From Gordonia sp. KTR9 (GTDB taxonomy: Bacteria; Actinomycetota; Actinomycetes; Mycobacteriales; Mycobacteriaceae), in assembly GCF_000143885.2 (NCBI RefSeq), contig NC_018581.1:2232001-2296000 (forward strand): 64,000 bases of DNA. The letters are read 5' to 3'. Positions 1-64,000 of this stretch are shown here, in pieces. Under the pieces are notes generated by a model that saw only the letters and a list, made by a program, of their open reading frames with translations, was not told the DNA's origin and made no database searches. Made by a program: the position numbers and the translations under genes. Position 1 is the stretch's first letter, and each line of letters opens with the position of its first letter.

Positions 1-2
1 TC

Positions 3-374
3 CGGCACATCGACGACGTCCCCGCGCGCAGCGTCGTCGAACTGTCCCGCGAGGGCGCACGGGTCGCCCGTGAAGAGGGCAGTGGGCACGGTCCCGCAAC
101 GGGTCTGCTCGATCAGGACGTCCTGGAGGTGACGTCCGAGGAAGGTGCCCTGCGGGCGGCGGTGAGCATGAGGTCGGTCTTCGCCCTCACCGGTATGGGG
201 TTCATCCGCGACGCGGCCGGACGGGCGGTCACCGAGACCTCCGACACGGGAGCGATCGCCGCCGACGAGCCGGTTCGAATCCGGATGTCCGCGGCGTGGA
301 TTCGGATCGACGCCCGCTTCGGGTCGGTGTACCAACGTCGCCACCGCGATCTCGCGGTGACGGTCCTGAACTAG
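3..374 (+). CDS. C-terminal part of an unidentified protein (5' end outside window)
   Basis: The reading frame is open from the window edge and ends at TAG 372-374, so only about the last 123 residues are visible. The internal ATG at 129 is probably not the true start because the frame upstream keeps high-GC third positions. The fragment has no membrane segment, signal peptide or cysteine motif that I recognise; the end is basic and beta-strand-like. It converges on the alpha-glucosidase gene with a 16-bp gap. I do not recognise the family and assign no function. Confidence 0.6.
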   Translation, partial: RHIDDVPARSVVELSREGARVAREEGSGHGPATGLLDQDVLEVTSEEGALRAAVSMRSVFALTGMGFIRDAAGRAVTETSDTGAIAADEPVRIRMSAAWIRIDARFGSVYQRRHRDLAVTVLN

Positions 375-390
375 CCCGGCAGGTGGGCGG

Positions 391-2196
391 TCACACCAGC
401 CAGGCCGCCGCGTCCGGCGCGAGCAGGCCGTCGACGAGAGGCGAACTGACGAGCAATAATTCGCCGGGCGGGAGGGGTACCGGTACCTCGCCGGCGTTCA
501 GGGCGCAGATCAGCTGCCCCTCGGAACGACGGAACGCCAGGCATCCTTCGGGAGCGCCGTACCACTCGATGTGCTCGCCGGCGAACTCCGGACGGGACAC
601 TCGCAGGTCGATGGCGGCGCGGTAGAGCGACAGCATCGATCCCACGTCCTCGAGCTGGGCTTCGACGGTGAGCGCCTGCCAGGAGGTCGGGATCGGCAAC
701 CAGGTCTCGTTCGACGCGCTGAATCCGAACGGTGGCTCGGTTCCCTCCCAGGGGATCGGCACGCGGCACCCGTCCCGGCCGCGTTCGGTGTGCCCGGAAC
801 GCTCCCACACCGGGTCCTGCAGCGCGTCGTCCGGCAGGTCGTCGACGTTGGGCAGTCCCAGTTCGGACCCGTTGTAGAGGAATATGGTTCCAGGCAAAGC
901 CATTTCGACGACGAGCATCGCGCGTGCGCGCCGTGTTCCGCGTTCGAGGTCGAGTGCGCCGGTATCCGGATCGACCACCGCGTAGCGGGTGACCTCGCGG
1001 GCGACGTCGTGGTTGGAGAGCGTCCACGTGGGTGTGCCCGACACCGACAGCACCGCGTCGATCGAGTTCTCGATCGCCTCGCGGATCGCGCCGGATTCGA
1101 ACGGCGCCTTGGCGAGCCGGAAGTTGAAACCGAGGTGCAGTTCGTCGGGCCGCAGGTACTCGGCGAAACGCTCGTTGTCGCTGACCCAGATCTCCCCGAC
1201 GTTGGCCGCACCGGGGTACTCGTCGAGGACCTTGCGGATCTTGCGGTGGATCTCGTGCACCGCATAGTTGTTGAAACGCGGATCGTCGTCGGAGTTCTGC
1301 AGGAGTTTGGTCGCCGACAGGTCCATGTCGGGCAGGTCGGCGGGTTTGGCCATCCCGTGCGCGACGTCGATGCGGAAACCGTCGACACCCCGATCGAGCC
1401 AGAAGCGCAGTGTCTTCTCCAGATCGGCGAAGACGTCGGGGTTCTCCCAGTTCAGATCCGGCTGTTCCTTCGCGAAGATGTGGAGGTACCACTGGCCGGA
1501 CGAGCCGTCGGCCTCGGTCACACGTGTCCAGGCGGGTCCGCCGAAGATGCTGTGCCAGTTGTTCGGCGGCTCGTCGCCGTTGTCGCCGCGGCCGTCCCGG
1601 AAGATGTACCGCTCCCGTTCGGGACTGCCCGGGGCCGCCTCGAGTGCGGCTCGGAACCACTCGTGCTGGTCGCTCGTGTGGTTGGGGACGAGGTCCATCG
1701 TCACGCGGATGTCGCGCTCGTGGGCCTCGGCGATGAGGTCGTCGAACACATCGAGATCGCCGAAGAGGGGATCGATGTCGCGGGGGTCGGCGACGTCGTA
1801 ACCGTGATCGGCCATGGGGGAGGCCATGATCGGACTCAGCCAGATGGCATCGATTCCGAGGAGTTCGAGGTAACCGAGTTTGTCGATGACCCCGGCGAGG
1901 TCGCCGATCCCGTCGCCGTCGAGATCGGAGAAGGAGCGCGGGTAGATCTGGTAGAACACCGCGGACTTCCACCACGAGGTGTCAGACGGATCCAGCTGCG
2001 GGACAACGGGCGTTGTGACCGGTGCGTCAGCGGCCACGACGGCCGCGTCGGTGACCGACTCATCGGGGGTCGGCTCGTCGAGCGCATCGACATCGGACTC
2101 GATCGCGCCGTCGTCGTACGGCGCGTCCTCGGGCTGGCCCACGTCAGATGACTCGGCGGGGACAACATCTGGTGTCTCGTCGCTCACCGTGGTCAT
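391..2196 (-). CDS. aglA: GH13 alpha-glucosidase (AglA-like)
   Basis: A 601-aa glycoside hydrolase of family GH13, oligo-1,6-glucosidase/alpha-glucosidase type, expected to hydrolyse terminal alpha-glucosidic bonds of malto- or isomalto-oligosaccharides in the cytoplasm. The catalytic core begins near residue 75 (WWKSAVFYQIYPRSF). The conserved region DLVPNHTS is at 168-175, the nucleophile region GFRID gives D277, the acid/base is E335 in VGEIW, and the transition-state Asp is D397 in SNHD. Residues 1-70 form an unusual acidic, proline-containing extension without a signal peptide; a start nearer residue 66 is not excluded, but AGGTAGGG lies just upstream of the chosen ATG. It follows glbO on the same strand after 77 nt, so the two may be co-transcribed. 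M. tuberculosis has the same gene order. Confidence 0.9.
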   Translation of the reverse strand: MTTVSDETPDVVPAESSDVGQPEDAPYDDGAIESDVDALDEPTPDESVTDAAVVAADAPVTTPVVPQLDPSDTSWWKSAVFYQIYPRSFSDLDGDGIGDLAGVIDKLGYLELLGIDAIWLSPIMASPMADHGYDVADPRDIDPLFGDLDVFDDLIAEAHERDIRVTMDLVPNHTSDQHEWFRAALEAAPGSPERERYIFRDGRGDNGDEPPNNWHSIFGGPAWTRVTEADGSSGQWYLHIFAKEQPDLNWENPDVFADLEKTLRFWLDRGVDGFRIDVAHGMAKPADLPDMDLSATKLLQNSDDDPRFNNYAVHEIHRKIRKVLDEYPGAANVGEIWVSDNERFAEYLRPDELHLGFNFRLAKAPFESGAIREAIENSIDAVLSVSGTPTWTLSNHDVAREVTRYAVVDPDTGALDLERGTRRARAMLVVEMALPGTIFLYNGSELGLPNVDDLPDDALQDPVWERSGHTERGRDGCRVPIPWEGTEPPFGFSASNETWLPIPTSWQALTVEAQLEDVGSMLSLYRAAIDLRVSRPEFAGEHIEWYGAPEGCLAFRRSEGQLICALNAGEVPVPLPPGELLLVSSPLVDGLLAPDAAAWLV

Positions 2197-2212
2197 TGTG
2201 CCCTACCTGAGT

Positions 2213-2225
2213 TTTCTCGGAGAAA
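2213..2225. promoter_or_regulatory. 13-bp palindrome ahead of aglA
   Basis: TTTCTC-G-GAGAAA is a perfect dyad 16 nt upstream of the aglA start, in the 77-nt glbO-aglA gap. It could be an operator or a small hairpin in the message; no regulator is identified. Confidence 0.3.
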
Positions 2226-2273
2226 TCCAGGTCAGTCGGCGAGTCGGGCGGCGTGTCGGGAGGGAAACCGCTC

Positions 2274-2711
2274 TCAGATGGGCGAATTCATCATCGATTG
2301 CGCCGCCATCTCCATGTAGTCGATCAACGCTCGGCGGTGCGGGGCGTCGAGGGTCTCCTCGTCGATGGAGGCGATCGCGGTGTGCATGCAGCGCAGCCAC
2401 GCGTCCCGTTCGATCGGCCCGACGCGGAACGGATTGTGGCGCATGCGGAGCCGGGGGTGGCCCCGCTCGTCGGAGTAGGTCCGCGGACCGCCCCAGTACT
2501 GCTCGAGGAACATCCGCATCCGGCGTTCGGCGGGGGCGAGGTCTTCCTCGGGATACAGCGGGCGCAACACCTCGTCGCGCGCCACCTCGGTGTAGAACAC
2601 AGCGGTGAGGCGCCGGAACGTCTCGGCGCCGCCGACCTCGTCGTAGAAGGTCCGCGCGGGGGTTTCCGGCGCCGGTGGGGTCGGAGGGGATGTGTTGGGT
2701 TCGCCAGTCAC
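2274..2711 (-). CDS. glbO: Group II truncated hemoglobin (trHbO)
   Basis: A 145-aa truncated globin closely resembling mycobacterial GlbO, which binds haem and handles O2, NO or peroxide and is reported to associate with membranes and respiration. Relative to M. tuberculosis GlbO it has about 17 extra N-terminal residues rich in Pro and Thr. The key residues are conserved: proximal His H92 (RMRHNPF), Tyr B10 as Y40, Tyr CD1 as Y53 and Trp G8 as W105, with the family motif FLEQYWGGP at 68-76. The start is GTG 2711. A GACAAT -10-like hexamer (2719-2724, minus strand) lies 7 nt upstream and no Shine-Dalgarno sequence is visible, so the mRNA is probably leaderless. It leads the glbO-aglA pair and is divergent from the HNH gene. 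Confidence 0.93.
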
Positions 2712-2854
2712 CTACGCCATTGTCCTCACCCCGGCCGCACCTCTCAACGTCGCGCCGGTTCCAGGGCTCTGAGCTGGCCCGACACCGCGAAACGGTTCCC
2801 ACGGAGACCGCCGCCGTGATGGACTTGTGCTCGTCGGAGTGGTGGGAGGCGAAA

Positions 2855-3487
2855 ATGACGCACAGATCACACGCGAGGGCGACACACGGCAGGGCGAGGT
2901 CGCGGGCAACGGGCGGTGCGACACCGATGCGGGACGTCGACGCCGAGGAGAACGCGACCGGCACCCGCACCTGGACACGTCGTCGGGTGCTGCTCCTCAA
3001 TGCCACCTACGAACCGCTGACGGCCGTCACGGTCCGGCGTGCCGTCGTTCTCGTGCTGCGCGGTCGCGCGGACCTCGTGCACGCCGACGAACACGGCGGT
3101 GCGATGCACTCGGTGGGTACCGCGGTCCCGATCCCGACCGTGGTCCGGCTCCGGAAATACGTCCACGTGCCCTACCGGGCGACGGTCCCGATGACCCGGG
3201 ACGCACTGATGCGTCGGGACCGGGCGCGGTGCGGCTACTGCGGTGCACGGGCGACGACGATCGACCACGTGGTCCCGCGGAGCCGGGGCGGAACGCATAC
3301 ATGGGAGAACTGCGTCGCGTGCTGTGCGTCGTGCAATCACCGCAAGGCGGACCGACTCCTCGGGGAGCTCGGGTGGGCGCTGCGTACGGTTCCGGTCGCG
3401 CCGAAGGGCAGGCACTGGCGGTTGCTCGCGACGATCAAGGACATCGATCCGGCCTGGCTCCAGTACATCGACTCCGGCGCTGCGTGA
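2855..3487 (+). CDS. HNH endonuclease family protein
   Basis: A 210-aa HNH protein matching the gene found beside glbO in mycobacteria (Rv2469c type). Zinc-binding pairs C126/C129 (CGYC) and C157/C160 (CASC) frame the beta-beta-alpha-metal fold, with DHVVPRSRGG at 137-146 (H138), N152 and H162 as expected HNH residues. The N-terminal half (RRVLLLNATYEPL) is typical of the actinobacterial subfamily, whose role is unknown. I chose ATG 2855 because GGGAGG ends 5 nt upstream; ATG 2927 is an in-frame alternative giving 186 aa. A longer frame back to 2675 would run into the glbO start and is unlikely. No nearby methylase or partner suggests restriction; it looks like a conserved chromosomal gene. 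Confidence 0.8.
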   Translation: MTHRSHARATHGRARSRATGGATPMRDVDAEENATGTRTWTRRRVLLLNATYEPLTAVTVRRAVVLVLRGRADLVHADEHGGAMHSVGTAVPIPTVVRLRKYVHVPYRATVPMTRDALMRRDRARCGYCGARATTIDHVVPRSRGGTHTWENCVACCASCNHRKADRLLGELGWALRTVPVAPKGRHWRLLATIKDIDPAWLQYIDSGAA

Positions 3488-3570
3488 GGCGTCGTGGAGG
3501 CCTTGCAGGGGCGCCCCGGGCGTCTACGACGCGCTGTAGGCCCCGGTGCGCCGGGCGGTGTTCGGTGGGT

Positions 3571-3576
3571 TAGATT
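3571..3576 (+). promoter_or_regulatory. -10 element TAGATT for the ctaJ transcript
   Basis: TAGATT fits the actinobacterial TANNNT -10 pattern. Its end is 8 nt before an ATG at 3585, so transcription should begin at or next to that codon and a leaderless 16-codon ORF would be translated first. No good -35 hexamer is visible. Confidence 0.5.
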
Positions 3577-3584
3577 GATCAACG

Positions 3585-3635
3585 ATGACCTGCGCCGACA
3601 ACCGGGCGGGTCCGGCGCGACCATCGAAAGGGTGA
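3585..3635 (+). CDS. Putative leaderless 16-aa upstream ORF
   Basis: ATG 3585 opens a 16-codon frame (MTCADNRAGPARPSKG) with TGA at 3633-3635, one nucleotide before the ctaJ ATG at 3637. The TAGATT element just upstream suggests a leaderless start. The stop-C-start arrangement suggests that ribosomes finishing this ORF reinitiate on ctaJ. It has a single Cys at codon 3 and no homologue that I know. It is too short to prove coding from composition alone. Confidence 0.4.
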   Translation: MTCADNRAGPARPSKG

Positions 3636-3636
3636 C

Positions 3637-3891
3637 ATGGACGTCGACAGCCTGATCGTCCCCATCGGAGTGCCAGTCACGATCGTGACGGTGCTCTTCG
3701 TGCTGCTCTGTGTTGTCGCGATGGTGTTCTCCTCCGGGGTCAAGTACCCGAAGGTCAAGGAGTACACCCTCGACCAGCAGTGGGAGCATGCACCGCTTCT
3801 CTTCAGTGCCACCGACATCGAACCGATGGCACTTCCGCGGCACGCGGAACCAAGCGACGTTGACGGGAGTTCGGCCAGTGGCAAGTGGTGA
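3637..3891 (+). CDS. ctaJ: Probable aa3-type cytochrome oxidase subunit CtaJ
   Basis: An 84-aa membrane protein with one transmembrane helix at about residues 8-32 (rich in Val, Ile, Leu) and a hydrophilic, Trp-containing tail ending in SGKW. Size, topology and the W-ending tail resemble the small CtaJ subunits found in mycobacterial III2-IV2 respiratory supercomplexes, and from memory of the M. smegmatis structures CtaJ is encoded immediately upstream of a DUF5130 protein, as here. The ATG at 3637 follows AAAGGG closely and overlaps no other gene except the downstream one, whose GTG start lies inside the ctaJ tail (14-nt overlap). Assignment rests on architecture and context; no sequence search was run. 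Confidence 0.6.
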   Translation: MDVDSLIVPIGVPVTIVTVLFVLLCVVAMVFSSGVKYPKVKEYTLDQQWEHAPLLFSATDIEPMALPRHAEPSDVDGSSASGKW

Positions 3892-4372
3892 GGTTACGCA
3901 CGCGAATGTGAGCGCCGAGGTCGCGGCCCGTTCGGCCGCCGAGCTGCCGGTGGGCGCGGTGTTCACCAACAGCGGCCGCATCTCCGCGGCTCGCTACCCC
4001 GGTGACTCGCCGACGACGCCGCCCTTCAGCAAGCGGGACCTGATCGCGCTCGACGACACGCTCAAGGCCGCCAGCGAGAAGGCCCTCGTCCGTTTCTCGG
4101 TGTACATCGGTGACCTCGACGGCGACGTGGAGGCCAGTGCCCGCGAGATCCTCGCGAAGTCGCCCGAGCCCGCGTACGGCACGCTGATCGCCGTGTCGCC
4201 GAACTCGCGCGACGTGGTCATCGTCTCCGGCAGTTCGGTCTCCACCCGCGTGAACGATCGTGTGGCGGCGCTCGGCGTCACCGCCGCGGTCACCGGTTTT
4301 CGTCAGGGCAACCTGATCGACGGGCTGATCGCCTCGCTGCGGGTGATGGCCACCGCGGCCGCCGCCGGCTGA
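3878..4372 (+). CDS. DUF5130 (TPM-like fold) protein, possible supercomplex factor
   Basis: A 164-aa protein starting at GTG 3878 inside ctaJ, with GGGAG about 10 nt upstream; this agrees with the 167-aa Rv2468c homologue. The longer frame back to 3710 only exists because it shadows ctaJ. The core PPFSKRDLIALDDTL and the later FSVYIGDLDG are typical of DUF5130, which has a TPM-phosphatase-like fold. There is no signal peptide or TM helix. The M. smegmatis equivalent was, as I recall, found attached to the III2-IV2 supercomplex (PRSAF1). Translational overlap with ctaJ supports joint action in respiration. A strong hairpin follows the stop. Confidence 0.7.
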   Translation: MASGEVTHANVSAEVAARSAAELPVGAVFTNSGRISAARYPGDSPTTPPFSKRDLIALDDTLKAASEKALVRFSVYIGDLDGDVEASAREILAKSPEPAYGTLIAVSPNSRDVVIVSGSSVSTRVNDRVAALGVTAAVTGFRQGNLIDGLIASLRVMATAAAAG

Positions 4373-4392
4373 CCCGCCCTTCTGCACAGACC

Positions 4393-4428
4393 ACGAGGCC
4401 GCCCCACCTTCCGGTGGGGCGGCCTCGT
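4393..4428. terminator. Bidirectional hairpin terminator
   Basis: A perfect 16-bp stem (arms 4393-4408 and 4413-4428, loop TTCC) sits between the convergent DUF5130 and dicarboxylate transporter genes. It has no U-tract, as is common in actinobacteria. Confidence 0.8.
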
Positions 4429-4447
4429 CGTTGCCGTGGTGTCCGCG

Positions 4448-5884
4448 TCAGTGGGTGAGGACCTTCTCGTGTGCACCGCGCGCGGTGGTGGCGTCCGACT
4501 CGAGTTCGTCGTCGACCATGTTGGTCTCGTCGAACGGGTCCCGGCCCGACAGCACATCGTCGACGCGCTCCTTGTCGACGGTGCTGGTCCACGAACCGAC
4601 GAGCAGGGTCGCGACCGCGTTTCCGGAGAAGTTGGTGACCGCGCGGGCCTCCGACATGAACCGGTCGATACCGACGATGAGGCCGACGCCGTCGAGCATC
4701 TCGGGGCGGTGGGCCTGCAGTCCACCGGCGAGGGTGGCCAGTCCCGCACCGCTGACGCCGGCGGCACCCTTGGACGCGATGATCATGAAGACGAGCAGGC
4801 CGATCTGCTCACCGATCGACAGCGGGTCGCCCATCGCATCGGCGATGAAGATCGACGCCATGGTGAGGTAGATGGCGGTGCCGTCGAGGTTGAACGAGTA
4901 CCCGGTCGGCACCACGACGCCGACCGTGGTCTTCTCCACGCCGAGGTGTTCCATCTTCGCGATCAGGCGGGGCAGCGCGGACTCCGACGACGAGGTCGCG
5001 AAGATGAGCAGGTACTCGCGGGCGAGGTACCGGACGAGCTTGAAGATCGAGACACCCGACACCGTCCGCAGCAGCACGCCGAGCACGCCGAACACGAACA
5101 CCAGGCAGGTGAGGTAGAAGGCGAGCATCAACGTCAGCAGCTGCTGGACTGCCGCCCAGCCGGTCTGGCCCACGACGCTGGCGATGGCGCCGAACGCACC
5201 GATCGGGGCCACCCAGAGCACCATCGTCAGCACCTTGAAGACGAGCTTCTGGAAGTAGGAGACCGCGGTCAGGATCGGTTCGCCGGTCCGGCCCATGCTC
5301 TGGATGGCGAACCCGACGAGCAGTGCGACGAAGAGGGCCTGCAGCACGCTGCCCTCGGTCAGCGCGGACAGCATCGAGTCCGGGATGATGCCCTGGATGA
5401 AGTCGAGCGTTCCGCCGGACTCGTGTGACTCGTCGGCCAGCTCCTGCCCCTTGCCCGACACCGAATCGATGTTCAGGCCGTCGCCCGGCTGGATGATGTT
5501 GCCGACGACCAGGCCGATGGCCAGTGCGACTGTCGACATCGCCAGGAAGTAGACGAAGGCGAGGCCGCCGACCTTGCCGACCGTCGCCGCCTTGCGGACC
5601 GATCCGATGCCCAGGACGATCGTGCAGAAGATGACCGGCGCGATCATCATCTTGATGAGGCTGACGAACATGGTGCCGAGCACGCCGAGGTCCTTGCCGA
5701 CGCCGGGCGCGACGAGACCGACCACCACACCCGCGACCACCGCGATGATGACGCCGATGTAGAGCCAGTGGGTACGGTCCCGTTTACCGCGCGGGGGCGC
5801 GCCGGCCGTATCGTCAGGCGTGGTCGCGATCGGATCGGAACCTTCTCCGGCCGGTGAGCCGCCGGACCTGCCTCGAATGTTCAT
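4448..5884 (-). CDS. dctA: DAACS-family dicarboxylate:cation symporter
   Basis: A 478-aa multispanning permease of the dicarboxylate/amino acid:cation symporter family (DctA/GltP), expected to import succinate, fumarate or malate with H+ or Na+. Family motifs include FVSLIKMMIAPVIFCTIVLGI after TM2 region (given here only in part: SLIKMMIAPVIF), the serine-rich re-entrant loop FATSSSESALPRL and the later GYSFNLDGTAIY. I use ATG 5884, 8 nt after GAGGAGAG; the open frame runs further to 6373 but that stretch overlaps the divergent kinase and looks non-coding. The soluble N-terminus of about 40 residues is Gly/Pro/Asp-rich. The divergent CitA/DcuS-type sensor and response regulator suggest substrate-induced expression. 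Confidence 0.9.
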   Translation of the reverse strand: MNIRGRSGGSPAGEGSDPIATTPDDTAGAPPRGKRDRTHWLYIGVIIAVVAGVVVGLVAPGVGKDLGVLGTMFVSLIKMMIAPVIFCTIVLGIGSVRKAATVGKVGGLAFVYFLAMSTVALAIGLVVGNIIQPGDGLNIDSVSGKGQELADESHESGGTLDFIQGIIPDSMLSALTEGSVLQALFVALLVGFAIQSMGRTGEPILTAVSYFQKLVFKVLTMVLWVAPIGAFGAIASVVGQTGWAAVQQLLTLMLAFYLTCLVFVFGVLGVLLRTVSGVSIFKLVRYLAREYLLIFATSSSESALPRLIAKMEHLGVEKTTVGVVVPTGYSFNLDGTAIYLTMASIFIADAMGDPLSIGEQIGLLVFMIIASKGAAGVSGAGLATLAGGLQAHRPEMLDGVGLIVGIDRFMSEARAVTNFSGNAVATLLVGSWTSTVDKERVDDVLSGRDPFDETNMVDDELESDATTARGAHEKVLTH

Positions 5885-5942
5885 CGGTGATTCTCTCCTC
5901 ATACACCTCGGACAACAGTGATTAGGATTGTGGCCCGACGGG

Positions 5943-5956
5943 GTGACGCGGGTCAC
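5943..5956. promoter_or_regulatory. GTGAC-N4-GTCAC dyad between dctA and the sensor kinase
   Basis: GTGAC (5943-5947) and GTCAC (5952-5956) form a short palindrome in the 115-bp divergent region. It is a possible binding site for the adjacent response regulator; short dyads arise by chance, so support is weak. Confidence 0.25.
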
Positions 5957-5999
5957 GATTGTGTTCATTACGTTCAGACAGGGAACGAGGTCGGCAGGG

Positions 6000-7559
6000 A
6001 TGCGGTGGTACCCGCGAACGCTCGCCGGACAGGTCGCGGCCCTCGCGCTGTCGGTCTTCGCGGCGGTGGTCGTCGCCGAGAGCGTTCTGGCGGCCGTCGA
6101 TGCCCGCATCGACGCAGACCGAGCGGCGCGGGCCGAGGTGACCGCCGTGGCGGTCAGCCTCGCGGAGTCACCGTCGACCGTCGCGGCGCTGACGTCCCCG
6201 GACCCGAGTGCGGTGCTCCAGCCGGTGACCGAACGCGTCCGCGCGGCGACCGGGATCGCCTTCATCACCGTGCTCGCGCCGGACCGGACCCGCTTCACCC
6301 ACACCGACCCCACGCGGATCGGCGAGCCGTATCTCGGGAGCATCGACGCGGCGCTGCGAGGGCAGACGATCACCGAGAACTACACCGGCACCCTCGGACC
6401 GTCCATCCGCACGATCGTCCCCGTCCGCACGCCGGACGGACGCGTCGTGGGGATGGTCGCGGCGGGGATCACGCAACGCACGCTGACATCGGCGTGGCGT
6501 GGCCAGCTGCCACTGATCGCCCTCGCAGCGTTCGCGGCCCTGCTCACGGCGGTCGGCGGCGTGTGGTGGATTCGGCGACGGTTGCTACGGCAGACCGGTG
6601 GCCTCGCGCCCGAGGAGCTGAGACTGATGTACGACCATCACGACGCCGTGCTGCGGTCCGTGCGGGAGGGGCTGGTGGTGGTGGAGGACGGGCGACCTGC
6701 CCTCGTCAACTCCGAAGCGCAACGCCTGCTCGGCATCGAAGCCGACGCGTCGCCCGACGAACTGCCGGCCTTCCTCACCGACGGCGACGAGGAGACAGAC
6801 GTGACGTATGCCGACCGCGGCCGGGTACTGCTCGTGAGCCGTTCCCCGGTGTCCGGCCGACGGCGGTCGTCGGTGGTGACCATCTGGGACCGCACCGAGC
6901 TCGCGGAGGCGATGGGCGAACTCGACTCGATGACGCGGTTCGCCGAGGCACTTCGGTCCCAGGTGCACGAGGCCGCCAACCGATTGCACACGATCGTCGC
7001 GCTCGTCGAGATGGGACGGCCCGACGAGGCGGTCCGCCTGGCGACCACCGAGTTCGAGTTGTCCCAACAGCTCATCGACCGGATGACCCAGGCGGTGGCC
7101 GAGCCCGCGCTGGTCGCCCTGCTGCTCGGCAAGACGGCGCAGGCGGCCGAACGCGGCATCCCGCTGTCGTTGACCGAGGAGTCACAGGTCAGCGACGCCG
7201 GCACCGGCATCCTCACTCCCGGCGAGATGATCACGGTGGTGGGCAACCTGATCGACAACGCACTGGACGCCTGCGACCCGGCCGACCCATGGGTCGAGGT
7301 GACCGTCGTCGGGGACGACCGCGTGCTCGACATCATCGTCGCCGACAGCGGAACCGGCATGGACGCCGAACTGTTCGCGCGGGCGACCGCCCGGGGCTAC
7401 TCGACGAAGTCGGGTGGCGACGCCGCCGGCCGCGGGCTCGGGCTCGCCCTCGTCGCCCAGGTCGTCGCCCGTCGACACGGCACGATGACCGCCGAGAACA
7501 CCTACGGCTCGGTCATCTCGGTGCGCGTGCGCGCCGACGAGCGGGCGGGCACACCGTGA
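6000..7559 (+). CDS. CitA/DcuS-family sensor histidine kinase (C4-dicarboxylate/citrate type)
   Basis: A 519-aa membrane sensor kinase. TM1 is about 10-32, an extracellular PDC-type sensing domain 33-167 follows (with the ligand-loop motif FTHTDPTRIGEPY at 99-111), TM2 is about 169-191, then a PAS domain near 208-300. The phospho-acceptor box QVHEAANRLH (H323) is the DcuS/CitA type, and the C-terminal ATPase carries N-box GNLIDNALDA, G1 DSGTGM and G2 GRGLGLAL. ATG 6000 follows a GCAGGG sequence; the longer frame from 5928 would put a soluble tail before TM1. It overlaps the response regulator by 4 nt (GTGA) and is divergent from dctA, so it probably senses extracellular dicarboxylates and controls that transporter. 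Confidence 0.9.
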   Translation: MRWYPRTLAGQVAALALSVFAAVVVAESVLAAVDARIDADRAARAEVTAVAVSLAESPSTVAALTSPDPSAVLQPVTERVRAATGIAFITVLAPDRTRFTHTDPTRIGEPYLGSIDAALRGQTITENYTGTLGPSIRTIVPVRTPDGRVVGMVAAGITQRTLTSAWRGQLPLIALAAFAALLTAVGGVWWIRRRLLRQTGGLAPEELRLMYDHHDAVLRSVREGLVVVEDGRPALVNSEAQRLLGIEADASPDELPAFLTDGDEETDVTYADRGRVLLVSRSPVSGRRRSSVVTIWDRTELAEAMGELDSMTRFAEALRSQVHEAANRLHTIVALVEMGRPDEAVRLATTEFELSQQLIDRMTQAVAEPALVALLLGKTAQAAERGIPLSLTEESQVSDAGTGILTPGEMITVVGNLIDNALDACDPADPWVEVTVVGDDRVLDIIVADSGTGMDAELFARATARGYSTKSGGDAAGRGLGLALVAQVVARRHGTMTAENTYGSVISVRVRADERAGTP

Positions 7560-8236
7560 TCCGCGTCCTGATCGTCGAGGACGAACCGGTGATCGCCGAG
7601 GCGCACCGGGACTACCTCGCCCGTCTGGGGGGATTCGAGGTCGTGGGCGCCGTGTCCACGGCGCAGGAGGCGCTGCGGATGGCCGGCGCCGGGCCCGTCG
7701 ACCTGGTCCTGCTCGACCTGGGCCTACCGGACGCCCGCGGGGTGGACCTCGCCTCCGCGCTGTCGGGTGTACGCCCGGCGCCCGATGTCATCGCGATCAC
7801 CGCACAGCGCGACCTCGCGACCGTCCGGAGCGCCATGTCGCGCGGAGTGCTGCTCTACCTGCTGAAACCGTTCACCTTCGCGGCGTTCCGAGAGAAGATC
7901 GAGCAGTACCTGCGATACCGCGAGGCCCTCACCGGTGACGCCGACGCGGTCAGCCAGCGCGACGTCGACCGTGCGCTCGCCGAATTGCGCACGAGCGACA
8001 CCCGCCGGTCGGCGAAGAAGGGTGCCGCGCCGCAGACCGAGGACGCGGTGAGCCGGGCGGTCCGCGACAGCCCCGACGGACTCACCGCCTCCGAGGTCGC
8101 CCGCGCCCTCGGATCGTCGCGGGTCACCGCATGGCGCTACCTGGAGCGGCTCGCCGACGACCACGTCCTCGACCGCGACACCGAATACGGCTCGGCGGGC
8201 CGCCCGCAGGTGCGATACCGGTGGCGACGACGCTGA
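7556..8236 (+). CDS. CitB/DcuR-type response regulator
   Basis: A 226-aa regulator translated from GTG 7556, overlapping the kinase stop in GTGA, so the two are coupled. The receiver domain spans about 1-120: acidic pocket E8/D9, phospho-acceptor D54 in LLDLGLPD, Thr in AITAQ and the switch Lys in LLKPF. A linker follows, then a C-terminal helix-turn-helix (about 150-226) with TASEVARALGSSRVTAWRYL, a winged-helix type seen in DcuR/CitB regulators. It is expected to bind the dctA promoter when phosphorylated. The frame is open much further upstream (to 5918), but that part shadows the kinase. Confidence 0.9.
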   Translation: MIRVLIVEDEPVIAEAHRDYLARLGGFEVVGAVSTAQEALRMAGAGPVDLVLLDLGLPDARGVDLASALSGVRPAPDVIAITAQRDLATVRSAMSRGVLLYLLKPFTFAAFREKIEQYLRYREALTGDADAVSQRDVDRALAELRTSDTRRSAKKGAAPQTEDAVSRAVRDSPDGLTASEVARALGSSRVTAWRYLERLADDHVLDRDTEYGSAGRPQVRYRWRRR

Positions 8237-8252
8237 CCGCACGTCTGCCGGC

Positions 8253-10856
8253 TCAGCCCTCCTGTGCGTCGAAGGCGCGTGCTCGAAGCGAGCGTGCCAC
8301 GCCGTCACGACCCTCGGAGATCAGTCGCTTGAGCGCGGACGGATGGTCCCCGGACAAGAACTCCTCGGCGAGGTCGAGGGCCTGCTGCGACATCGCCCAA
8401 CTCGGGTACAGGCCGACGACGACGGTCTGCGCGACCTCGCTGGACCGGCGTGCCCAGACCTCCGGTACGGCGGCGAAGTACTTCTCTACATAGGGCTCGA
8501 GGAGTTCGCCTTGCCCGGGGCGGGCGAACCCGCCGATCATGGTGCGGGTGTACACGTTCGAGAGCGTGTCGTCCTCGACGGCGCGAGTCCAGGTGTCCGC
8601 CTTGGCTTCCGCAAGCGGACGGGCCGCCCGCGCCAGTGCCGCCGACCGCGTACCGGTCGCGGTGTTGTCACGCTCGGCCTCGGCGTCGATGACCGGGGTC
8701 GACGCCGGATCGGTGTCGATGGCCCCAGCGGTCGCCAGCGCGGTCACCAGCTTCCACCGCAGATCGGTGTCCACGGCGAGACCGTCGAGGCCGTGCTCGG
8801 CGGGGTCCGCACCGTCGAGCAGTGCGCGGGCCACCTCGGTCTCGTCGTCGTTGATCCGGCCGGCCAGCCACGTGTTGACGAACGCGAGCTGATGGTCGGA
8901 GCCGGCATCGGCGGCGCGGGCGAGCTCGAGCATGCGAGCGCTGAACCCCGGGCGGCCCGTCGTCGCCGCCCACTCGGGATCGGCGTAGGACTCGATGGCT
9001 GTCGTCGCCTGCAGCAGGACGCGTTGCACGACACCGATTTCCGACTCGGCGGCGATTCCCCGACGCACGAGTTCGACGAAATCGCGGGCCCGCATCTCGG
9101 CCTGCCGGGTCATCTCCCATGCCGCCGACCAGACCAGGGTGCGTGGCATCGGATCGCTGATGTCGCCGATCCGTGCGGTCGCGGTCGCCAGCGACTCCGG
9201 GTCGAGTCGGACCGAGGCGTAGGTCAGGTCGCCGTCGTTGAGCAGCACCAGATCTCCGCGGTGCACGCCGACGAGATCGGCGACATCGGTGCGCTCACCC
9301 TCGATGTCGAGTTCGACGCTGCGGGTCTGCTCGATGGCGCCGGATCCGTTGTCGGCGTAGACGCCCACACGCAGACGGTGGACCCTGGTCTCACCGGCGC
9401 CGGGGGCGGCACCGTCCTGGACGATGGTGAACCGGGTGAAGGCGCCCGAGTCGTCGACCTCGAAGTCGGGTCGGATGACGTTGATGCCGGTGGTGCGCAG
9501 CCATTGGGCGCCCCAGTCCGACAGGTCGCGGCCCGACGACTTCTCCAGTGCGCCCAGGAGATCGGCGAACGTGGCGTTGCCGAACTCGTGTGCGGCGAAG
9601 TAGCTGCGCAACCCGGCGAGGAAGTCCTCGAGACCCACATAGGCGACCAGCTGCTTGAGGACCGATGCGCCCTTCGCGTAGGTGATGCCGTCGAAGTTGA
9701 CCTCGACGGCGGCGATGTCGGGGATGTCCGCGGCGACCGGGTGGGTCGAGGGCAGCTGGTCCTGGCGGTAGGCCCAGGACTTCTCGACGTTGGCGAACGT
9801 CGTCCAGGCGCTGGTGTACTCGGTCGCCTCGGACTGGCACAGCACCGATGCGAAGGTCGCGAAGGACTCGTTGAGCCACAGGTCATCCCACCACTGCATG
9901 GTGACCAGGTCGCCGAACCACATGTGCGCCATCTCGTGCAGAACCGTCTCGGCGCGACGCTCGTAGAGGTATTTGGTCACGCGGGACCGGAAGACGTAGT
10001 CCTCGAGGAAGGTGACGGCGCCCGCGTTCTCCATCGCACCGGCGTTGAACTCGGGGACGAACAGCTGGTCGTACTTGCCGAAGGGGTAGGGGATTCCGAA
10101 GTTCTTGTGGTAGAAGCCGAATCCCTGTTTGGTCTCGGTGAACAGTCGCTCCGAATCCATGAACTCGGCCAGCGATGCGCGGCAGTAGATGCCCAGGGGG
10201 ATGTCGCCGTGCTCGTCGGAGTAGACGTCGGTCCACTCCGCGTAGGGCCCCGCGATGAGCGCTACGAGGTAGGTGCTCATCGGGACGGTCTCCTGAAAGC
10301 GATGCACCACAGCGGATGTGGCGGCATCCGGGTCACCGGGAGCTTCCGCGTGCGCCGCGTTGGAGATGACCTTCCAGTCCGCGGGAGCGGTGACGGTCAC
10401 GGTGTAGGTCGCCTTGAGGTCGGGCTGATCGAAGCACGCGAACATCCGCTTGGCGTCGGCGGTCTCGAACTGGGAATACAGGTAGACCGAGTCGTCGGAC
10501 TGGTCGACGAATCGGTGCAGACCCTCGCCGGTGTTGGAGTAGGCGCAGTCGGCGACCACGGTGAGCGTGTTGTCGGCGGCGAGGCCGGACAACGGGATGC
10601 CGATCGACTCGTCGAAGCCGGACACGTCGAGGTCGGTGCCGTTGAGGGTGGCCGAGATCAGGGTGGGGGCGACGAGATCGACGAACGTCTCACTGCCTTC
10701 CGACGCCGTGAACCGCACCGTCGTCGTGGATCGGAACGTCTCGGTCCCGGGAGCGCCGGAACCGTCGGTGAGGTCGAGCTCGATCTGGTAGTTCGACACG
10801 TCGAGAATCGCTGCGCGGTCGCGGGCCTGGTCTCTGGTGAGGTTCGGAGCAGTCAC
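8253..10856 (-). CDS. pepN: Aminopeptidase N (M1 zinc metallopeptidase)
   Basis: An 867-aa cytoplasmic M1-family aminopeptidase, full length for the actinobacterial PepN type. The exopeptidase motif GAMEN is at 273-277 and the zinc site HEMAH at 307-311 with the third ligand E330 in WLNESFA. The N-terminal domain is a beta-sandwich saddle and the C-terminal ERAP1-like helical domain starts near residue 530. It removes N-terminal residues from peptides produced by proteases such as Clp. GTG 10856 is the start; this codon overlaps the TGA that ends the upstream double-TetR frame (GTGA), but that stop exists only because of an apparent frameshift in the regulator. Confidence 0.95.
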   Translation of the reverse strand: MTAPNLTRDQARDRAAILDVSNYQIELDLTDGSGAPGTETFRSTTTVRFTASEGSETFVDLVAPTLISATLNGTDLDVSGFDESIGIPLSGLAADNTLTVVADCAYSNTGEGLHRFVDQSDDSVYLYSQFETADAKRMFACFDQPDLKATYTVTVTAPADWKVISNAAHAEAPGDPDAATSAVVHRFQETVPMSTYLVALIAGPYAEWTDVYSDEHGDIPLGIYCRASLAEFMDSERLFTETKQGFGFYHKNFGIPYPFGKYDQLFVPEFNAGAMENAGAVTFLEDYVFRSRVTKYLYERRAETVLHEMAHMWFGDLVTMQWWDDLWLNESFATFASVLCQSEATEYTSAWTTFANVEKSWAYRQDQLPSTHPVAADIPDIAAVEVNFDGITYAKGASVLKQLVAYVGLEDFLAGLRSYFAAHEFGNATFADLLGALEKSSGRDLSDWGAQWLRTTGINVIRPDFEVDDSGAFTRFTIVQDGAAPGAGETRVHRLRVGVYADNGSGAIEQTRSVELDIEGERTDVADLVGVHRGDLVLLNDGDLTYASVRLDPESLATATARIGDISDPMPRTLVWSAAWEMTRQAEMRARDFVELVRRGIAAESEIGVVQRVLLQATTAIESYADPEWAATTGRPGFSARMLELARAADAGSDHQLAFVNTWLAGRINDDETEVARALLDGADPAEHGLDGLAVDTDLRWKLVTALATAGAIDTDPASTPVIDAEAERDNTATGTRSAALARAARPLAEAKADTWTRAVEDDTLSNVYTRTMIGGFARPGQGELLEPYVEKYFAAVPEVWARRSSEVAQTVVVGLYPSWAMSQQALDLAEEFLSGDHPSALKRLISEGRDGVARSLRARAFDAQEG

Positions 10857-12142
10857 GCAGGCCAGCTTATCCAGGTGCGGACGCGGGCGGCGCTCAACGC
10901 AACCCGGCCGGGTTCAGGATCGCCCGGGCGATCGCCTCGAGGTCGTCCGCGACCCCGGGGCCTGGACCGCAACCGTGGCGACTCGATGACCTCACAGGTG
11001 AAGCCGAAGAGCGCCTGCACGAGCGCATTCGCGTCAGCCGCCGTCAGCAGTCCGTTGCGGGATCGGATCGCGTCGATCCATTCGGCCCGATAGTCCGCCT
11101 GAGCGTTCAGCAGTCGCGTCTGCTCGGCGTCGGGAAGGTACATCAGGTCGCGGGTGAAGACCGGCATGATGCGACCGTGTTCGCCCAGCGAATACTCGAC
11201 GAACACCCGGATCAGCGCGTCGAGTGCATCGCCGGCGACGACACGGTCCAGAGCGTGGCCGGAGACATAGAGAATTCCCTGGACGCCGCGCCACAGGACC
11301 GCCAGGAGCAAATCGGATTTGCCGGAGACCTCTTGGTACAGGGTCGCGATGGAGACGTCCGCGGTCTTCGCGATCTCGTCGATACGCACGTCGGGGAATC
11401 CGCGCTCGGAGAACAGTCGGGTGGCGGCGTCGAGTATCCGCTCGCGGCGGGCGGCGGGGCGCCGGCGCGCGGGTGGGGTCTGGTCACCGGTGTCCGGACC
11501 GGGTGCCCTTGGCAGCTCACAGGTGATGAGCGAGTCCGCCACCGCTCGCTGAACCTGCTTGAGGCGGGCCGGCGGAAGTGAGCCGCGCATGCCGGAGGTG
11601 TTGGAGAACACGCTGAGCAGTGCCGCACTCAGCACCTCCGCGGCCGCCGGCGAGAGGTCGGGCCGCGTGGCGACGATGAGCGAGGCGACATGCTCGCTCA
11701 GCTCATCGAAATACTCTTTCATCACGTCGAGTTCGGCGTGCTGCAGATGCCGTTGTTCGCGGCGCCACAACGTCGAGACGTCTCGATGCGCGGTGAGGTC
11801 GCCGAGCCCGTCGAGGAGAAGGGAGAGCTGGTCGCCCGGCGAACGGCCGCGGCTCTTCGCGTCGGCCATCAGTTGGGCGACGAGCTCCACCTGGGTGGTC
11901 AGGGCCTGCGAGAGAATGTCGTGTTTGCCGGGAAAATGCCGATAGACTGCCGGGCCGGTGAGACCGACGGCGGCGCCGATCTGCTCGATGCTGACGTTCC
12001 GGAACCCGGCCTCCTGGAAGAGCTTTGTGGCGGCCCGGACGATCTGTGCCGATCTCTGCCCGACGGATCTGGGTACGACCGGGTGGCCGCGCCGATCTGC
12101 CCGGATCGGCTGATCCGGATCAGACGGTGGTGGCAGCGACAT
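10853..12142 (-). CDS. Tandem double-TetR regulator with frameshifted C-terminus
   Basis: A 429-aa protein made of two complete TetR units. Unit 1 has its helix-turn-helix at about 30-78 (SIEQIGAAVGLTGPAVYRHF) and unit 2 at about 232-282 (RIDEIAKTADVSIATLYQEV). The end of the frame, from about codon 393, is Arg/Gly/Pro-rich and unlike a TetR C-terminus. Removing one base from the CCCCGGGG run at 10953-10960 restores a high-GC3 frame reading VADDLEAIARAILNPAGLR and stopping at 10894. So either the assembly has an extra base here or the gene carries a real frameshift near its 3' end. I start at ATG 12142 (AGGA upstream); the open frame extends to 12238. Targets are unknown; it is divergent from the DsbA-like gene. 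Confidence 0.75.
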   Translation of the reverse strand: MSLPPPSDPDQPIRADRRGHPVVPRSVGQRSAQIVRAATKLFQEAGFRNVSIEQIGAAVGLTGPAVYRHFPGKHDILSQALTTQVELVAQLMADAKSRGRSPGDQLSLLLDGLGDLTAHRDVSTLWRREQRHLQHAELDVMKEYFDELSEHVASLIVATRPDLSPAAAEVLSAALLSVFSNTSGMRGSLPPARLKQVQRAVADSLITCELPRAPGPDTGDQTPPARRRPAARRERILDAATRLFSERGFPDVRIDEIAKTADVSIATLYQEVSGKSDLLLAVLWRGVQGILYVSGHALDRVVAGDALDALIRVFVEYSLGEHGRIMPVFTRDLMYLPDAEQTRLLNAQADYRAEWIDAIRSRNGLLTAADANALVQALFGFTCEVIESPRLRSRPRGRGRPRGDRPGDPEPGRVALSAARVRTWISWPA

Positions 12143-12339
12143 CCCGGGTCCTGTTCCTCGGCGGTCCATGCACCATCTCACATCACGCGCGGCCCGGGCG
12201 GTGCGTATCCCCAGCCCCCGGCCGGCTGTCCGACGCACCCGGGAACAGTTCGGCGCACCGCGATGTTGAGGCGTCCGACGGCGGAACCGGCCGGACGGCC
12301 GGCGCCCGACAGACAGCCGACTCTCGAGAGGACGTTCCG

Positions 12340-12960
12340 ATGTCAGTGCAGGCCCAGACCACCGACCGCGTCGATTTCTGGTTCGACCCGCTGTGTCCCT
12401 GGTGCTGGATCACCTCGCGCTGGATTCTCGAAGCCGAGCAGGTCCGGCCGATCGAGGTGAACTTCCACATCATGAGCCTCGCTGTCCTCAACGAGGGCAA
12501 GGACATTCCCGAGGAGTACCGCGAGGGACTCAAGCACGCCTGGCGTCCCGTCCGCGTCGTGGCGGCCGCCGCCGCCCAGAAGGGGGACGAGATCCTCGCG
12601 CCCTTGTACACGGCGATGGGCACCCGCATCCACAACCAGGGCATCAAAGACCTCGACGAGGTCATCGCCGGTGCGCTCGACGAACTCGGTCTCGACGCCT
12701 CGCTCGCGGAGGCCGCCGACGGCACCGAGTTCGACGACACCATCCGCGCGAGTCATCACGCCGGCATGGACAAGGTGGGCGACGATGTCGGCACGCCGAC
12801 CATCCACGTCAACGACGTCGCATTCTTCGGTCCGGTCCTGTCGCGCATCCCGCGCGGTGAGGACGCCGGGACGGTGTGGGACGGTGCGCGCGCGCTGGCG
12901 TCGTACCCCCACTTCTTCGAGCTCAAGCGCACACGGAACGAGGACCCGCAGTTCGACTGA
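12340..12960 (+). CDS. DsbA-family mycothiol-dependent oxidoreductase (Rv2466c type)
   Basis: A 206-aa thioredoxin-fold protein nearly the length of M. tuberculosis Rv2466c (207 aa), a mycoredoxin/mycothiol-linked reductase that responds to oxidative stress and activates nitro-prodrugs. The active site CPWC is at C19-C22 and a cis-Pro loop is seen in VGTPTIHVN. There is no signal peptide, so it acts in the cytoplasm. The start at ATG 12340 follows GAGAGG by 8 nt and fits the homologue; the frame continues upstream to 12025 without coding character. It is divergent from the double-TetR gene and converges on the M48 protease with a 32-bp gap. Confidence 0.88.
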   Translation: MSVQAQTTDRVDFWFDPLCPWCWITSRWILEAEQVRPIEVNFHIMSLAVLNEGKDIPEEYREGLKHAWRPVRVVAAAAAQKGDEILAPLYTAMGTRIHNQGIKDLDEVIAGALDELGLDASLAEAADGTEFDDTIRASHHAGMDKVGDDVGTPTIHVNDVAFFGPVLSRIPRGEDAGTVWDGARALASYPHFFELKRTRNEDPQFD

Positions 12961-12992
12961 CCGGTTCGGTTGTGCCGCAACGGACTTCCGCG

Positions 12993-14039
12993 TCAGAAAC
13001 GTGGCGGGGGTTCCATGCCGTTGGGAAGTCCGCCGGGCGCGAGGGCGGCGGGATGTGGTGGCGGTGGCACCGCCACCACGTTCCCGCTGCCGACACCGCG
13101 GACGATCCGGCGCGGACGCAACAGCATCGCGCCCGCACGGGTCCGGTCGCGGAGAGCGGCCGCGCGCCAGGTCAGCACCGGATGCGACGACATGGCGTTG
13201 GTCAAGAAGGTGAAGAAGCCGCGCTCGTGGGTCGCCCGGTCGGCGAACTGGTCGAAGTCCACCGCCGAGAGCATGTATTTGCCCGCGGCCAGGACTCCGA
13301 TGGCGCCGGGTGCGCCACCGGGTCTGGCGTAATACCCGTAGTTGTCGGCACTGTATTCCTGCGCGCGGCACAGCGCGGCCCCGAGGACCGGGATGTTCAT
13401 GCCGACGATCGTCGAGAGCTGTCGCCAGTACGAGGTGTGCCCGGCGGCGATGTGGCCGACCTCGTGGCCGATGATGAACTCGAGTGCCTGCGGATCCCGG
13501 GCCGCGCCACCCACCTCGAACAGGTCGGAGTACACGACGACGAAGCGTCGGAACCCGTGCCCGGAGGCGAACGCGTTGATCGCGCCGTTGCCGAGGACGA
13601 CGTAGGCGTCGGGCACGTATTCGAGGCCGAAGCGCGCCGCGGCCTCGACGACCATCCGATGCCCGTCCGGGAACTGGGTCGGCGTCATCTGCACACCGTT
13701 CACCCGTGGAGACGCGTAGGTCAGACCGCGGATCACGAAGAGCAGGAGCGGGAACAGCAGCGCACCCAGCAGGAGCTGGTCGAGCATGCCGAGCGCCACG
13801 AGCACGATGATCGCCGCGTATCCCAGCACCGTCGCGAGGATGACCACCACGAGTGCGGGGATCTCCCAGGGATGGAGCCGAGGCCTCGCCGCGTAGTGGG
13901 CCGGACGCAGCCACCGACGGGCGGGGTCGGTGGGAGCAGGTGGTGGCGGGTCGGCGACACCGGGCACGTTGGGGATCGGCGCCCCGGAGGCGGGCGCGCC
14001 GCCGTTCGGCTCGCGGGGGATGGGCAGGGGCGTGTCCAC
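12993..14039 (-). CDS. Membrane-anchored M48 zinc metalloprotease
   Basis: A 348-aa M48-family (HtpX/Ste24-like) protease. A proline-rich cytoplasmic N-terminus (1-58) is followed by two adjacent TM helices at about 60-84 and 88-104, then the catalytic domain with HEVGH at 192-196 and the third ligand E228 in CRAQEYSAD. The C-terminus is Pro/Gly-rich. Such proteins are implicated in membrane-protein quality control. The start is GTG 14039 and no Shine-Dalgarno is present; TAGATT on the minus strand (14046-14051) ends 6 nt upstream, which implies a leaderless mRNA. Only 22 bp separate it from divergent rpiB, whose -10 overlaps this one. Confidence 0.88.
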   Translation of the reverse strand: MDTPLPIPREPNGGAPASGAPIPNVPGVADPPPPAPTDPARRWLRPAHYAARPRLHPWEIPALVVVILATVLGYAAIIVLVALGMLDQLLLGALLFPLLLFVIRGLTYASPRVNGVQMTPTQFPDGHRMVVEAAARFGLEYVPDAYVVLGNGAINAFASGHGFRRFVVVYSDLFEVGGAARDPQALEFIIGHEVGHIAAGHTSYWRQLSTIVGMNIPVLGAALCRAQEYSADNYGYYARPGGAPGAIGVLAAGKYMLSAVDFDQFADRATHERGFFTFLTNAMSSHPVLTWRAAALRDRTRAGAMLLRPRRIVRGVGSGNVVAVPPPPHPAALAPGGLPNGMEPPPRF

Positions 14040-14045
14040 GCCCTC

Positions 14046-14055
14046 AATCTATAGT
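14046..14055. promoter_or_regulatory. Overlapping divergent -10 elements for two leaderless genes
   Basis: Plus strand TATAGT (14050-14055) is 6 nt before rpiB ATG 14062. Minus strand TAGATT (14051-14046) is 6 nt before the M48 protease GTG 14039. The hexamers share two base pairs, so RNA polymerase could open only one direction at a time. Confidence 0.6.
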
Positions 14056-14061
14056 GGCGCC

Positions 14062-14544
14062 ATGCGTGTCTATCTCGGTGCCGACCATGCCGGATTCGAA
14101 CTCAAGAACCAGATCGCCGATCATCTCGCGGCGACCGGCCACGAGGTCGTGGACTGCGGAGCCCATGTGATGGATCCCGCCGACGACTACCCGGCGTTCT
14201 GCATCGCCGCCGCGTCCCGGACCGTCGCCGACCCCGGCAGCCTGGGAATCGTGCTGGGCGGCAGCGGCAACGGCGAACAGATCGCTGCCAACAAGGTCCC
14301 CGGTGCCCGCTGCGCACTCGCCTGGAGCGTCGAGACCGCACAGCTGGCCCGGCAGCACAACAACGCGCAACTCATCGGAATCGGTGGCCGGATGCACAGC
14401 ACCGACGAGGCGCTCGCCATCGTCGACGCCTTCCTCGCCACCCCGTGGTCGGAGGAGGCGCGGCACCAGCGTCGCATCGACATCCTCGCCGAGTACGAGC
14501 GAACCGGTGAGGCTCCCGAGGTGCCGGCGGCCCCGGCCCAGTAG
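14062..14544 (+). CDS. rpiB: Ribose-5-phosphate isomerase B
   Basis: A 160-aa RpiB, matching the 162-aa mycobacterial enzyme that interconverts ribulose 5-phosphate and ribose 5-phosphate in the pentose phosphate pathway. The N-terminal MRVYLGADHAGFELK and the anion-hole loop GIVLGGSGNGEQIAANK are diagnostic; mycobacterial RpiB enzymes use a Glu in place of the catalytic Cys of E. coli, and here the SGNGEQ loop shows that pattern. ATG 14062 has no Shine-Dalgarno; TATAGT lies 6 nt upstream, so translation is probably leaderless. The downstream nei-type gene starts 16 nt after the stop, suggesting co-transcription. Confidence 0.95.
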   Translation: MRVYLGADHAGFELKNQIADHLAATGHEVVDCGAHVMDPADDYPAFCIAAASRTVADPGSLGIVLGGSGNGEQIAANKVPGARCALAWSVETAQLARQHNNAQLIGIGGRMHSTDEALAIVDAFLATPWSEEARHQRRIDILAEYERTGEAPEVPAAPAQ

Positions 14545-14560
14545 GCCACCGGCGCAGCCC

Positions 14561-15364
14561 GTGCCCGAGGGCCACACTCTTCATCGGCTCGCGCGTCGCC
14601 AGCAGCGTCTGTTCGGCGGCACGCAGGTCCGCGTCAGCAGCCCGCAGGGGCGGTTCGCCGACGGTGCGGCGGCGGTGGACGGACTGACCTTCCACGCCGC
14701 CGAGGCCTGGGGCAAACACCTCGTGCATCGATACCGAGATGATCGCACCGAGCGTCTGGTGCACATCCATCTCGGCCTCTACGGCGCCTTCACCGAACTC
14801 CCGGTGCCCGTGCCCGAACCGGTGGGGCAGGTTCGACTCCGAATCGAGAGTGAGACCGCCGCCACGGATCTTCGCGGACCGACGGCCTGTGAGATCTACC
14901 ACCCCGCCGACCTCGAGACGTTGATAGCCCGCCTCGGTCCGGATCCACTCCGACGCGACGCCGACCCCGGACGGGCATGGGCTGCGATCTCGCGGTCCGC
15001 GCGCCCCGTCGGCGCCCTCCTGATGGACCAGAAAGTCATCGCGGGGATCGGCAACGTGTATCGCGCCGAGATCCTCTTTCGTGCGGGCATCGACCCGATG
15101 CGTCCCGGAAAGCGTGTTCTCCGTGAGGAATTCGACGCGCTGTGGGCCGATCTGATGGACCTCATGAAGATCGGTGTACGTCGTGGACGCATCCACGTGA
15201 TACGTCCCGAGGACGATTCCGGCGCGCCGGCGTACGCGCCGAACCGGCCGCGAACCTACGTGTACCGGCGGGCCGGGGAGCCGTGCCGGATCTGCCGAAC
15301 CCCCGTCCTCGTCGCCGACCTCGAAGCGCGAAAACTGTATTGGTGCCCCGTCTGTCAGACTTAA
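14561..15364 (+). CDS. nei1: Fpg/Nei-family DNA glycosylase (Nei1 type)
   Basis: A 267-aa formamidopyrimidine/endonuclease VIII-type glycosylase-lyase for oxidised pyrimidines, equal in length to mycobacterial Nei1. After Met removal the catalytic Pro and Glu are exposed (VPEGHTLHRLA); the conserved helix-two-turn-helix KVIAGIGNVYRAE and the C-terminal zinc finger CRIC...CPVC are present. The start is GTG 14561; the open frame extends upstream into rpiB without meaning. It sits directly after rpiB. A second member of the family, mutM, is at 48841, so both Nei and Fpg activities are encoded in this window. Confidence 0.92.
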   Translation: MPEGHTLHRLARRQQRLFGGTQVRVSSPQGRFADGAAAVDGLTFHAAEAWGKHLVHRYRDDRTERLVHIHLGLYGAFTELPVPVPEPVGQVRLRIESETAATDLRGPTACEIYHPADLETLIARLGPDPLRRDADPGRAWAAISRSARPVGALLMDQKVIAGIGNVYRAEILFRAGIDPMRPGKRVLREEFDALWADLMDLMKIGVRRGRIHVIRPEDDSGAPAYAPNRPRTYVYRRAGEPCRICRTPVLVADLEARKLYWCPVCQT

Positions 15365-15468
15365 CAAGTTACTGCCCGGTCGGTGTGGGTAGCCGAACCT
15401 TAGTAGCATCGTGCAAGACCGTGAGTTCCTTACTCATGCGAAGGGTCGGGGATGACAGAGGGGGCAGT

Positions 15469-15906
15469 GTGACAATCAGCGAAAGCATCCGGTCTCATGC
15501 CGGATTGATCTCGCGGGGCGAGGTGTCCCCACTGAAAGACGTACCTTTCCACGGGGCCGCCGATGCGCCGATCACCCGCCGTGTGCTGGCCGGCGGCGAT
15601 CTGTTCCCGGAAGCGGAGAAGCGTGTCGTGGCGCACGAGATGCGCGCCGTGTCGGCTGCCGCCCGTGACTACTGCGAGCCGCATGTGCACGACTGCCCGG
15701 AGATTAACATCCTGTTGTCCCTTGACCGCCTCGTCTACGAGATCACCCTCGGCGACGAGGTCTACGAGGTCGAGGCGCCGGCGAGTATCTACATCCCGGC
15801 CGGACTGGTGCACAGCGCCAACGTGATCGAGGGAAGCGGATTCTTCGTCGCGATCATCGAGACCGCCGACTACGTCGCGAAACCGCCGCCTGCCCAGGCG
15901 TCCTGA
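15469..15906 (+). CDS. Small single-domain cupin
   Basis: A 145-aa cupin. The metal-binding signature HVHDCPEINILLS supplies His, His and Glu, and YIPAGLVHSANVI supplies the second cupin motif with its His. No other domain or signal peptide is seen. Function cannot be deduced; such proteins may be isomerases, dioxygenases or sensors. I choose GTG 15469 because AGAGGGGG precedes it by about 6 nt; ATG 15435 is an in-frame alternative. It is a single gene between nei1 and a lysin-B-like hydrolase. Confidence 0.75.
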   Translation: MTISESIRSHAGLISRGEVSPLKDVPFHGAADAPITRRVLAGGDLFPEAEKRVVAHEMRAVSAAARDYCEPHVHDCPEINILLSLDRLVYEITLGDEVYEVEAPASIYIPAGLVHSANVIEGSGFFVAIIETADYVAKPPPAQAS

Positions 15907-15994
15907 CCCGCGTCGCCATACCTGCGGAGGGACTCTCAGCGAGCCCTCAGCGACCCTGCGGCCGGTTCACACATGCCGGCGCCACGATGGGTGG

Positions 15995-16924
15995 GTGCAG
16001 CAGAGTCGAGGAGTCGGTCCCGGACGACCGGGCGACGCGTCGTCGGCGGTCACCGTCTTCGTGGTCGGTGGCACGGGGGAGTCCTTCGCGGGCGACACCC
16101 GGACCGACGTGTCGGGCCTTCTGGCAGGCGTGGCGGACGAACTCGACGACCGCTTAGTCTGTCGCTGGATCGGATACCCGGCGAGCTACGGGCCTGCCCC
16201 GGCACCGGGTGGGATGAGTTTCGTCGAGAGCGTTGCCCTCGGCGCATCCAGTCTGCGCGCGGCCGTCCGTGCCTCGACAGGTCCGATTGCCCTGGTGGGT
16301 TACTCGCAGGGAGCCGTGGTCATTCGCGCCGCCCTCGCCGACCTGGCCGCCGGCAGCGCGACCGACACGCCGCCCGCCCTGGACCGGGTGATCGGCGTGG
16401 GTCTGGTCGCCGATCCGCACCAGCCACCCGGTGTGGTGCCCGGCTGTCGCGGATGGGGCGTGGCCGGCCCCGGAGTCGACCTGCCCGCAGGGGTCCCGGT
16501 GCACTGGGTGGGCGCGGCCGAGGACATGATCTGCAACGCGGGTGCGGACTCACTCGTGCGTGACGTCGCCGACCTCACCGGGTCGATGACCTTCGCCGGA
16601 CTCGGCCGATGGGGCAGGAGTGCGTGGGATGTGCTGCGCGCCAATGACTTGCAGAACGCGCGACGCACCTCCGTCCGGCCGGCGCAGTGGCGTCGCGACC
16701 TGGGACGTCTGGCGGCTGCGTGGCGTGAGGTCCGGTGCTACCTGCCGGCGCGGATGCGCATCAGCGGTCTGTGGGTGTCGAATGCCGCGGGCGGTCGGCA
16801 CACGTCCTACGGGAGCGAACCCTACCGGCGGGCCTCGGTCACCGATCCCGCCTCCACCGGCTGTCAGGTGATCGCGCGATGGCTACAGGTGCAGGCGACG
16901 TTCGCCGCCCGCACCGCCGCGTAG
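15995..16924 (+). CDS. Lysin-B / PE-PPE-like alpha/beta hydrolase
   Basis: A 309-aa serine hydrolase of the cutinase superfamily. The nucleophile elbow GYSQGA puts the Ser at 104, an oxyanion-type VVGGTGES is at 23-30, and the arrangement ADPHQPPG...GVAG...VHWVGAAEDMICN resembles phage lysin B (mycolyl-arabinogalactan esterase) and PE-PPE domain esterases. No signal peptide or TM helix is visible after GTG 15995, so export, if any, is by another route. Lysin-B-like proteins act on mycolate esters, and the convergent neighbour is a peptidoglycan cross-linking enzyme, so a cell-envelope role is plausible but inferred. The substrate is not shown by the sequence. Confidence 0.65.
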   Translation: MQQSRGVGPGRPGDASSAVTVFVVGGTGESFAGDTRTDVSGLLAGVADELDDRLVCRWIGYPASYGPAPAPGGMSFVESVALGASSLRAAVRASTGPIALVGYSQGAVVIRAALADLAAGSATDTPPALDRVIGVGLVADPHQPPGVVPGCRGWGVAGPGVDLPAGVPVHWVGAAEDMICNAGADSLVRDVADLTGSMTFAGLGRWGRSAWDVLRANDLQNARRTSVRPAQWRRDLGRLAAAWREVRCYLPARMRISGLWVSNAAGGRHTSYGSEPYRRASVTDPASTGCQVIARWLQVQATFAARTAA

Positions 16925-16930
16925 CGCGCG

Positions 16931-16965
16931 ACAGGGGCCGGTCACCACTGGTGACCGGCCCCTGT
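16931..16965. terminator. Bidirectional hairpin terminator
   Basis: Perfect 16-bp stem (16931-16946 with 16950-16965, 3-nt loop) in the 57-bp space between the convergent hydrolase and L,D-transpeptidase genes. Confidence 0.85.
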
Positions 16966-16981
16966 GCTGTCTGTTGCTGAC

Positions 16982-17683
16982 CTAGGTGTTCTGGTACTTC
17001 GGTCCGATGGTGTTGCGGACCACGATCGGGGTGTTGCGGGGGACGTTGTCGTACACCCACTTGCCGTACTCGGTGGTCACGTTGATGCAGCCATGGCTGA
17101 CGTTGCTGCGACCCTGCTGGTTGACCGACCAGGGCGCCGCGTGGATGAAGATTCCGTCCCACGACATGCGCGTGGCGTACTCGACGTAGGTCCGGTAGCC
17201 CTCGGCGGAGTCCACCGGGACGCCGTACGTGGACGAATCCATGTACATGTCGCGGTACTTCTCCTTGGTGTAGTAGACGCCGTGGGGGGTCGGGTTCTTG
17301 TCGGACCCCATCGAGATCGGCATCTTCTTCACGACCTCACCGTTGTGCCACCAGGTGATGGTGTGGGTGTTGTCGTCGGCCAGCGCGATGTAGCCGGTCT
17401 CGGTCTTCACGTTCGGGATGGCCGGGTCGGCGGGCTTCTCCTCGGTCGTCGTCGACGACGGCGGCTGCGGAGCCTCGGGAGTGCTCGGCGCCGGCGGGGT
17501 CGGCAGGCCCGGGACGGCGGGGATCTCGACCGGCGGCAGGCCGGGGATCACGGTCACCGGGACGGCGTTCGCGACACCGGGAAGGGCGAGGGCCATCGCC
17601 AGGACGCCGAAGACGACAGCCGTGAGGCGTCGAGCCGAGCGGCGGCGCGAGGCGCGCGAGGTCGGCGTTGGGGAGTTCAACAC
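16982..17683 (-). CDS. Secreted L,D-transpeptidase (YkuD domain)
   Basis: A 233-aa exported YkuD-domain enzyme that forms 3-3 cross-links in peptidoglycan or attaches proteins to it. An Arg-rich n-region, a hydrophobic core at about 20-35 and GVANA give a signal peptide cleaved near residue 40. A Pro/Thr-rich linker (41-92) precedes the catalytic domain (about 95-230) with SHGCIN, catalytic C199 and H197. The domain lacks the Ig-like modules of LdtMt2, so it resembles short single-domain Ldts. GTG 17683 is chosen: GAAGG is 8 nt upstream and a promoter TTGGAC-N17-TAACGA ends just before the alternative ATG 17741, which excludes that start for this transcript. Confidence 0.88.
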   Translation of the reverse strand: MLNSPTPTSRASRRRSARRLTAVVFGVLAMALALPGVANAVPVTVIPGLPPVEIPAVPGLPTPPAPSTPEAPQPPSSTTTEEKPADPAIPNVKTETGYIALADDNTHTITWWHNGEVVKKMPISMGSDKNPTPHGVYYTKEKYRDMYMDSSTYGVPVDSAEGYRTYVEYATRMSWDGIFIHAAPWSVNQQGRSNVSHGCINVTTEYGKWVYDNVPRNTPIVVRNTIGPKYQNT

Positions 17684-17739
17684 AGGTCGTACCTTCGGTT
17701 CGATGGGTCTGTCCGCGCATCGGCCTGAGCGCTGCACCA

Positions 17740-17768
17740 TCGTTACACAACCGTTGTCTTGGGTCCAA
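17740..17768 (-). promoter_or_regulatory. Promoter of the L,D-transpeptidase gene
   Basis: On the minus strand TTGGAC (17768-17763) and TAACGA (17745-17740) are separated by 17 bp, giving a 5' UTR of about 50 nt before GTG 17683. Confidence 0.5.
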
Positions 17769-17856
17769 GGAGTCGCGCACGCTGAATGACCCCGCGATCG
17801 CGAACGGGGAGTACAACGTCGCAAAACCCAAGGTGAGCGTAGCTGCGGGCACTGCG

Positions 17857-17872
17857 TGTGACGGTCATCACA
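17857..17872. promoter_or_regulatory. Crp/GlxR-type binding site
   Basis: TGTGA-CGGTCA-TCACA is a perfect-arm match to the Crp/GlxR consensus TGTGA-N6-TCACA. It lies about 120 bp upstream of the predicted L,D-transpeptidase transcription start and just beyond the 3' end of the zinc-ribbon gene, consistent with cAMP-dependent control of the envelope gene. Confidence 0.6.
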
Positions 17873-17993
17873 TTCGGGGTGTCGCATGTCCGGACGGCGA
17901 CGATTGGGACTCATCTTCGTCGAAGTCCCGCCGATGTCAACAGGATCGTTTGTCCCAGTGTTACTTGGGCTTTGGACTTCGTTGGGTTTTCGG

Positions 17994-18179
17994 TCAGGCG
18001 GGTTGTGGGTGCTCGGTCCGGAGATGCCGCGCTGGTTGCGAGCATGCTTCGTCCCGGCAGACGAGCATCACGTCGACGCGGCCGATGCCGGCCTCGGATT
18101 CGGTGACGTCTCGGCGTACGTACAGGGGGGCGCCGCAGGAGCCGCACCGGCGCTGGGTTTTCGTGTGGCTGGAGGACAT
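17994..18179 (-). CDS. Small zinc-ribbon protein
   Basis: A 61-aa frame with C12-x2-C15 (CGSC) and C41-x4-C46 (CRDEAC), the spacing of a small zinc ribbon. It is basic at the start and has no TM helix. Support for coding comes from the paired cysteines and from a TACCGT -10-like element ending 6 nt before ATG 18179 on the minus strand, which suggests a leaderless gene. A near-Crp site lies further upstream. I do not recognise the family; a nucleic-acid-binding or metal-storage role would be guesswork. Confidence 0.6.
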   Translation of the reverse strand: MSSSHTKTQRRCGSCGAPLYVRRDVTESEAGIGRVDVMLVCRDEACSQPARHLRTEHPQPA

Positions 18180-18198
18180 GGGTCAACGGTACGCCTGG

Positions 18199-18214
18199 TG
18201 TGGTGAGGATCACA
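18199..18214. promoter_or_regulatory. Imperfect Crp/GlxR-like site
   Basis: TGTGG-TGAGGA-TCACA differs from the consensus arms at one position. It is 20-35 bp upstream of the zinc-ribbon start codon, overlapping the expected -35 region of that leaderless gene, where binding would tend to repress. Confidence 0.35.
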
Positions 18215-18379
18215 GGATGGTCGGGTTGCGGTGATCGTGCGCGTGGGTGTGGTCCGGTCGGGTGACTCGGGCTGCGATCTGAGACATCCGGAGCGGAACC
18301 GGGTGTGACGCGCGCACGACAGAGGAGCGTCGATGGCGGGGGCGGTACGCGGTGCCCCGGGAAGGAGTGCGCTTCTACA

Positions 18380-18410
18380 TCTCGCAACCTCTCCGGCACG
18401 AGAGGTGAGA
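18380..18410 (+). other. 5' UTR hairpin before the small secreted protein
   Basis: ACCTCTC (18387-18393) pairs with GAGAGGT (18400-18406) around a 6-nt loop, and TCTC (18380-18383) pairs with GAGA (18407-18410). The structure ends about 7 nt before the AAGGAAAG ribosome-binding site of the gene at 18428, so it may affect translation or mRNA stability. Confidence 0.4.
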
Positions 18411-18427
18411 CATTGTAAGGAAAGTCG

Positions 18428-18676
18428 ATGACCAGACTCATTGCAACACTGACATTCGCCGCAGCGGCATTCATCGGAGGCGCGGGACTCGCGAACGCCG
18501 AGCCCTGCAAGATGGCCATCGGCAACGGCCAGTTCGCGCCCTGCCCGCCGCCGATCGTCTCGACCGGCCCCGGTGATCCGACGTCGCCCGGACATCCCGA
18601 AGAGGAGCCGGCCCCCGAGATCGAGTACGAGTACGTGCCGCTGCCGCTGCCGTGGAACGCGCCCCCGGTGCTCTGA
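18428..18676 (+). CDS. Small secreted proline-rich protein
   Basis: An 82-aa protein with a classical signal peptide: MTRL, a hydrophobic core of about 6-20, and GLANA giving cleavage near residue 24. The mature part of about 58 aa has two Cys (C27 and C39) and is rich in Pro and Glu. ATG 18428 follows AAGGAAAG. A hairpin with GGTCCGGAGGC arms follows the stop. No known domain is recognised; it may be a small envelope or extracellular factor. Confidence 0.8.
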   Translation: MTRLIATLTFAAAAFIGGAGLANAEPCKMAIGNGQFAPCPPPIVSTGPGDPTSPGHPEEEPAPEIEYEYVPLPLPWNAPPVL

Positions 18677-18698
18677 CACGGCGCCCTGAAATGCAGAA

Positions 18699-18725
18699 GG
18701 TCCGGAGGCGTGATGCCTCCGGACC
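18699..18725. terminator. Hairpin terminator after the small secreted gene
   Basis: An 11-bp perfect stem (18699-18709 with 18715-18725, loop GTGAT) between the convergent secreted-protein gene and tRNA-Gly. Confidence 0.7.
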
Positions 18726-18728
18726 CGG

Positions 18729-18802
18729 TGGAGCGGGTGACGGGAATCGAACCCGCGTAGCTAGTTTGGAAGACTAGGGCTCTACCATTGAGCTACACCC
18801 GC
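18729..18802 (-). tRNA. tRNA-Gly (anticodon TCC)
   Basis: Minus-strand cloverleaf with acceptor GCGGGTG/CACCCGC, D-arm TAGCTCAATGGTAGA, anticodon loop CTTCCAA (anticodon TCC), and T-arm GGGTTCGATTCCC. The 3' CCA is encoded (18731-18729). Confidence 0.95.
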
Positions 18803-19038
18803 GTTGCTCGCGATGGCCGTCGAAAACCCGGTGGTGCGTGCGATCAGTGACTGTACCGGCAGTGGGGCGGGAACCGAAAATCGGGGTCGGTATCGCGGCT
18901 GCGGCATACGTCGGGCGTCCCCGGTTCCGTGACGCTTTCGGACACCCGTGCGCGGGGTCGGCAGCGGCGGCACGTACTATCTCTTGTTGGCCCTGATGCG
19001 CGGTCGCCCTCCGGGGTGCTCCTCGCGTGTTCGGACCC

Positions 19039-19115
<77 letters not shown>

Positions 19116-19200
19116 GATCGATGTGGCCCGACCGGTCACCCGGTGCACGGCCCGCGAACGACCGAACTTCCACCACCGCAGATATAAGGAGTATTCAGGC

Positions 19201-20568
19201 GTGAAGAGCACTGTCGAGCAACTCACCCCGACCCGGGTCAAGCTCAACGTCGAGGTCCCGTTCGAGGAGCTGTCGGCAGACTTCGACCGGGCCTACCGGT
19301 CGTTGGCCCAGCAGATCCGGATCCCCGGATTCCGTCCGGGCAAGGCGCCCGCCAAGCTGATCGAAGCCCGCGTCGGTCGCGATTCGATCCTCGCTCAGGT
19401 CGTCAACGACGCCATCCCGGCCAAGTACTCCGAGGCCGTCGCCGAGACCGAGACCAAGGCCATCGGCCAGCCCGAGATCGACCTCTCCGAGCTGAAGTAC
19501 GGCGAGTCGGTGTCCTTCACCGCCGAGGTCGACGTCCGTCCCGAGATCACCCTGCCCGACTACTCGACCCTGTCGGTCGAGGTCGACGCGATCGAGGTCG
19601 ACGAGGCTGCGGTCGACGAGCAGCTCGAAGGGCTGCGCGCCCGCTTCGGCACCCTCAAGGGTGTCGAGCGCGGCATCGAGAACGGCGACTTCGTCTCGAT
19701 CGACCTGGCGGCGACCGTCGACGGCGAGCCCGTCGAGGAGGCCACCACCGAGGGCCTGTCGCACGAGGTCGGCTCCGGTCAGCTCATCGACGGACTCGAC
19801 GAGGCGCTCATCGGTCTGAAGGCCGGCGAGGACAAGGAGTTCACGACCAAGCTCGTCGCCGGCGATCACGCCGGTGAGGAAGCGCTCGTGAAGGTGACCG
19901 TGCAGTCGGTCAAGGAGCGCGAGCTGCCCGAGGTCGACGACGAGTTCGCCCAGATGGCCAGCGAGTTCGACACCGTCGAGGAACTGCGTGCCAGCCTCGC
20001 CGAGCGCGTCGAGCAGTCCGCGAAGCTGGAGCAGGCCAACAAGATCCGCGACGCAGTGCTCGAGAAGCTGCTCGAGACCGTCGAGATCCCGCTGCCCGAG
20101 AAGGTCGTCGACGAAGAGGTCGAAGGCCAGCAGCACCAGGTCATCCACGCCCTCGGGCACGACGACGAGCAGGTCGCCAAGTTCCTCGAGGCGCAGGGCA
20201 AGACCCGCGAGGAGTGGAATGCCGAGTCCCGCGAGGAGGCCGAGAAGTCGGTCAAGCAGCAGCTGCTTCTCGACGCCATCGCCGATCAGCAGGACACCGA
20301 GGTCAGCCAGGACGAGCTGACCCAGCAGATCATCTTCACCGCCCAGCGGTACGGCATGCAGCCGCAGGAGTTCATCCAGCAGCTGACTCAGGCCAACCAG
20401 GTCGGGGCCGTCTACGCCGACGTCCGTCGCGGCAAGTCGCTGGCCGCCATCGTCGGCGATGTGACCGTCACCGACACCAACGGCACCACCGTCGACACCG
20501 CCGAGTACTTCGGTGGCAAGGACGACGCGGAGGAATCCGCAACCGAGGAGTCCGACGCCGACAACTGA
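19201..20568 (+). CDS. tig: Trigger factor (ribosome-bound chaperone)
   Basis: A 455-aa trigger factor that binds the ribosome near the nascent-chain exit tunnel and assists folding. The N-terminal ribosome-binding domain includes the signature GFRPGKAP at about 43-50, a FKBP-type PPIase domain follows (about 150-240), and the helical C-terminal chaperone arms end in an acidic tail. GTG 19201 is preceded by AAGGAG with 9-nt spacing; the open frame upstream runs through the tRNA-Pro gene and is not coding. It is followed by a terminator hairpin and then by clpP1-clpP2-clpX, the same order as in related genomes. Confidence 0.97.
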   Translation: MKSTVEQLTPTRVKLNVEVPFEELSADFDRAYRSLAQQIRIPGFRPGKAPAKLIEARVGRDSILAQVVNDAIPAKYSEAVAETETKAIGQPEIDLSELKYGESVSFTAEVDVRPEITLPDYSTLSVEVDAIEVDEAAVDEQLEGLRARFGTLKGVERGIENGDFVSIDLAATVDGEPVEEATTEGLSHEVGSGQLIDGLDEALIGLKAGEDKEFTTKLVAGDHAGEEALVKVTVQSVKERELPEVDDEFAQMASEFDTVEELRASLAERVEQSAKLEQANKIRDAVLEKLLETVEIPLPEKVVDEEVEGQQHQVIHALGHDDEQVAKFLEAQGKTREEWNAESREEAEKSVKQQLLLDAIADQQDTEVSQDELTQQIIFTAQRYGMQPQEFIQQLTQANQVGAVYADVRRGKSLAAIVGDVTVTDTNGTTVDTAEYFGGKDDAEESATEESDADN

Positions 20569-20611
20569 TCGGCTCCACCGCGGCCATGCGTGCCGCATTG
20601 TGATCACGCAC

Positions 20612-20643
20612 ATCGCCGGTCCTCGTCCACGAGGGCCGGCGAT
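20612..20643 (+). terminator. Hairpin terminator of tig
   Basis: A 14-bp stem (20612-20625 with 20630-20643, one G-T pair, loop TCCA) begins 44 nt after the tig stop. No U-tract. Confidence 0.7.
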
Positions 20644-20789
20644 TGCCGTCGGTCCACCATCGCGCACGAGCCGTTCACGGTGCCGAAGTGGTTCTGCTCT
20701 CAGCGAAGTGGCGTGTCCTCGGGAGTGCCCGGGGGTCTCGATTGGTTAGTGTCGGTGAGGACGTCATCAGAGAAGTATTCGATGAGCGT

Positions 20790-20812
20790 GTGCGTCATCC
20801 GAGATGACGCAC
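20790..20812. promoter_or_regulatory. 23-bp perfect palindrome upstream of clpP1
   Basis: Arms GTGCGTCATC and GATGACGCAC are separated by CGA, 33 nt before the clpP1 start. In related actinobacteria clpP1-clpP2 is controlled by ClgR, so this is a candidate operator for it or another stress regulator; the match to a ClgR box was not established. Confidence 0.5.
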
Positions 20813-20844
20813 AGGTCATGACAACAAGGCAAAGGTAGGAACCT

Positions 20845-21456
20845 GTGAGTGAGCCGACCATCCACACACCCTCGATGAGTTCGGGTATGGCTGGGTTGAA
20901 CCTGACCGATTCGGTGTTCGAGCGTCTGCTGCGCGAGCGCATCATCTTCCTGGGCACCCAGGTGGACGACGAGATCGCCAACCGGCTGTGCGCGCAGATC
21001 CTGCTGCTCGCCGCCGAGGACCCGCAGAAGGACATCCACCTCTACATCAACTCGCCCGGTGGCTCGGTCACCGCGGGCATGGCGATCTTCGACACCATGC
21101 AGCTCGCCGAGTGCGACGTCGCGACCTATGCGATGGGCATGGCCGCGTCGATGGGGCAGTTCCTGCTCGCCGCCGGCACCAAGGGCAAGCGGCACGCGCT
21201 GCCGCACGCGCGCATCATGATGCATCAGCCGTCCGCAGGCATCGGCGGTACCGCCGCCGACATCGCGATCCAGGCCGAGCAGTTCGCGCTGACCAAGAAG
21301 GAAATGAACAAGCTCAACGCCGAGTTCAGCGGTCAGCCGCTCGAGAAGATCGAGGCCGACGCCGACCGCGACAAGTGGTTCACCGCCGAAGAGGCCCGGG
21401 AGTACGGCTTCGTCGACAAGGTGATCTCGCGACCGGGCCAGGGATCCACTCCGTGA
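20845..21456 (+). CDS. clpP1: ATP-dependent Clp protease proteolytic subunit 1
   Basis: A 203-aa ClpP serine peptidase subunit. The catalytic triad is S102 (MAASMGQ), H127 (MMHQPS) and D176 (DRDKW), and the handle-region segment YINSPGGSV is at 67-75. In mycobacteria ClpP1 and ClpP2 form a mixed two-ring tetradecamer that is essential and works with ClpX or ClpC1. GTG 20845 follows AGGTAGGAACC. Forty-nine nt separate it from clpP2, so the pair is an operon. A perfect palindrome lies just upstream. Confidence 0.97.
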
Positions 21457-21505
21457 TCGCGTGATCCGACCATCTCCGAGCCACCTCTACTCACTGGAGC
21501 ATCAC

Positions 21506-22201
21506 ATGACCAATTCCCTTTCCTTCGACGGCCTGCCCGCCGAGGTCGCCGCCGGAATCCCTGCGTCGGCCCTGGCGCTGAAGAACATCGAGGCGCGGTA
21601 CATCCTGCCGCAGTTCATCGAGCACACGCCGAACGGCCAGCGTCAGTACGACCCGTACGCGAAGCTCTTCGAAGAGCGGATCGTGTTCGTCGGGACCCCG
21701 ATCGACCAGGTCGTGTCCAACGACGTCATGGCACAGCTGCTGGTGCTCGAGTCGCAGGACCCCGACCGTGACATCACGATGTACATCAACTCGCCGGGCG
21801 GCAGCGTGCCGGACATGCTCGCGATCTACGACACGATGCAGTACGTGCACTGCGACATCGTCACCGTCTGCCTCGGGGAGGCGGCCTCGGCCGCAGCGAT
21901 CCTCCTCGCCGGCGGAACACCCGGCAAGCGTGCGGCGCTGCCGAACGCCACGGTCCTGATCCACCAGCCGCGCACCGGTGGTGCGTACCAGGGTCAGGTG
22001 TCCGACCTCGAGATCCAGGCCGCCGAGATCGAGCGCATCCGCGATCGCCTCGACGAGATCCTGTCCGGCCACACCGGCCAGGACAAGGAGAAGATCCGCA
22101 AGGACACCGACCGCGACAACATCCTGACCGCCGCGGCGGCCAAGGAGTACGGCATCATCGACGAGGTCTTCGAATATCGCAAGAAGTCCATGAAGAAGTA
22201 G
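21506..22201 (+). CDS. clpP2: ATP-dependent Clp protease proteolytic subunit 2
   Basis: A 231-aa ClpP subunit that pairs with ClpP1 in the mixed tetradecamer. The triad is S128 (EAASAAA), H153 (LIHQPR) and D204 (TDRDN). Its N-terminus is longer than that of ClpP1 and likely contains a propeptide. ATG 21506 follows GGAG with 8-nt spacing; an in-frame GTG at 21461 is possible but has no ribosome-binding site. The basic C-terminus (KKSMKK) is typical. clpX begins 192 nt downstream and may have its own promoter. Confidence 0.96.
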
Positions 22202-22393
22202 TTGTGGCAGTACAGAAGTCCCGGTGATTTTCTGCCGCGACATTTGGCCTTATCGGTCGAAGTTCGGGCGGCACGCGGGTACCGTCGGGTTACTTGGCAT
22301 TCGAGTGTCGATCAAATGACCCATGCCCGGCTGCGTGCGACGCGACGGACCAGACACGACAGTCCGGCAACGAGGAAGTAGGTACAGCGCGAG

Positions 22394-23674
22394 ATGGCAC
22401 GAATCGGAGACGGTGGCGACCTGCTCAAGTGCTCTTTTTGCGGCAAGAGCCAGAAGCAGGTGAAGAAGCTCATCGCCGGCCCCGGCGTGTACATCTGCGA
22501 TGAGTGCATCGACCTGTGCAACGAGATCATCGAAGAGGAACTGGCGGAGAACGGCGACGTCAAGCTCGACGAGCTGCCCAAGCCGACCGAGATCCGCGAC
22601 TTCCTCGAGAAGTACGTGATCGGCCAGGACACCGCGAAGCGAACTCTCGCGGTGGCGGTGTACAACCACTACAAGCGCATCCAGGCGGGGGAGAAGAAGG
22701 ACTCCCGCACGGGTGAGACCGTCGAGCTGATGAAGTCGAACATCCTCATGCTCGGCCCCACCGGATGCGGCAAGACGTACCTGGCGCAGACGCTGGCGAA
22801 GATGCTCAACGTGCCGTTCGCGATCGCCGATGCGACCGCGCTCACCGAGGCGGGTTATGTCGGCGAGGATGTCGAGAACATCCTGCTGAAGCTGATCCAG
22901 GCCGCCGACTACGACGTGAAGCGTGCCGAGACCGGCATCATCTACATCGACGAGGTCGACAAGATCGCACGCAAGAGCGAGAATCCGTCGATCACACGCG
23001 ATGTGTCGGGCGAGGGCGTCCAGCAGGCGCTTCTGAAGATCCTCGAGGGCACTCAGGCGTCGGTGCCGCCGCAGGGCGGACGCAAGCACCCGCACCAGGA
23101 GTTCATCCAGATCGACACGACGAACGTGCTCTTCATCGTCGCCGGTGCGTTCGCGGGACTCGAGAAGATCGTGTCCGAGCGGATCGGCAAGCGCGGCCTC
23201 GGTTTCGGTAACGAGGTGGCGAGCAAGGACGAGGTCGACACGTCGGATCAGTTCGCCGACGTGATGCCGGAGGACCTGATCAAGTTCGGCCTGATCCCCG
23301 AGTTCATCGGCCGGCTCCCGGTCGTGGCCTCGGTGACCAACCTGGACAAGGATTCGCTGGTCAGCATCCTGTCGGAGCCGAAGAACGCATTGGTGAAGCA
23401 GTACACGCGCCTGTTCGACATGGACAACGTGGAACTCGAGTTCACCAAGGATGCGCTCGAGGCGATCGCCGATCAGGCGATCCACCGCGGCACCGGTGCC
23501 CGTGGCCTGCGGGCCATCATGGAAGAGGTCCTGCTACCGGTGATGTACGACATCCCGAGCCGGGACGACGTCGAGAAGGTCGTCGTGACGGGCGAGACCG
23601 TCCGAGACAACGTCCTGCCGACGATCGTGCCCCGCAAGGCCTCCAGCGACGAACGCCGCGACAAGACCGCCTGA
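22394..23674 (+). CDS. clpX: ClpX ATPase, specificity component of ClpXP
   Basis: A 426-aa AAA+ unfoldase that feeds substrates to ClpP1P2. The N-terminal zinc-binding domain uses C13, C16, C35 and C38; Walker A GPTGCGKT is at 121-128, Walker B IYIDE ends at D186-E187, and the IGF-type ClpP-docking loop appears as GLGFG. Sensor and C-terminal domains are complete. ATG 22394 is the start. It is followed by an 18-bp-stem terminator facing the convergent oxidoreductase gene. Confidence 0.97.
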
Positions 23675-23695
23675 CGCACAACATCTTTCGCAGAC

Positions 23696-23735
23696 ACAAG
23701 AGAGCCCCGCCCGAATCCGGGCGGGGCTCTCTTGT
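23696..23735. terminator. Bidirectional hairpin terminator
   Basis: Perfect 18-bp stem (23696-23713 with 23718-23735, loop AATC) between convergent clpX and the molybdopterin oxidoreductase. Confidence 0.9.
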
Positions 23736-23748
23736 TCGTCCTCGACGG

Positions 23749-26073
23749 CTAGGCGGGTTCCAAGCGGATGACCACGGCCTTGGACACCGGCGTGTTCGAC
23801 TCCTTGGCCACCGATCCGAGCGGAACCAGCGGATTGGTCTCCGGATAGTATGCGGCTGCGTTCCCGCGCGGCGTGTCGTAGGGGACGACCTCGAAGCCGC
23901 GGACCCGTCGCTCCTCGACCCCGCCCTCGCCGTCGAACTCGGAGACGATGTCGACGAGCTGTCCGGCGCGCAGACCGAGGGTCGTGATGTCGTCGGGGTT
24001 GACCATCACGATGTGGCGGTTGCCGGAGATGCCGCGGTAACGGTCGTCGTGGCCGTAGACGGTGGTGTTGTACTGGTCGTGGCTGCGGAGCGTCTGCAGG
24101 ATCAGGCGGTCGGCCGGGATGTCCACCCATTCGAGCGGATGAAGCGCGAAGTTGGCCTTGCCGTTGGGGGTGTCGAACGACCGGGTGTCGCGGGGCGGGT
24201 GCGGCAGTACGAAGCCGTCACTGCGTCGGACGCGGATGTTGAAGTCGTCGAAGCCGGGGACGACCCGCTCGATCCGGTCGCGGATGCGGTCGTAGTCGCG
24301 TTTGAGCTCCTGCCACGGAACCGGATGGCCGGTGCCGAAGACTCGGGTTGCCAGATCGCAGATGATGGCGACCTCGCTGCGCAGATGCTCGGACACCGGC
24401 GGCAGCGACCCGCGTGAGAGGTGCACCGCCGACATCGAGTCCTCCACCGAGACACGTTGCGCCACACCGTCTATGACGTCCCGGTCGGTGCGGCCGAGCG
24501 TCGGCAGGATGAGTGCGCTGCGGCCGGTGACCAGATGGGACTCGTTGAGTTTGGTGGACACGTGCACGGTGAGTGCGCAGCGCCGGAGAGCCTCGGCGGT
24601 CGCCTCGGTGTCGGGTGAGGCCGACACGAAGTTGCCGCCCATCCCGACGAAGACGCGGACTTTTCCGGCGGCCATCGCGGTGATGGCGGCGACGGTGTCG
24701 TACCCGTGCTCGCGTGGGGAAGTGATGCCGAACTCGGCGTCCTGGGCGGCGAGGAAGGACTCTGGCATCTTCTCGAAGATGCCCATCGTGCGGTCGCCCT
24801 GGACGTTGGAATGCCCGCGAACCGGGCACAGTCCGGCGCCGACACGGCCGATCATGCCGCGCAGGAGCAACACGTTGGTGCCCTCGGCGATCGTCGCCAC
24901 GCCGTGCCGATGCTGGGTGAGGCCCATCGCCCAGCACAAGACGATGCGGCGCGAGGTGGCGACCGTTCGCGCGAGCTCCTCGATCTGCGCGCGAGTCACG
25001 CCGGTGACGTCGGCGATCTCGTCGAGGTCGACGTCGTCGAGCAGGGCGAGGTACTCCTCGACCCCGGCACACGACTCGTCGAGGAATTCGTGGTCGAAAA
25101 CCGTTCCGGGCGCGGCTCGTTCGGCATCGCGGAGCAGACGTGCGACGCCGCGGAACAGTGCCATGTCGGAGCCGAGCCGGACCTGCAGGAAGTCGTCGGC
25201 GAGTTTGGTACCCGCGCCGACGAGTCCACCGACCTTCTGCGGGTCCTTGAAGCGCATCAGGCCGGCCTCGGGGAGCGGGTTGATCGCGACGATCCGGGCG
25301 CCGTTGTGCTTCGCCTTCTCCAGCGTGGCGAGCATTCTCGGGTGGTTGGTGCCGGGATTCTGGCCGGCGATGAGGATCAGGTCGGCCGCCTCGAGATCGG
25401 GGACGGTCACCGAACCCTTGCCGATGCCGATCGACGCGCCGAGTGCGGCGCCGGACGACTCGTGGCACATGTTCGAACAGTCGGGCAGGTTGTTGGTACC
25501 CAGGCTCCGGGCGAAGAGCTGATACAGGAAGGCGGCCTCGTTGCTGGTGCGTCCCGAGGTGTAGAAGACCGCCTCGTGGGGCGAGTCCATCGCGGCGAGT
25601 TCGTCGGCGATGACCGCGTTGGCCTGGTCCCAGCTGATCGGGCGGTAGTGGGTGTCACCCGGACCGAGGAACATCGGGTGGGCCAGACGACCCTGCTGCG
25701 AGAGCCAGTAGCCGCTGCGCGTGCGCAGGTCGTCGAGGCTGTGGGCGGCGAAGAAGTCGGGGCTGACGGCGCGACGCGTGGCCTCCTCGGCGACCGCCTT
25801 GGCGCCGTTCTCGCAGAACTCGGCGTGCTTGCGGTGTCCCGGCGTCTCCGGCCAGGCGCAACCCGGGCAGTCGAATCCGTCGCGCTGATTGAGCTTGATC
25901 AGGGTCTGCGCCGTCCGGAGCGCGCCCATCTGCTCGACCCCGCGCTTGAGGGCGACCGCGACGGCCGGGACCCCGGCGGCGTAGGACTTCCGATGCTTGC
26001 GCCGGACCTCGCGCGGGTCATCGACGTCGTGGGTCGAGGAGTTCCGGTCGTGCGTGTTGCTCATGATGTCCAT
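23749..26073 (-). CDS. FdhF/YdeP-family molybdopterin oxidoreductase
   Basis: A 774-aa cytoplasmic molybdopterin-guanine-dinucleotide enzyme of the formate-dehydrogenase-alpha-like (YdeP, TIGR01701) family. The N-terminal CPGCAWPETPGHRKHAEFC region and the SNMCHESSG loop are family features; a classical four-Cys [4Fe-4S] motif is not obvious. The molybdopterin-binding C-terminal domain includes LRSHDQYNTT and GNRHIVMVNP. True substrate is unknown, and not all members oxidise formate. I start at ATG 26073 (GGGGG upstream); ATG 26064 and the longer frame to 26112 are alternatives. mobA, which makes the cofactor it needs, is divergent 40 bp away. Confidence 0.85.
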   Translation of the reverse strand: MDIMSNTHDRNSSTHDVDDPREVRRKHRKSYAAGVPAVAVALKRGVEQMGALRTAQTLIKLNQRDGFDCPGCAWPETPGHRKHAEFCENGAKAVAEEATRRAVSPDFFAAHSLDDLRTRSGYWLSQQGRLAHPMFLGPGDTHYRPISWDQANAVIADELAAMDSPHEAVFYTSGRTSNEAAFLYQLFARSLGTNNLPDCSNMCHESSGAALGASIGIGKGSVTVPDLEAADLILIAGQNPGTNHPRMLATLEKAKHNGARIVAINPLPEAGLMRFKDPQKVGGLVGAGTKLADDFLQVRLGSDMALFRGVARLLRDAERAAPGTVFDHEFLDESCAGVEEYLALLDDVDLDEIADVTGVTRAQIEELARTVATSRRIVLCWAMGLTQHRHGVATIAEGTNVLLLRGMIGRVGAGLCPVRGHSNVQGDRTMGIFEKMPESFLAAQDAEFGITSPREHGYDTVAAITAMAAGKVRVFVGMGGNFVSASPDTEATAEALRRCALTVHVSTKLNESHLVTGRSALILPTLGRTDRDVIDGVAQRVSVEDSMSAVHLSRGSLPPVSEHLRSEVAIICDLATRVFGTGHPVPWQELKRDYDRIRDRIERVVPGFDDFNIRVRRSDGFVLPHPPRDTRSFDTPNGKANFALHPLEWVDIPADRLILQTLRSHDQYNTTVYGHDDRYRGISGNRHIVMVNPDDITTLGLRAGQLVDIVSEFDGEGGVEERRVRGFEVVPYDTPRGNAAAYYPETNPLVPLGSVAKESNTPVSKAVVIRLEPA

Positions 26074-26113
26074 CTTGCCCCCATCGTGTGCCGCATCGCG
26101 CACACTGGTCACT

Positions 26114-26761
26114 GTGACTCAACACACGGGATCGGACACATCGGTGATCGCCGCTCTGGTACTGGCAGGCGGACGCTCGCGGCGGATGGGCAGCGACAAA
26201 GCCGCGCTGGACTGGGAGGGCGAACCCATGCTCGCCCGGGTGGTGCGCGTGGTGTCGCAGCGATGCGATCCGGTGCTGGTCGTGGCGGGCGAGACGTCCG
26301 CCGCGTTCCGCGGTGTCGACGACATCCGCGACCGTGCGGCGCCGGGTATCGATTCGTCGAAGGTGCACTGGGTGACCGACGAGCAGGAGGGGACGGGTCC
26401 GCTGGGCGGTCTCGTCGCGGGTCTGTCCGCGGCTGCCGCGGCGGGCGCCGAGTACGCGTTCGTCTGTGCCACGGACATGCCGCTCATCGCCCCGGAGCTG
26501 ATCGACGAGCTGCGGCTGGGGATGACGGGCTCCACCCAGGCGGTCATCGCGCGTGACGCGCAGCGGGATCATCCGATGGCGGGGATCTACCGCACGGACG
26601 CGGCCGCGCAGATCGCCGATCTCGTCGCGAGCGGCGAACGACGCATGCTCGGCGCGATCGAGGCGCTCAACACCCATCGCGTCGGAGTGTCCGAACCGGA
26701 CTGGCTCGTCAACGTCAACGCCCCCGAGGACCTGCACCGGTTGCGCGTGTCGCCGGGTTAG
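26114..26761 (+). CDS. mobA: Molybdenum cofactor guanylyltransferase
   Basis: A 215-aa MobA-type nucleotidyltransferase that joins GMP to molybdopterin to give the MGD cofactor. The signature [16 protein letters not shown] and the downstream CATDMPL region bind GTP and metal. GTG 26114 is the likely start; CACACT 7 nt upstream may be a -10 for a leaderless message, though it lacks the first T. Its divergent neighbour is an MGD-dependent oxidoreductase, which fits joint function. Confidence 0.88.
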
Positions 26762-26815
26762 CGGGAGCGCGGGTGCACCGACGGGTCCCGGGCGAGGTCC
26801 GGCCCGGCGGAAACA

Positions 26816-26821
26816 TAGAAT
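26816..26821 (+). promoter_or_regulatory. -10 element TAGAAT of leaderless valS
   Basis: TAGAAT ends 7 nt before the valS GTG 26829, and no Shine-Dalgarno is present. No T-box leader fits in so short a space. Confidence 0.6.
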
Positions 26822-26828
26822 AGCGCCC

Positions 26829-29519
26829 GTGACATCACCCGACCAGACATCCGCGTTGCCCGACACAGCGTCGTCCCGGACTGCCGTTCCCGAGACCGGG
26901 TTGCCCAAGTCCTGGGACCCCGCTGAGCACGAGGCGTCGCTCTACCAGGGCTGGGTGGACGCCGGGTACTTCACCGCGGACGCGGCGAGCGACAAACCGC
27001 CGTTCTCCATCGTGATCCCGCCGCCGAATGTCAACGGCTCCCTGCACATGGGCCATGCCTATGAGCACGTCCTGATGGACGCGCTCTCGCGTCGTCGCCG
27101 CATGCAGGGCTACGAGGTGCTGTGGCTGCCCGGCATGGACCACGCGGCGATCGCGATGCAGACGATGGTCGAGCGCAAGCTCGCCGCCGAGGGCAAGACG
27201 CGCGACGACCTCGGCCGGGAGGCGTTCATCGACCGCGTGTGGGCCGAGAAGGCCGAGATCGGCGGCAACATCGGTGAGCAGATGCGTCGCCTCGGCGACA
27301 GCGTCGACTGGTCCCGCGAGCGATTCACGATGGACGAGGGTCTGTCGCGCGCGGTGCACACGGTGTTCAAGAAGATGTTCGACGACGGGTTGATCTACCA
27401 GGCGGAGCGACTGGTCAACTGGTCGCCGGTCCTCAAGACGGCCGTCAGCGACATCGAGGTGAGCTACGCCGACGTGGAGGGCGAGCTCGTCAGCTTCCGC
27501 TACGGATCGCTCGACGACGCCGAACCCCACATCGTCGTCGCGACGACCCGGCTGGAGACGATGCTCGGCGACACCGCGATCGCGGTGCATCCCGACGATG
27601 ACCGTTATGCGCACCTGGTCGGCACCGAACTGCCGCACCCGTTCGTCGACCGGATGATCCCGGTCGTCGCCGACGACTATGTCGACCCGGAATTCGGCAG
27701 TGGCGCAGTGAAGATCACCCCGGCGCACGATCCCAACGACTTCGCGCTCGGGCAGCGACACGATCTGCCGATGCCGACGATCATGGACTCCTCGGCCCGG
27801 ATCGCCGACACCGGAACCGAATTCGACGGCATGGATCGGTTCGAGGCGCGCGTCAAGGTGCGCGAGGCGCTGGCCGAACAGGGTCGGATCGTCAAAGAAG
27901 TGCGTCCGTACCTGCACAGCGTCGGTCACTCGGAGCGGACCGGCGAGCCGATCGAACCCCGACTGTCGATGCAGTGGTGGGTGGCGGTCGACAGGCTGGC
28001 CGCGGCGGCCGGCGACGCGGTGCGCGACGGGTCGACGGTGATCCATCCGAAGTCGATGGAACCGCGCTGGTTCGCCTGGGTCGACGACATGCACGACTGG
28101 TGTATCTCGCGTCAGCTGTGGTGGGGTCACCGCATCCCGATCTGGTACGGACCCGATGGTGACGTGGTCTGCGTCGGACCCGACGAGCAGGCCCCCGAGG
28201 GTTACGTCCAGGAGACCGACGTCCTCGACACCTGGTTCTCCTCCGGGCTGTGGCCGTTCTCCACGATGGGCTGGCCCGACCAGACCGCGGATCTCGAGAA
28301 GTTCTATCCCACTTCGGTTCTCGTCACCGGATACGACATCTTGTTCTTCTGGGTGGCCCGGATGATGATGTTCGGCACCTACGTCGGCAAGGATCTGGGG
28401 CCGGGCAACGAGATCCCGTTCCACAACCTGTTCCTGCACGGGCTGGTGCGCGACGAGCACGGTCGCAAGATGTCGAAGTCGAAGGGCAACGGCATCGACC
28501 CGCTGGACTGGGTGGAGCGGTTCGGCGCCGACGCCCTGCGTTTCACGCTTGCCCGCGGCGCCAATCCCGGTTCGGACATCTCGGTCGGTGAGGACCACGC
28601 CCAGTCGTCGCGCAACTTCGCGACCAAGCTCTACAACGCCACCAAGTTCGCACTGATGAACGGTGCGAAGGTCGGTGAGCTGCCCGACGCGGAGACGCTG
28701 ACCGACGCCGACCGGTGGATCCTCGGCCGCCTCGATGAGGTGCTCGCCGAGGTCGACGCCGGATTCGAGTCCTACGAGTTCTCCAAGGCCTGCGAGGCGC
28801 TCTACCACTTCGCCTGGGACGAGGTGTGCGACTGGTACCTCGAGCTGGCGAAGGTGCAGATCGCCCAGAACGACGAGAGCCGTTCGGAATCCACCGCGCT
28901 CGTGCTCGGCGCGGTCCTGGAACCGTTGCTGAGGGCGCTGTCGCCGGTGATGCCGTTCGTCACCGAGGTGCTCTGGAAGACCCTCACCGGGGGCGAATCT
29001 CTCGTGGTCGCACCGTGGCCGACCACGTCGGGACGCGAATGGTCGTCGGATTCGGCGGCCCGCGTGGACGATCTGCAACGACTGATCACCGAGGTCCGCC
29101 GTTTCCGCAGCGATCAGGGCCTGCGTCCGGGTCAGCGTGTCTCCGTCCAGTTCGACGGACTCGGCGAAGCCGGGCTCGAACCGCTGCTGCCGTACGTGAC
29201 CTCCCTGGCGCGCCTCGATCCGGCCGGACCGGACTTCGGTGCGACCGCGACCATCGAGGTCCGCCTGAGCGTGGCCACGGTGGTCGTCGCGATCGACACC
29301 TCGGGCACCGTCGACGTCGAGGCCGAGCGCAAGCGACTCACGAAGGACCTGGCGGTCGCCGAGAAGGAACTGTCGACGACGTCGGCGAAACTGGGCAACG
29401 AGCAGTTCCTCTCCAAGGCGCCGGACCACGTGGTCGCCAAGATCCGGGACCGACAGCGGATCGCGACCGAAGAGGTCGAGCGGCTGAACGCGAAGCTGGC
29501 GAGTCTGGCCGGCGCGTGA
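26829..29519 (+). CDS. valS: Valyl-tRNA synthetase
   Basis: An 896-aa class I synthetase charging tRNA-Val. The HIGH-type motif is HMGH at 73-76 ([12 protein letters not shown]), the KMSKS loop is at 547-551 ([10 protein letters not shown]), the editing domain lies between, and the C-terminal coiled-coil arm covers about 830-896. GTG 26829 is the start; the frame continues upstream through mobA without meaning. The stop overlaps the folC GTG (GTGA), coupling the two genes. Confidence 0.97.
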
Positions 29520-31048
29520 GTGACGACAACGGTTTCCCCGAAGAGGACCCCGCCGTCCTGGGAATGGATGCGGCGGGTGACCCCCTGGGTCTCTCGGCGA
29601 TCATGGACGAGGACGAACCCGATCGCGATGCCGAGCCGGCGCCGTTGCGCGTCACCGACAGCGCCGACGAGCTCGCCGAACTCGCCGACGTCGAGGCGGA
29701 GCTCGACACCCGGTGGCCCGAGACGAAGATCGAGCCGTCGCTGACCCGGATCGCGACGCTCATGGACCTGCTCGGGTCTCCGCAGCACGGTTACCCGGCC
29801 ATCCACATCGCCGGAACCAACGGCAAGACGTCGGTCACCCGGATGGTCGATGCCCTGCTGTCCGCGCTGCACCGGCGCACCGGCCGGATCACGAGTCCGC
29901 ACCTGCAGCGGGTCACCGAGCGGATCTCGGTGGACGGCAGGCCGATCCCCGCCCGCACCTACATCGACACCTACCGGGAACTCGAGCCGTACATCACCAT
30001 GGTCGACGATTCGTCGACGACGGCGGGTGGACCGCGGATGAGCAAGTTCGAGGTGTTGACCGCGATGGCGTACGCGGTGTTCGCCGAGGCGCCCGTCGAC
30101 GTGGCGGTCGTGGAGACCGGCATGGGTGGGCGCTGGGACGCGACCAACGTCATCGACGGCACGGTCTCGGTCATCACGCCGATCGCGATGGACCACGCGG
30201 ACTATCTCGGCGACACGCTGACCGCGATCGCGGGGGAGAAGGCCGGAATCATCAAGGCCGCCGAACCCGATGCCGCCGGGACCGTCGACCCTGTCACGGT
30301 CATCGCCGAGCAGAGCCCCGAGGTCATGGACGTCCTGCTGCGCGCGGCCGTGGACGCGGGCACCATCGTCGCCCGCCAGGGTTCGGAGTTCGCGGTCCTC
30401 GATTCGGTCATCGCCGTCGGCGGGCAGATGCTCACCATCCAGGGTCTCGGCGGTGTCTACGACGAGATATTCGTGCCGTTGCACGGCGCGCATCAGGCTG
30501 CGAATGCCGCGCTGGCCCTCGCTGCGGTGGAGGCGTTCTTCGGTGCGGGTGCCGACCGGCAACTCGACATCGATGCCGTCCGTGCGGGTTTCGCGACAGT
30601 CGAGAACCCGGGGCGGCTCGAACGGCTGCGCAGCGCGCCGACGGTGTTCGCCGACGCGGCGCACAATCCGCACGGCGCGGCCGCGCTCGCGCAGGCCCTG
30701 GCCGAGGAATTCGATTTCCGTCGTCTCGTCGGCGTGGTCGGCGTGCTCGGCGACAAGGACGCCCGTGGGGTCCTCGAGGCCCTGGAACCGGTGCTCGACG
30801 CCGTCGTCGTCACCGACAACGGATCTCCCCGTGCCCTCGATCCCGAATCGCTCGCGGAATACGCGCGCGAGGTGTTCGGCGAGGACCGCGTGGTCGTCAA
30901 ACCCTTCCTGCCCGATGCGGTCGAGGCGGCCATCGCCTTGGCCGAAGAGGCCGACGGGGAGCGCGTGTCGGGAGCCGGCGTGGTCATCACCGGGTCCGTC
31001 GTGACCGCCGGTGCCGCGCGAACCCTCTTCGGTAAGGAACCCTCATGA
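29516..31048 (+). CDS. folC: Folylpolyglutamate / dihydrofolate synthase
   Basis: A 510-aa Mur-ligase-fold enzyme that adds glutamate to dihydropteroate and folates. The P-loop is [11 protein letters not shown], followed by [13 protein letters not shown], the Mg-binding [12 protein letters not shown] and the C-terminal DAAHNPHGA. The first 60 residues are an acidic Asp/Glu-rich extension that is longer than in E. coli FolC. GTG 29516 overlaps the valS stop (GTGA) and the stop overlaps the next gene's ATG (ATGA), so valS-folC-DUF4233 is a tightly coupled operon. Confidence 0.95.
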
Positions 31049-31434
31049 CCCGGTACACCCCACCCACGAACGATCCGTGGAAGGGGTTGCGCGGCGTGAT
31101 GGCCGGCACGATGATCCTCGAGGTCATCGTCGTGATCCTGGCATTCCCGATCGTGTGGCGCCTCGGCGACGGTCTGACCTGGTTGTCGGGCGGGTACCTC
31201 ACGCTGGTCGTCATCGCGATGATCCTCGCCGCCGGGGTCCAGGGACGGCCGTACGCGATCACCCTCGATCTCATCCTGCAGGTGGTCCTGATCGTCGGCG
31301 GGATCTTCCACTGGTCGATCGCGGTGGTGGGGATCATCTTCGGGTCGGTCTGGCTCTACATCCGCTACATCAAGGCCGACGTCGAGAAGCGTGTCGAGCG
31401 CGGGATGCTGCCCGGCCAGGAGCCGATCGAGTAA
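31045..31434 (+). CDS. DUF4233 membrane protein
   Basis: A 129-aa protein with about four hydrophobic segments (approximately 18-40, 47-65, 74-92 and 94-112) and a charged C-terminus, matching the DUF4233 gene (Rv2446c type) conserved after folC in mycobacteria. ATG 31045 overlaps the folC stop as ATGA. Function is unknown. Confidence 0.85.
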   Translation: MTRYTPPTNDPWKGLRGVMAGTMILEVIVVILAFPIVWRLGDGLTWLSGGYLTLVVIAMILAAGVQGRPYAITLDLILQVVLIVGGIFHWSIAVVGIIFGSVWLYIRYIKADVEKRVERGMLPGQEPIE

Positions 31435-31656
31435 CCGGGAAATCGGGCGGTGCCGCCGGCCCCGGACATGTGACCAGCCGTGTTCGCGTTCATCAGGCCG
31501 GGGTTTGGTGGCCGCAAGACCTGTGGCCGGACCGTTATCGCCGAAGCGGGCCGGTGTGGGGTGCTTGCTGCAACAATGGCCCAAGCCGCGGGGGCGACAG
31601 GTCGTTCCTCGCAGCTTGTCGAACCCCATTCCGATACACCCGATGTGAGGACATAC

Positions 31657-32118
31657 GTGCAGTTGCAGCTCTCCCGGACCGCCATCTTCGACCGCACCCG
31701 CCGCACTGTGCTCCCCGCGGCTGTCCTGGCCGGCGCGGCACTCGCGCTGGCCGTCCCGGCATCGGCCGCCGCGGCTCCGGAGGACGAGCAGCCCCCGGTC
31801 GCGATCGCGAACTTCACGGGAGCGCCCGTCGCCGATGCGCCGGTGCCCGTCGGGCCGGGGGAGTACAGCTATGTCGCCACACACGCGATCACCGAGCGCG
31901 CCGCCTCGATGAAGGCGCCCGAGGCGATCGCCAGTCTTCCTGTGCCGGCTCAATACCGGCCCGCGAATCTCGGTCTGGCGCAACAGTTCGACCTCGCGCT
32001 GGCCGGCGCACTCGCCTCACCGGGCGGATGCGTTCAGGTGATCGTCGATCCGCGCTCCCGCACCGGGAGTCTCTTCAATTACGGTTTCTTCCCGGTTGCG
32101 GGTGAGTACTGCTCCTGA
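31657..32118 (+). CDS. Small secreted protein, unknown function
   Basis: A 153-aa exported protein. The signal peptide has Arg residues, a hydrophobic core (LPAAVLAGAALALAV) and an Ala-rich cleavage region near residue 40. The mature region has two Cys, one near GGCVQV and one next to the C-terminus (EYCS), which could form a disulfide. GTG 31657 follows GAGGA; the frame open from 31480 gives a poor leader. No family recognised. Confidence 0.75.
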   Translation: MQLQLSRTAIFDRTRRTVLPAAVLAGAALALAVPASAAAAPEDEQPPVAIANFTGAPVADAPVPVGPGEYSYVATHAITERAASMKAPEAIASLPVPAQYRPANLGLAQQFDLALAGALASPGGCVQVIVDPRSRTGSLFNYGFFPVAGEYCS

Positions 32119-32143
32119 CCGGTGCGGAATCACGGCCGGTCGA

Positions 32144-32149
32144 TAGGGT
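32144..32149 (+). promoter_or_regulatory. -10 element TAGGGT of leaderless ndk
   Basis: TAGGGT ends 6 nt before ndk GTG 32156; there is no Shine-Dalgarno. Confidence 0.5.
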
Positions 32150-32155
32150 GTCAGC

Positions 32156-32572
32156 GTGACTGAACGCACTCTCGTACTCATCAAGCCGGACGGCGTCGAA
32201 CGCGGCCTCGTCGGCGACATCATCAGCCGCATCGAGCGCAAGGGCTTGACCCTGGTGGCTCTCGAGCTCAAGACCGCGGGCGACGAGGTCGCCCGCGGAC
32301 ACTATGCCGAGCACGAGGGCAAGCCGTTCCATCCCTCGCTGCTCGAGTTCATCACCTCGGGCCCGCTGGTCGCGGCAGTCCTCGAAGGACCCCGCGCGGT
32401 GGCCGCGTTCCGGCAGATCGCCGGCGGCACCGATCCGGTGGAGAAGGCCGTGCCCGGAACCATCCGCGCCGACTTCGCGCTCGACACGCAATACAACCTG
32501 GTCCACGGGTCTGATTCGCCCGAATCGGCGCAGCGTGAAATCGCCCTCTGGTTTCCCGGACTCGAGGGCTGA
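32156..32572 (+). CDS. ndk: Nucleoside diphosphate kinase
   Basis: A 138-aa NDK that transfers the gamma phosphate between nucleotides through phospho-His H117 (NLVHGSDS). The N-terminal [16 protein letters not shown] binds nucleotide. Length matches the mycobacterial enzyme. GTG 32156 is probably leaderless. Confidence 0.97.
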
Positions 32573-32999
32573 AACGGGGTCTCCAGCTCGACGCGCGCGG
32601 TCAAACGCTCATCCTTTGCGGTCATCCGACCGCGGTGTGGGATACTTGTGCAGTTATCGCCGACACACTTTGTCGACGACAACCGGATGACGCGCCCTGG
32701 TTCCGGCGCGTCGCGGTGCGGCACTGACGCACCGCGACGCCACGGAACCGCAGCTGACCCCACCGAGTTCGCACTGCTGCCAGCAGCCGAACACTCAGGT
32801 TCTGCCTGTGCCCGGTGGCGTGGAAGGCGTCCGGGGACGCGGTCATCGACACAGCAAGAGCGTCGTCGGGTGATCCGCAGGTCGGGTCGTCGTGACGACG
32901 CGCAGACCACACAACACCGGTCCGACACGGACCGGGACACAGAGCAGACCCTCGCGTGGCCGCGTCAGCCCGACGCGCCCGGGGGTTCGAGGAGACTGA
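32573..32999 (+). promoter_or_regulatory. Long rne leader region with a large hairpin
   Basis: No convincing gene lies in these 427 nt. A possible promoter is TTGCGG (32616-32621) with GATACT (32641-32646), 19 bp apart. Downstream, 32699-32749 forms a hairpin with a perfect 13-bp stem (32708-32720 with 32728-32740), a 2x2 internal loop, and 7 more base pairs (32699-32705 with 32743-32749). This resembles a structured 5' UTR, a common site of RNase E autoregulation. Confidence 0.5.
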
Positions 33000-35900
33000 G
33001 TGACCGACAACGGGTCGCCGGCTGACGCGAACGCAGCGTCGGAATCGGCGGAGGAATTTCCCAGCAAACTTCGTGTGCACGCCCTGGCGCGTTTCTTGGG
33101 CCTGACGAGTCGACAGGTACTGGCTCACCTGGCGAATCTCGGCGTGCAGACCCGCAGCCCACAATCCAGCGTCGACCGCGACCTGGCGAAAGCCGTGGCG
33201 GAACGAGTTCGGGCCGGCGTCGACGAGAACGCCGAGACGCCTGCGCAGACAGTGCCGGCCGACACCCCGACCGAGGCGCCCTCGGCGGAGCCCGCACCGG
33301 CCGAGACCGGATCAGCCGAGATCACGTCGGCCGATCCGGAGCCGACCGCGGTCGAGCCGACACCGACCCCCGCGGACGAGCCGACACAGACCCCCGCGGA
33401 CGACGCCTCATCGACACCGCCGGCGGCCGAGGCCCCGACACTGTTCTCGGCGGCGTCGGCGCAGTACGACGCGCCCGTGGCATCTTCTGCCGGCGAGGCC
33501 GACACGTCTGCCGGCGTGCAGCCGCTGTTCCTGCAGCCGCAGGCACCGGCCGAGAAGCCCCGCACCGCCCGCTCGGGGCGCGCCAAGCCCAAGGTCGAAA
33601 CGAGCGCCAGCGGCGACGCGAACGCCGAGGACGAATCGGCCGGCACTGCCGCCCCTGAGGCCGCCGCGACCCCGGAATCCGGGGATGAACCCGCCAGCGC
33701 GCGGGGTCGCGAGGCGTCGGCGTCCGAGGCGACAGCGGGCGAGGCGACGACCGACGATTCGAACGCCGGCAGCTCGACCCCCGATGACACCGACGATTCG
33801 AACGGCGACGACTCTGCCGACGATTCGAACAACGACGACTCGAACGGCGACGACTCGGGTTCGGGTCGGAGTCGCCGGCGCCGGCGCGGTCGGCGAGGGC
33901 GCGGGCGAGGTCGGGGAGACCAGGGCGCGGACGGCGAGTCCGACACGGACGACTCGGACGCCGACGAGTCGGACACGGACGACGCAGACGACTCCGCCGT
34001 CACCGACGGGCGGGGCGCCGAGGCGACCCGCGAGTCCGACAGCACCGCCGGCGAGACCGATTCCGACGACACCTCCGCCGACGACGAGTCGTCCGACGAG
34101 TCGCGCTCGGAGGAAGGCCGCCCGTCGGGCAAGCGCACACGGCGCCGCAGCCGCCGGTCGGGTTCGGACAAGTCGGGTGACGCCGAGTCCTCGAGCTCGT
34201 CGGGCGACCGTGCCGACGAGGCCACCGACGACTCCGACACCACTGACGAGTCGGACGACGACGCCTCCGGTGACGATGACTCCGGCGATTCGTCGTCGAC
34301 TCGTCGCCGTCGTCGCCGTCGCCGTCGCAAGGGTGGCGGCGAATCGGAAGAGGTGTCTCCCGACGATCCGCCGAACACCGTCGTCCACGAACGCGAACCG
34401 CGCAGCAAGCGCGCCCGTGACGAGGTCCAGGGGATCTCGGGATCGACGCGGCTGGAGGCCAAGCGTCAGCGTCGCCGCGACGGGCGCGATGCCGGCCGGC
34501 GTCGGCCACCGATCCTGACAGAGTCGGAGTTCCTGGCGCGGCGCGAGGCGGTCGACCGGGTCATGGTCGTCCGCGAACGCAGCGCCAACAGCCGCATCTC
34601 CGGAAACGACGGGCACGAACACGCCGCGGTCGAGGACTACACCCAGGTCGCGGTCCTCGAGGACGGCGTCCTCGTCGAACACTTCGTGACCACCGCGACA
34701 TCGTCGTCGATGGTCGGCAACATCTATCTCGGTCGGGTCCAGAACGTCCTGCCGGGCATGGAGGCCGCATTCGTCGACATCGGCCGGGGACGCAACGGTG
34801 TCCTGTACGCGGGTGAGGTCAACTGGGACGCCGCCGGACTCGACGGTGGTTCGCGCAAGATCGAGCAGGCGCTCAAGCCGGGCGACAACGTTCTCGTGCA
34901 GGTCAGCAAGGACCCGGTGGGGCACAAGGGCGCCCGACTGACCACGCAGATCTCGCTGGCCGGCCGCTACCTGGTGTACGTGCCGGGTGGTTCGTCGACG
35001 GGGATCAGCCGCAAGCTGCCCGACGTCGAGCGCAAACGTCTCAAGCAGATCCTGGCGAAGCTCGTCCCCGACGAGGCCGGGGTCATCATCCGCACCGCCT
35101 CGGAGGGAGTCAGCGCCGAGGAACTCGGTGCCGACATCGCTCGTCTCGAGTCGCAGTGGAAGACCATCGACGAGGCGGTCACACAGGCCAAGAAGGGCGG
35201 GTCGTCGAACCCGAAGCCGCTGTACGAGGAGCCCGACCTCCTGGTGCGCGTGGTCCGAGACCTGTTCAACGAGGACTTCAAGAAGCTCGTCGTCGAGGGC
35301 GACAAGGCCTGGAACCTGGTCGAGGGTTACGTCGGCTCGGTGGCCTCGGATCTGATGGAGCGCGTCGAGAAGTTCGAGAAGCCGCATGCCGACGCGCCGG
35401 ATTCGTTCGTGGTGCACCGCATCGACGAGCAACTCGCGAAGGCCCTCGACCGGAAGGTGTGGCTGCCCTCCGGCGGCACGCTGATCATCGAGCACACCGA
35501 GGCGATGACCGTCGTCGACGTCAACACCGGCAAGTTCACCGGCTCGGGCGGCAACCTCGAGGAGACCGTGACGCGCAACAACCTCGAGGCCGCCGAGGAG
35601 ATCGTGCGGCAGATGCGGTTGCGCGACATCGGCGGCATGATCATCGTCGACTTCATCGACATGGTCCTCGAGTCCAACCGGGACCTGGTGCTGCGCAGGC
35701 TGACCGAGGCCCTCGCCCGTGACCGCACGCGCCATCAAGTGTCCGAGGTGACCTCGCTCGGCCTCGTCCAGATGACCCGGAAGCGTCTGGGAACCGGTCT
35801 GCTCGAAGCGTTCTCGACCACCTGCACCGCGTGCAGCGGCCGGGGCATCATCGTGCACTCGAATCCCGTCGAGGTGAAGTCCGACGACTCCGCACGCGCG

Positions 35901-36548
35901 GAGGGTTCGGGGTCGAAGCGGTCACGCCGGGGCAAGAAGAAGGCCGACGCACAGCCCGAGGCCGCACCGGCCGTCGCGCCCGCCCACAAGCCCGCCGAAC
36001 ATCCGATGTTCCGGGCGATGGCAGCGCACTCCCACGACGACGAACACGATGAAGCCCACGGCGGACCACACCCCGACGGCGACTCTGCGCATCGTTCCGA
36101 GGGTGACACGGCGCCGACGGTCGAGGCGTCCGAGCAATCGGCCGCGGGGGCCGGGACAGACACCTCCGGGGACCACACGGCCGCCGCGCCCGACGTCCCA
36201 GAGCCCGTCGTCTCAGCGCCCGTCGTCTCGGAGCCCGCCGCGACAGAGGCTGCCGTCACGGAGCCGGCGGCGACGGAATCGGCGGACGCCGAGTCTGCCG
36301 GTACGTCGTCCGACGGTCAGGCTCCGGCGGCCGCACGGCGTCGGCGCCGGGTTGTCCGGCGTCCCGCGCAGACGACCACGGCACCCGAGAACGTGGTGAT
36401 GACCGCGGTCGACGTGGTCCCGGACACCCCGACCACGACCTTCGGTCCGGTGTCGTCCGGCACCGGTGAGGCGGCCGTCGCGGTCCGGCGCCGGCCGCGC
36501 AAACGCAGCGCCGGCCGTCCGGCGGGACCGCCGCCGGCCGAGGACTGA
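33000..36548 (+). CDS. rne: Ribonuclease E/G with N-terminal IF2_N-like domain
   Basis: A 1182-aa RNase E/G-type endoribonuclease central to mRNA decay and rRNA processing. Residues 23-72 resemble the IF2_N domain of translation initiation factor 2 (LRVHALARFLGLTSRQVL), a feature of actinobacterial RNase E. Residues 75-430 are disordered, Asp/Ser/Glu-rich with Arg-rich patches ([15 protein letters not shown] and a run of ten Arg). The catalytic core follows: S1 domain near 560, catalytic D840 (VDVNTG) and D884 (VDFIDM), and zinc-link Cys C942/C945 (CTAC). The tail is again Ala/Glu-rich and disordered. GTG 33000 has no clear ribosome-binding site. Confidence 0.95.
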   Translation: MTDNGSPADANAASESAEEFPSKLRVHALARFLGLTSRQVLAHLANLGVQTRSPQSSVDRDLAKAVAERVRAGVDENAETPAQTVPADTPTEAPSAEPAPAETGSAEITSADPEPTAVEPTPTPADEPTQTPADDASSTPPAAEAPTLFSAASAQYDAPVASSAGEADTSAGVQPLFLQPQAPAEKPRTARSGRAKPKVETSASGDANAEDESAGTAAPEAAATPESGDEPASARGREASASEATAGEATTDDSNAGSSTPDDTDDSNGDDSADDSNNDDSNGDDSGSGRSRRRRRGRRGRGRGRGDQGADGESDTDDSDADESDTDDADDSAVTDGRGAEATRESDSTAGETDSDDTSADDESSDESRSEEGRPSGKRTRRRSRRSGSDKSGDAESSSSSGDRADEATDDSDTTDESDDDASGDDDSGDSSSTRRRRRRRRRKGGGESEEVSPDDPPNTVVHEREPRSKRARDEVQGISGSTRLEAKRQRRRDGRDAGRRRPPILTESEFLARREAVDRVMVVRERSANSRISGNDGHEHAAVEDYTQVAVLEDGVLVEHFVTTATSSSMVGNIYLGRVQNVLPGMEAAFVDIGRGRNGVLYAGEVNWDAAGLDGGSRKIEQALKPGDNVLVQVSKDPVGHKGARLTTQISLAGRYLVYVPGGSSTGISRKLPDVERKRLKQILAKLVPDEAGVIIRTASEGVSAEELGADIARLESQWKTIDEAVTQAKKGGSSNPKPLYEEPDLLVRVVRDLFNEDFKKLVVEGDKAWNLVEGYVGSVASDLMERVEKFEKPHADAPDSFVVHRIDEQLAKALDRKVWLPSGGTLIIEHTEAMTVVDVNTGKFTGSGGNLEETVTRNNLEAAEEIVRQMRLRDIGGMIIVDFIDMVLESNRDLVLRRLTEALARDRTRHQVSEVTSLGLVQMTRKRLGTGLLEAFSTTCTACSGRGIIVHSNPVEVKSDDSARAEGSGSKRSRRGKKKADAQPEAAPAVAPAHKPAEHPMFRAMAAHSHDDEHDEAHGGPHPDGDSAHRSEGDTAPTVEASEQSAAGAGTDTSGDHTAAAPDVPEPVVSAPVVSEPAATEAAVTEPAATESADAESAGTSSDGQAPAAARRRRRVVRRPAQTTTAPENVVMTAVDVVPDTPTTTFGPVSSGTGEAAVAVRRRPRKRSAGRPAGPPPAED

Positions 36549-36589
36549 CCGGAGTGGGGCAACTGGTCACGGGCCGGCGGTGGGCGAGT

Positions 36590-36619
36590 TTGACCCGACC
36601 ACCGACGTTCCCGTAATCT
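36590..36619 (+). promoter_or_regulatory. Promoter of rplU-rpmA
   Basis: TTGACC (36590-36595) and TAATCT (36614-36619) with an 18-bp spacer. Start near 36626 gives a leader of about 206 nt. Confidence 0.65.
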
Positions 36620-36625
36620 TGGAAA

Positions 36626-36831
36626 GTCGCCTCCTGCGGAGGGTCTGCGCTGTTCTGCCCGCTTCGGCACAGCAACGGTGCGAATCCCGTCGGAGGCCCT
36701 CTGGTGCGAACCGCAGCTTCCCCGGCCACGTGACGGGCTACCCTGCGGCCCGCACCGGCACGCACAACACAAACGCCCCAGGAGCGTCAGCGCCCCGAGG
36801 GTCCGAGTAGACGAGTAAGAGGAAAACTTCG
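36626..36831 (+). promoter_or_regulatory. Structured leader of rplU-rpmA
   Basis: The leader holds nested complementarity: GAGGG near 36641 can pair with CCCTC near 36697, enclosing GCTGT/ACAGC around 36647-36673 and ACGG/CCGT around 36675-36690, i.e. a three-way junction; GGTGCGAA occurs twice. A ribosomal-protein autoregulatory leader is possible. It does not match a riboswitch family that I know. Confidence 0.4.
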
Positions 36832-37143
36832 ATGGCAACGTACGCGATCGTCAAGACCGGCGGAAAGCAGTACAAGGTCGCTGAGGGCGACACTGTGAAG
36901 GTCGAGAAGATCGACGGAGAGATCGGCAGCACGGTGAGTCTGCCGGTCGCGTTGGTCGTCGACGGGTCGAACCTGACCACCGATGCCGACAAGCTGGCCA
37001 AGATCTCGGTCACCGGCGAGGTCGTCGACCACGTCAAGGGTCCCAAGATCCGCATCCACAAGTTCAAGAACAAGACCGGCTACCACAAGCGCCAGGGTCA
37101 CCGTCAGAAGCTGACGGTCCTCAAGGTCACCGGCATCAAGTAG
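36832..37143 (+). CDS. rplU: 50S ribosomal protein L21
   Basis: A 103-aa L21, the usual length. [16 protein letters not shown] and the C-terminal [17 protein letters not shown] are diagnostic. ATG 36832 follows AAGAGGAAAA. It is followed 37 nt later by rpmA in the conserved rplU-rpmA-obg order. Confidence 0.98.
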
Positions 37144-37180
37144 TTCGACCAGTTCGAGAAGACCTCAGGAGGACTGACAC

Positions 37181-37444
37181 ATGGCACACAAGAAGGGCGC
37201 GTCCAGCTCGCGCAACGGTCGCGATTCCAACGCCCAGCGACTCGGTGTGAAGCGCTTCGGCGGCCAGCAGGTGAGCGCAGGCGAGATCCTGGTCCGCCAG
37301 CGCGGCACCAAGTTCCACCCCGGCGTCAACGTCGGTCGCGGTGGCGACGACACCCTGTTCGCGCTGGCCGCGGGCGCGGTGGAGTTCGGCTCCAAGCGTG
37401 GCCGCAAGACGGTCAACATCGTCCCGGAAACCGCTTCGGTCTGA
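37181..37444 (+). CDS. rpmA: 50S ribosomal protein L27
   Basis: An 87-aa L27. [16 protein letters not shown] near the peptidyl-transferase centre and [18 protein letters not shown] are conserved. It starts with MAHKKG directly, so no cleaved leader is needed as in Firmicutes. GGAGG is 8 nt before ATG 37181. Confidence 0.98.
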
Positions 37445-37474
37445 CCCGAGCAACCGGCACGACACAGCCTTTAC

Positions 37475-37521
37475 ACAGGGCGGGCAGGGTCATCGCGTAC
37501 CCCGCCCGCCCTGTTCTTTTT
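37475..37521 (+). terminator. Intrinsic terminator with U-tract after rpmA
   Basis: ACAGGGCGGGC (37475-37485) pairs with GCCCGCCCTGT (37504-37514), with four more pairs inside, followed by TCTTTTTT. It is the only hairpin here with a clear U-tract, separating rplU-rpmA from obg. Confidence 0.85.
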
Positions 37522-37542
37522 TGACTGAAGTAAGGAATCTCG

Positions 37543-39012
37543 ATGTCTCGGTTCGTCGACCGCGTGACCATCCATGTCGCCGCGGGGAACGGCGGCCACG
37601 GCGTCGCGTCGGTCCATCGGGAGAAGTTCAAACCTCTCGGCGGGCCGGACGGCGGCAACGGCGGCAACGGCGGGTCGGTGCGACTCGTCGTCGACCCCCA
37701 GGTGCACACCCTCCTCGACTTCCATTTCCATCCGCATGCCAAAGCCTCCAACGGCAGGCCCGGAGGGGGCGACAACCGCGACGGCGCGAACGGTGAGGAT
37801 CTCGTCCTCAAGGTGCCCGACGGCACGGTCGTCCTGGACGATCGCGGGACCATCCTCGCCGACCTGGTGGGCGAGGGCACGGTCTTCGAAGCCGCGCAGG
37901 GTGGTCGTGGCGGTCTGGGGAACGCGGCCCTCGCGTCGAAGGCTCGCAAGGCCCCCGGCTTCGCGCTGCTGGGGGAGGAGGGGCAACAGCGTTCGCTCGT
38001 CCTCGAACTCAAGTCCGTCGCCGACGTCGGTCTCGTCGGGTTCCCGTCGGCCGGCAAGTCCTCGCTGGTGTCGGTGCTCTCGGCCGCCAAGCCGAAGATC
38101 GCGGACTACCCCTTCACGACGCTCGTCCCGAACCTCGGAGTCGTGCAGACCGCGGGTGACGTGTTCACCATCGCCGACGTCCCCGGTCTGATCCCGGGCG
38201 CCTCGACCGGCCGCGGTCTCGGCCTCGAGTTCCTCCGTCACCTCGAGCGCTGCGCGGTGCTCGCACACGTCGTCGACTGCGCCACACTGGAACCCGGCCG
38301 CGACCCGATCTCCGACATCGACGCGCTCGAAGCCGAGCTGGCCGCCTACGTCCCGGCACTCGACGACGACCACGGACTCGGCGACCTCGCGTCCCGTCCC
38401 CGCGTGGTGATCCTCAACAAGCTGGACGTTCCCGATGCCGCCGAGCTCGCCGATCTCATCGAACCCGAACTCGCCGAACGCGGTTGGCCGGTGTTCCGGA
38501 TCTCGGCGGTCGCCCACGAAGGTCTGCGTGAGCTCACCTTCGCGCTGGCGCGGATGGTGCGGGAGTACCGGGAGGCCCAGCCCCCCAAGGTCGCCCGGCG
38601 CGCGATCATCCGGCCCAAGGCCGTCGACGACACGGGCTTCACGATCGAGACCGATCCGGACAACGAGGGCGGTTTCATCGTCCGCGGTACCCGCCCCGAG
38701 CGCTGGATCGCGCAGACCCAGTTCGACAACGACGAGGCCGTGGGCTACCTGGCCGACCGGCTCAACCGTCTCGGCGTCGAGGACGAACTGGTGCGTCGCG
38801 GTGCCGAACCGGGTGCACCCGTCACGATCGGGCCCGTCACCTTCGACTGGGAACCGTCGACGCCGATGGGCGACGACGTCCCGGTCACCGGTCGCGGCAC
38901 CGACATCCGACTCGACCGCTCCGATCGTGTGGGCGCCGCCGAACGCAAGCAGGCACGACGCCTGCGTCGCGGTCTCCCGGACGAGGACGGCGGGGAGCGG
39001 GACCTCCCGTGA
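37543..39012 (+). CDS. obg: Obg/CgtA GTPase
   Basis: A 489-aa ribosome-associated GTPase. The glycine-rich Obg fold is 1-158, the G domain has P-loop GFPSAGKS at 166-173, switch DVPGLIPGA and base-specificity NKLD, and an OCT domain follows at about 345-425 with a charged tail. It functions in 50S assembly and stress control. ATG 37543 follows AAGGAATCTCG. Its stop overlaps the proB start (GTGA). Confidence 0.97.
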
Positions 39013-40160
39013 CCGCCGGGTCCGTCGATCGCGTCCGCGACGGGTCGGTGCGCGACCGGATCGCGCACGCACGCAGCGTGGTCGTGAAGATCGGCTCGTC
39101 GGCGCTGACCGACCTCACCGAGGGGCTCGACCGCGACCGGCTCGACGGCCTGGCCGACGCCCTCGAAGCACGGATGAGGGCCGGGTCGGACGTGATCGTC
39201 GTGTCCTCCGGTGCCATCGGCGCCGGTATCGCGCCGCTCGGGCTCAAACGACGCCCCACCGATCTGGCCACCAAGCAGGCGGCGGCCAGCGTCGGGCAGT
39301 TGGCTCTCGCGCACGCGTGGGGTACGTCCTTCGCGCGGTACGGCCGCACGGTGGGTCAGGTCCTGCTCACCGCCGACGACATCTCCAACCGCAGTCATCA
39401 CGCGAACGCCCAACGGACACTTGACCGTCTGCGTTCACTGGGTGCCGTCGCGGTGGTGAACGAGAACGACACCGTGGCCACCAACGAGATCCGCTTCGGC
39501 GACAACGACCGCCTCGCCGCGCTCGTCGCGCACCTGTCGGGAGCCGACGCGCTCATCCTGCTCTCCGATGTCGACGGCCTCTACGACGGCGATCCGCGCA
39601 AGGTCGGGATCGACGGCCGTCGCGCCCGGCTGATCCCGGAGGTCCATGGACCCGAGGACCTCGACGGGGTGATCGCCGGATCCGGCGGCGCGTTGGGTAC
39701 GGGCGGCATGGCGTCCAAGCTGGCCGCCGCCCGGTTGTCGGCCGACGCCGGCGTGCCCGTGCTGCTGGCGGCTGCCTCGTCGGCGGCGCAGGCGCTGGCC
39801 GACGCCTCGGTGGGGACGGTGTTCGCCGCCCGGCCCGAGCGGCTGTCCGCCCGACGCTTCTGGGTGCGTCATGCCGCCGACGCACGCGGTCGGATCGTGC
39901 TCGACGACGGAGCGGTCGATGCGGTGTCGCGCAGGCGGCGTTCGCTTCTCGCCGCGGGGATCGTCGGGGCGACCGGCAGGTTCTTCGAAGGGGACGTTGT
40001 CGAACTCGTCGACCAGTACGACACGGTGCGGGCGCGGGGAGTCGCGGCCTACGGGATCGACGACGTGACCTCGATGGTCGGCCGCTCGACCGTCGACCTT
40101 CCCCCCGAGCTGCAGCGCCCGGTGGTCCACGCCGACGATCTGGTGGTCGTCTCGCGCTGA
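39009..40160 (+). CDS. proB: Glutamate 5-kinase
   Basis: A 383-aa enzyme for the first step of proline synthesis. The amino-acid kinase domain (about 15-260) shows [18 protein letters not shown] and VNENDTV; a PUA domain forms the C-terminal part (about 285-375). GTG 39009 overlaps the obg stop, coupling the two. It converges on the sirtuin gene with 16 bp between. Confidence 0.96.
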
Positions 40161-40176
40161 GGCGCGGACCGCGTGA

Positions 40177-41055
40177 TCAGAAGGTTGCCAGCGCCGGGAG
40201 TACGAACCCGGCCTCGTGGTCGATCTTCAGTGTGGCGATGTCGTCTGCACGCGTGACTCCGCGGTTGACGATGATCAGCGGCTTGCCCGCCCGGTGTGTG
40301 CGCCGGGCGAATCGCAGACCGGACATGACGGTGAGCGATGATCCGACGACCACCAGCGCATCGGCAGCGTCGACCGCCGAGAATGCCTCGTCCACAACGT
40401 CTCTGGCCACTGTCTCGCCGAAGTAGACGATGTCGGGCTTCAGGATCCCGCCGCAGTTCGGGCAGTCGATCATAACGAAGTCGGAGGTGTCGGAGAGGGT
40501 GGCGTCGGCGTCGGGGGCGACTTCGATGGCACCGTGCCCGCGGACGCGGCGGGCGAACTCGGTGTTGACCCCTTCGAGAAGCTCGGCGAGCCGATGCCGC
40601 GAGATCCGCCAGTCGCAGTTCAGGCAACGGACCCGGCCGTAACACCCGTGGAGCTCGATGACTCCGCGCGTCCCTGCCTTGGTGTGCAGCATGTCGACGT
40701 TCTGCGTGAGGACCCGCGAGATCCACCCGCGCTGCTGCAGCTCGGTCAGGGCGAGGTGCGCGCGGTTGGGGACCGTGGCGTCCATGTGCCGCCAGCCGAG
40801 GTGGTTGCGGGCCCAGTAGTGGCGGCGGAAGTCGGCGGACGACAGGAACATCTCGAGGGTCATCGGTGTCCGCGGCGGCGAACCGGGGCTGCGGTAGTCG
40901 GGGATGCCGGAGTCGGTGGAGATGCCGGCCCCGGTCAGAACCGCGACACGGCGACCGGCGAGGATGTCGGCGGCCAGCGCGATCCGGTCCTCGACGTCGT
41001 CGTCGAGCGGTGTGTGTTCGGCGGGGGTGGTGCCGAGCTGGAGACGAGTACGCAC
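40177..41055 (-). CDS. Sirtuin NAD-dependent protein deacylase
   Basis: A 292-aa Sir2 protein. NAD-binding GAGIS is at 42-46, TQNVD at 117-121, catalytic H136 in ELHGC, zinc Cys C144/C147 and C198/C201, and VVGSSLTV later. The N-terminal 30 residues are an extra charged segment. It is of the class II/bacterial type; deacetylase versus other deacylase activity cannot be told. The start is GTG 41055. TATCCT on the minus strand (41063-41068) ends 7 nt upstream, indicating a leaderless mRNA. Confidence 0.9.
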   Translation of the reverse strand: MRTRLQLGTTPAEHTPLDDDVEDRIALAADILAGRRVAVLTGAGISTDSGIPDYRSPGSPPRTPMTLEMFLSSADFRRHYWARNHLGWRHMDATVPNRAHLALTELQQRGWISRVLTQNVDMLHTKAGTRGVIELHGCYGRVRCLNCDWRISRHRLAELLEGVNTEFARRVRGHGAIEVAPDADATLSDTSDFVMIDCPNCGGILKPDIVYFGETVARDVVDEAFSAVDAADALVVVGSSLTVMSGLRFARRTHRAGKPLIIVNRGVTRADDIATLKIDHEAGFVLPALATF

Positions 41056-41076
41056 CCTGCCCAGGATAAGCGCGAC

Positions 41077-41694
41077 TCAGGCTCCGTCGAGCCGGTCCAG
41101 AGTGGCGGTGGTGTGTACGACGAACCACTCCTCCCACCGGTCCGGACTCCACCCGCGTTCGCGGACGAGACGAAGCCAGAGTGTTCGCGACGAGAGCATC
41201 CACATCGAGTCCACGGTCTCGTCGTCGGCCGGCCGGCCGAGGATCAGCGAGAGTGCGAACCGGACCTCGTTCCAGCGGGTCTGCTCCCGTTCATCCCGGA
41301 GCGTCGCCGCGTCGTCGTCGGTGACGGCGGCCTCGTCGAGTACGTGCTGGATGACCGCCGAGCGAAGGTGCGCATCGCGCAACCACGATGCCGCGGCGCG
41401 GATACGTCGAGGTCTGCTGCCCTCGCCCATCGTCTGGTAGTCGGCACCGTCGCGGACCGGGACGCCCTCGTCACGCCGCAGGGCGGCGACGATGCAGGCG
41501 TCGAGCAGGTCGAGTTTGTTGTCGAACTGCCGGTAGACCGTGGGACGGGTGAGTCCTGCACGGGTCGCGACCCCGGACATCGTCGTCGCCACCCACCCGT
41601 CTTCGCAGAACATGGCGGTGGCGGTGGCGAGGACCAGGGCACGGTTCTCGCGGGCTCGCTCTGTCCGCAGTTCGGATGAATAGGGCCTGACCAC
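41077..41694 (-). CDS. TetR-family repressor of the divergent hydrolase gene
   Basis: A 205-aa TetR regulator. The N-terminal helix-turn-helix (about 17-63) includes TTMSGVATRAGLTRPTVYRQF; the C-terminal part is a ligand domain with Trp-rich segments. GTG 41694 is the start: TAGACT on the minus strand (41702-41707) lies 7 nt upstream, and the longer frame crosses the operator and divergent gene. A 27-bp dyad at 41714-41740 in the shared control region is the likely operator, so it probably represses itself and the hydrolase. Confidence 0.85.
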   Translation of the reverse strand: MVRPYSSELRTERARENRALVLATATAMFCEDGWVATTMSGVATRAGLTRPTVYRQFDNKLDLLDACIVAALRRDEGVPVRDGADYQTMGEGSRPRRIRAAASWLRDAHLRSAVIQHVLDEAAVTDDDAATLRDEREQTRWNEVRFALSLILGRPADDETVDSMWMLSSRTLWLRLVRERGWSPDRWEEWFVVHTTATLDRLDGA

Positions 41695-41713
41695 GACGAT
41701 GAGTCTAGACAAA

Positions 41714-41740
41714 ATTGGAAATACACAGTGTAATGTCAAT
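41714..41740. promoter_or_regulatory. Candidate TetR operator
   Basis: A 27-bp dyad centred at 41727: inner TACAC-A-GTGTA (41722-41732) and outer ATTG...CAAT. Ten of thirteen pairs match. It is between the divergent TetR and hydrolase genes and overlaps a minus-strand TTGACA. Confidence 0.65.
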
Positions 41741-41786
41741 ATTCGGTGAGCCGCTCGGGCGTCACCACTCACCGGTGGGAGCAGTG

Positions 41787-42632
41787 ATGGAAGAGTTCGA
41801 TGTCCCGACGCGACTGGGGCGACTCCGTGTTCGCGATGTGGGCAACGGCCCGCCGGCTGTGTTGTGGCACAGCATGTTCGTCGATTCGCGGAGCTGGGAC
41901 CGGGTGGTACCCGCACTGGCGGAGAGGCGGCGTCTGTTCCTGGTCGACGCCCCGTGGTGCGGGCAGAGCGAGAAGACCGCCCGGCCCGCCGACATCGCGG
42001 CGTGCGCCGATGCCGCACTCGACGTGATCGCAAGAGTTCGCGAACTGACGGGTGCCGCTGCGGTGGACTGGGTCGGGAACGCGTGGGGAGGTCACGTGGG
42101 TATGCATGTGGCCGCCGTCGAACCGGCGCTGGTGAACACCCTGGTCGCGGTGAGCGCACCGACCGGTCCGATCGAGCCCGCTCTGCGGCGCCGGGTCAGG
42201 CTGTTGCTGCCGTTGTACCGGATGATCGGAGCCCGCGGCCCGGTGTGGTCGACCATCGTGTCCACGCTGTTCACCGAGCGCACCCGCCGCGAGGATCCCG
42301 AGGCGGTCGATCTCGTGCGAGAGGCGGTCCGCGTCTCGGGCAGGTCGATGATCCCGGCCATCGAGACCGCGATTCTCCACCGCACGGATCTGGCGTGGGC
42401 GGCCGAGAAGATCTCGTGTCCGGTGCTGTTCGTGACGACCGATGACCGTGGCGAATGGACGCCCGAGGAGGCGCGGGAGGTGGCGCGCACCATGCACGAT
42501 GCGCGTGAGGTCACCGTCCACGAGGCCCGGGTGATCCCGGCGCTCGAGCAACCCGCTCGGACCGCCGGTGCAGTTCTGGCCTTGTGGGAGTCGAACGCCC
42601 GACAAACGCCACTTCCGGTGCCGATCACCTGA
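41787..42632 (+). CDS. Alpha/beta-hydrolase-fold protein lacking the usual Ser nucleophile
   Basis: A 281-aa alpha/beta-hydrolase-fold protein. The oxyanion-type LWHSM is at 26-30, but the nucleophile elbow reads GNAWG (97-101), with Ala at 99 where Ser or Asp normally stands. Later PVLFVTTDDRGEWTP carries the usual acid region and HEARVIPALEQP replaces the normal catalytic His region. It may therefore be non-catalytic or use another mechanism. I start at ATG 41787 (GGGAG 5 nt upstream); the frame from 41715 crosses the operator. The stop lies in the left arm region of the following hairpin. Confidence 0.7.
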   Translation: MEEFDVPTRLGRLRVRDVGNGPPAVLWHSMFVDSRSWDRVVPALAERRRLFLVDAPWCGQSEKTARPADIAACADAALDVIARVRELTGAAAVDWVGNAWGGHVGMHVAAVEPALVNTLVAVSAPTGPIEPALRRRVRLLLPLYRMIGARGPVWSTIVSTLFTERTRREDPEAVDLVREAVRVSGRSMIPAIETAILHRTDLAWAAEKISCPVLFVTTDDRGEWTPEEAREVARTMHDAREVTVHEARVIPALEQPARTAGAVLALWESNARQTPLPVPIT

Positions 42633-42673
42633 CCCGCGCTGGGGGCGAGAGGTGATCCACACCGGAAGTGGCG
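42607..42673. terminator. Long bidirectional hairpin between hydrolase gene and ectC
   Basis: Arms CGCCACTTCCGGTG (42607-42620) and CACCGGAAGTGGCG (42660-42673) plus inner GATCACCT/AGGTGATC (42623-42630 with 42650-42657). The left arm is inside the coding end of the hydrolase gene. Confidence 0.7.
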
Positions 42674-42695
42674 ATCGTTCGGAAGGGTCAGACCG

Positions 42696-43127
42696 TCAGG
42701 AAACGGCTTCCTCGGCGTGCTTGCCGGTTGGTGCGGGCACCGTCACCAGCGGATAGACGCCGTTCTCGTCGTGCACCTCGGTGCCGACGACCGGGGGATT
42801 GAACACGCACAGCATGCGCATCTGCGTGTCGGCGGTCACGGTGTGGCGCTCATGTCCGTTCAGCAGATACATGGTGCCCGGCGCGAGGGGATAGGTCTCG
42901 CCGGTCTCACGGTCGAGCAGCGTTCCCGTCCCCTCGACGAGCCAGACGGCCTCGACGTGGTTGGCGTAGTGGAACTCGTTGACCGAGCCGGCCTTGATGG
43001 TGGTCTCGTGGAACGAGAAGCCCACCCGATCGCCGCCCAGGACGATGCGCTTGGAGACCCAATTGCCCTTGGGGTCGGCGACATCACGATCGGTACCGGT
43101 GATCTCGGCTGTGGTTCGGACGATCAT
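42696..43127 (-). CDS. ectC: L-ectoine synthase
   Basis: A 143-aa cupin-type ectoine synthase, catalysing ring closure of N-gamma-acetyl-diaminobutyrate to ectoine. [16 protein letters not shown] and NWVSKRIVL at the start, the metal-site regions [13 protein letters not shown] and [12 protein letters not shown], and length match EctC. ATG 43127 overlaps the ectB stop (ATGA). No ectD hydroxylase follows; the next gene is convergent. Confidence 0.96.
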
Positions 43128-44395
43128 CCGATCACCTCCTTGACTGCATCGGACAGGATGGACAGGCCGCGGTCGAGGTCCTCGCGCGAAATGGTCAGCG
43201 GCGGAAGCAGCTTCACGACCTCGTCGGACGGACCCGACGTCTCGGCCAGGAGTCCCGCGCCGAAGGCCTGGGCGCAGACCTTGCCCGCGGCGGTGTGGTC
43301 GTCGAAGGCGAGTCCGCGGACCATGCCGCGTCCGCGGGTGGAGATGCCGTCGTAGCGGCTGCACAGGTCGGTGAAGACCTCGTGGATTCGCTCACCCTTG
43401 GCGTGGACGTCACGCGTCAGCGCGTCGTCGGTCCAGTAGGTTTCGATGGTCTTGGCAGCGGTGACGAAGGCCGGGTTGTTGCCGCGGAAGGTGCCGTTGT
43501 GCTCGCCGGGGGTCCACACGTCGAGCTCCGGCTTGAACAGGGTCAGCGCGAACGGCAGTCCATAACCGCTGATCGACTTCGACAGGGTGACGATGTCGGG
43601 CTTGATGCCGGCTTCCTCGAAGGAGAAGAACTCACCGGTGCGTCCGCAGCCCATCTGGACGTCGTCGACGATCAGCAGGATGTCGCGCCGTTCGCAGAGG
43701 TCCGACAGCGCACGCAGCCACTCGGCGCGGGCGACGTTCACGCCACCCTCGCCCTGGACCGTCTCCACGATGACCGCGGCCGGCCGGTTCAGGCCGCTGC
43801 CGGAGTCGTCGAGCACTCGCTCGAACCAGTGGAAGTCCTCCATGACCCCGCCGAAGTAGTTGTCGAACGGCATCGGGGTCGCGTGGACGAGCGGGATGCC
43901 CGCGCCGGCGCGCTTCATCGAGTTGCCGGTCACCGACAGCGATCCGAGGGTCATGCCGTGAAAAGCGTTGGTGAAGCTGATGATCGACTCGCGACCGGTC
44001 ACCTTGCGGGCGAGCTTCAGGGCCGATTCGACCGCATTGGTACCCGTCGGTCCGGGGAACTGGATCTTGTAGTCCAGTCCACGCGGCTCGAGGATGTGAT
44101 CGGTGAACTTCTGGATGAAGTTGCCCTTGGCGACGGTTGCCATGTCGAGACCGTGGGTGATCCCGTCGGCCTCGATGTACTCGAGGAGGGCCTTCTTGAG
44201 GATCGGGTTGTTGTGGCCGTAGTTCAGCGAACCGGCGCCGGCGAAGAAGTCGAGGTATTCACGACCGTCCTGGTCGGTGATGTAGGAACCCTTCGCGGTG
44301 GTGAACACAGCAGGCCAGTTACGGCAGTAGCTGCGCACCTCCGACTCGTGGGTGGTGAAGACGGAATCGTCCATGTGGGTGTCGAGAAGTTGCAT
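43124..44395 (-). CDS. ectB: Diaminobutyrate-2-oxoglutarate transaminase
   Basis: A 423-aa class III aminotransferase that makes L-2,4-diaminobutyrate from aspartate semialdehyde, the first ectoine step. PLP Lys is K273 (LSKSISGYG), the cofactor-binding Asp is D244 (IVDDVQMG), and [11 protein letters not shown] is the phosphate-binding region. ATG 44395 follows AAGGAAG. It overlaps ectC by 4 nt but lies 232 nt after ectA, an unusually wide gap for this operon. Confidence 0.96.
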
Positions 44396-44627
44396 TTCTT
44401 TGCTTCCTTCTGGTGTGACAGCGTGGGGTTTTCAGATGTGCTCGGCTCGGAGGCGCTTCGTTGCGATGGCCGAGGTGGAATATGTCCCACGGGCGGGGTC
44501 GGCTTGTGTTCGAGAAGTCCGGCGGGACAACCGATCACGGAGTCGGCAGACGGTTCGATCTGCACTGGTGCACCCGGTCGTCAGGCGCCGATCTGCGTTC
44601 GGCGCAAGCGCGCTCGGGGCGTTCGCC
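44396..44627 (-). other. 232-nt ectA-ectB intergenic gap
   Basis: No gene is convincing here; short frames are shadows of ectB or non-coding. The gap may hold an internal promoter or processing site. I see no clear hairpin or promoter pair. Confidence 0.4.
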
Positions 44628-45155
44628 TCAGGGCTCGGGGATCTCCGGCTCGAGCATGTAGAGGTCCTCCGGCTCGTGGGAGTCGGGAAACGCGTTGGCG
44701 GGGAACAAGTCTCGGCGCTCGAATCGGAGTCCACGGGCCTTGGCGACCGATCCGAACAGGCGCTGCGACGGAATGTTGTCCGGGCTGATCGTCGTGTGCA
44801 TGGCCACCATGCCCTGGCGGTTGGCGCGGTCGAACAGCTCATGGAGCATCGTCGCGGCGATGCCGTGTCCACGGACCTCGTCGTCGACGGCGACCTGCCA
44901 GACCATCAGGGTGGAGGGGTCGCTCTGCCGACGGTAGCCGGTGACGAAACCGACTGCACGGCCGTCGACCTCGGCCACGATGGACGTGGCGGCGAAATCG
45001 TGGCACCACAGGACGTAGGAGTAGCTCGAGTTGACGTCGAGAACCTTTGAGTCCGAGGCGATTTCCCAGAGTCGGGTGCCGTCGTCGACCGTGGGTGTCC
45101 GGTAGTCGACGGCAAGGGTGGTTGTTGGGGCCGTTCTTGTTTGGGAAGGGCTCAT
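44628..45155 (-). CDS. ectA: Diaminobutyrate acetyltransferase
   Basis: A 175-aa GNAT acetyltransferase producing N-gamma-acetyl-diaminobutyrate. The acetyl-CoA loop region VRGHGIAATML and YRTPTVDDGTRLWEIASDS are EctA-like. ATG 45155 is the likely start (the frame is open to 45224). TAACGT lies 10 nt upstream on the minus strand as a possible -10, giving a very short leader. It is first in ectABC, which makes a compatible solute for osmotic stress. Confidence 0.94.
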   Translation of the reverse strand: MSPSQTRTAPTTTLAVDYRTPTVDDGTRLWEIASDSKVLDVNSSYSYVLWCHDFAATSIVAEVDGRAVGFVTGYRRQSDPSTLMVWQVAVDDEVRGHGIAATMLHELFDRANRQGMVAMHTTISPDNIPSQRLFGSVAKARGLRFERRDLFPANAFPDSHEPEDLYMLEPEIPEP

Positions 45156-45319
45156 AACGCATTCGACGTTAACAACGCGTGTCGGGGAAGTCATGTACCT
45201 GCGGAAATTGGCCTGCAGAACCACTACCTTGTCCCTGTTCAGGCATGCAATGTGAAGTGGCTCACAAAGACGTGATTCAGGATTGGTTTGCGTGGCTGCA
45301 CGGGTTGCAGAATGGCCTC

Positions 45320-45871
45320 ATGACGAGGATCATCGCCGGCCGGCTGGGTGGGCGCAGGCTGCGCGTTCCGGGCGAAGGCACCCGACCCACGTCCGACCGT
45401 GTTCGTGAGTCGGTGTTCAACATGCTGGCCGCCCGATCCGATCTGGACGGGCTCTGGGTTCTCGATCTCTATGCGGGATCGGGCGCGTTGGGTCTCGAGG
45501 CGATCTCGCGGGGAGCCGCGGGCGCGACGTTCGTCGACTCGGGGCGCCGGGCTGCCGCCACGATCGCCGCGAACGTGAAGGCGTGCGGGGTGGCCTCGAA
45601 CGCCACCGTACATACGCGCGCGGTGTCCGCCTACCTCGCGGGCGAGCCGGAACGGCGCTTCGGTGTGGTGTTCTCCGACCCGCCCTACGACGTCGCCGCC
45701 GACCGGATAGCCGAAGACCTCACTCTCCTGACCACACGCCTGGACGACGACGCGCTGGTCGTCGTCGAACGGGCGGCCCGTTCCCGCGGAGAGGTGTGGC
45801 CGGCGTCGTACGACGTGGTGGTCGACAAGTCTTACGGCGACACCCGGGTGGAGATCGCCCGCCTGGTCTGA
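45320..45871 (+). CDS. rsmD: 16S rRNA (guanine966-N2)-methyltransferase
   Basis: A 183-aa SAM methyltransferase for G966 of 16S rRNA. MTRIIAGRLGGRRLRVP, TRPTSDRVRESVFNML, the SAM motif LDLYAGSGALGLEA and catalytic SDPPYD are complete. ATG 45320 is the natural start; the frame open from 45179 has no ribosome-binding site. CAGAAT 6 nt upstream could be a leaderless -10. The coaD gene follows after 16 nt. Confidence 0.95.
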   Translation: MTRIIAGRLGGRRLRVPGEGTRPTSDRVRESVFNMLAARSDLDGLWVLDLYAGSGALGLEAISRGAAGATFVDSGRRAAATIAANVKACGVASNATVHTRAVSAYLAGEPERRFGVVFSDPPYDVAADRIAEDLTLLTTRLDDDALVVVERAARSRGEVWPASYDVVVDKSYGDTRVEIARLV

Positions 45872-45875
45872 CCGG

Positions 45876-45881
45876 TAGGTT
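45876..45881 (+). promoter_or_regulatory. -10 element TAGGTT of leaderless coaD
   Basis: TAGGTT ends 6 nt before coaD ATG 45888 and no Shine-Dalgarno is visible, even though rsmD ends only 16 nt upstream. Confidence 0.55.
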
Positions 45882-45887
45882 CAGACC

Positions 45888-46376
45888 ATGACGACGGCTG
45901 TGTGTCCCGGTTCCTTCGATCCCTTCACCCTTGGTCACCGTTACGTGGTCGAACGCGCCGCGGCGTGTTTCGACGAGGTCGTGATCACCGTGGTGGTCAA
46001 CCCCAACAAGCGCGGCATGTTCGGCGTCGACGAGCGCATCGGACTCATCGAGGAGGACTGCGCGGACCTGGCGAACGTGCGGGTCGATCGGTGGGAGGGT
46101 CTGCTCGTCGACTATCTGCGGCAAGAGTCCATCCACACGATCGTGAAGGGGCTGCGCTCCGCGGTCGACTTCGACTACGAGGTGCCGATGGCGCAGATGA
46201 ACCGCGAGCTCGCCGACGTGGAGACGATCTTCCTGCTCACCGACCCGCGTTTCGCTCACGTCTCGAGTTCGTTGGTGAAGGAAGTGGCGAAGCTGGGCGG
46301 CGACGTCTCGCCATTCCTGTCGGGACATGTGCACGACCGCCTGATGAGCCGGCTGTCAGGCGAACTGTCGGCCTGA
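45888..46376 (+). CDS. coaD: Phosphopantetheine adenylyltransferase
   Basis: A 162-aa PPAT for the penultimate step of coenzyme A synthesis. CPGSFDPFTLGH carries the T/HxGH nucleotidyl-transferase motif, and VKGLRSAVDFDYE and HVSSSLVKEV are conserved. Length matches the mycobacterial enzyme. Same-strand neighbour of rsmD and sepIVA. Confidence 0.97.
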   Translation: MTTAVCPGSFDPFTLGHRYVVERAAACFDEVVITVVVNPNKRGMFGVDERIGLIEEDCADLANVRVDRWEGLLVDYLRQESIHTIVKGLRSAVDFDYEVPMAQMNRELADVETIFLLTDPRFAHVSSSLVKEVAKLGGDVSPFLSGHVHDRLMSRLSGELSA

Positions 46377-46494
46377 TCTCGGGACATATCGCGACACACC
46401 CCACTCGCTTCACGAGTCACAAGCGCACCATTCGGCACAATAGTCACAGATTCACCAACTGTTGCAACCAGGCAAGCGCCGGATTGGGGTGGCT

Positions 46495-47346
46495 GTGTAC
46501 CGGGTATTTGAGGCTCTCGACGAGCTGGTCGCGATCGTCGAAGAGGCACGGAGTGTGCCGATGACCGCAGGCTGTGTCGTCCCGCGCGGCGACGTGCTGG
46601 AACTGCTCGACGACATCAAGGACTCCATCCCCGGCGAGCTCGACGACGCGCAGGACGTGCTCGACCAGCGCGACACGCTCATCGGCGACGCCCGCGAGCA
46701 CGCCGAGACGACGGTGGCGAAGGCGGATTCGGAGTCCGAGGCCGTCCTCGCCCACGCGCGCGCCGAGGCGGACCGCATCCTCTCCGAGGCGAAGGCGCAG
46801 GCCGACCGCATGGTCGACGAGGCCAGTGCGCACTCGAGCTCGCTCGTCGAGGACGCCTCCGAGGAGGCCCATCGCCTGCAGACGAGCGCGGCGCGGGAAT
46901 TCGAGGCCGTCACCGGCCGGGCGCGGGCCGAAGCCCAGCGCACCATCGACGCGGCCAACAACTCCTACGACAAGTCGGTGGCCGACGGCATCGCCGAGCA
47001 GCAGCGACTCGTCTCCGAGACAGAGGTGGTCGGTGCGGCGAAGTCCGAGGCGGAGCGGATCATCGACGCCGCGCACGCCGAGGCGGATCGCCTGCGCGGT
47101 GACTGCGACGTCTACGTCGACGAGAAGCTCGCTCAGTTCGAAGAGGTCCTGACCGGCACGCTGCGGTCGGTGAACCGTGGGCGGCATCAGCTGCGCACCG
47201 GTGCCGGAATGCACGACTACGTCGAGTACCCCCGGGGCGTCGACGAGTCCGCACGGCCGGAGGGTCGTGGTGACGGATCGCGCTCGCGCGAGGCATCGGC
47301 CCGCCACACCTACGACCGCGACCACGGTTCGCCGCTCGCGGTGTGA
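46495..47346 (+). CDS. sepIVA: SepIVA-type DivIVA-domain division protein
   Basis: A 283-aa coiled-coil protein. It starts YRVFEALDELVAIVEEARSVPMTAGCVVPRGDVLELLDDI, here noted by its key motif VVPRGDVLELLDD at about 39-51, followed by a long heptad-rich coiled coil to about residue 230 and a basic, disordered tail. Location just after coaD and before DUF177-rnc and the sequence resemble mycobacterial SepIVA, which helps divisome function and polar growth. GTG 46495 is preceded by GGGGTGG; GTG 46489 is an alternative. Confidence 0.85.
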   Translation: MYRVFEALDELVAIVEEARSVPMTAGCVVPRGDVLELLDDIKDSIPGELDDAQDVLDQRDTLIGDAREHAETTVAKADSESEAVLAHARAEADRILSEAKAQADRMVDEASAHSSSLVEDASEEAHRLQTSAAREFEAVTGRARAEAQRTIDAANNSYDKSVADGIAEQQRLVSETEVVGAAKSEAERIIDAAHAEADRLRGDCDVYVDEKLAQFEEVLTGTLRSVNRGRHQLRTGAGMHDYVEYPRGVDESARPEGRGDGSRSREASARHTYDRDHGSPLAV

Positions 47347-47409
47347 CACGGCTGTCGACCGGGCTCTCACGCGCCGCCGGCGTCGGTCGATCATTCCCGG
47401 AGGCGAGCG

Positions 47410-47415
47410 TATGGT
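47410..47415 (+). promoter_or_regulatory. -10 element TATGGT of the DUF177-rnc operon
   Basis: TATGGT ends 8 nt before GTG 47424; there is no Shine-Dalgarno, suggesting leaderless translation. Confidence 0.5.
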
Positions 47416-47423
47416 AGGCGTCT

Positions 47424-48086
47424 GTGGCTGATCATGCTGTGACTTCAGAGCCGTCGCGCGGTCCCGGTTCGACTCCGAAGCGCGAGCCGTTCGTGCTGGA
47501 TGTGCGTTCGCTGGGACGTCGCCCGGGAACCATGTCCGAGGTGCATCGCACCGTGCGGACACCTGAGCGGCTCGGCGTCGAGATGGTCGGAATCCCGGCG
47601 GATTCCGACGTCGACCTCGACCTCCGCCTGGAGGCGGTCTCCGAGGGAATCCTCGTCACCGGAACGGTGTGTGGTGAGACGGTCGGTCAGTGCTCGCGCT
47701 GCCTCGAGCCGGTCGACGGGACCGTGACGGTCTTCCTCACCGAGCTCTTCGCCTATCCGGACAGCGCCACCGAGCAGACGACCGACGCCGACGACGTCCA
47801 TCGCATCGCCGACGACCGGATCGACCTCGAACAGTCGATCATCGACGCGGTCGCACTCGAACTGCCGATGTCGCCGCTGTGTTCCGAGGACTGTGAGGGT
47901 CTGTGCCAGGTCTGCGGAGTCCGGCTCGCCATCGCCGAGCCGGGGCACTCGCACGAGGTCATCGACCCCCGCTGGGCGGGCCTCGCGAACAAGTTCGCCG
48001 ACCTCGCCGAGGGCGACTCGGTGTCGGCATCGGACGGCGACACCGCCGAGACCGCGGATTCCGACCGGGAACGACATCGTGACTGA
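47424..48086 (+). CDS. DUF177 / YceD protein
   Basis: A 220-aa YceD-family protein linked in bacteria to 23S rRNA processing or large-subunit assembly. The core has [10 protein letters not shown] (CxxC at about 92-95) and a C-terminal [13 protein letters not shown] zinc-like cluster. It lies directly before rnc (8-nt overlap), as in mycobacteria, with no rpmF between. The start is GTG 47424. Confidence 0.88.
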
Positions 48087-48804
48087 GGTCGTGCGCGAGG
48101 GCGGACCGCGAGCCGCGCTGCTCGACGCCCTGGACACCGAGATTCGCGACGACCTCCTCACCCTGGCGCTGACCCACCGGTCCTATGCCTACGAGCACGG
48201 TGGTCTGCCCACCAACGAGCGGCTGGAATTCCTCGGCGACTCGGTGCTCGGCGTCGTCATCACCGAACGTCTCTATCTGCGATATCCCGACCGGCCCGAG
48301 GGCGAGCTGGCCAAGATCCGGGCGAGCGTCGTCAACATGCACGCGCTCGCCGACGTCGCGCGCGGGCTCGGCGACGAGGGCGGACTGGGCAAGTACCTGT
48401 TCCTCGGACGCGGCGAGGAGATGACGGGCGGTCGCGACAAGGACTCGATCCTGGCCGACGGTCTGGAATCGCTGTTCGGTGCGGTCTTCCTCAGCCATGG
48501 ACTCGAGACGTCACAGCGGGTCATCCTCCGGCTCTTCGACGAACGCATCGATCGTGCCGGTCGTCTCGGCGCCGGACTCGACTGGAAGACCTCGCTCCAG
48601 GAGTTGAGTTCCGAACGCGGGTTCGGCCCGCCGCAGTACCAGATCAGTGCGACCGGTCCTGACCACAACAAGGAGTTCACCGCCACCGCGCTGGTCGCCG
48701 GCGAGAGCCTCGGCGAGGGCGTCGGCCGGACCAAGAAGGAAGCGGAGCAGCAGGCCGCGGCGCACGCGTGGAGAGTGCTCACCGAGCGCGCCTCCGCCTC
48801 GTGA
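48079..48804 (+). CDS. rnc: Ribonuclease III
   Basis: A 241-aa RNase III that cuts double-stranded RNA in rRNA precursors. Signature [12 protein letters not shown] is at about 49-60, the second metal motif is [11 protein letters not shown], and a dsRNA-binding domain occupies about 165-236 ([20 protein letters not shown]). GTG 48079 overlaps the DUF177 stop by 8 nt. Confidence 0.96.
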
Positions 48805-48840
48805 ACCTCCACCCCGTGAACGACTCGCACGTGGCGATGC

Positions 48841-49746
48841 ATGCCTGAACTACCCGAGGTCGAGACCGTCCGCATCGGTCTCGAGACCCATCTCGTCGGT
48901 CGGGTGGTGGCGTCGACCGAAGTCCTTCATCCGCGTGCGATCCGTCGTCACCTCGGCGGGGAACCGGATCTGATCGGGCGGCTCGCCGGCAAACAGGTGA
49001 CCGGGGTGCGCCGGCGCGGCAAGTACCTGTGGATCGATCTCGCCGACTCCGCCGACCGGGCGGCGCTGGTGGTCCACCTCGGGATGAGCGGCCAGATGCT
49101 GATCGCGCGGACCGGGACCCCCGACCACACGCATCTGCGGGTTCGTGCCGTCCTCGACGACGAGAACGAACTCCGCTTCGTCGACCAACGGACCTTCGGC
49201 GGTTGGCATCTCGACGACTACACCCCGGATGCGTATGCGCTCGAGAACGGCGCAGCGCCCGCCGACATCCCGATGTCGGTGGCGCACATCGCCACCGATC
49301 CCTTCGACCCCGCCTTCGATGCCGGCCGGGTCGTGGATCGCATGCGCGCCAAGCACTCCGAGATCAAACGGGTCCTCCTGGACCAGACCGTGATCTCCGG
49401 GGTCGGCAACATCTACGCCGACGAGGCGCTCTGGCGCGCGCGACTACACGGCGCGCGGATCGCCGAGACGATCAGTCGCAAGAAGCTGCGGGAGCTGATC
49501 GACGCCGTCACCGAGGTGATGGCGTCGGCCCTGAAGGTCGGCGGCACGTCGTTCGATGCCCTGTACGTGAACGTCAACGGACAGTCCGGGTACTTCGAGC
49601 GGTCTCTCAACGCCTACGGGCGGGCGGGGGAGCCGTGCCGCCGGTGCGGGGCGATCATGCGCAGGGAGCAGTTCATGAACCGCAGCTCGTTCTTCTGTCC
49701 GCGCTGCCAGCGACCGCCGAGCCGCGGGAGTGGGAGCAGGCCTTGA
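48841..49746 (+). CDS. mutM: Formamidopyrimidine-DNA glycosylase
   Basis: A 301-aa Fpg glycosylase/AP lyase removing 8-oxoG and formamidopyrimidines. [11 protein letters not shown] provides P2/E3; Lys in RRRGKYL, the H2[14 protein letters not shown] and the zinc finger CRRCG...CPRC are intact. A short basic Ser/Gly tail follows. It is the left border of the accessory segment; in mycobacteria the osmC-like gene comes next. Confidence 0.96.
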
Positions 49747-50226
49747 GAAGGCCGCGACGGTACAGAGGCTGAGTCGAACCGGGCGCGAATACGGCATCGC
49801 ACGGATTCGCGCGGGCTTTACGCGTCGGGCGGCAAGCGCCCGGTGAAGGATTCGATGTTCACTCGCGCTTCGCCAAGATCGGTCCCGGCAGCCCCAGCTA
49901 CTGCAGGTACAGCATGGGCGGGACTTCGGGCGGTCGGATCCCGGCATCCGCTGGACGCGCAGCATCCGTACAAGGGCTGGCACGTTGACCCCCTACCTGT
50001 CACGGTCAAGGCGCGAAGGTCGGGGATAGCCCGTTACGAAGTCAAGTAACCGTTGGTGGCCTGGAGGTTCTGATGCCGACCGAACCTTTATAAGTGCGAT
50101 CGAAGTCATTGTCGCGTCTCCCACGGAGACGTCGGACTGAGCAGATGCTCGGTTCGGGATGGCGCACATCCAACGAGTATCGCTCGTCGATCAAAACTGT
50201 CGGTGGTTTCGTACATACTCAAAGTC
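49747..50226 (+). other. Left flank of the accessory segment, no confident gene
   Basis: These 480 nt lack a convincing gene. Frames such as 49843-50049 have mixed codon use, no ribosome-binding site and no recognisable motif; they could be remnants. TATAAG near 50087 and CATACT (50214-50219) are promoter-like. I see no integrase, tRNA or obvious direct repeat that would mark an attachment site. Confidence 0.5.
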
Positions 50227-51132
50227 ATGGTCCGGAAGATGACGCCCGCGCAGTTCAGGGCCGCGATGAACAAGCAACAACGCCAACAGAAGCAGGCGAT
50301 CGACAACCATAATCGTGAGGTCCGCCGTCACAACGCAGCGGTGAAGAAAACGGTGAAACTCTATAACCGCGACATGCGCACTTACAACGCAAAGGCTCGT
50401 GCGCACAACGCCCGGGTCGAGAATCAGCGCCGACGCCTCAACCAGGAGATTCAGAGGCTGAACTCTCGCCCGGCGGCCACGACTTTCGTCACCTACCGCT
50501 CGTCAGTCGAGACCCTTGCCCAGGCGTACGCGGCGACCGAAGCGAGCGTTTCCGGACGGACGATTTCGTCAGCAGGACGCGAGCTCGTCGACCGAGGCAG
50601 CGAGGAGGCTGCGAACAGTGCCTACCTGCTCAATGCGATGCACGGCGACGGCGCGCCTGAGGACGATCCGACCGAGAACCAGCTGCGCGGGCCGAGTATG
50701 CAGACTGAGCTCTTGAGGTTCGGGCCGGACCTCGTTGACCGGTGGACAGGTGCCTTGTTCTCCTTGAGCCCGCGCAACCCCGATGCCGCCCGCCACTTTT
50801 GCACCAGCGCGCGAGAGGTGTTGATCGCGATGATCGACGGCGCTGCTCCCGACTCCCGTGTCGCCGAGGCCGATCCGTCATGCAGCCGAACCGACAGGGG
50901 GGTGCCGACCCGACGGGCCAAGGTTGGCTACCTCCTGCGGCGCAAGGGCATTGACGAGAAGTCCATTGAGGACCTCGTCGAGCAAGACATGGACAATGTT
51001 CTCAGCCTCTTCCGCGAGTTCAACGACGGCACTCACGGGCACGCCGGAAAGTTCACGATCACCCAGCTCAACGCACTGCGCATTCGTGTGGAGTCCGCGA
51101 TCGGGTTCATATACGCCCTCTGCCAGGCTTAA
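50227..51132 (+). CDS. Accessory coiled-coil protein with possible pPIWI-associated-nuclease-like domain
   Basis: A 301-aa protein of two parts. Residues 1-85 form a basic, Gln/Asn/Arg-rich coiled coil. The rest (about 155-301) has DLVDRWTGALFSLSPRNPD, SAREVLIAMIDG, a basic KVGYLLRRKG and FNDGTHGHAGKF, a layout I associate from memory with the predicted pPIWI-associating nuclease family; this was not searched. Putative active residues would be the Arg/His/Asp of these motifs. The start is ATG 50227; CATACT ends 7 nt before it, suggesting a leaderless message; a longer frame starts at 50203. Codon use is less GC3-rich than in neighbours. It lies 164 nt upstream of the 37-aa ORF and TrlF gene and could act with them. 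Confidence 0.55.
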   Translation: MVRKMTPAQFRAAMNKQQRQQKQAIDNHNREVRRHNAAVKKTVKLYNRDMRTYNAKARAHNARVENQRRRLNQEIQRLNSRPAATTFVTYRSSVETLAQAYAATEASVSGRTISSAGRELVDRGSEEAANSAYLLNAMHGDGAPEDDPTENQLRGPSMQTELLRFGPDLVDRWTGALFSLSPRNPDAARHFCTSAREVLIAMIDGAAPDSRVAEADPSCSRTDRGVPTRRAKVGYLLRRKGIDEKSIEDLVEQDMDNVLSLFREFNDGTHGHAGKFTITQLNALRIRVESAIGFIYALCQA

Positions 51133-51234
51133 TACCCGCCGTCGGTCTTGCAGAGCCTATGGTCACGCACTGAGTGACCACATGGTTTCTGAGGCAGTCG
51201 GTCTCGGCTCCCAAGCTCTGTCGGTACCCACCGA

Positions 51235-51240
51235 TACGAT
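51235..51240 (+). promoter_or_regulatory. Possible -10 element TACGAT before the small ORF-trlF pair
   Basis: TACGAT fits TANNNT and would start transcription near 51247, giving a leader of about 50 nt for the 37-aa ORF. A small TCGGT/ACCGA repeat (51221-51234) precedes it. Confidence 0.35.
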
Positions 51241-51296
51241 GACTCCTCAATGAGGTGCTCGCTATCTGCGGTGCGCCGGGTCTCGAAAGGGAGTGT

Positions 51297-51410
51297 ATGT
51301 CGAAGATCGTTACTCGGACTCGGCGCCGCAAAACAGGCGAAGGGGCGACGAATCGCAAGATCAACACGCAGCGGGCTGTGAATTTTCAACCTAAGGCGTA
51401 CTCGGCGTGA
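51297..51410 (+). CDS. 37-aa basic small ORF coupled to trlF
   Basis: ATG 51297, with GGGAG just upstream, opens a 37-codon frame ending at TGA 51408-51410. The peptide is very basic (MSKIVTRTRRRKTGEGATNR at its start) with no hydrophobic segment. Its stop shares bases with the GTG start of the TrlF gene at 51407 (GTGA), the same coupling seen in operons in this window, so it is probably translated. It may be a cofactor, inhibitor or translational leader; no homologue is known to me. Confidence 0.55.
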   Translation: MSKIVTRTRRRKTGEGATNRKINTQRAVNFQPKAYSA

Positions 51411-54175
51411 CCAGTCTTGATTTGAGCGAATCGTCAGCTGAAGCTTCTGACGAACACGGGGCCGCCAACCTCTCCGTAACGAGTCGAGGCGTCGGTGGTC
51501 GTTGGTGGAGTCTGGACATCCACGCGCACTCGCCAGCGTCGTTCGACTACGGCGGTCTCCCTGATGTTCGAAGCGATGCTCCGAAGCCAACTTTTAAAGA
51601 GTGGATCCGGGCGTATAGCGACGCAGGCGTCAATGGCATCGTCGTCGCTGATCACAACACGCACGAGGGGATCGAGCAAGCGCGTGCTGCGCTTGCGGAG
51701 CTGATCGACGAGGACCAAAGGTTCTCGACACTTGTGATCTTCCCCGGCGTGGAATTGACAGTGACCGGCGGGATACATGCTCTCGCTATCTTCGACCCAG
51801 AAAGCCCGGCCGAGATCGTCAACCAAACGTTAACGCTCTGCCAATACAAGGGCACTCGAGGGGCCAGCGACCAAACAGCCGAGGTGACGGTTGGGGCCGC
51901 CGCTAAGATCGTGGACGAGCTGGGCGGCCTATTCGTGCCCGCTCATGCGGATAAGAAGCACGGCGTACTCAAGATGGACTCGCGCGAGCTGGCATCCCTT
52001 GGCGAGAGTCCCTACATCTACGCTGTCGAGGTAATCGACGACGATGCGCTCGACCTTGTCGCCCCTTGGAATTGGGTGCCGCTGCTAGGGTCCGACGCAC
52101 ACCATCTCACAGTCGATTCACACCCAGACCCGGCCTCGGCCAAGGCGCCAGGCACGCACCTCACACTCGTGAAGGCCGAAACTCTCAACCTTCAAGGCCT
52201 GCGACTGGCGCTCACAGATCCGCAAGAGTCGATCCGACGGTGCCTCAAGGACTATGACGACCCAAATGTCATCGACCACGGCCACATCAACTCGCTTGAG
52301 GTCAGCCACGAAGGTGCGACGGAAACATATCGATTCGGCCCGTGGATGAACTGCCTCATCGGCGGCCGCGGAGTTGGCAAGTCGACAGTCCTCGAACTCC
52401 TCCGGTTGGCCCTGGGCCGGTCCAGCGAATTACCGCAGGGCATCGCAGTCGATCTGGTCAGGTTCGATCCCCAATGCGAGCCGGAGCAGCAGTGGTGGGG
52501 TTCCGGAACTCGGATAACTGTCAATTACACGAAGGATGGACGTCCACTGAAGGTGACATGGCTTGGGTCGGACCCTACGCATTCGAAGATCGAACTGTGG
52601 GATGGATCTAAATGGGAGGTGCAGGCTGGGCGCGTGTACGACCGTGCGCCGGTCCGTGTCTTCAGCCAGAAGCAGATCTACGAGTTGGCGTCGCAGCCAC
52701 AGAGCTTTCTCGCCATCCTTGATGACATGCCGCAGATTAGGCGAGCAGAGTGGGACGAGGAGTACGAGGCGCTCCAGCTTCGTTTTAAAGGTGAGAGAAA
52801 CAAGCTGCGGCAACTGCTCGCTGAATCGGAGAAGGCTGATCGGATTCGTGGCGAACTGGAGGAAGTGCGGGGCCGACTGCGTCACCTCGAGGAAGTCAAA
52901 GCGAGTAGTGAGTATCAGGAGCTCGAGACGCTCGAGACCCGACTTCGGCAGTCCGTGTCCGCCGAGGAGGAGGCGGTCAAGATCGAACGCGAAGCCCGTG
53001 GTCAGGCGACAATGTTGCGCGGACTTACGACCGAGTTTCTTAATGTGGCTGAATACTCGGACCGCGCGGCGTCCCTCATCCGCGCGGCGGACCTCATGGA
53101 TGAAGCTTCGCGCGAGTTGAGTACTGCGAGGTCAGCTTGGGAGGCGGGAACGGCGCATCAGCAATGGCAAGCGCGAGTCACTGAGCTCAACACGTGGCTG
53201 AGTGACCAGGGCGGGCCCTCACGCGTTGCTCCGGAGCAGACGCGACTGGATCGCCAGCGACAAGCCGAGCTGGAGAAGGAGTTGCGCTCGGTCGAGAACT
53301 CTGATGAGCACAGGGCACAACAAGAGTCTGTGATTGATGAGATTCTGACCTTAGTCATAGACAAGCGACGTGAACTCTTTGAGCGCCGAAAAGCATTTAC
53401 CAATGCCCTGAACTACTCCGGTGGATCCCTCACAAAGGTGGAGGTGTTCCATCAGGGCGACATCGGCAGGCTGGAAGGCTCGCTCCGCGACTTACTCAAC
53501 TGTCCCGACTCGTTCGACTCGGCATTTGCGAAGGATGGCATCGCGTCCTTCTTGAACTGCCACCAACCGAAGTCCCCGGGATTCGCAGATCACGTCGTCA
53601 ACTTTAAGGAGAAGCTCGTCGAGCTGGTTGAAGATGGGGTCGGTGCGCAGATTGCATCTGGGTTCAAGGTTGATTCGCGTTTCTACAACAGGTTTGCGAA
53701 CATCGACACTTTCGATCTTGTAACCGACATCATGCTGTGGTTTCCGGACGACCTCGTTTCGGTTCGCTATCGACTACGTGACGCGGGTAACTTCGTACCC
53801 GTCGATCGGGGATCTCCAGGGCAAAAGACAGCAGCATTATTGACGGTCATCCTCCAAATGGGAACGGATCCGTTGCTTTTAGATCAGCCCGAGGACGACT
53901 TAGAGAACAAATTGATCCGCCATTTGGCGGTCCAGACCCTCAAGACCATAAAGCGGAATCGCCAACTCATTATCTCGACGCACAATGCCAACGTAGTCGT
54001 GACATCCGGCTCGGAGAACATCATCGTCCTGCAACACGGGGATCTGTTGCCAGTGGTTGAGGCAGAGGGGACGTTGCAACGGGCGGCAGTGCGGGAGAAC
54101 GTCTGTGAGATTCTCGAGGGTGGCGAAGACGCCATCAAGACACGATATCGGCGCTTGATCGGATCCCTTGACTAG
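51407..54175 (+). CDS. TrlF-type PHP-phosphoesterase / SMC-like ATPase
   Basis: A 922-aa two-domain protein. The N-terminal PHP domain (about 30-265) has all metal-binding motifs: D37-x-H39-x-H41, D82-H83, E116, H180, and D230-x-H232. The ABC/SMC-type ATPase has Walker A GGRGVGKST (317-325), a coiled coil at about 445-670, signature-like GSPGQK (802-807), Walker B LLLDQPED (D826, E829) and the H-loop STHNAN (H859). This matches TrlF-type ATPases, which occur in bacterial defence islands; the mechanism is, as far as I know, poorly defined. GTG 51407 overlaps the stop of the 37-aa ORF. Codon use is AT-richer than in the core, implying horizontal transfer. Confidence 0.88.
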   Translation: MTSLDLSESSAEASDEHGAANLSVTSRGVGGRWWSLDIHAHSPASFDYGGLPDVRSDAPKPTFKEWIRAYSDAGVNGIVVADHNTHEGIEQARAALAELIDEDQRFSTLVIFPGVELTVTGGIHALAIFDPESPAEIVNQTLTLCQYKGTRGASDQTAEVTVGAAAKIVDELGGLFVPAHADKKHGVLKMDSRELASLGESPYIYAVEVIDDDALDLVAPWNWVPLLGSDAHHLTVDSHPDPASAKAPGTHLTLVKAETLNLQGLRLALTDPQESIRRCLKDYDDPNVIDHGHINSLEVSHEGATETYRFGPWMNCLIGGRGVGKSTVLELLRLALGRSSELPQGIAVDLVRFDPQCEPEQQWWGSGTRITVNYTKDGRPLKVTWLGSDPTHSKIELWDGSKWEVQAGRVYDRAPVRVFSQKQIYELASQPQSFLAILDDMPQIRRAEWDEEYEALQLRFKGERNKLRQLLAESEKADRIRGELEEVRGRLRHLEEVKASSEYQELETLETRLRQSVSAEEEAVKIEREARGQATMLRGLTTEFLNVAEYSDRAASLIRAADLMDEASRELSTARSAWEAGTAHQQWQARVTELNTWLSDQGGPSRVAPEQTRLDRQRQAELEKELRSVENSDEHRAQQESVIDEILTLVIDKRRELFERRKAFTNALNYSGGSLTKVEVFHQGDIGRLEGSLRDLLNCPDSFDSAFAKDGIASFLNCHQPKSPGFADHVVNFKEKLVELVEDGVGAQIASGFKVDSRFYNRFANIDTFDLVTDIMLWFPDDLVSVRYRLRDAGNFVPVDRGSPGQKTAALLTVILQMGTDPLLLDQPEDDLENKLIRHLAVQTLKTIKRNRQLIISTHNANVVVTSGSENIIVLQHGDLLPVVEAEGTLQRAAVRENVCEILEGGEDAIKTRYRRLIGSLD

Positions 54176-54719
54176 CCCGTCAAACACGGCCGCCACTCAG
54201 GCGTGCCCCTAGAGCGTCGCGGTCAGCGGTACGGACGTCGCCTGGCTTTGTCGCTGCGTCGCGATCACCCGGCCACGGGTGGTAACAGGCCGGAGGTCGG
54301 GTCGCGCCACTTCAGGCTCGGTCTGGTCGCAAGCGACGATCAAGATGCGGGTGGGGCAACATCTTCCCTCGGGTTGCGGTTGCGGACGTAGGGCCTGCAC
54401 GTCGCCGCCACAGACGACCTCGCGCAGATCACGCAGCCTTTAGTCGAAGCTAAACCTCTCGTCCAGTGCGTGACGCCGCCGCTCGGCTCTCTTGGAGGAC
54501 CGACCCCAACTCGGAAGACTTGCGTTGCAGTGGTTCTAGGGGCGATATGGGGATCCAGCGTAAGGGGCATCGTGCGTTTCCCAGGCTTTGAGCCGGTGTG
54601 GGAGCTGCGACGCGGTGCGGGGGCAATCACTAACTGGGAACAATTCCCGATCCGGAGCTCTTACTATTGTTCGCGATGCCGGCGGCGCCCGCCGGAGACT
54701 CTGAGAGGACCCGCCTTCG
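54176..54719 (+). other. Right flank of the accessory segment, no confident gene
   Basis: These 544 nt contain only weak frames (for example 54340-54630 minus, 54470-54958 plus) that lack start signals and known motifs. They may be degraded DNA left from insertion. I see no terminal repeat or tRNA. Confidence 0.5.
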
Positions 54720-55178
54720 ATGACCACCGAAGCCACTGCCCCCACGTCCGGGGTCCCTGCCGACCAGGTCCACACCGACCTCTGGGTCGAGCGCACGGGC
54801 ACCCGCCGTTACACCGGACGAAGCTCTCGCGGCGCCGAGGTGCTGATCGGCTCACAGGACGTCGAGGGTGTCTTCACCCCGGGCGAACTGCTCAAGATCG
54901 CACTGGCCGCCTGTACGGGGATGTCGTCGGACCGGCCGCTGGCCCGTCGCCTCGGTGACGACTACGACGCGACGATCCGGGTGAGTGGCGACGCGGACCG
55001 CGAGAACGAGGTCTACCCGCGCATCGAGGAGATCCTCGAGATCGACCTGTCCGAGCTCGAACCCGAGGCCGCGGCGCGCCTGCTCGTCGTCGTCGAACGC
55101 GCCATCGACGCGGTGTGCACCGTCGGACGTACCGTCAAGGCCGGTGCCGAGGTGGATCTGCGGATCGAGACGGACTGA
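54720..55178 (+). CDS. OsmC-family protein
   Basis: A 152-aa OsmC/Ohr-fold protein, type found after mutM in mycobacteria (Rv2923c). Cys in ALAACTGM and in AVCTVGRTV are candidate redox residues, consistent with peroxide reduction, though Ohr versus OsmC type is not resolved. ATG 54720 follows GAGAGGAC. acyP begins a few nucleotides after its stop. Confidence 0.85.
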   Translation: MTTEATAPTSGVPADQVHTDLWVERTGTRRYTGRSSRGAEVLIGSQDVEGVFTPGELLKIALAACTGMSSDRPLARRLGDDYDATIRVSGDADRENEVYPRIEEILEIDLSELEPEAAARLLVVVERAIDAVCTVGRTVKAGAEVDLRIETD

Positions 55179-55182
55179 CACG

Positions 55183-55488
55183 GTGCCAGACCAGACCCGG
55201 ACCGACGACGGCACCGACCGCATCCGGCTGACCGCGCATGTCCACGGACACGTACAGGGCGTGGGCTTCCGGTGGTGGACGCGGTCCCGCGCCCTCGAAC
55301 TCGGTCTGGTGGGCTATGCCTCGAACCAGGCCGACGGTCGGGTGCTGGTCGTGGCCGAGGGGCCACGAGACAAGGCGCTCGCCCTGCTCGACGCATTGCG
55401 GTCCGGCACCACCCCGGGACAGGTGGACCTGGTGGTCGAGCGTGTGGATGAACCGCGCGGGGAGCTCGACGGCTTCGTCGAACGGTGA
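55183..55488 (+). CDS. acyP: Acylphosphatase
   Basis: A 101-aa acylphosphatase that hydrolyses acyl phosphates. VHGHVQGVGFRWWT provides the phosphate-binding loop and catalytic Arg; YASNQADGRV provides catalytic Asn. GTG 55183 begins 4 nt after the osmC-like stop. smc follows, as in related genomes. Confidence 0.93.
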   Translation: MPDQTRTDDGTDRIRLTAHVHGHVQGVGFRWWTRSRALELGLVGYASNQADGRVLVVAEGPRDKALALLDALRSGTTPGQVDLVVERVDEPRGELDGFVER

Positions 55489-55518
55489 GCGGAGCCCGAA
55501 ACACATCGCGATGGTGAG

Positions 55519-55524
55519 TAGTCT
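55519..55524 (+). promoter_or_regulatory. -10 element TAGTCT of leaderless smc
   Basis: TAGTCT ends 8 nt before smc GTG 55533; no Shine-Dalgarno is seen. Confidence 0.45.
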
Positions 55525-55532
55525 GTACCGTC

Positions 55533-58500
55533 GTGCACCTCAAAAGCCTGACCCTGAAGGGCTTCAAGTCGTTCGCCTCGGCGACGACCCTGCGCTTCGA
55601 GCCGGGTATCACGTGCGTCGTCGGGCCCAACGGCTCCGGTAAGTCGAACGTCGTCGACGCCCTGACCTGGGTGATGGGCGAGCAGGGGGCCAAAGCGCTG
55701 CGCGGCGGGAAGATGCAGGACGTCATCTTCGCCGGCACGTCCGGCCGCCCGCCACTGGGCCGCGCCGAGGTGACGCTGACCATCGACAACGCCGACGGGG
55801 CGCTGCCCATCGAGTACTCCGAGGTGTCGATCACCCGCCGGATGTTCCGCGACGGGGCCGGCGAATACGAGATCAACGGCAGTTCGTGCCGACTGATGGA
55901 CGTGCAGGAGCTGCTGTCGGATTCGGGCATCGGCCGCGAGATGCACGTGATCGTCGGGCAGGGTCGGCTGTCGGCGATCCTCGAGTCCCGGCCCGAGGAC
56001 CGACGCGCGTTCATCGAAGAGGCGGCCGGTGTCCTCAAACATCGCAAGCGCAAGGAAAAGGCAGTCCGCAAGCTCGACGCGATGCAGGCCAATCTGGCGC
56101 GCCTGACCGACCTGACCGCCGAACTCCGCCGTCAGCTCAAGCCGCTCGGTCGTCAGGCCGAGGTGGCACGCCGTGCCCAGACCGTGCAGGCCGACCTCCG
56201 CGACGCCCGGTTGCGTCTGGCCGCCGACGACCTCGTCACCCGCCGGATGGAGATGGCCGAACACGCCGCCGTCGAGGACGAGGTCCGCCGCAGGCAGGAC
56301 GAGGTGGCCGCCGAGCTGGACCGCGCGAACGCGGAAGTGGCCGAACACGAACAGCATCTCGCCGAGATCACACCGGCCGCCGCTGCTGCGAACCGTGCGT
56401 GGTTCCGGTTGTCGGCGCTCGCCGAGCGCGTCGACGCGACCCGCCGGGTGGCCGCCGAACGCAGCCGATACCTCAGTGAGCCGGTGGGTCAGACGTCTGG
56501 GCCCGACCCCGACGAGCTCGACGAGCAAGCCCTCGAGGCGGCCGAACTCGAAGCCGAACTGACCGAGGGCGTCGAGATCGCCGCCGAGCAGCTCGAAACC
56601 GCCAGAGAAGTGCTCGGTGAGCGCGAATCGATCGCGGAAGCGGCCGAGGCCGCCCATCTCGCCGCGGTCCGGGCCATCGCCGACCGGCGTGAGGGGCTCG
56701 CGCGGCTGGAGGGCCAGGTGGACAACCTGCGGACCCGCTCGGAGTCGGCCGACGCCGACGCCCAGCGCCTCACCGACGCGATCTCGACCGCCGTCGAACG
56801 GGCCGAAGTTGCTGTGACGCAACAGGATTCGGCTGCGGGCGAGCTGGCGCAACTGGAGGCCGCCGAACGTGCGCTCGACGAACACCACGAACGCTGCGTC
56901 GCCGCGCTGAACCTGTCCAACGAGCGCGTGGCCACCTTGCAGGCCGCACACCGCGAGGCCGAGCACGCCATCGCCTCGTTGTCGGCGCGAGTCGACGCGC
57001 TCGCCATGGGACTCGAACGAGGCGACGGTGGCGCGTGGTTGCTGGAGAACGCGCCCGACGGTCTCCTCGGTCCGATGTCGGAGCTGGTCACCGTCGAGCC
57101 GGGCTACGAGACCGCCATCGCCGGGGCGCTCGGACCTGCGGTCGACGGCATCGTCACCGTGGACGGGGTCGCCGCGGTGCGGGCGTTGGAGGCACTCAAG
57201 TCGGGCGACGGGGGACGGGCCGCGCTGATCTGTGGCGGACTCACCGGTCCGGATCGGCGGGGCGAGATCGCGTTGCCGGACGGGGCGAGGTGGGCCGCCT
57301 CGGTGGTCGACACCCGGCCGGAGATCCGCGGCGCCATCGACACCGTCCTGGCCGACACCGTGATCGTCGACGATCCCGCGCAAGGGCTCGAGCTCGCCCG
57401 CCGTCTCGGTGTACGCGCGGTGACCCCCGCCGGAGACCGCATCTCGGCGGCGTCGGTCGAAGGTGGCTCCTCGCGCCGGCCCTCCACGCTGGAGGTCCAG
57501 TCGGCCATCGACGCGGCGACCGCCGAACTCACCGCGACGCGCCGACGCGTCGAAGAACTGGAGGCGGCGCTCAACGGGGCGCTGACCGAACAGCACGAGC
57601 GCCGGGAGGCGGCCGAGGAGGCGCTCGCCGCCCTCCACGAGTCCGACGCCAGCGTCGGAGCGGCATACGAACAGATGGCCCGGCTCGGCCAGGAGATCCG
57701 GGCGGCTCGCGCCGAGGCCGACAAACTGACGCGACAGCGGAACCTGCTCGAGAAAGGCCGCGCGGACACCCTGCAATCCCTGCAGGAACTCACCGAGCGA
57801 CTCCGGCTCGCCCGGGACGAGTCCGACGCGGGGACCGAGATGTCGACCGACGACTCCGAACGCGCCACCGCGTCGGCGGCCGTCGGCGTGGCGCGCAGCG
57901 CGGAGATGGAGGCCCGTCTGACGCTGCGGACCGCCGAAGAACGCCTGGCCTCGGTCCGGGGCAAGGCGGACTCGCTGCGCCGCGCCGCACAGCGCGAGCG
58001 GGAGGCACGCGAGCGGGCCCGTCGCCAGGACGAGATCCGGCGACAGGCCGCCGGGGTCGCGGCGGCCGTCGAACGCGCCGGCGCCCAGGTGAGTGAACGC
58101 CTCGCCGCCGCGGTGGCGTCGGCCCAGGCCGGACGCGACGAACTCGAAGAGATCCGCACCGCGCGCACCGCGACCCTGGACGAGCTGCGGGTGCGGGCAG
58201 GCGAACTGACCACCACCCTGAACTCGCTGCGCGACACCGTCCACCGCGACGAGGTGGCGCGGGCCCAGGTCGCGCTGCGGATCGAGCAGCTCGAAGAGCA
58301 GGTCCTCGAGACCTTCGCGATCGCCCCCGACGATCTGATCGCCGAGTATGGTCCCGACGTGCCGATGCCCCCGTCGGCACTGGAGATGGCCGAGTACGAG
58401 CAGGCCAGGGAGCGCGGCGAGCAGGTCGTCGCCCCGGCCCCGATGCCGTACAACCGGGCGACCCAGGAAGCCCGTGCGAAGAAGGCGCAGAAGGACCTCA

Positions 58501-59141
58501 ACACGCTCGGTAAGGTCAACCCGCTCGCACTCGAGGAGTTCGCCGCGCTCGAGGAGCGGTACAACTTCCTGTCGTCGCAGCTCGAAGACGTCAAGGCGGC
58601 GCGCAAAGACCTGCTCGACGTCGTCGAAGACGTCGACGCCCGCATCCTGCAGGTGTTCACCGAGGCCTATGCCGACGTGGAACGCGAATTCGCCCAGGTC
58701 TTCCAGACACTGTTCCCGGGTGGCGAGGGCCGACTCGTCCTCACCGAACCCGGCGACATGCTGACGACGGGCATCGAGGTCGAGGCGCGTCCGCCCGGTA
58801 AGAAGGTCAAGCGGCTCTCGCTGCTGTCGGGTGGGGAGAAGTCGCTGACCGCGGTCGCGATGCTGGTGGCGATCTTCCGCGCGCGTCCGTCCCCGTTCTA
58901 CGTCATGGACGAGGTCGAGGCCGCACTCGACGACACCAACCTGCGGCGACTCATCACTCTGTTCGAGCAACTGCGAGAGAAGTCCCAGCTCATCGTCATC
59001 ACCCACCAGAAGCCCACGATGGAGGTCGCGGACGCGCTCTACGGCGTCAGCATGCGCGGCGACGGCATCACGACGGTCATCTCGCAACGCATGCGCGGAG
59101 TGAACATGCCCGTCGGTCAACAGGAGGACACCAGCCAGTGA
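55533..59141 (+). CDS. smc: Chromosome segregation protein SMC
   Basis: A 1202-aa condensin SMC. Walker [10 protein letters not shown] is at 31-39, long coiled coils flank a hinge around 495-640, the signature [11 protein letters not shown] includes 1099-1103, and Walker B is [11 protein letters not shown] (D1126, E1127). It organises origin-proximal DNA with ScpA/ScpB. The stop overlaps the ftsY start (GTGA). Confidence 0.97.
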
Positions 59142-60718
59142 ACACCGGAATCATCATCGGCATCGTCGTCGCGGTACTCGTCGTGATCGCGTTGATCGTG
59201 CTCGGTCTGGTGCTGTCGCGCCGCCGGCGCATCTCGCTCACCGACGAACGGCAGCCGGAGGTCGTCGACGGCACGACCCGTCAGGTCGACCGGTCCGGGG
59301 GATACCAGGCCGGATCGGGCTTCAGCTTCAGCCGCGGGGAGACCGCGCTCGCCGAACCGCCCCGACGCGAGCCGCAACCCCGGACACCGGAACCCCCGGC
59401 GCCCGCGCCCGAGGTGGTGCGGCCCGCGGGGGACCGCACGGACGTGGACGGCCAGCCGGGTGTCGGCGACGACGCCGCGGTCCCGCGCGACTCGATCCGA
59501 CGCGGCGTCACCGAGGTGTCGCTTCCCGAGCCGGACACAGCAGAGCCGGAGATCGCCGAACCCGAGACACCAGCGCCCGGGACACGGGAGTCCGAGGCGG
59601 CGGCGCCCGAGAGCACACTGCCGGAGACGGCCGATCCCGCGGTCGTCGAACCCGAGGTCACCGAACCCGGGGTCACCGAACCCGAGGTCATCGAGCCCGA
59701 GCCGGTCACGGCCGAGCCGGAACCGGAGACCGTCGAACCCGAGACGCGGGTGCCCGACGATGTCGCGCAGGCGACCACGGCGCCACCGCTGGACGACATC
59801 GCGCCGACGGCCGGCCGGATCGGTCGCCTGCGTGGCCGTCTGTCCCGGTCGCAGGGCGCGATCGGCAAGGGAGTACTCGGACTCCTCGGTGCCGGCGACC
59901 TCGACGAGGACAGCTGGGAGGAGATCGAGGACACCCTCGTGATGGCCGACCTCGGAGCCTCGACCACGGCCGTCGTCGTCGAGACGCTGCGTACCGAACT
60001 CGCGGCCAATCCGGTCCGGACCGCGGGCGAGGCCCGCGCGTTGCTCAAGCGGGTCCTGGTCGACCAGCTCGACCCGACGCTCGACCGGTCCATCCGGGCG
60101 CTTCCGCACGCCGGCCGTCCCGCGGTCGTGCTCGTCGTGGGGGTCAACGGAACCGGCAAGACCACCACGACCGGCAAACTGGCGCGGGTGCTCGTCGCCG
60201 ACGGACGCCGCGTCCTGCTCGGTGCCGCCGACACCTTCCGCGCCGCCGCCGCCGACCAGCTGCAGACCTGGGGCGAGCGGGTCGGTGCCGAGATCGTGCG
60301 CGGCAAGGAGCAGTCCGATCCGGCCGCGGTGGCGTTCGACGCGGTCGACCGCGGTATCGAGACCGGCGTCGACGTCGTCATGATCGACACCGCCGGACGC
60401 CTGCACACCAAGACCGGACTGATGGACGAGCTGGGCAAGGTCAAGCGCGTCGTCGAGAAGAAGGCGCCTGTCGACGAGGTGCTGCTCGTGCTCGACGCGA
60501 CCGTCGGACAGAACGGGCTGATGCAGGCCCGCGTCTTCGCCGAGGTCGTCAACATCACCGGCGTCGTGCTCACCAAACTCGACGGCACCGCCAAGGGCGG
60601 CATCGTGTTCCACGTGCAGAAGGAGCTCGGGGTGCCGGTCAAGCTCGTCGGGCTCGGCGAAGGCGCCGACGATCTCGCACCCTTCGAGCCGGAGGCGTTC
60701 GTCGACGCCCTCCTGTGA
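59138..60718 (+). CDS. ftsY: Signal recognition particle receptor FtsY
   Basis: A 526-aa SRP receptor. An N-terminal TM helix (about 4-27) and a long acidic Pro/Glu-rich linker (about 30-220) precede the NG domain: G1 GVNGTGKTT at 335-343, DTFRAAA, DTAGR, and TKLDG. It guides ribosomes with nascent membrane proteins to SecYEG. GTG 59138 overlaps the smc stop. The [10 protein letters not shown]-type repeats in the linker are low complexity. Confidence 0.96.
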
Positions 60719-60819
60719 ATTCCCGCGGGTGCTGCTGTGAATTCGGGATCTGTGATCGGAAACCTGGTGTTAGCGGTCGCCCGCCGAACCTGAGAGACGG
60801 CTCAGAGCCGAACTGGGGC

Positions 60820-60867
60820 GTTACATGGGCGAAATATAAACCGGCCAGGGGGTTACGCGCCTGAAAC
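60820..60867. promoter_or_regulatory. Two GlnR-type boxes upstream of amt
   Basis: GTTAC-ATGGGC-GAAAT (60820-60835) and GTTAC-GCGCCT-GAAAC (60852-60867) match the GlnR pattern GTNAC-N6-GAAAC; the two are 32 bp apart, about three turns. GACAAT at 60898-60903 may be the -10, putting the boxes near -45 to -90. Confidence 0.75.
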
Positions 60868-60950
60868 GTCGGGGCACCACGGCTGAAACCGACTGCGGAC
60901 AATCTCTTTGGAGGCGCCGAGCCGTCGGCGCATCCTGAGGAGGTTTCGTA

Positions 60951-62303
60951 GTGGATTTGGCTCAGTTGCCAAACGAATCGTTTGGCCCGATAGACACGGG
61001 CAACACGGCATTCATGCTCGTGTCGGCCGCCATGGTGTTGCTGATGACCCCAGGTCTCGCCTTCTTCTACGGGGGGTTGGCGCGAGGCAAGTCTGTCCTG
61101 AACATGATGATGATGTCCTTCGGGGCACTGGCGACGGTGAGCGTCGTGTACGTGCTCTGGGGCTTCTCGATGTCGTTCAGCGATGGTTTCACCGGCAACA
61201 GCGACATCGGCGGCATCTTCGCGAACCCGTTCGCGCTGTTCGGGTCGGATCAGCTCATGAACACCATCGGGGAGGGTGACACCGAGCAGTACGTCACCGG
61301 CGGACTCAGCATCCCCGCCATCGTCTTCATGGGATTCCAGCTGACCTTCGCGGTCATCACCGTCGCGCTGATCAGCGGTGCGCTCGCCGAGCGGGTGAAG
61401 TTCTCGACCTGGCTCGTCTTCACCGTGCTGTGGTCGACGATCGTGTACTTCCCGCTGTCGCACATGGTGTGGGGTGGACTCGTCGGTGGCGGCGGCCTGC
61501 TCGGCGCCGGTGAGGACGGTCTGGCCGCCAAGATGTTCGGCGTCGACGAGGAGGGGTCGGCCAATGTCGCACCCATCGACTTCGCCGGCGGCACCGTGGT
61601 CCACATCAACGCCGGTATCGCTGCGCTGGTGCTCGTGCTCATCATCGGCAAGCGTGTCGGGTTCGGTCGTACCGCATACCGTCCGCACAACATCCCGTTC
61701 GTCATGCTGGGTGCCGCACTCCTCTGGTTCGGATGGTTCGGGTTCAACGTCGGCTCCGAGCTGGGCGCCGACCTCCTCGCCGGACAGGTGTGGGTCAACA
61801 CCACGGCGGCAACGGCCGCCGCGATCATCGGCTGGCTCGTCGTGGAGGTCATCCGCGACAAGCACGCGACGAGCGTCGGTGCCGCATCGGGCATCGTCGC
61901 CGGTCTGGTCGCCATCACCCCGGCCTGTGGTTCGCTGACGCCGGTCGGCTCGCTGATCCTGGGCCTCATCGCCGGTGCCCTCGCCGCGACGGCCATCGGG
62001 CTGAAGAACAAGTTCGGTTACGACGACTCGCTCGACGTCGTGGGGGTCCACCTCGTCGCCGGCCTGTGGGGCACCGTCGCGATCGGTCTCATCGGCAAGG
62101 ACGTGGGCCTGTTCTGGGGCGGCGACTACAAGCAGCTCGTGGTCCAGGTCGTCATCGCCCTCTTCGCACTCGTGTTCACCGGTGTGCTCACCGCGATCAT
62201 CGCCTTCGTCCTCAAGCCTCTGGGTTGGCGGGTCAGCGATGAGGACGAGAAGACCGGCATCGACGAGGCAGAACACGCCGAGACGGCCTATGAGCTGGCA
62301 TGA
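60951..62303 (+). CDS. amt: Ammonium transporter
   Basis: A 450-aa Amt/Mep channel with 11 expected TM helices that imports ammonium when nitrogen is scarce. The twin-His pair is H218 (VVHINAG) and H367 (GVHLVAG); DFAGGTVVHINAG is the family signature. GTG 60951 follows AGGAGG by 8 nt. It leads amt-glnK-glnD and is preceded by GlnR boxes, so it should be induced under nitrogen limitation. Confidence 0.96.
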   Translation: MDLAQLPNESFGPIDTGNTAFMLVSAAMVLLMTPGLAFFYGGLARGKSVLNMMMMSFGALATVSVVYVLWGFSMSFSDGFTGNSDIGGIFANPFALFGSDQLMNTIGEGDTEQYVTGGLSIPAIVFMGFQLTFAVITVALISGALAERVKFSTWLVFTVLWSTIVYFPLSHMVWGGLVGGGGLLGAGEDGLAAKMFGVDEEGSANVAPIDFAGGTVVHINAGIAALVLVLIIGKRVGFGRTAYRPHNIPFVMLGAALLWFGWFGFNVGSELGADLLAGQVWVNTTAATAAAIIGWLVVEVIRDKHATSVGAASGIVAGLVAITPACGSLTPVGSLILGLIAGALAATAIGLKNKFGYDDSLDVVGVHLVAGLWGTVAIGLIGKDVGLFWGGDYKQLVVQVVIALFALVFTGVLTAIIAFVLKPLGWRVSDEDEKTGIDEAEHAETAYELA

Positions 62304-62350
62304 CGCTCGAGCCCAATCGCTACTACGCTGATTCCTGTGGAGAGGGATAA

Positions 62351-62692
<342 letters not shown>

Positions 62693-62724
62693 CGAGCCCG
62701 TGCTGCGTTGACGAACTCCGGTGA

Positions 62725-62763
62725 ACGGCCCCGTGCCCGACGACCAGTCGGGCGCGGGGCCGT
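62725..62763. terminator. Hairpin between glnK and glnD
   Basis: A 17-bp stem (62725-62741 with 62747-62763, one G-T pair, loop GACCA) with no U-tract. It may end most amt-glnK transcripts before glnD. Confidence 0.65.
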
Positions 62764-62802
62764 ACCATTCGACAGCGCGAATCATCCTCTCTCCCTCACA
62801 CT

Positions 62803-64000
62803 TTGGAGGCAGTCGTAAGCGCCGCAGACCTGGCCAAGACCCGACGGCAACTCACCGAATCCGGCCGCTCGGGAAAACTCGACGCACCGGCATTGCGCCA
62901 GGTGCTCGTCGACCTGCACGAGTTCTGGCTGACCAGCAAGGGCGCCGAACTCGGCATCAAGCCGCATAGTGGCTTCGCGATCGTCGCCGTCGGCGGACTC
63001 GGGCGCGGCGAGATGCTCCCGTACTCCGACCTCGATCTGATCCTGCTGCACGACGACATGCCCGCCGAACGGGTGTCCGAGGTGGCCGACGGTCTCTGGT
63101 ATCCGTTGTGGGACGCCAACATCCCGCTCGACCACAGCGTCCGGACGGTGCCGCAGGCGATGCAGGTCGCGGGTGACGACGTCACCGCGGCGCTCGGCTT
63201 GCTCGAAGCCCGCCACATCGCCGGCGACGAGGACCTGTCCACCCTGCTGATCAGCGGCGTCCGCCAGCAGTGGCGCAACGACATCCGCAATCGGTTCCCC
63301 GAGGTCGTCTCCCACGCCCAGGACCGCTGGCGGCGCGCGGGCGACATCGCGCACCGTGCCGAACCGGACCTCAAGAACGGCCGGGGCGGGTTGCGCGACG
63401 TGCAGCTCCTGGGAGCACTGGCGATCGCTCAGCTCACCCACGGGATGGCGAGCCTGCGCCCCGACTCGCCCGGCGCCGGACCGCAGGTCGCCTACACCCG
63501 GCTCCTCGACATCCGCACCGAACTGCACCGCATCGCCGGGCGTCCCCGCGAGCACGTGCAGGCGCAGGACGCCGACGAGATCGGGGCGGCGCTCCGGATC
63601 GGGGACCGGTTCGATCTCGCCCGGGTCATCAGCGACTCGGCCCGCACCGTCAGCTACTCCATCGACGTCGGCCTGCGGACCGCCGGCAACGCCCTGCCGC
63701 GCCGCGGACTGGCGAAGCTTCGGCGCTCGCCCCTCCGCCGTCCGCTCGACGAGGGCGTGGTCGAGCACAGCGGCGAAATCGTCTTGGCGCGCAACGCGAT
63801 CCCGAGCAAGGACCCGGGCCTCATCCTGCGCGTGGCGGCGGCGTCGGCACGCACCGGCCTGCCCATCAGCGCTTCGACGCTGAGCCGACTGGCCGACTAC
63901 GCGCCGGAACTCCGCGAGCCGTGGCCCGCCGAGGCGCGCAGCGACCTGCTCGTCCTGCTGAGTTCGGGACACCACATGGTCGACCCGATCGAGGCGCTCG
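62803..64000 (+). CDS. glnD: PII uridylyl/adenylyltransferase GlnD (3' end outside window)
   Basis: About 399 residues of GlnD are visible; the frame is still open at the window edge. The nucleotidyltransferase motif [19 protein letters not shown] is at about 64-82 with D76 and D78, followed by [11 protein letters not shown]. It modifies and demodifies PII according to glutamine. No ATG or GTG lies between the last in-frame stop (62722) and codon 902-position GTG; TTG 62803 yields MEA, the same start as the M. tuberculosis protein from memory, so I use it, although GGAGG lies inside this start region rather than upstream. Confidence 0.88.

Follow-up and report, generated by a model that had tools for sequence, protein, structure and literature searches.

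A predicted Ppl/TrlF-type ATPase gene and a PF18165 gene, probably acquired independently, at a recurrent integration site in the 3' end of Gordonia mutM

The window, by which we mean the whole stretch of 64,000 nucleotides of Gordonia sp. KTR9 DNA that was analysed, carries an insert of about 5 kb between the end of mutM at 49746 and the start of an osmC-like gene at 54720. As the initial annotation had described, three open reading frames of 301, 37 and 922 amino acids, the last of them PHP/SMC-like, lie here on one strand (+); we refer to the first and the third as gene A and gene B. The locus is laid out as follows.

48841..49746, + strand: mutM (formamidopyrimidine-DNA glycosylase), the left boundary gene (Pfam Fapy_DNA_glyco, H2TH, zf-FPG_IleRS)
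49583..49746, + strand: mutM 3' segment past the junction found in relatives, the part replaced there by mutM-targeting elements (displaced copies in nine relatives)
49747..50226, no strand: left flank of the insert, non-coding (sequence and ORF list)
50227..51132, + strand: gene A, 301 aa, a long N-terminal helix followed by a PF18165 domain, all-helical and possibly HEPN-like (Pfam, alignment, AlphaFold2, structure comparisons)
51160..51180, + strand: terminator-like hairpin past the end of gene A and ahead of the small ORF (consensus scan only, not above shuffles)
51297..51410, + strand: basic 37-aa ORF, its stop overlapping the GTG start of gene B (ORF list; absent from homologous loci)
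51407..54175, + strand: gene B, 922 aa, predicted TrlF/Ppl-family PHP exonuclease-SMC-like ATPase with intact motifs (PADLOC, NCBIfam, motif check)
54176..54559, no strand: right flank of the insert, non-coding, in which no integrase or element-arm remnant was detected (tblastn, arm scan)
54560..54719, + strand: displaced mutM 3' end in decayed form, immediately before osmC, outer limits uncertain (alignments and shuffles)
54720..55178, + strand: osmC-like gene, the right boundary gene (Pfam OsmC; present in 59 of 59 genus genomes)

The insert is real and foreign. Its GC content in 500-base windows is 0.53 to 0.65, as compared with 0.67 to 0.70 in the flanks, and in the closest relatives, G015 and G022, mutM and osmC are separated by 105 bp and 114 bp, respectively; the gaps and the composition together support the horizontal acquisition that had been proposed. 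The accompanying claim of AT-richer codon use applies to gene B (7 TTA, 8 AAT and 10 TTT among 923 codons; GC3 0.68) and only weakly to gene A (0, 4 and 1, respectively, among 302 codons; GC3 0.79), with mutM, rnc, osmC and smc together containing a single codon of these three types at a GC3 of 0.85 to 0.87. It had also been noted that no integrase or tRNA site is present at the insert, and this was borne out: both tRNAs that ARAGORN found in the window lie at 18.7-19.1 kb, and a relaxed tblastn search of the mutM-osmC interval detected no serine-integrase remnant (best E 0.35). An Rfam search of 49500-55000 returned three matches, all far under their gathering scores. In the right-hand one of the two flanks that had been called degraded-looking, the mutM 3' end was found a second time, in decayed form. 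Overall, the initial description of the locus stands in part.

Gene B is predicted to be an intact TrlF/Ppl-type PHP exonuclease-SMC-like ATPase of a known single-gene anti-phage kind. It matches the PADLOC Ppl model with an E-value of 1.2e-102 over residues 29-918 and passes the NCBIfam TrlF model (TrlF_fam_ATP, NF045780) with 397.9 bits over residues 30-917 (cut-off 350), and these two full-length matches support the link to defence that had been suggested. The Ppl equivalog model NF042955 gave 410.4 bits, far under its cut-off of 1000. With both families gene B shares the full-length domain order and the PHP ligand and ATPase motifs; it differs from them in that it is only about 31% identical to an enterobacterial TrlF (L197; 288 of 935 columns), lies below the Ppl equivalog cut-off and is known here from sequence. 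The segments DIHAHS, ADHN, GVELT, PAHAD, GSDAH, GGRGVGKST, SPGQK, LLLDQPEDD and STHN of gene B align with this TrlF, and we take them to represent the PHP metal ligands, Walker A, signature, Walker B and H-loop. The closest relatives of gene B are 77% identical, on the Gordonia rubripertincta plasmid pGRS1, and 71-72% identical, in G295. By analogy with E. coli Ppl, gene B would act as a single-gene phage defence: it would be a single-stranded DNA 3'-5' exonuclease that is blocked by bound NTPs, and a phage that depletes nucleotides and exposes 3'-OH ends would release the exonuclease.

Repair roles exist for SMC-like ATPases, and distant homologues of gene B with 26% identity occur in three genus genomes (G001, G020 and G028), which could point to a DNA-repair or housekeeping enzyme with no part in defence. 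We consider this decidedly unlikely, given that among protein families gene B matches Ppl and TrlF best, that an enterobacterial plasmid relative of gene B adjoins a restriction-modification pair, and that the gene occurs sporadically: any match is confined to 6 of 59 genus genomes, with the 26% homologues accounting for three of these and partial matches for another two, and a close match was found in 2 of the 298 genomes sampled from the order, one being the window's own, when three candidates per genome were scored.

Gene A had been described as a coiled-coil protein, which is not the whole of it. Its C-terminal part matches PF18165 (residues 173-302 of the 309-aa form that results from the alternative GTG start at 50203 instead of the ATG at 50227; E 1.4e-42, 145 bits versus a gathering score of 26.3), the family named pP_pnuc_1 or 'predicted pPIWI-associating nuclease'. 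Far above the gathering score as this match is, gene A departs from the family's name in standing alone, the three ORFs of the insert including no pPIWI or Argonaute gene. The AlphaFold2 model (pLDDT 89.5) is all-helical. In an alignment of 58 family members H270 is invariant; R263 is not, so the canonical Rx4-6H motif of HEPN domains is not found in the C-terminal domain, and one of the further invariant arginines, R189, R196 or R287, could replace the missing one. Gene A thereby differs from HEPN ribonucleases such as MntA-HepT, LsoA and AF0298, and in structure comparisons unrelated helical bundles score as high as HEPN domains do (up to 7.8). Foldseek returned no match at E <=0.001 for the full-length protein or the C-terminal domain against the PDB, or for the full-length protein against viral models. 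PF18165 proteins are spread over phyla from Actinomycetota to Bacteroidota and are widespread without gene B, and some relatives of gene A adjoin restriction-modification and other defence genes. No paper on PF18165 under its names was found in the open-licence PMC literature, and the word HEPN is absent from the available portion of a paper on pPIWI families (PMC3702460). We believe that gene A is most likely an accessory nuclease of the PF18165 family, whose basic N-terminal helix may bind a partner or nucleic acid, whose possibly HEPN-like domain may cut RNA, and which would work apart from gene B.

The initial annotation had read both genes and the intervening 37-aa ORF as one candidate, co-evolved antiphage system. 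Their shared strand, their close spacing and the overlap of the small ORF's stop with the start of gene B are what one would expect of such a system. However, a B-like match was found at 0 of 80 gene A loci within the available flanks, some of which end at contig ends, and gene A is absent beside both closest relatives of gene B, on plasmid pGRS1 as well as on the 9 kb available of the G295 contig. Similarity also ends at the gene borders: at the gene A loci DNA similarity covers gene A plus at most about 30 bases ahead of it, and at the G295 relative it is confined to gene B. The 37-aa ORF has no match at the gene A loci or in the stretch beside the G295 relative, and inspection of three-frame translations by eye did not reveal it upstream of either relative of gene B. 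In addition, a terminator-like hairpin separates the small ORF from gene A; as a sign against one system it is weak, because two such sites were observed where shuffles predict 4.5. The three genes were not found together in unrelated genomes, and we regard a single three-gene system as extremely improbable. Homologues that never co-occur and that lack defence neighbours had been named as the finding that would speak against such a system; those of genes A and B were indeed never seen together at the loci compared, but defence neighbours do exist. Overall, the initial interpretation is supported in part. The insert appears to combine a member of a known anti-phage family with a predicted nuclease gene, each travelling independently of the other.

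Turning from the cargo to the site, we scored the mutM-osmC gap in 53 of 59 sampled genomes of the genus, the other six being unscorable because their contigs end. It had been stated that relatives have mutM next to osmC. This holds for 22 of the 53, with gaps below 300 bp, but not for 28 (the window included, and G023 added by hand as the 28th), in which the gap exceeds 1 kb; the remaining three have gaps of 313-622 bp, G018 falling in this class because its mutM frame is broken. The cargo includes SIR2-HerA, IetAS, DzbA and PDC-S06, and much of it is not defence-related (MFS, DUF222-HNH, transposases, hydrolases). The mutM site is a landing pad that mobile elements of the genus have reused repeatedly. 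It resembles the hotspots described for the E. coli pan-genome and for P2/P4-like phages, as far as the accessible parts of the two reports go, in harbouring variable, defence-rich cargo between conserved flanks (PMC10121019, PMC9122126), and differs from them in lying between mutM and osmC of actinobacteria, in its serine-integrase element and in the mixed nature of its cargo. Among the matches listed in a search of the open-licence PMC literature, no title or abstract joined mutM or fpg with an integrase, attB, a genomic island or a hotspot.

The mode of entry is best seen in G052, where mutM is broken at codon ~248 by a 22-kb element that encodes a serine integrase, a relaxase and a coupling protein. 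The element carries a replacement mutM 3' end and the old 3' end is left on the osmC side, 21,969 bp separating the interrupted mutM from its displaced 3' end. Replacement and displacement are read directly in this sequence, and from them we infer the recombination itself. The start of the integrase gene lies 40 bp from the junction, and a 64% identical integrase is found in G047 at the same junction. A serine integrase beside the mutM junction together with a second mutM 3' end was found in these two genomes, in both of which the integrase adjoins the mutM 3' end (2 of 2), and an interrupted mutM was seen in G052 only, that of G047 lying past the contig end. The junction corresponds to AGTC at 49583-49586 of the window, within codons 248-249, and is common to the second copies in nine genomes. 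Upstream of it, 21 of 45 columns of the arm agree in at least six of the nine genomes, as compared with a control mean of 3.2 and maximum of 9; L148 and L151 agree weakly with this common arm. The second copy begins later than the junction in G055 and G023, and in G012 the fragment before osmC runs upstream across it. Beside the 15 loci checked out of 20 others that hold more distant integrase relatives (9 of 14 and 6 of 6), no mutM 3' match was found. Searches with the mutM 3' end returned four plasmid records and one phage record, which is unannotated and 69% identical across 81% of the query, and a degenerate mutM 3' pattern had no match in viral contigs.

The window's insert shares with these elements a displaced mutM 3' end beside osmC. 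Its firm core, 54592-54691, is about 70% identical to 49620-49719 and begins 37 bases after the junction; upstream of the junction the similarity is at chance (446 of 500 shuffles), and downstream it is above chance (0 of 500). A lax alignment included no sequence from upstream of the junction, and a longer one of this kind continued beyond it, so the start of the copy is only loosely placed. The mutM 3' end of the window is of its clade's own type. A promoter for osmC must lie in this stretch, and one could argue that a conserved promoter happens to resemble mutM: in the distant genus member L020 the region before osmC contains no mutM-like stretch (287 of 300 shuffles equal or exceed its score), and in the relatives closest to the window, which have no cargo and a pre-osmC stretch like the window's, the resemblance to their own mutM is marginal (G015, 3 of 300 shuffles) or unimpressive (G022, score 105, no shuffles). 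A chance resemblance is nonetheless very improbable, since the strict score of 157 is reached by 0 of 1000 shuffles (maximum 93), since the score of the lax alignment is likewise reached by 0 of 1000 shuffles and by 0 of 1390 window tiles, and since the repeat is found against the own mutM in L012, L015, L121 and L124 (0 of 300 shuffles each), with longer copies in other species. It is weaker in L119 (6 of 300), L120 (13 of 300) and L122 (47 of 300). We therefore favour an ancient integration, of which the decayed second 3' end is the trace, as the explanation of the site.

This displaced 3' end is the window's one link to the integrase family, because neither an integrase remnant nor the element arm was found in its insert; a scan of the mutM-osmC interval for the arm gave as its best position mutM's own junction, at 0.3 bits. 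Because the cargo-less nearest relatives have a similar pre-osmC stretch, the founding event is older than the clade and gives no date for the cargo. Altogether, we consider it probable that two single-gene modules, acquired independently, are stacked at the mutM 3' end, a hotspot of repeated integration. In the mechanism that we propose for the genus, related elements with a serine integrase recombine with mutM at codon ~248 and bring along a 3' end for it; the gene would thereby be kept whole and its old 3' end displaced towards osmC. The window's clade would descend from such an integration, the decayed displaced 3' end having persisted and the integrase and element arm having since been lost; the cargo now present may have arrived together with the element or through later exchange.

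Alternatively, the present cargo could have reached the site by homologous recombination between its conserved flanks, mutM to the left and osmC-smc to the right, at a much later time than any integrase acted and without its help, with flank exchange maintaining the hotspot. The lack of an integrase or arm in the window is consistent with this, as is G055, whose mutM shares 92% identity with that of the window, compared with 81-84% in related genomes, and in which an older mutM 3' copy lies beside an HNH gene; moreover, the genomes with short gaps offer conserved flanks for recombination. We regard this reading as plausible, if somewhat short of an even chance. Against it, the second 3' copies of nine genomes start at one junction, most of them with the common upstream arm, and a complete element occupies that junction in G052; for these two reasons integration does act at the site. 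A more far-reaching extension of the integration model, which we consider unlikely, is that the mutM 3' end serves as a genus-wide landing pad at which serine-integrase elements repair the gene they enter with their own last ~54 codons, that small defence cassettes lacking an integrase, the window's among them, exploit it in trans in the manner of cis-mobilizable elements, and that the displaced 3' end is recycled as the osmC upstream region. If so, each integration would re-engineer the tail of a core DNA-repair enzyme, because the ~54 codons include the whole Pfam zinc-finger region.

In any event, integration at mutM suggests the exchange of the last ~54 codons of a repair gene. What looked like one odd insert becomes a predictable address, as the mutM-osmC junction, followed from genome to genome, lists the defence genes and other cargo that the genus has acquired horizontally. 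Moreover, the att junction is placed to within a few bases in nine genomes, which provides a testable actinobacterial pair of a serine integrase with attB in mutM and attP in the element. Gene B adds a divergent actinobacterial Ppl/TrlF protein, and PF18165 proteins are flagged as candidate stand-alone defence nucleases.

Among known elements, PAISt at Streptomyces bacA is similar, as far as the available portion of its description goes, in sitting at the 3' end of a gene with a displaced 3' duplicate at its other border; it has a recombinase with catalytic R209, R375 and Y407 and a TTCATGAA core (PMC4057263). The Gordonia elements differ from it in the serine recombinase, in the target gene mutM and in the junction at codon ~248. 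We considered TTCATGAA as an att core here too and rejected it, as it corresponds to the mutM codons Phe-Met-Asn and the nine second copies start about 90 bases upstream. The palindrome itself is present in the mutM 3' end of the window (at 49672) and in many of the second copies.

The interval between mutM and the osmC-like gene spans 4,973 bases of the window and contains three open reading frames on one strand, as follows.

49746, + strand: end of mutM, left boundary of the insert
50227-51132, + strand: gene A, 301 aa
51297-51410, + strand: small basic ORF, 37 aa
51407-54175, + strand: gene B, 922 aa
54592-54691, + strand: strict core of a decayed mutM 3' copy, ~70% identical to mutM 49620-49719
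54720, + strand: start of the osmC-like gene, right boundary of the insert

GC content is 0.53-0.65 within the insert (500-base windows) compared with 0.67-0.70 in the flanks, and codon counts place TTA, AAT and TTT at 25 of 923 codons in gene B and 5 of 302 in gene A, against a single such codon in mutM, rnc, osmC and smc together. Both properties bear out the proposal of the initial annotation that the insert is horizontally acquired, and we conclude that it is foreign cargo at a recurrent integration site in mutM. This hotspot, together with the serine-integrase elements that use it, is the aspect most worth following.

The same annotation had read gene A, the 37-aa ORF and gene B as one candidate three-gene defence system, which our comparisons contradict. 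None of the 80 gene A loci contained a match to gene B (tblastn, E at most 1e-3; flanks of up to 8 kb, some ended by contig ends), and both close relatives of gene B occur without gene A: plasmid pGRS1 is not among the plasmids encoding gene A, and in G295, a genome of the order, where a contig end adjoins the gene B relative, no gene A was found in the 9 kb covered. Across the gene A loci, similarity at the DNA level is confined to gene A and at most ~30 bases 5' of it; that of G295 to the insert is confined to gene B. The 37-aa ORF had no match at the gene A loci or in the 9-kb G295 stretch, and no counterpart was seen by eye in three-frame translations upstream of both gene B relatives. Judged by its sequence, gene B belongs to a family known for defence by a single gene, in line with the suggested link to defence; gene A is an independent candidate nuclease of family PF18165.

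The decayed mutM copy before osmC scored 157 under strict settings (shuffles up to 93; 0 of 1000 as high). A lax alignment that used mutM from the junction onward and nothing before it paired 49584-49744 with 54560-54717 at a score of 280, compared with at most 182 in shuffles and 204 in 1390 window tiles; the junction is the point near codon 248 (AGTC, 49583-49586) where elements of relatives integrate. A longer lax alignment continued past the junction, and under strict scoring the part upstream was at chance (446 of 500 shuffles as high) and the part downstream was not (0 of 500). Together these results indicate that the copy is real and that its start is fixed to within some tens of bases. 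Neither an integrase remnant nor an element arm was found in the mutM-osmC interval of the window, in agreement with the earlier remark that no integrase is present. Relatives of the window's clade carry a similar stretch before osmC. Compared with their own mutM, 0 of 300 shuffles scored as high in loci L012, L015, L121 and L124; the signal was weaker in L010 (3), L119 (6) and L120 (13), not significant in L122 (47) and the distant L020 (287), and amounted to a score of 105, without a shuffle test, in L011. The founding event is therefore older than the clade; genes A and B may have arrived together with that event or, at a later time, through recombination between the flanks. The displaced fragment (54560-54719) is the region directly 5' of osmC and contains GGGAACAAT and TTACTATTG, stretches common to relatives, so that it may act as the osmC promoter.

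A second mutM 3' copy on the osmC side passed our filter in 11 other genomes. Nine of these copies (G007, G009, G010, G011, G014, G043, G047, G052 and G057) share a common start, AGTC and then codons specifying G-Y-F or something close to it; those of G055 and G023 start later, and in G012 a fragment before osmC extends upstream past the junction. Within the 45 bases 5' of the nine junctions, 21 columns agree in at least six genomes (control mean 3.2, maximum 9, from 1000 draws at random offsets that ignore relatedness); agreement is weak in G007 and G009, and G014 and G043 are near-identical. G052 (L160, L184 and L185) carries a ~22-kb serine-integrase element inside mutM, with 21,969 bp separating the interrupted gene from its displaced 3' copy. 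Encoded in the last 19 kb are a relaxase, a coupling protein resembling TraG, a protein of DUF5906/Pox_D5 type and a 486-aa serine recombinase, with its start 40 bp away from the right junction. A 64% identical recombinase occupies the same position in G047, where mutM lies past the contig end. These are two of the 12 genus genomes with any recombinase match at E 1e-20; a mutM 3' end beside the recombinase was absent from all 15 checked of 20 other relatives. The mutM genes of G010, G011 and G043 show a 3' identity of 0.60 against a 5' identity of 0.77-0.82 with genomes of similar 5' parts (z -3.3 to -3.7; strongest opposite outliers, with 3' ends more alike than expected, 2.9), which is the pattern to be expected were the 3' end to come from the element.

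Across the genus, osmC is present in 59 of 59 genomes, and of the 53 scorable ones, 22 have a mutM-osmC gap of <300 bp, 28 a gap of >1 kb and 3 lie in between at 313-622 bp. Gaps of 52 of the 53 came from one tabulation, those of G030 and G052 from their coordinates by hand, and G023 (about 11.7 kb) was added by hand as the 53rd; contig ends left G005, G017, G036, G045, G047 and G051 unscored. The 313-bp gap of G018 reflects a broken mutM frame (other measurement, 68). A PADLOC scan of 73 interval ORFs, each 160 aa or longer and drawn from 28 loci, to which G052 contributed the osmC-proximal part only, gave matches that include SIR2-HerA (G057), IetA-IetS (G003), DzbA (G055), PDC-S06 (G011) and mad3-like proteins (two, one in G012). 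The same ORFs included 5 DUF222 proteins, 6 HNH proteins, 4 MFS transporters and transposases, indicating that the site is not purely for defence.

A DUF222-HNH-type protein of 474-501 aa, which could be a homing-type endonuclease of this site, directly precedes osmC in three of L119, L120, L122 and L124; in L124 it sits between mutM and another gene, and L140 has another DUF222 protein. The mutM of G055 (L120 6272-10336) is 92% identical to that of the window, compared with 81-84% for G055's relatives, and an older 3' copy still adjoins the HNH gene, so that mutM may have been brought in along with the cassette. In G057 (L127), the SIR2-HerA pair is surrounded by a duplicated mutM-like 5' part and a single second 3' end; integration may have happened here more than once, with one mutM copy broken.

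Gene B matches the PADLOC Ppl profile over residues 29-918 (E 1.2e-102), passes NCBIfam TrlF (397.9 bits, cut-off 350) and falls below the Ppl equivalog cut-off (410 against 1000 bits). It shares 288 identities over 935 columns with an enterobacterial TrlF, and all PHP ligand and ATPase motifs examined align. By analogy with E. coli Ppl, whose mechanism is treated in a 2026 review (PMC12904381), gene B might encode an ssDNA 3'-5' exonuclease that bound NTPs hold off and that is set free once a phage runs nucleotides down and leaves 3'-OH ends exposed. Its distribution is sporadic: 6 of 59 genus genomes have a match (the window's own, three 26% full-length homologues and two partial), and order-wide 2 of 298 do at E 1e-60, the window's among them. 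The closest relative (77% over residues 28-612) is on Gordonia rubripertincta plasmid pGRS1, followed by G295 (71-72%, reaching residue 527 at the contig end), and 410 other plasmid records, mainly enterobacterial, encode more distant TrlF relatives. In the pGRS1 locus (NZ_CP059695.1 89113-94270) the relative is just 632 aa long and perhaps a split or chimeric form; genes for a 346-aa protein and then a SIR2 protein come after it.

PF18165 ('predicted pPIWI-associating nuclease') covers residues 173-302 of gene A in its 309-aa reading (145 bits). A genome scan found 94 relatives spread over many phyla, the best 80 of which were analysed; six plasmid records encode one, and none of the phage records searched does. 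Invariant residues in a 58-sequence alignment include NPDAARHFC, R196, H270, R287 and E289. In the AlphaFold2 model (pLDDT 89.5), the N terminus forms a helix of 73 residues and the C-terminal domain is made up entirely of helices; modelled by itself, this domain reached 88.0. Among the VIA-align matches listed, scores against HEPN structures were 5.9 for AF0298, 6.1 for sacsin HEPN and 5.4-5.8 for HEPN toxins, with up to 7.0 for MntA-HepT and 6.2 for LsoA, both of which we take to be HEPN, and unrelated helical bundles score equally; a HEPN-like identity is a lead rather than a result.

Near gene A we found 346 ORFs, reduced to 157 by allowing at most two per locus and to 111 by a size limit; 103 were scanned against PADLOC, after eight were left out by hand, seven as homologs of retained ORFs and L077 for no such reason. 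Among the matches listed (25 of 208 matching families) were mad2 (4), Argonaute-associated REase (3), type I and type II methyltransferases (2 each), BrxL, GajA and PDC-S06 (1 each). On a Phaeobacter plasmid a type II restriction pair precedes the gene A relative, and on a Dinoroseobacter plasmid reverse-transcriptase and polymerase genes lie near it. In L039, L040 and L043, three of the closest relatives (73-83%), gene A is followed by ORFs of 648, 408-456 and 1037 aa, whose sizes, together with methyltransferase matches, suggest a type I restriction-modification operon.
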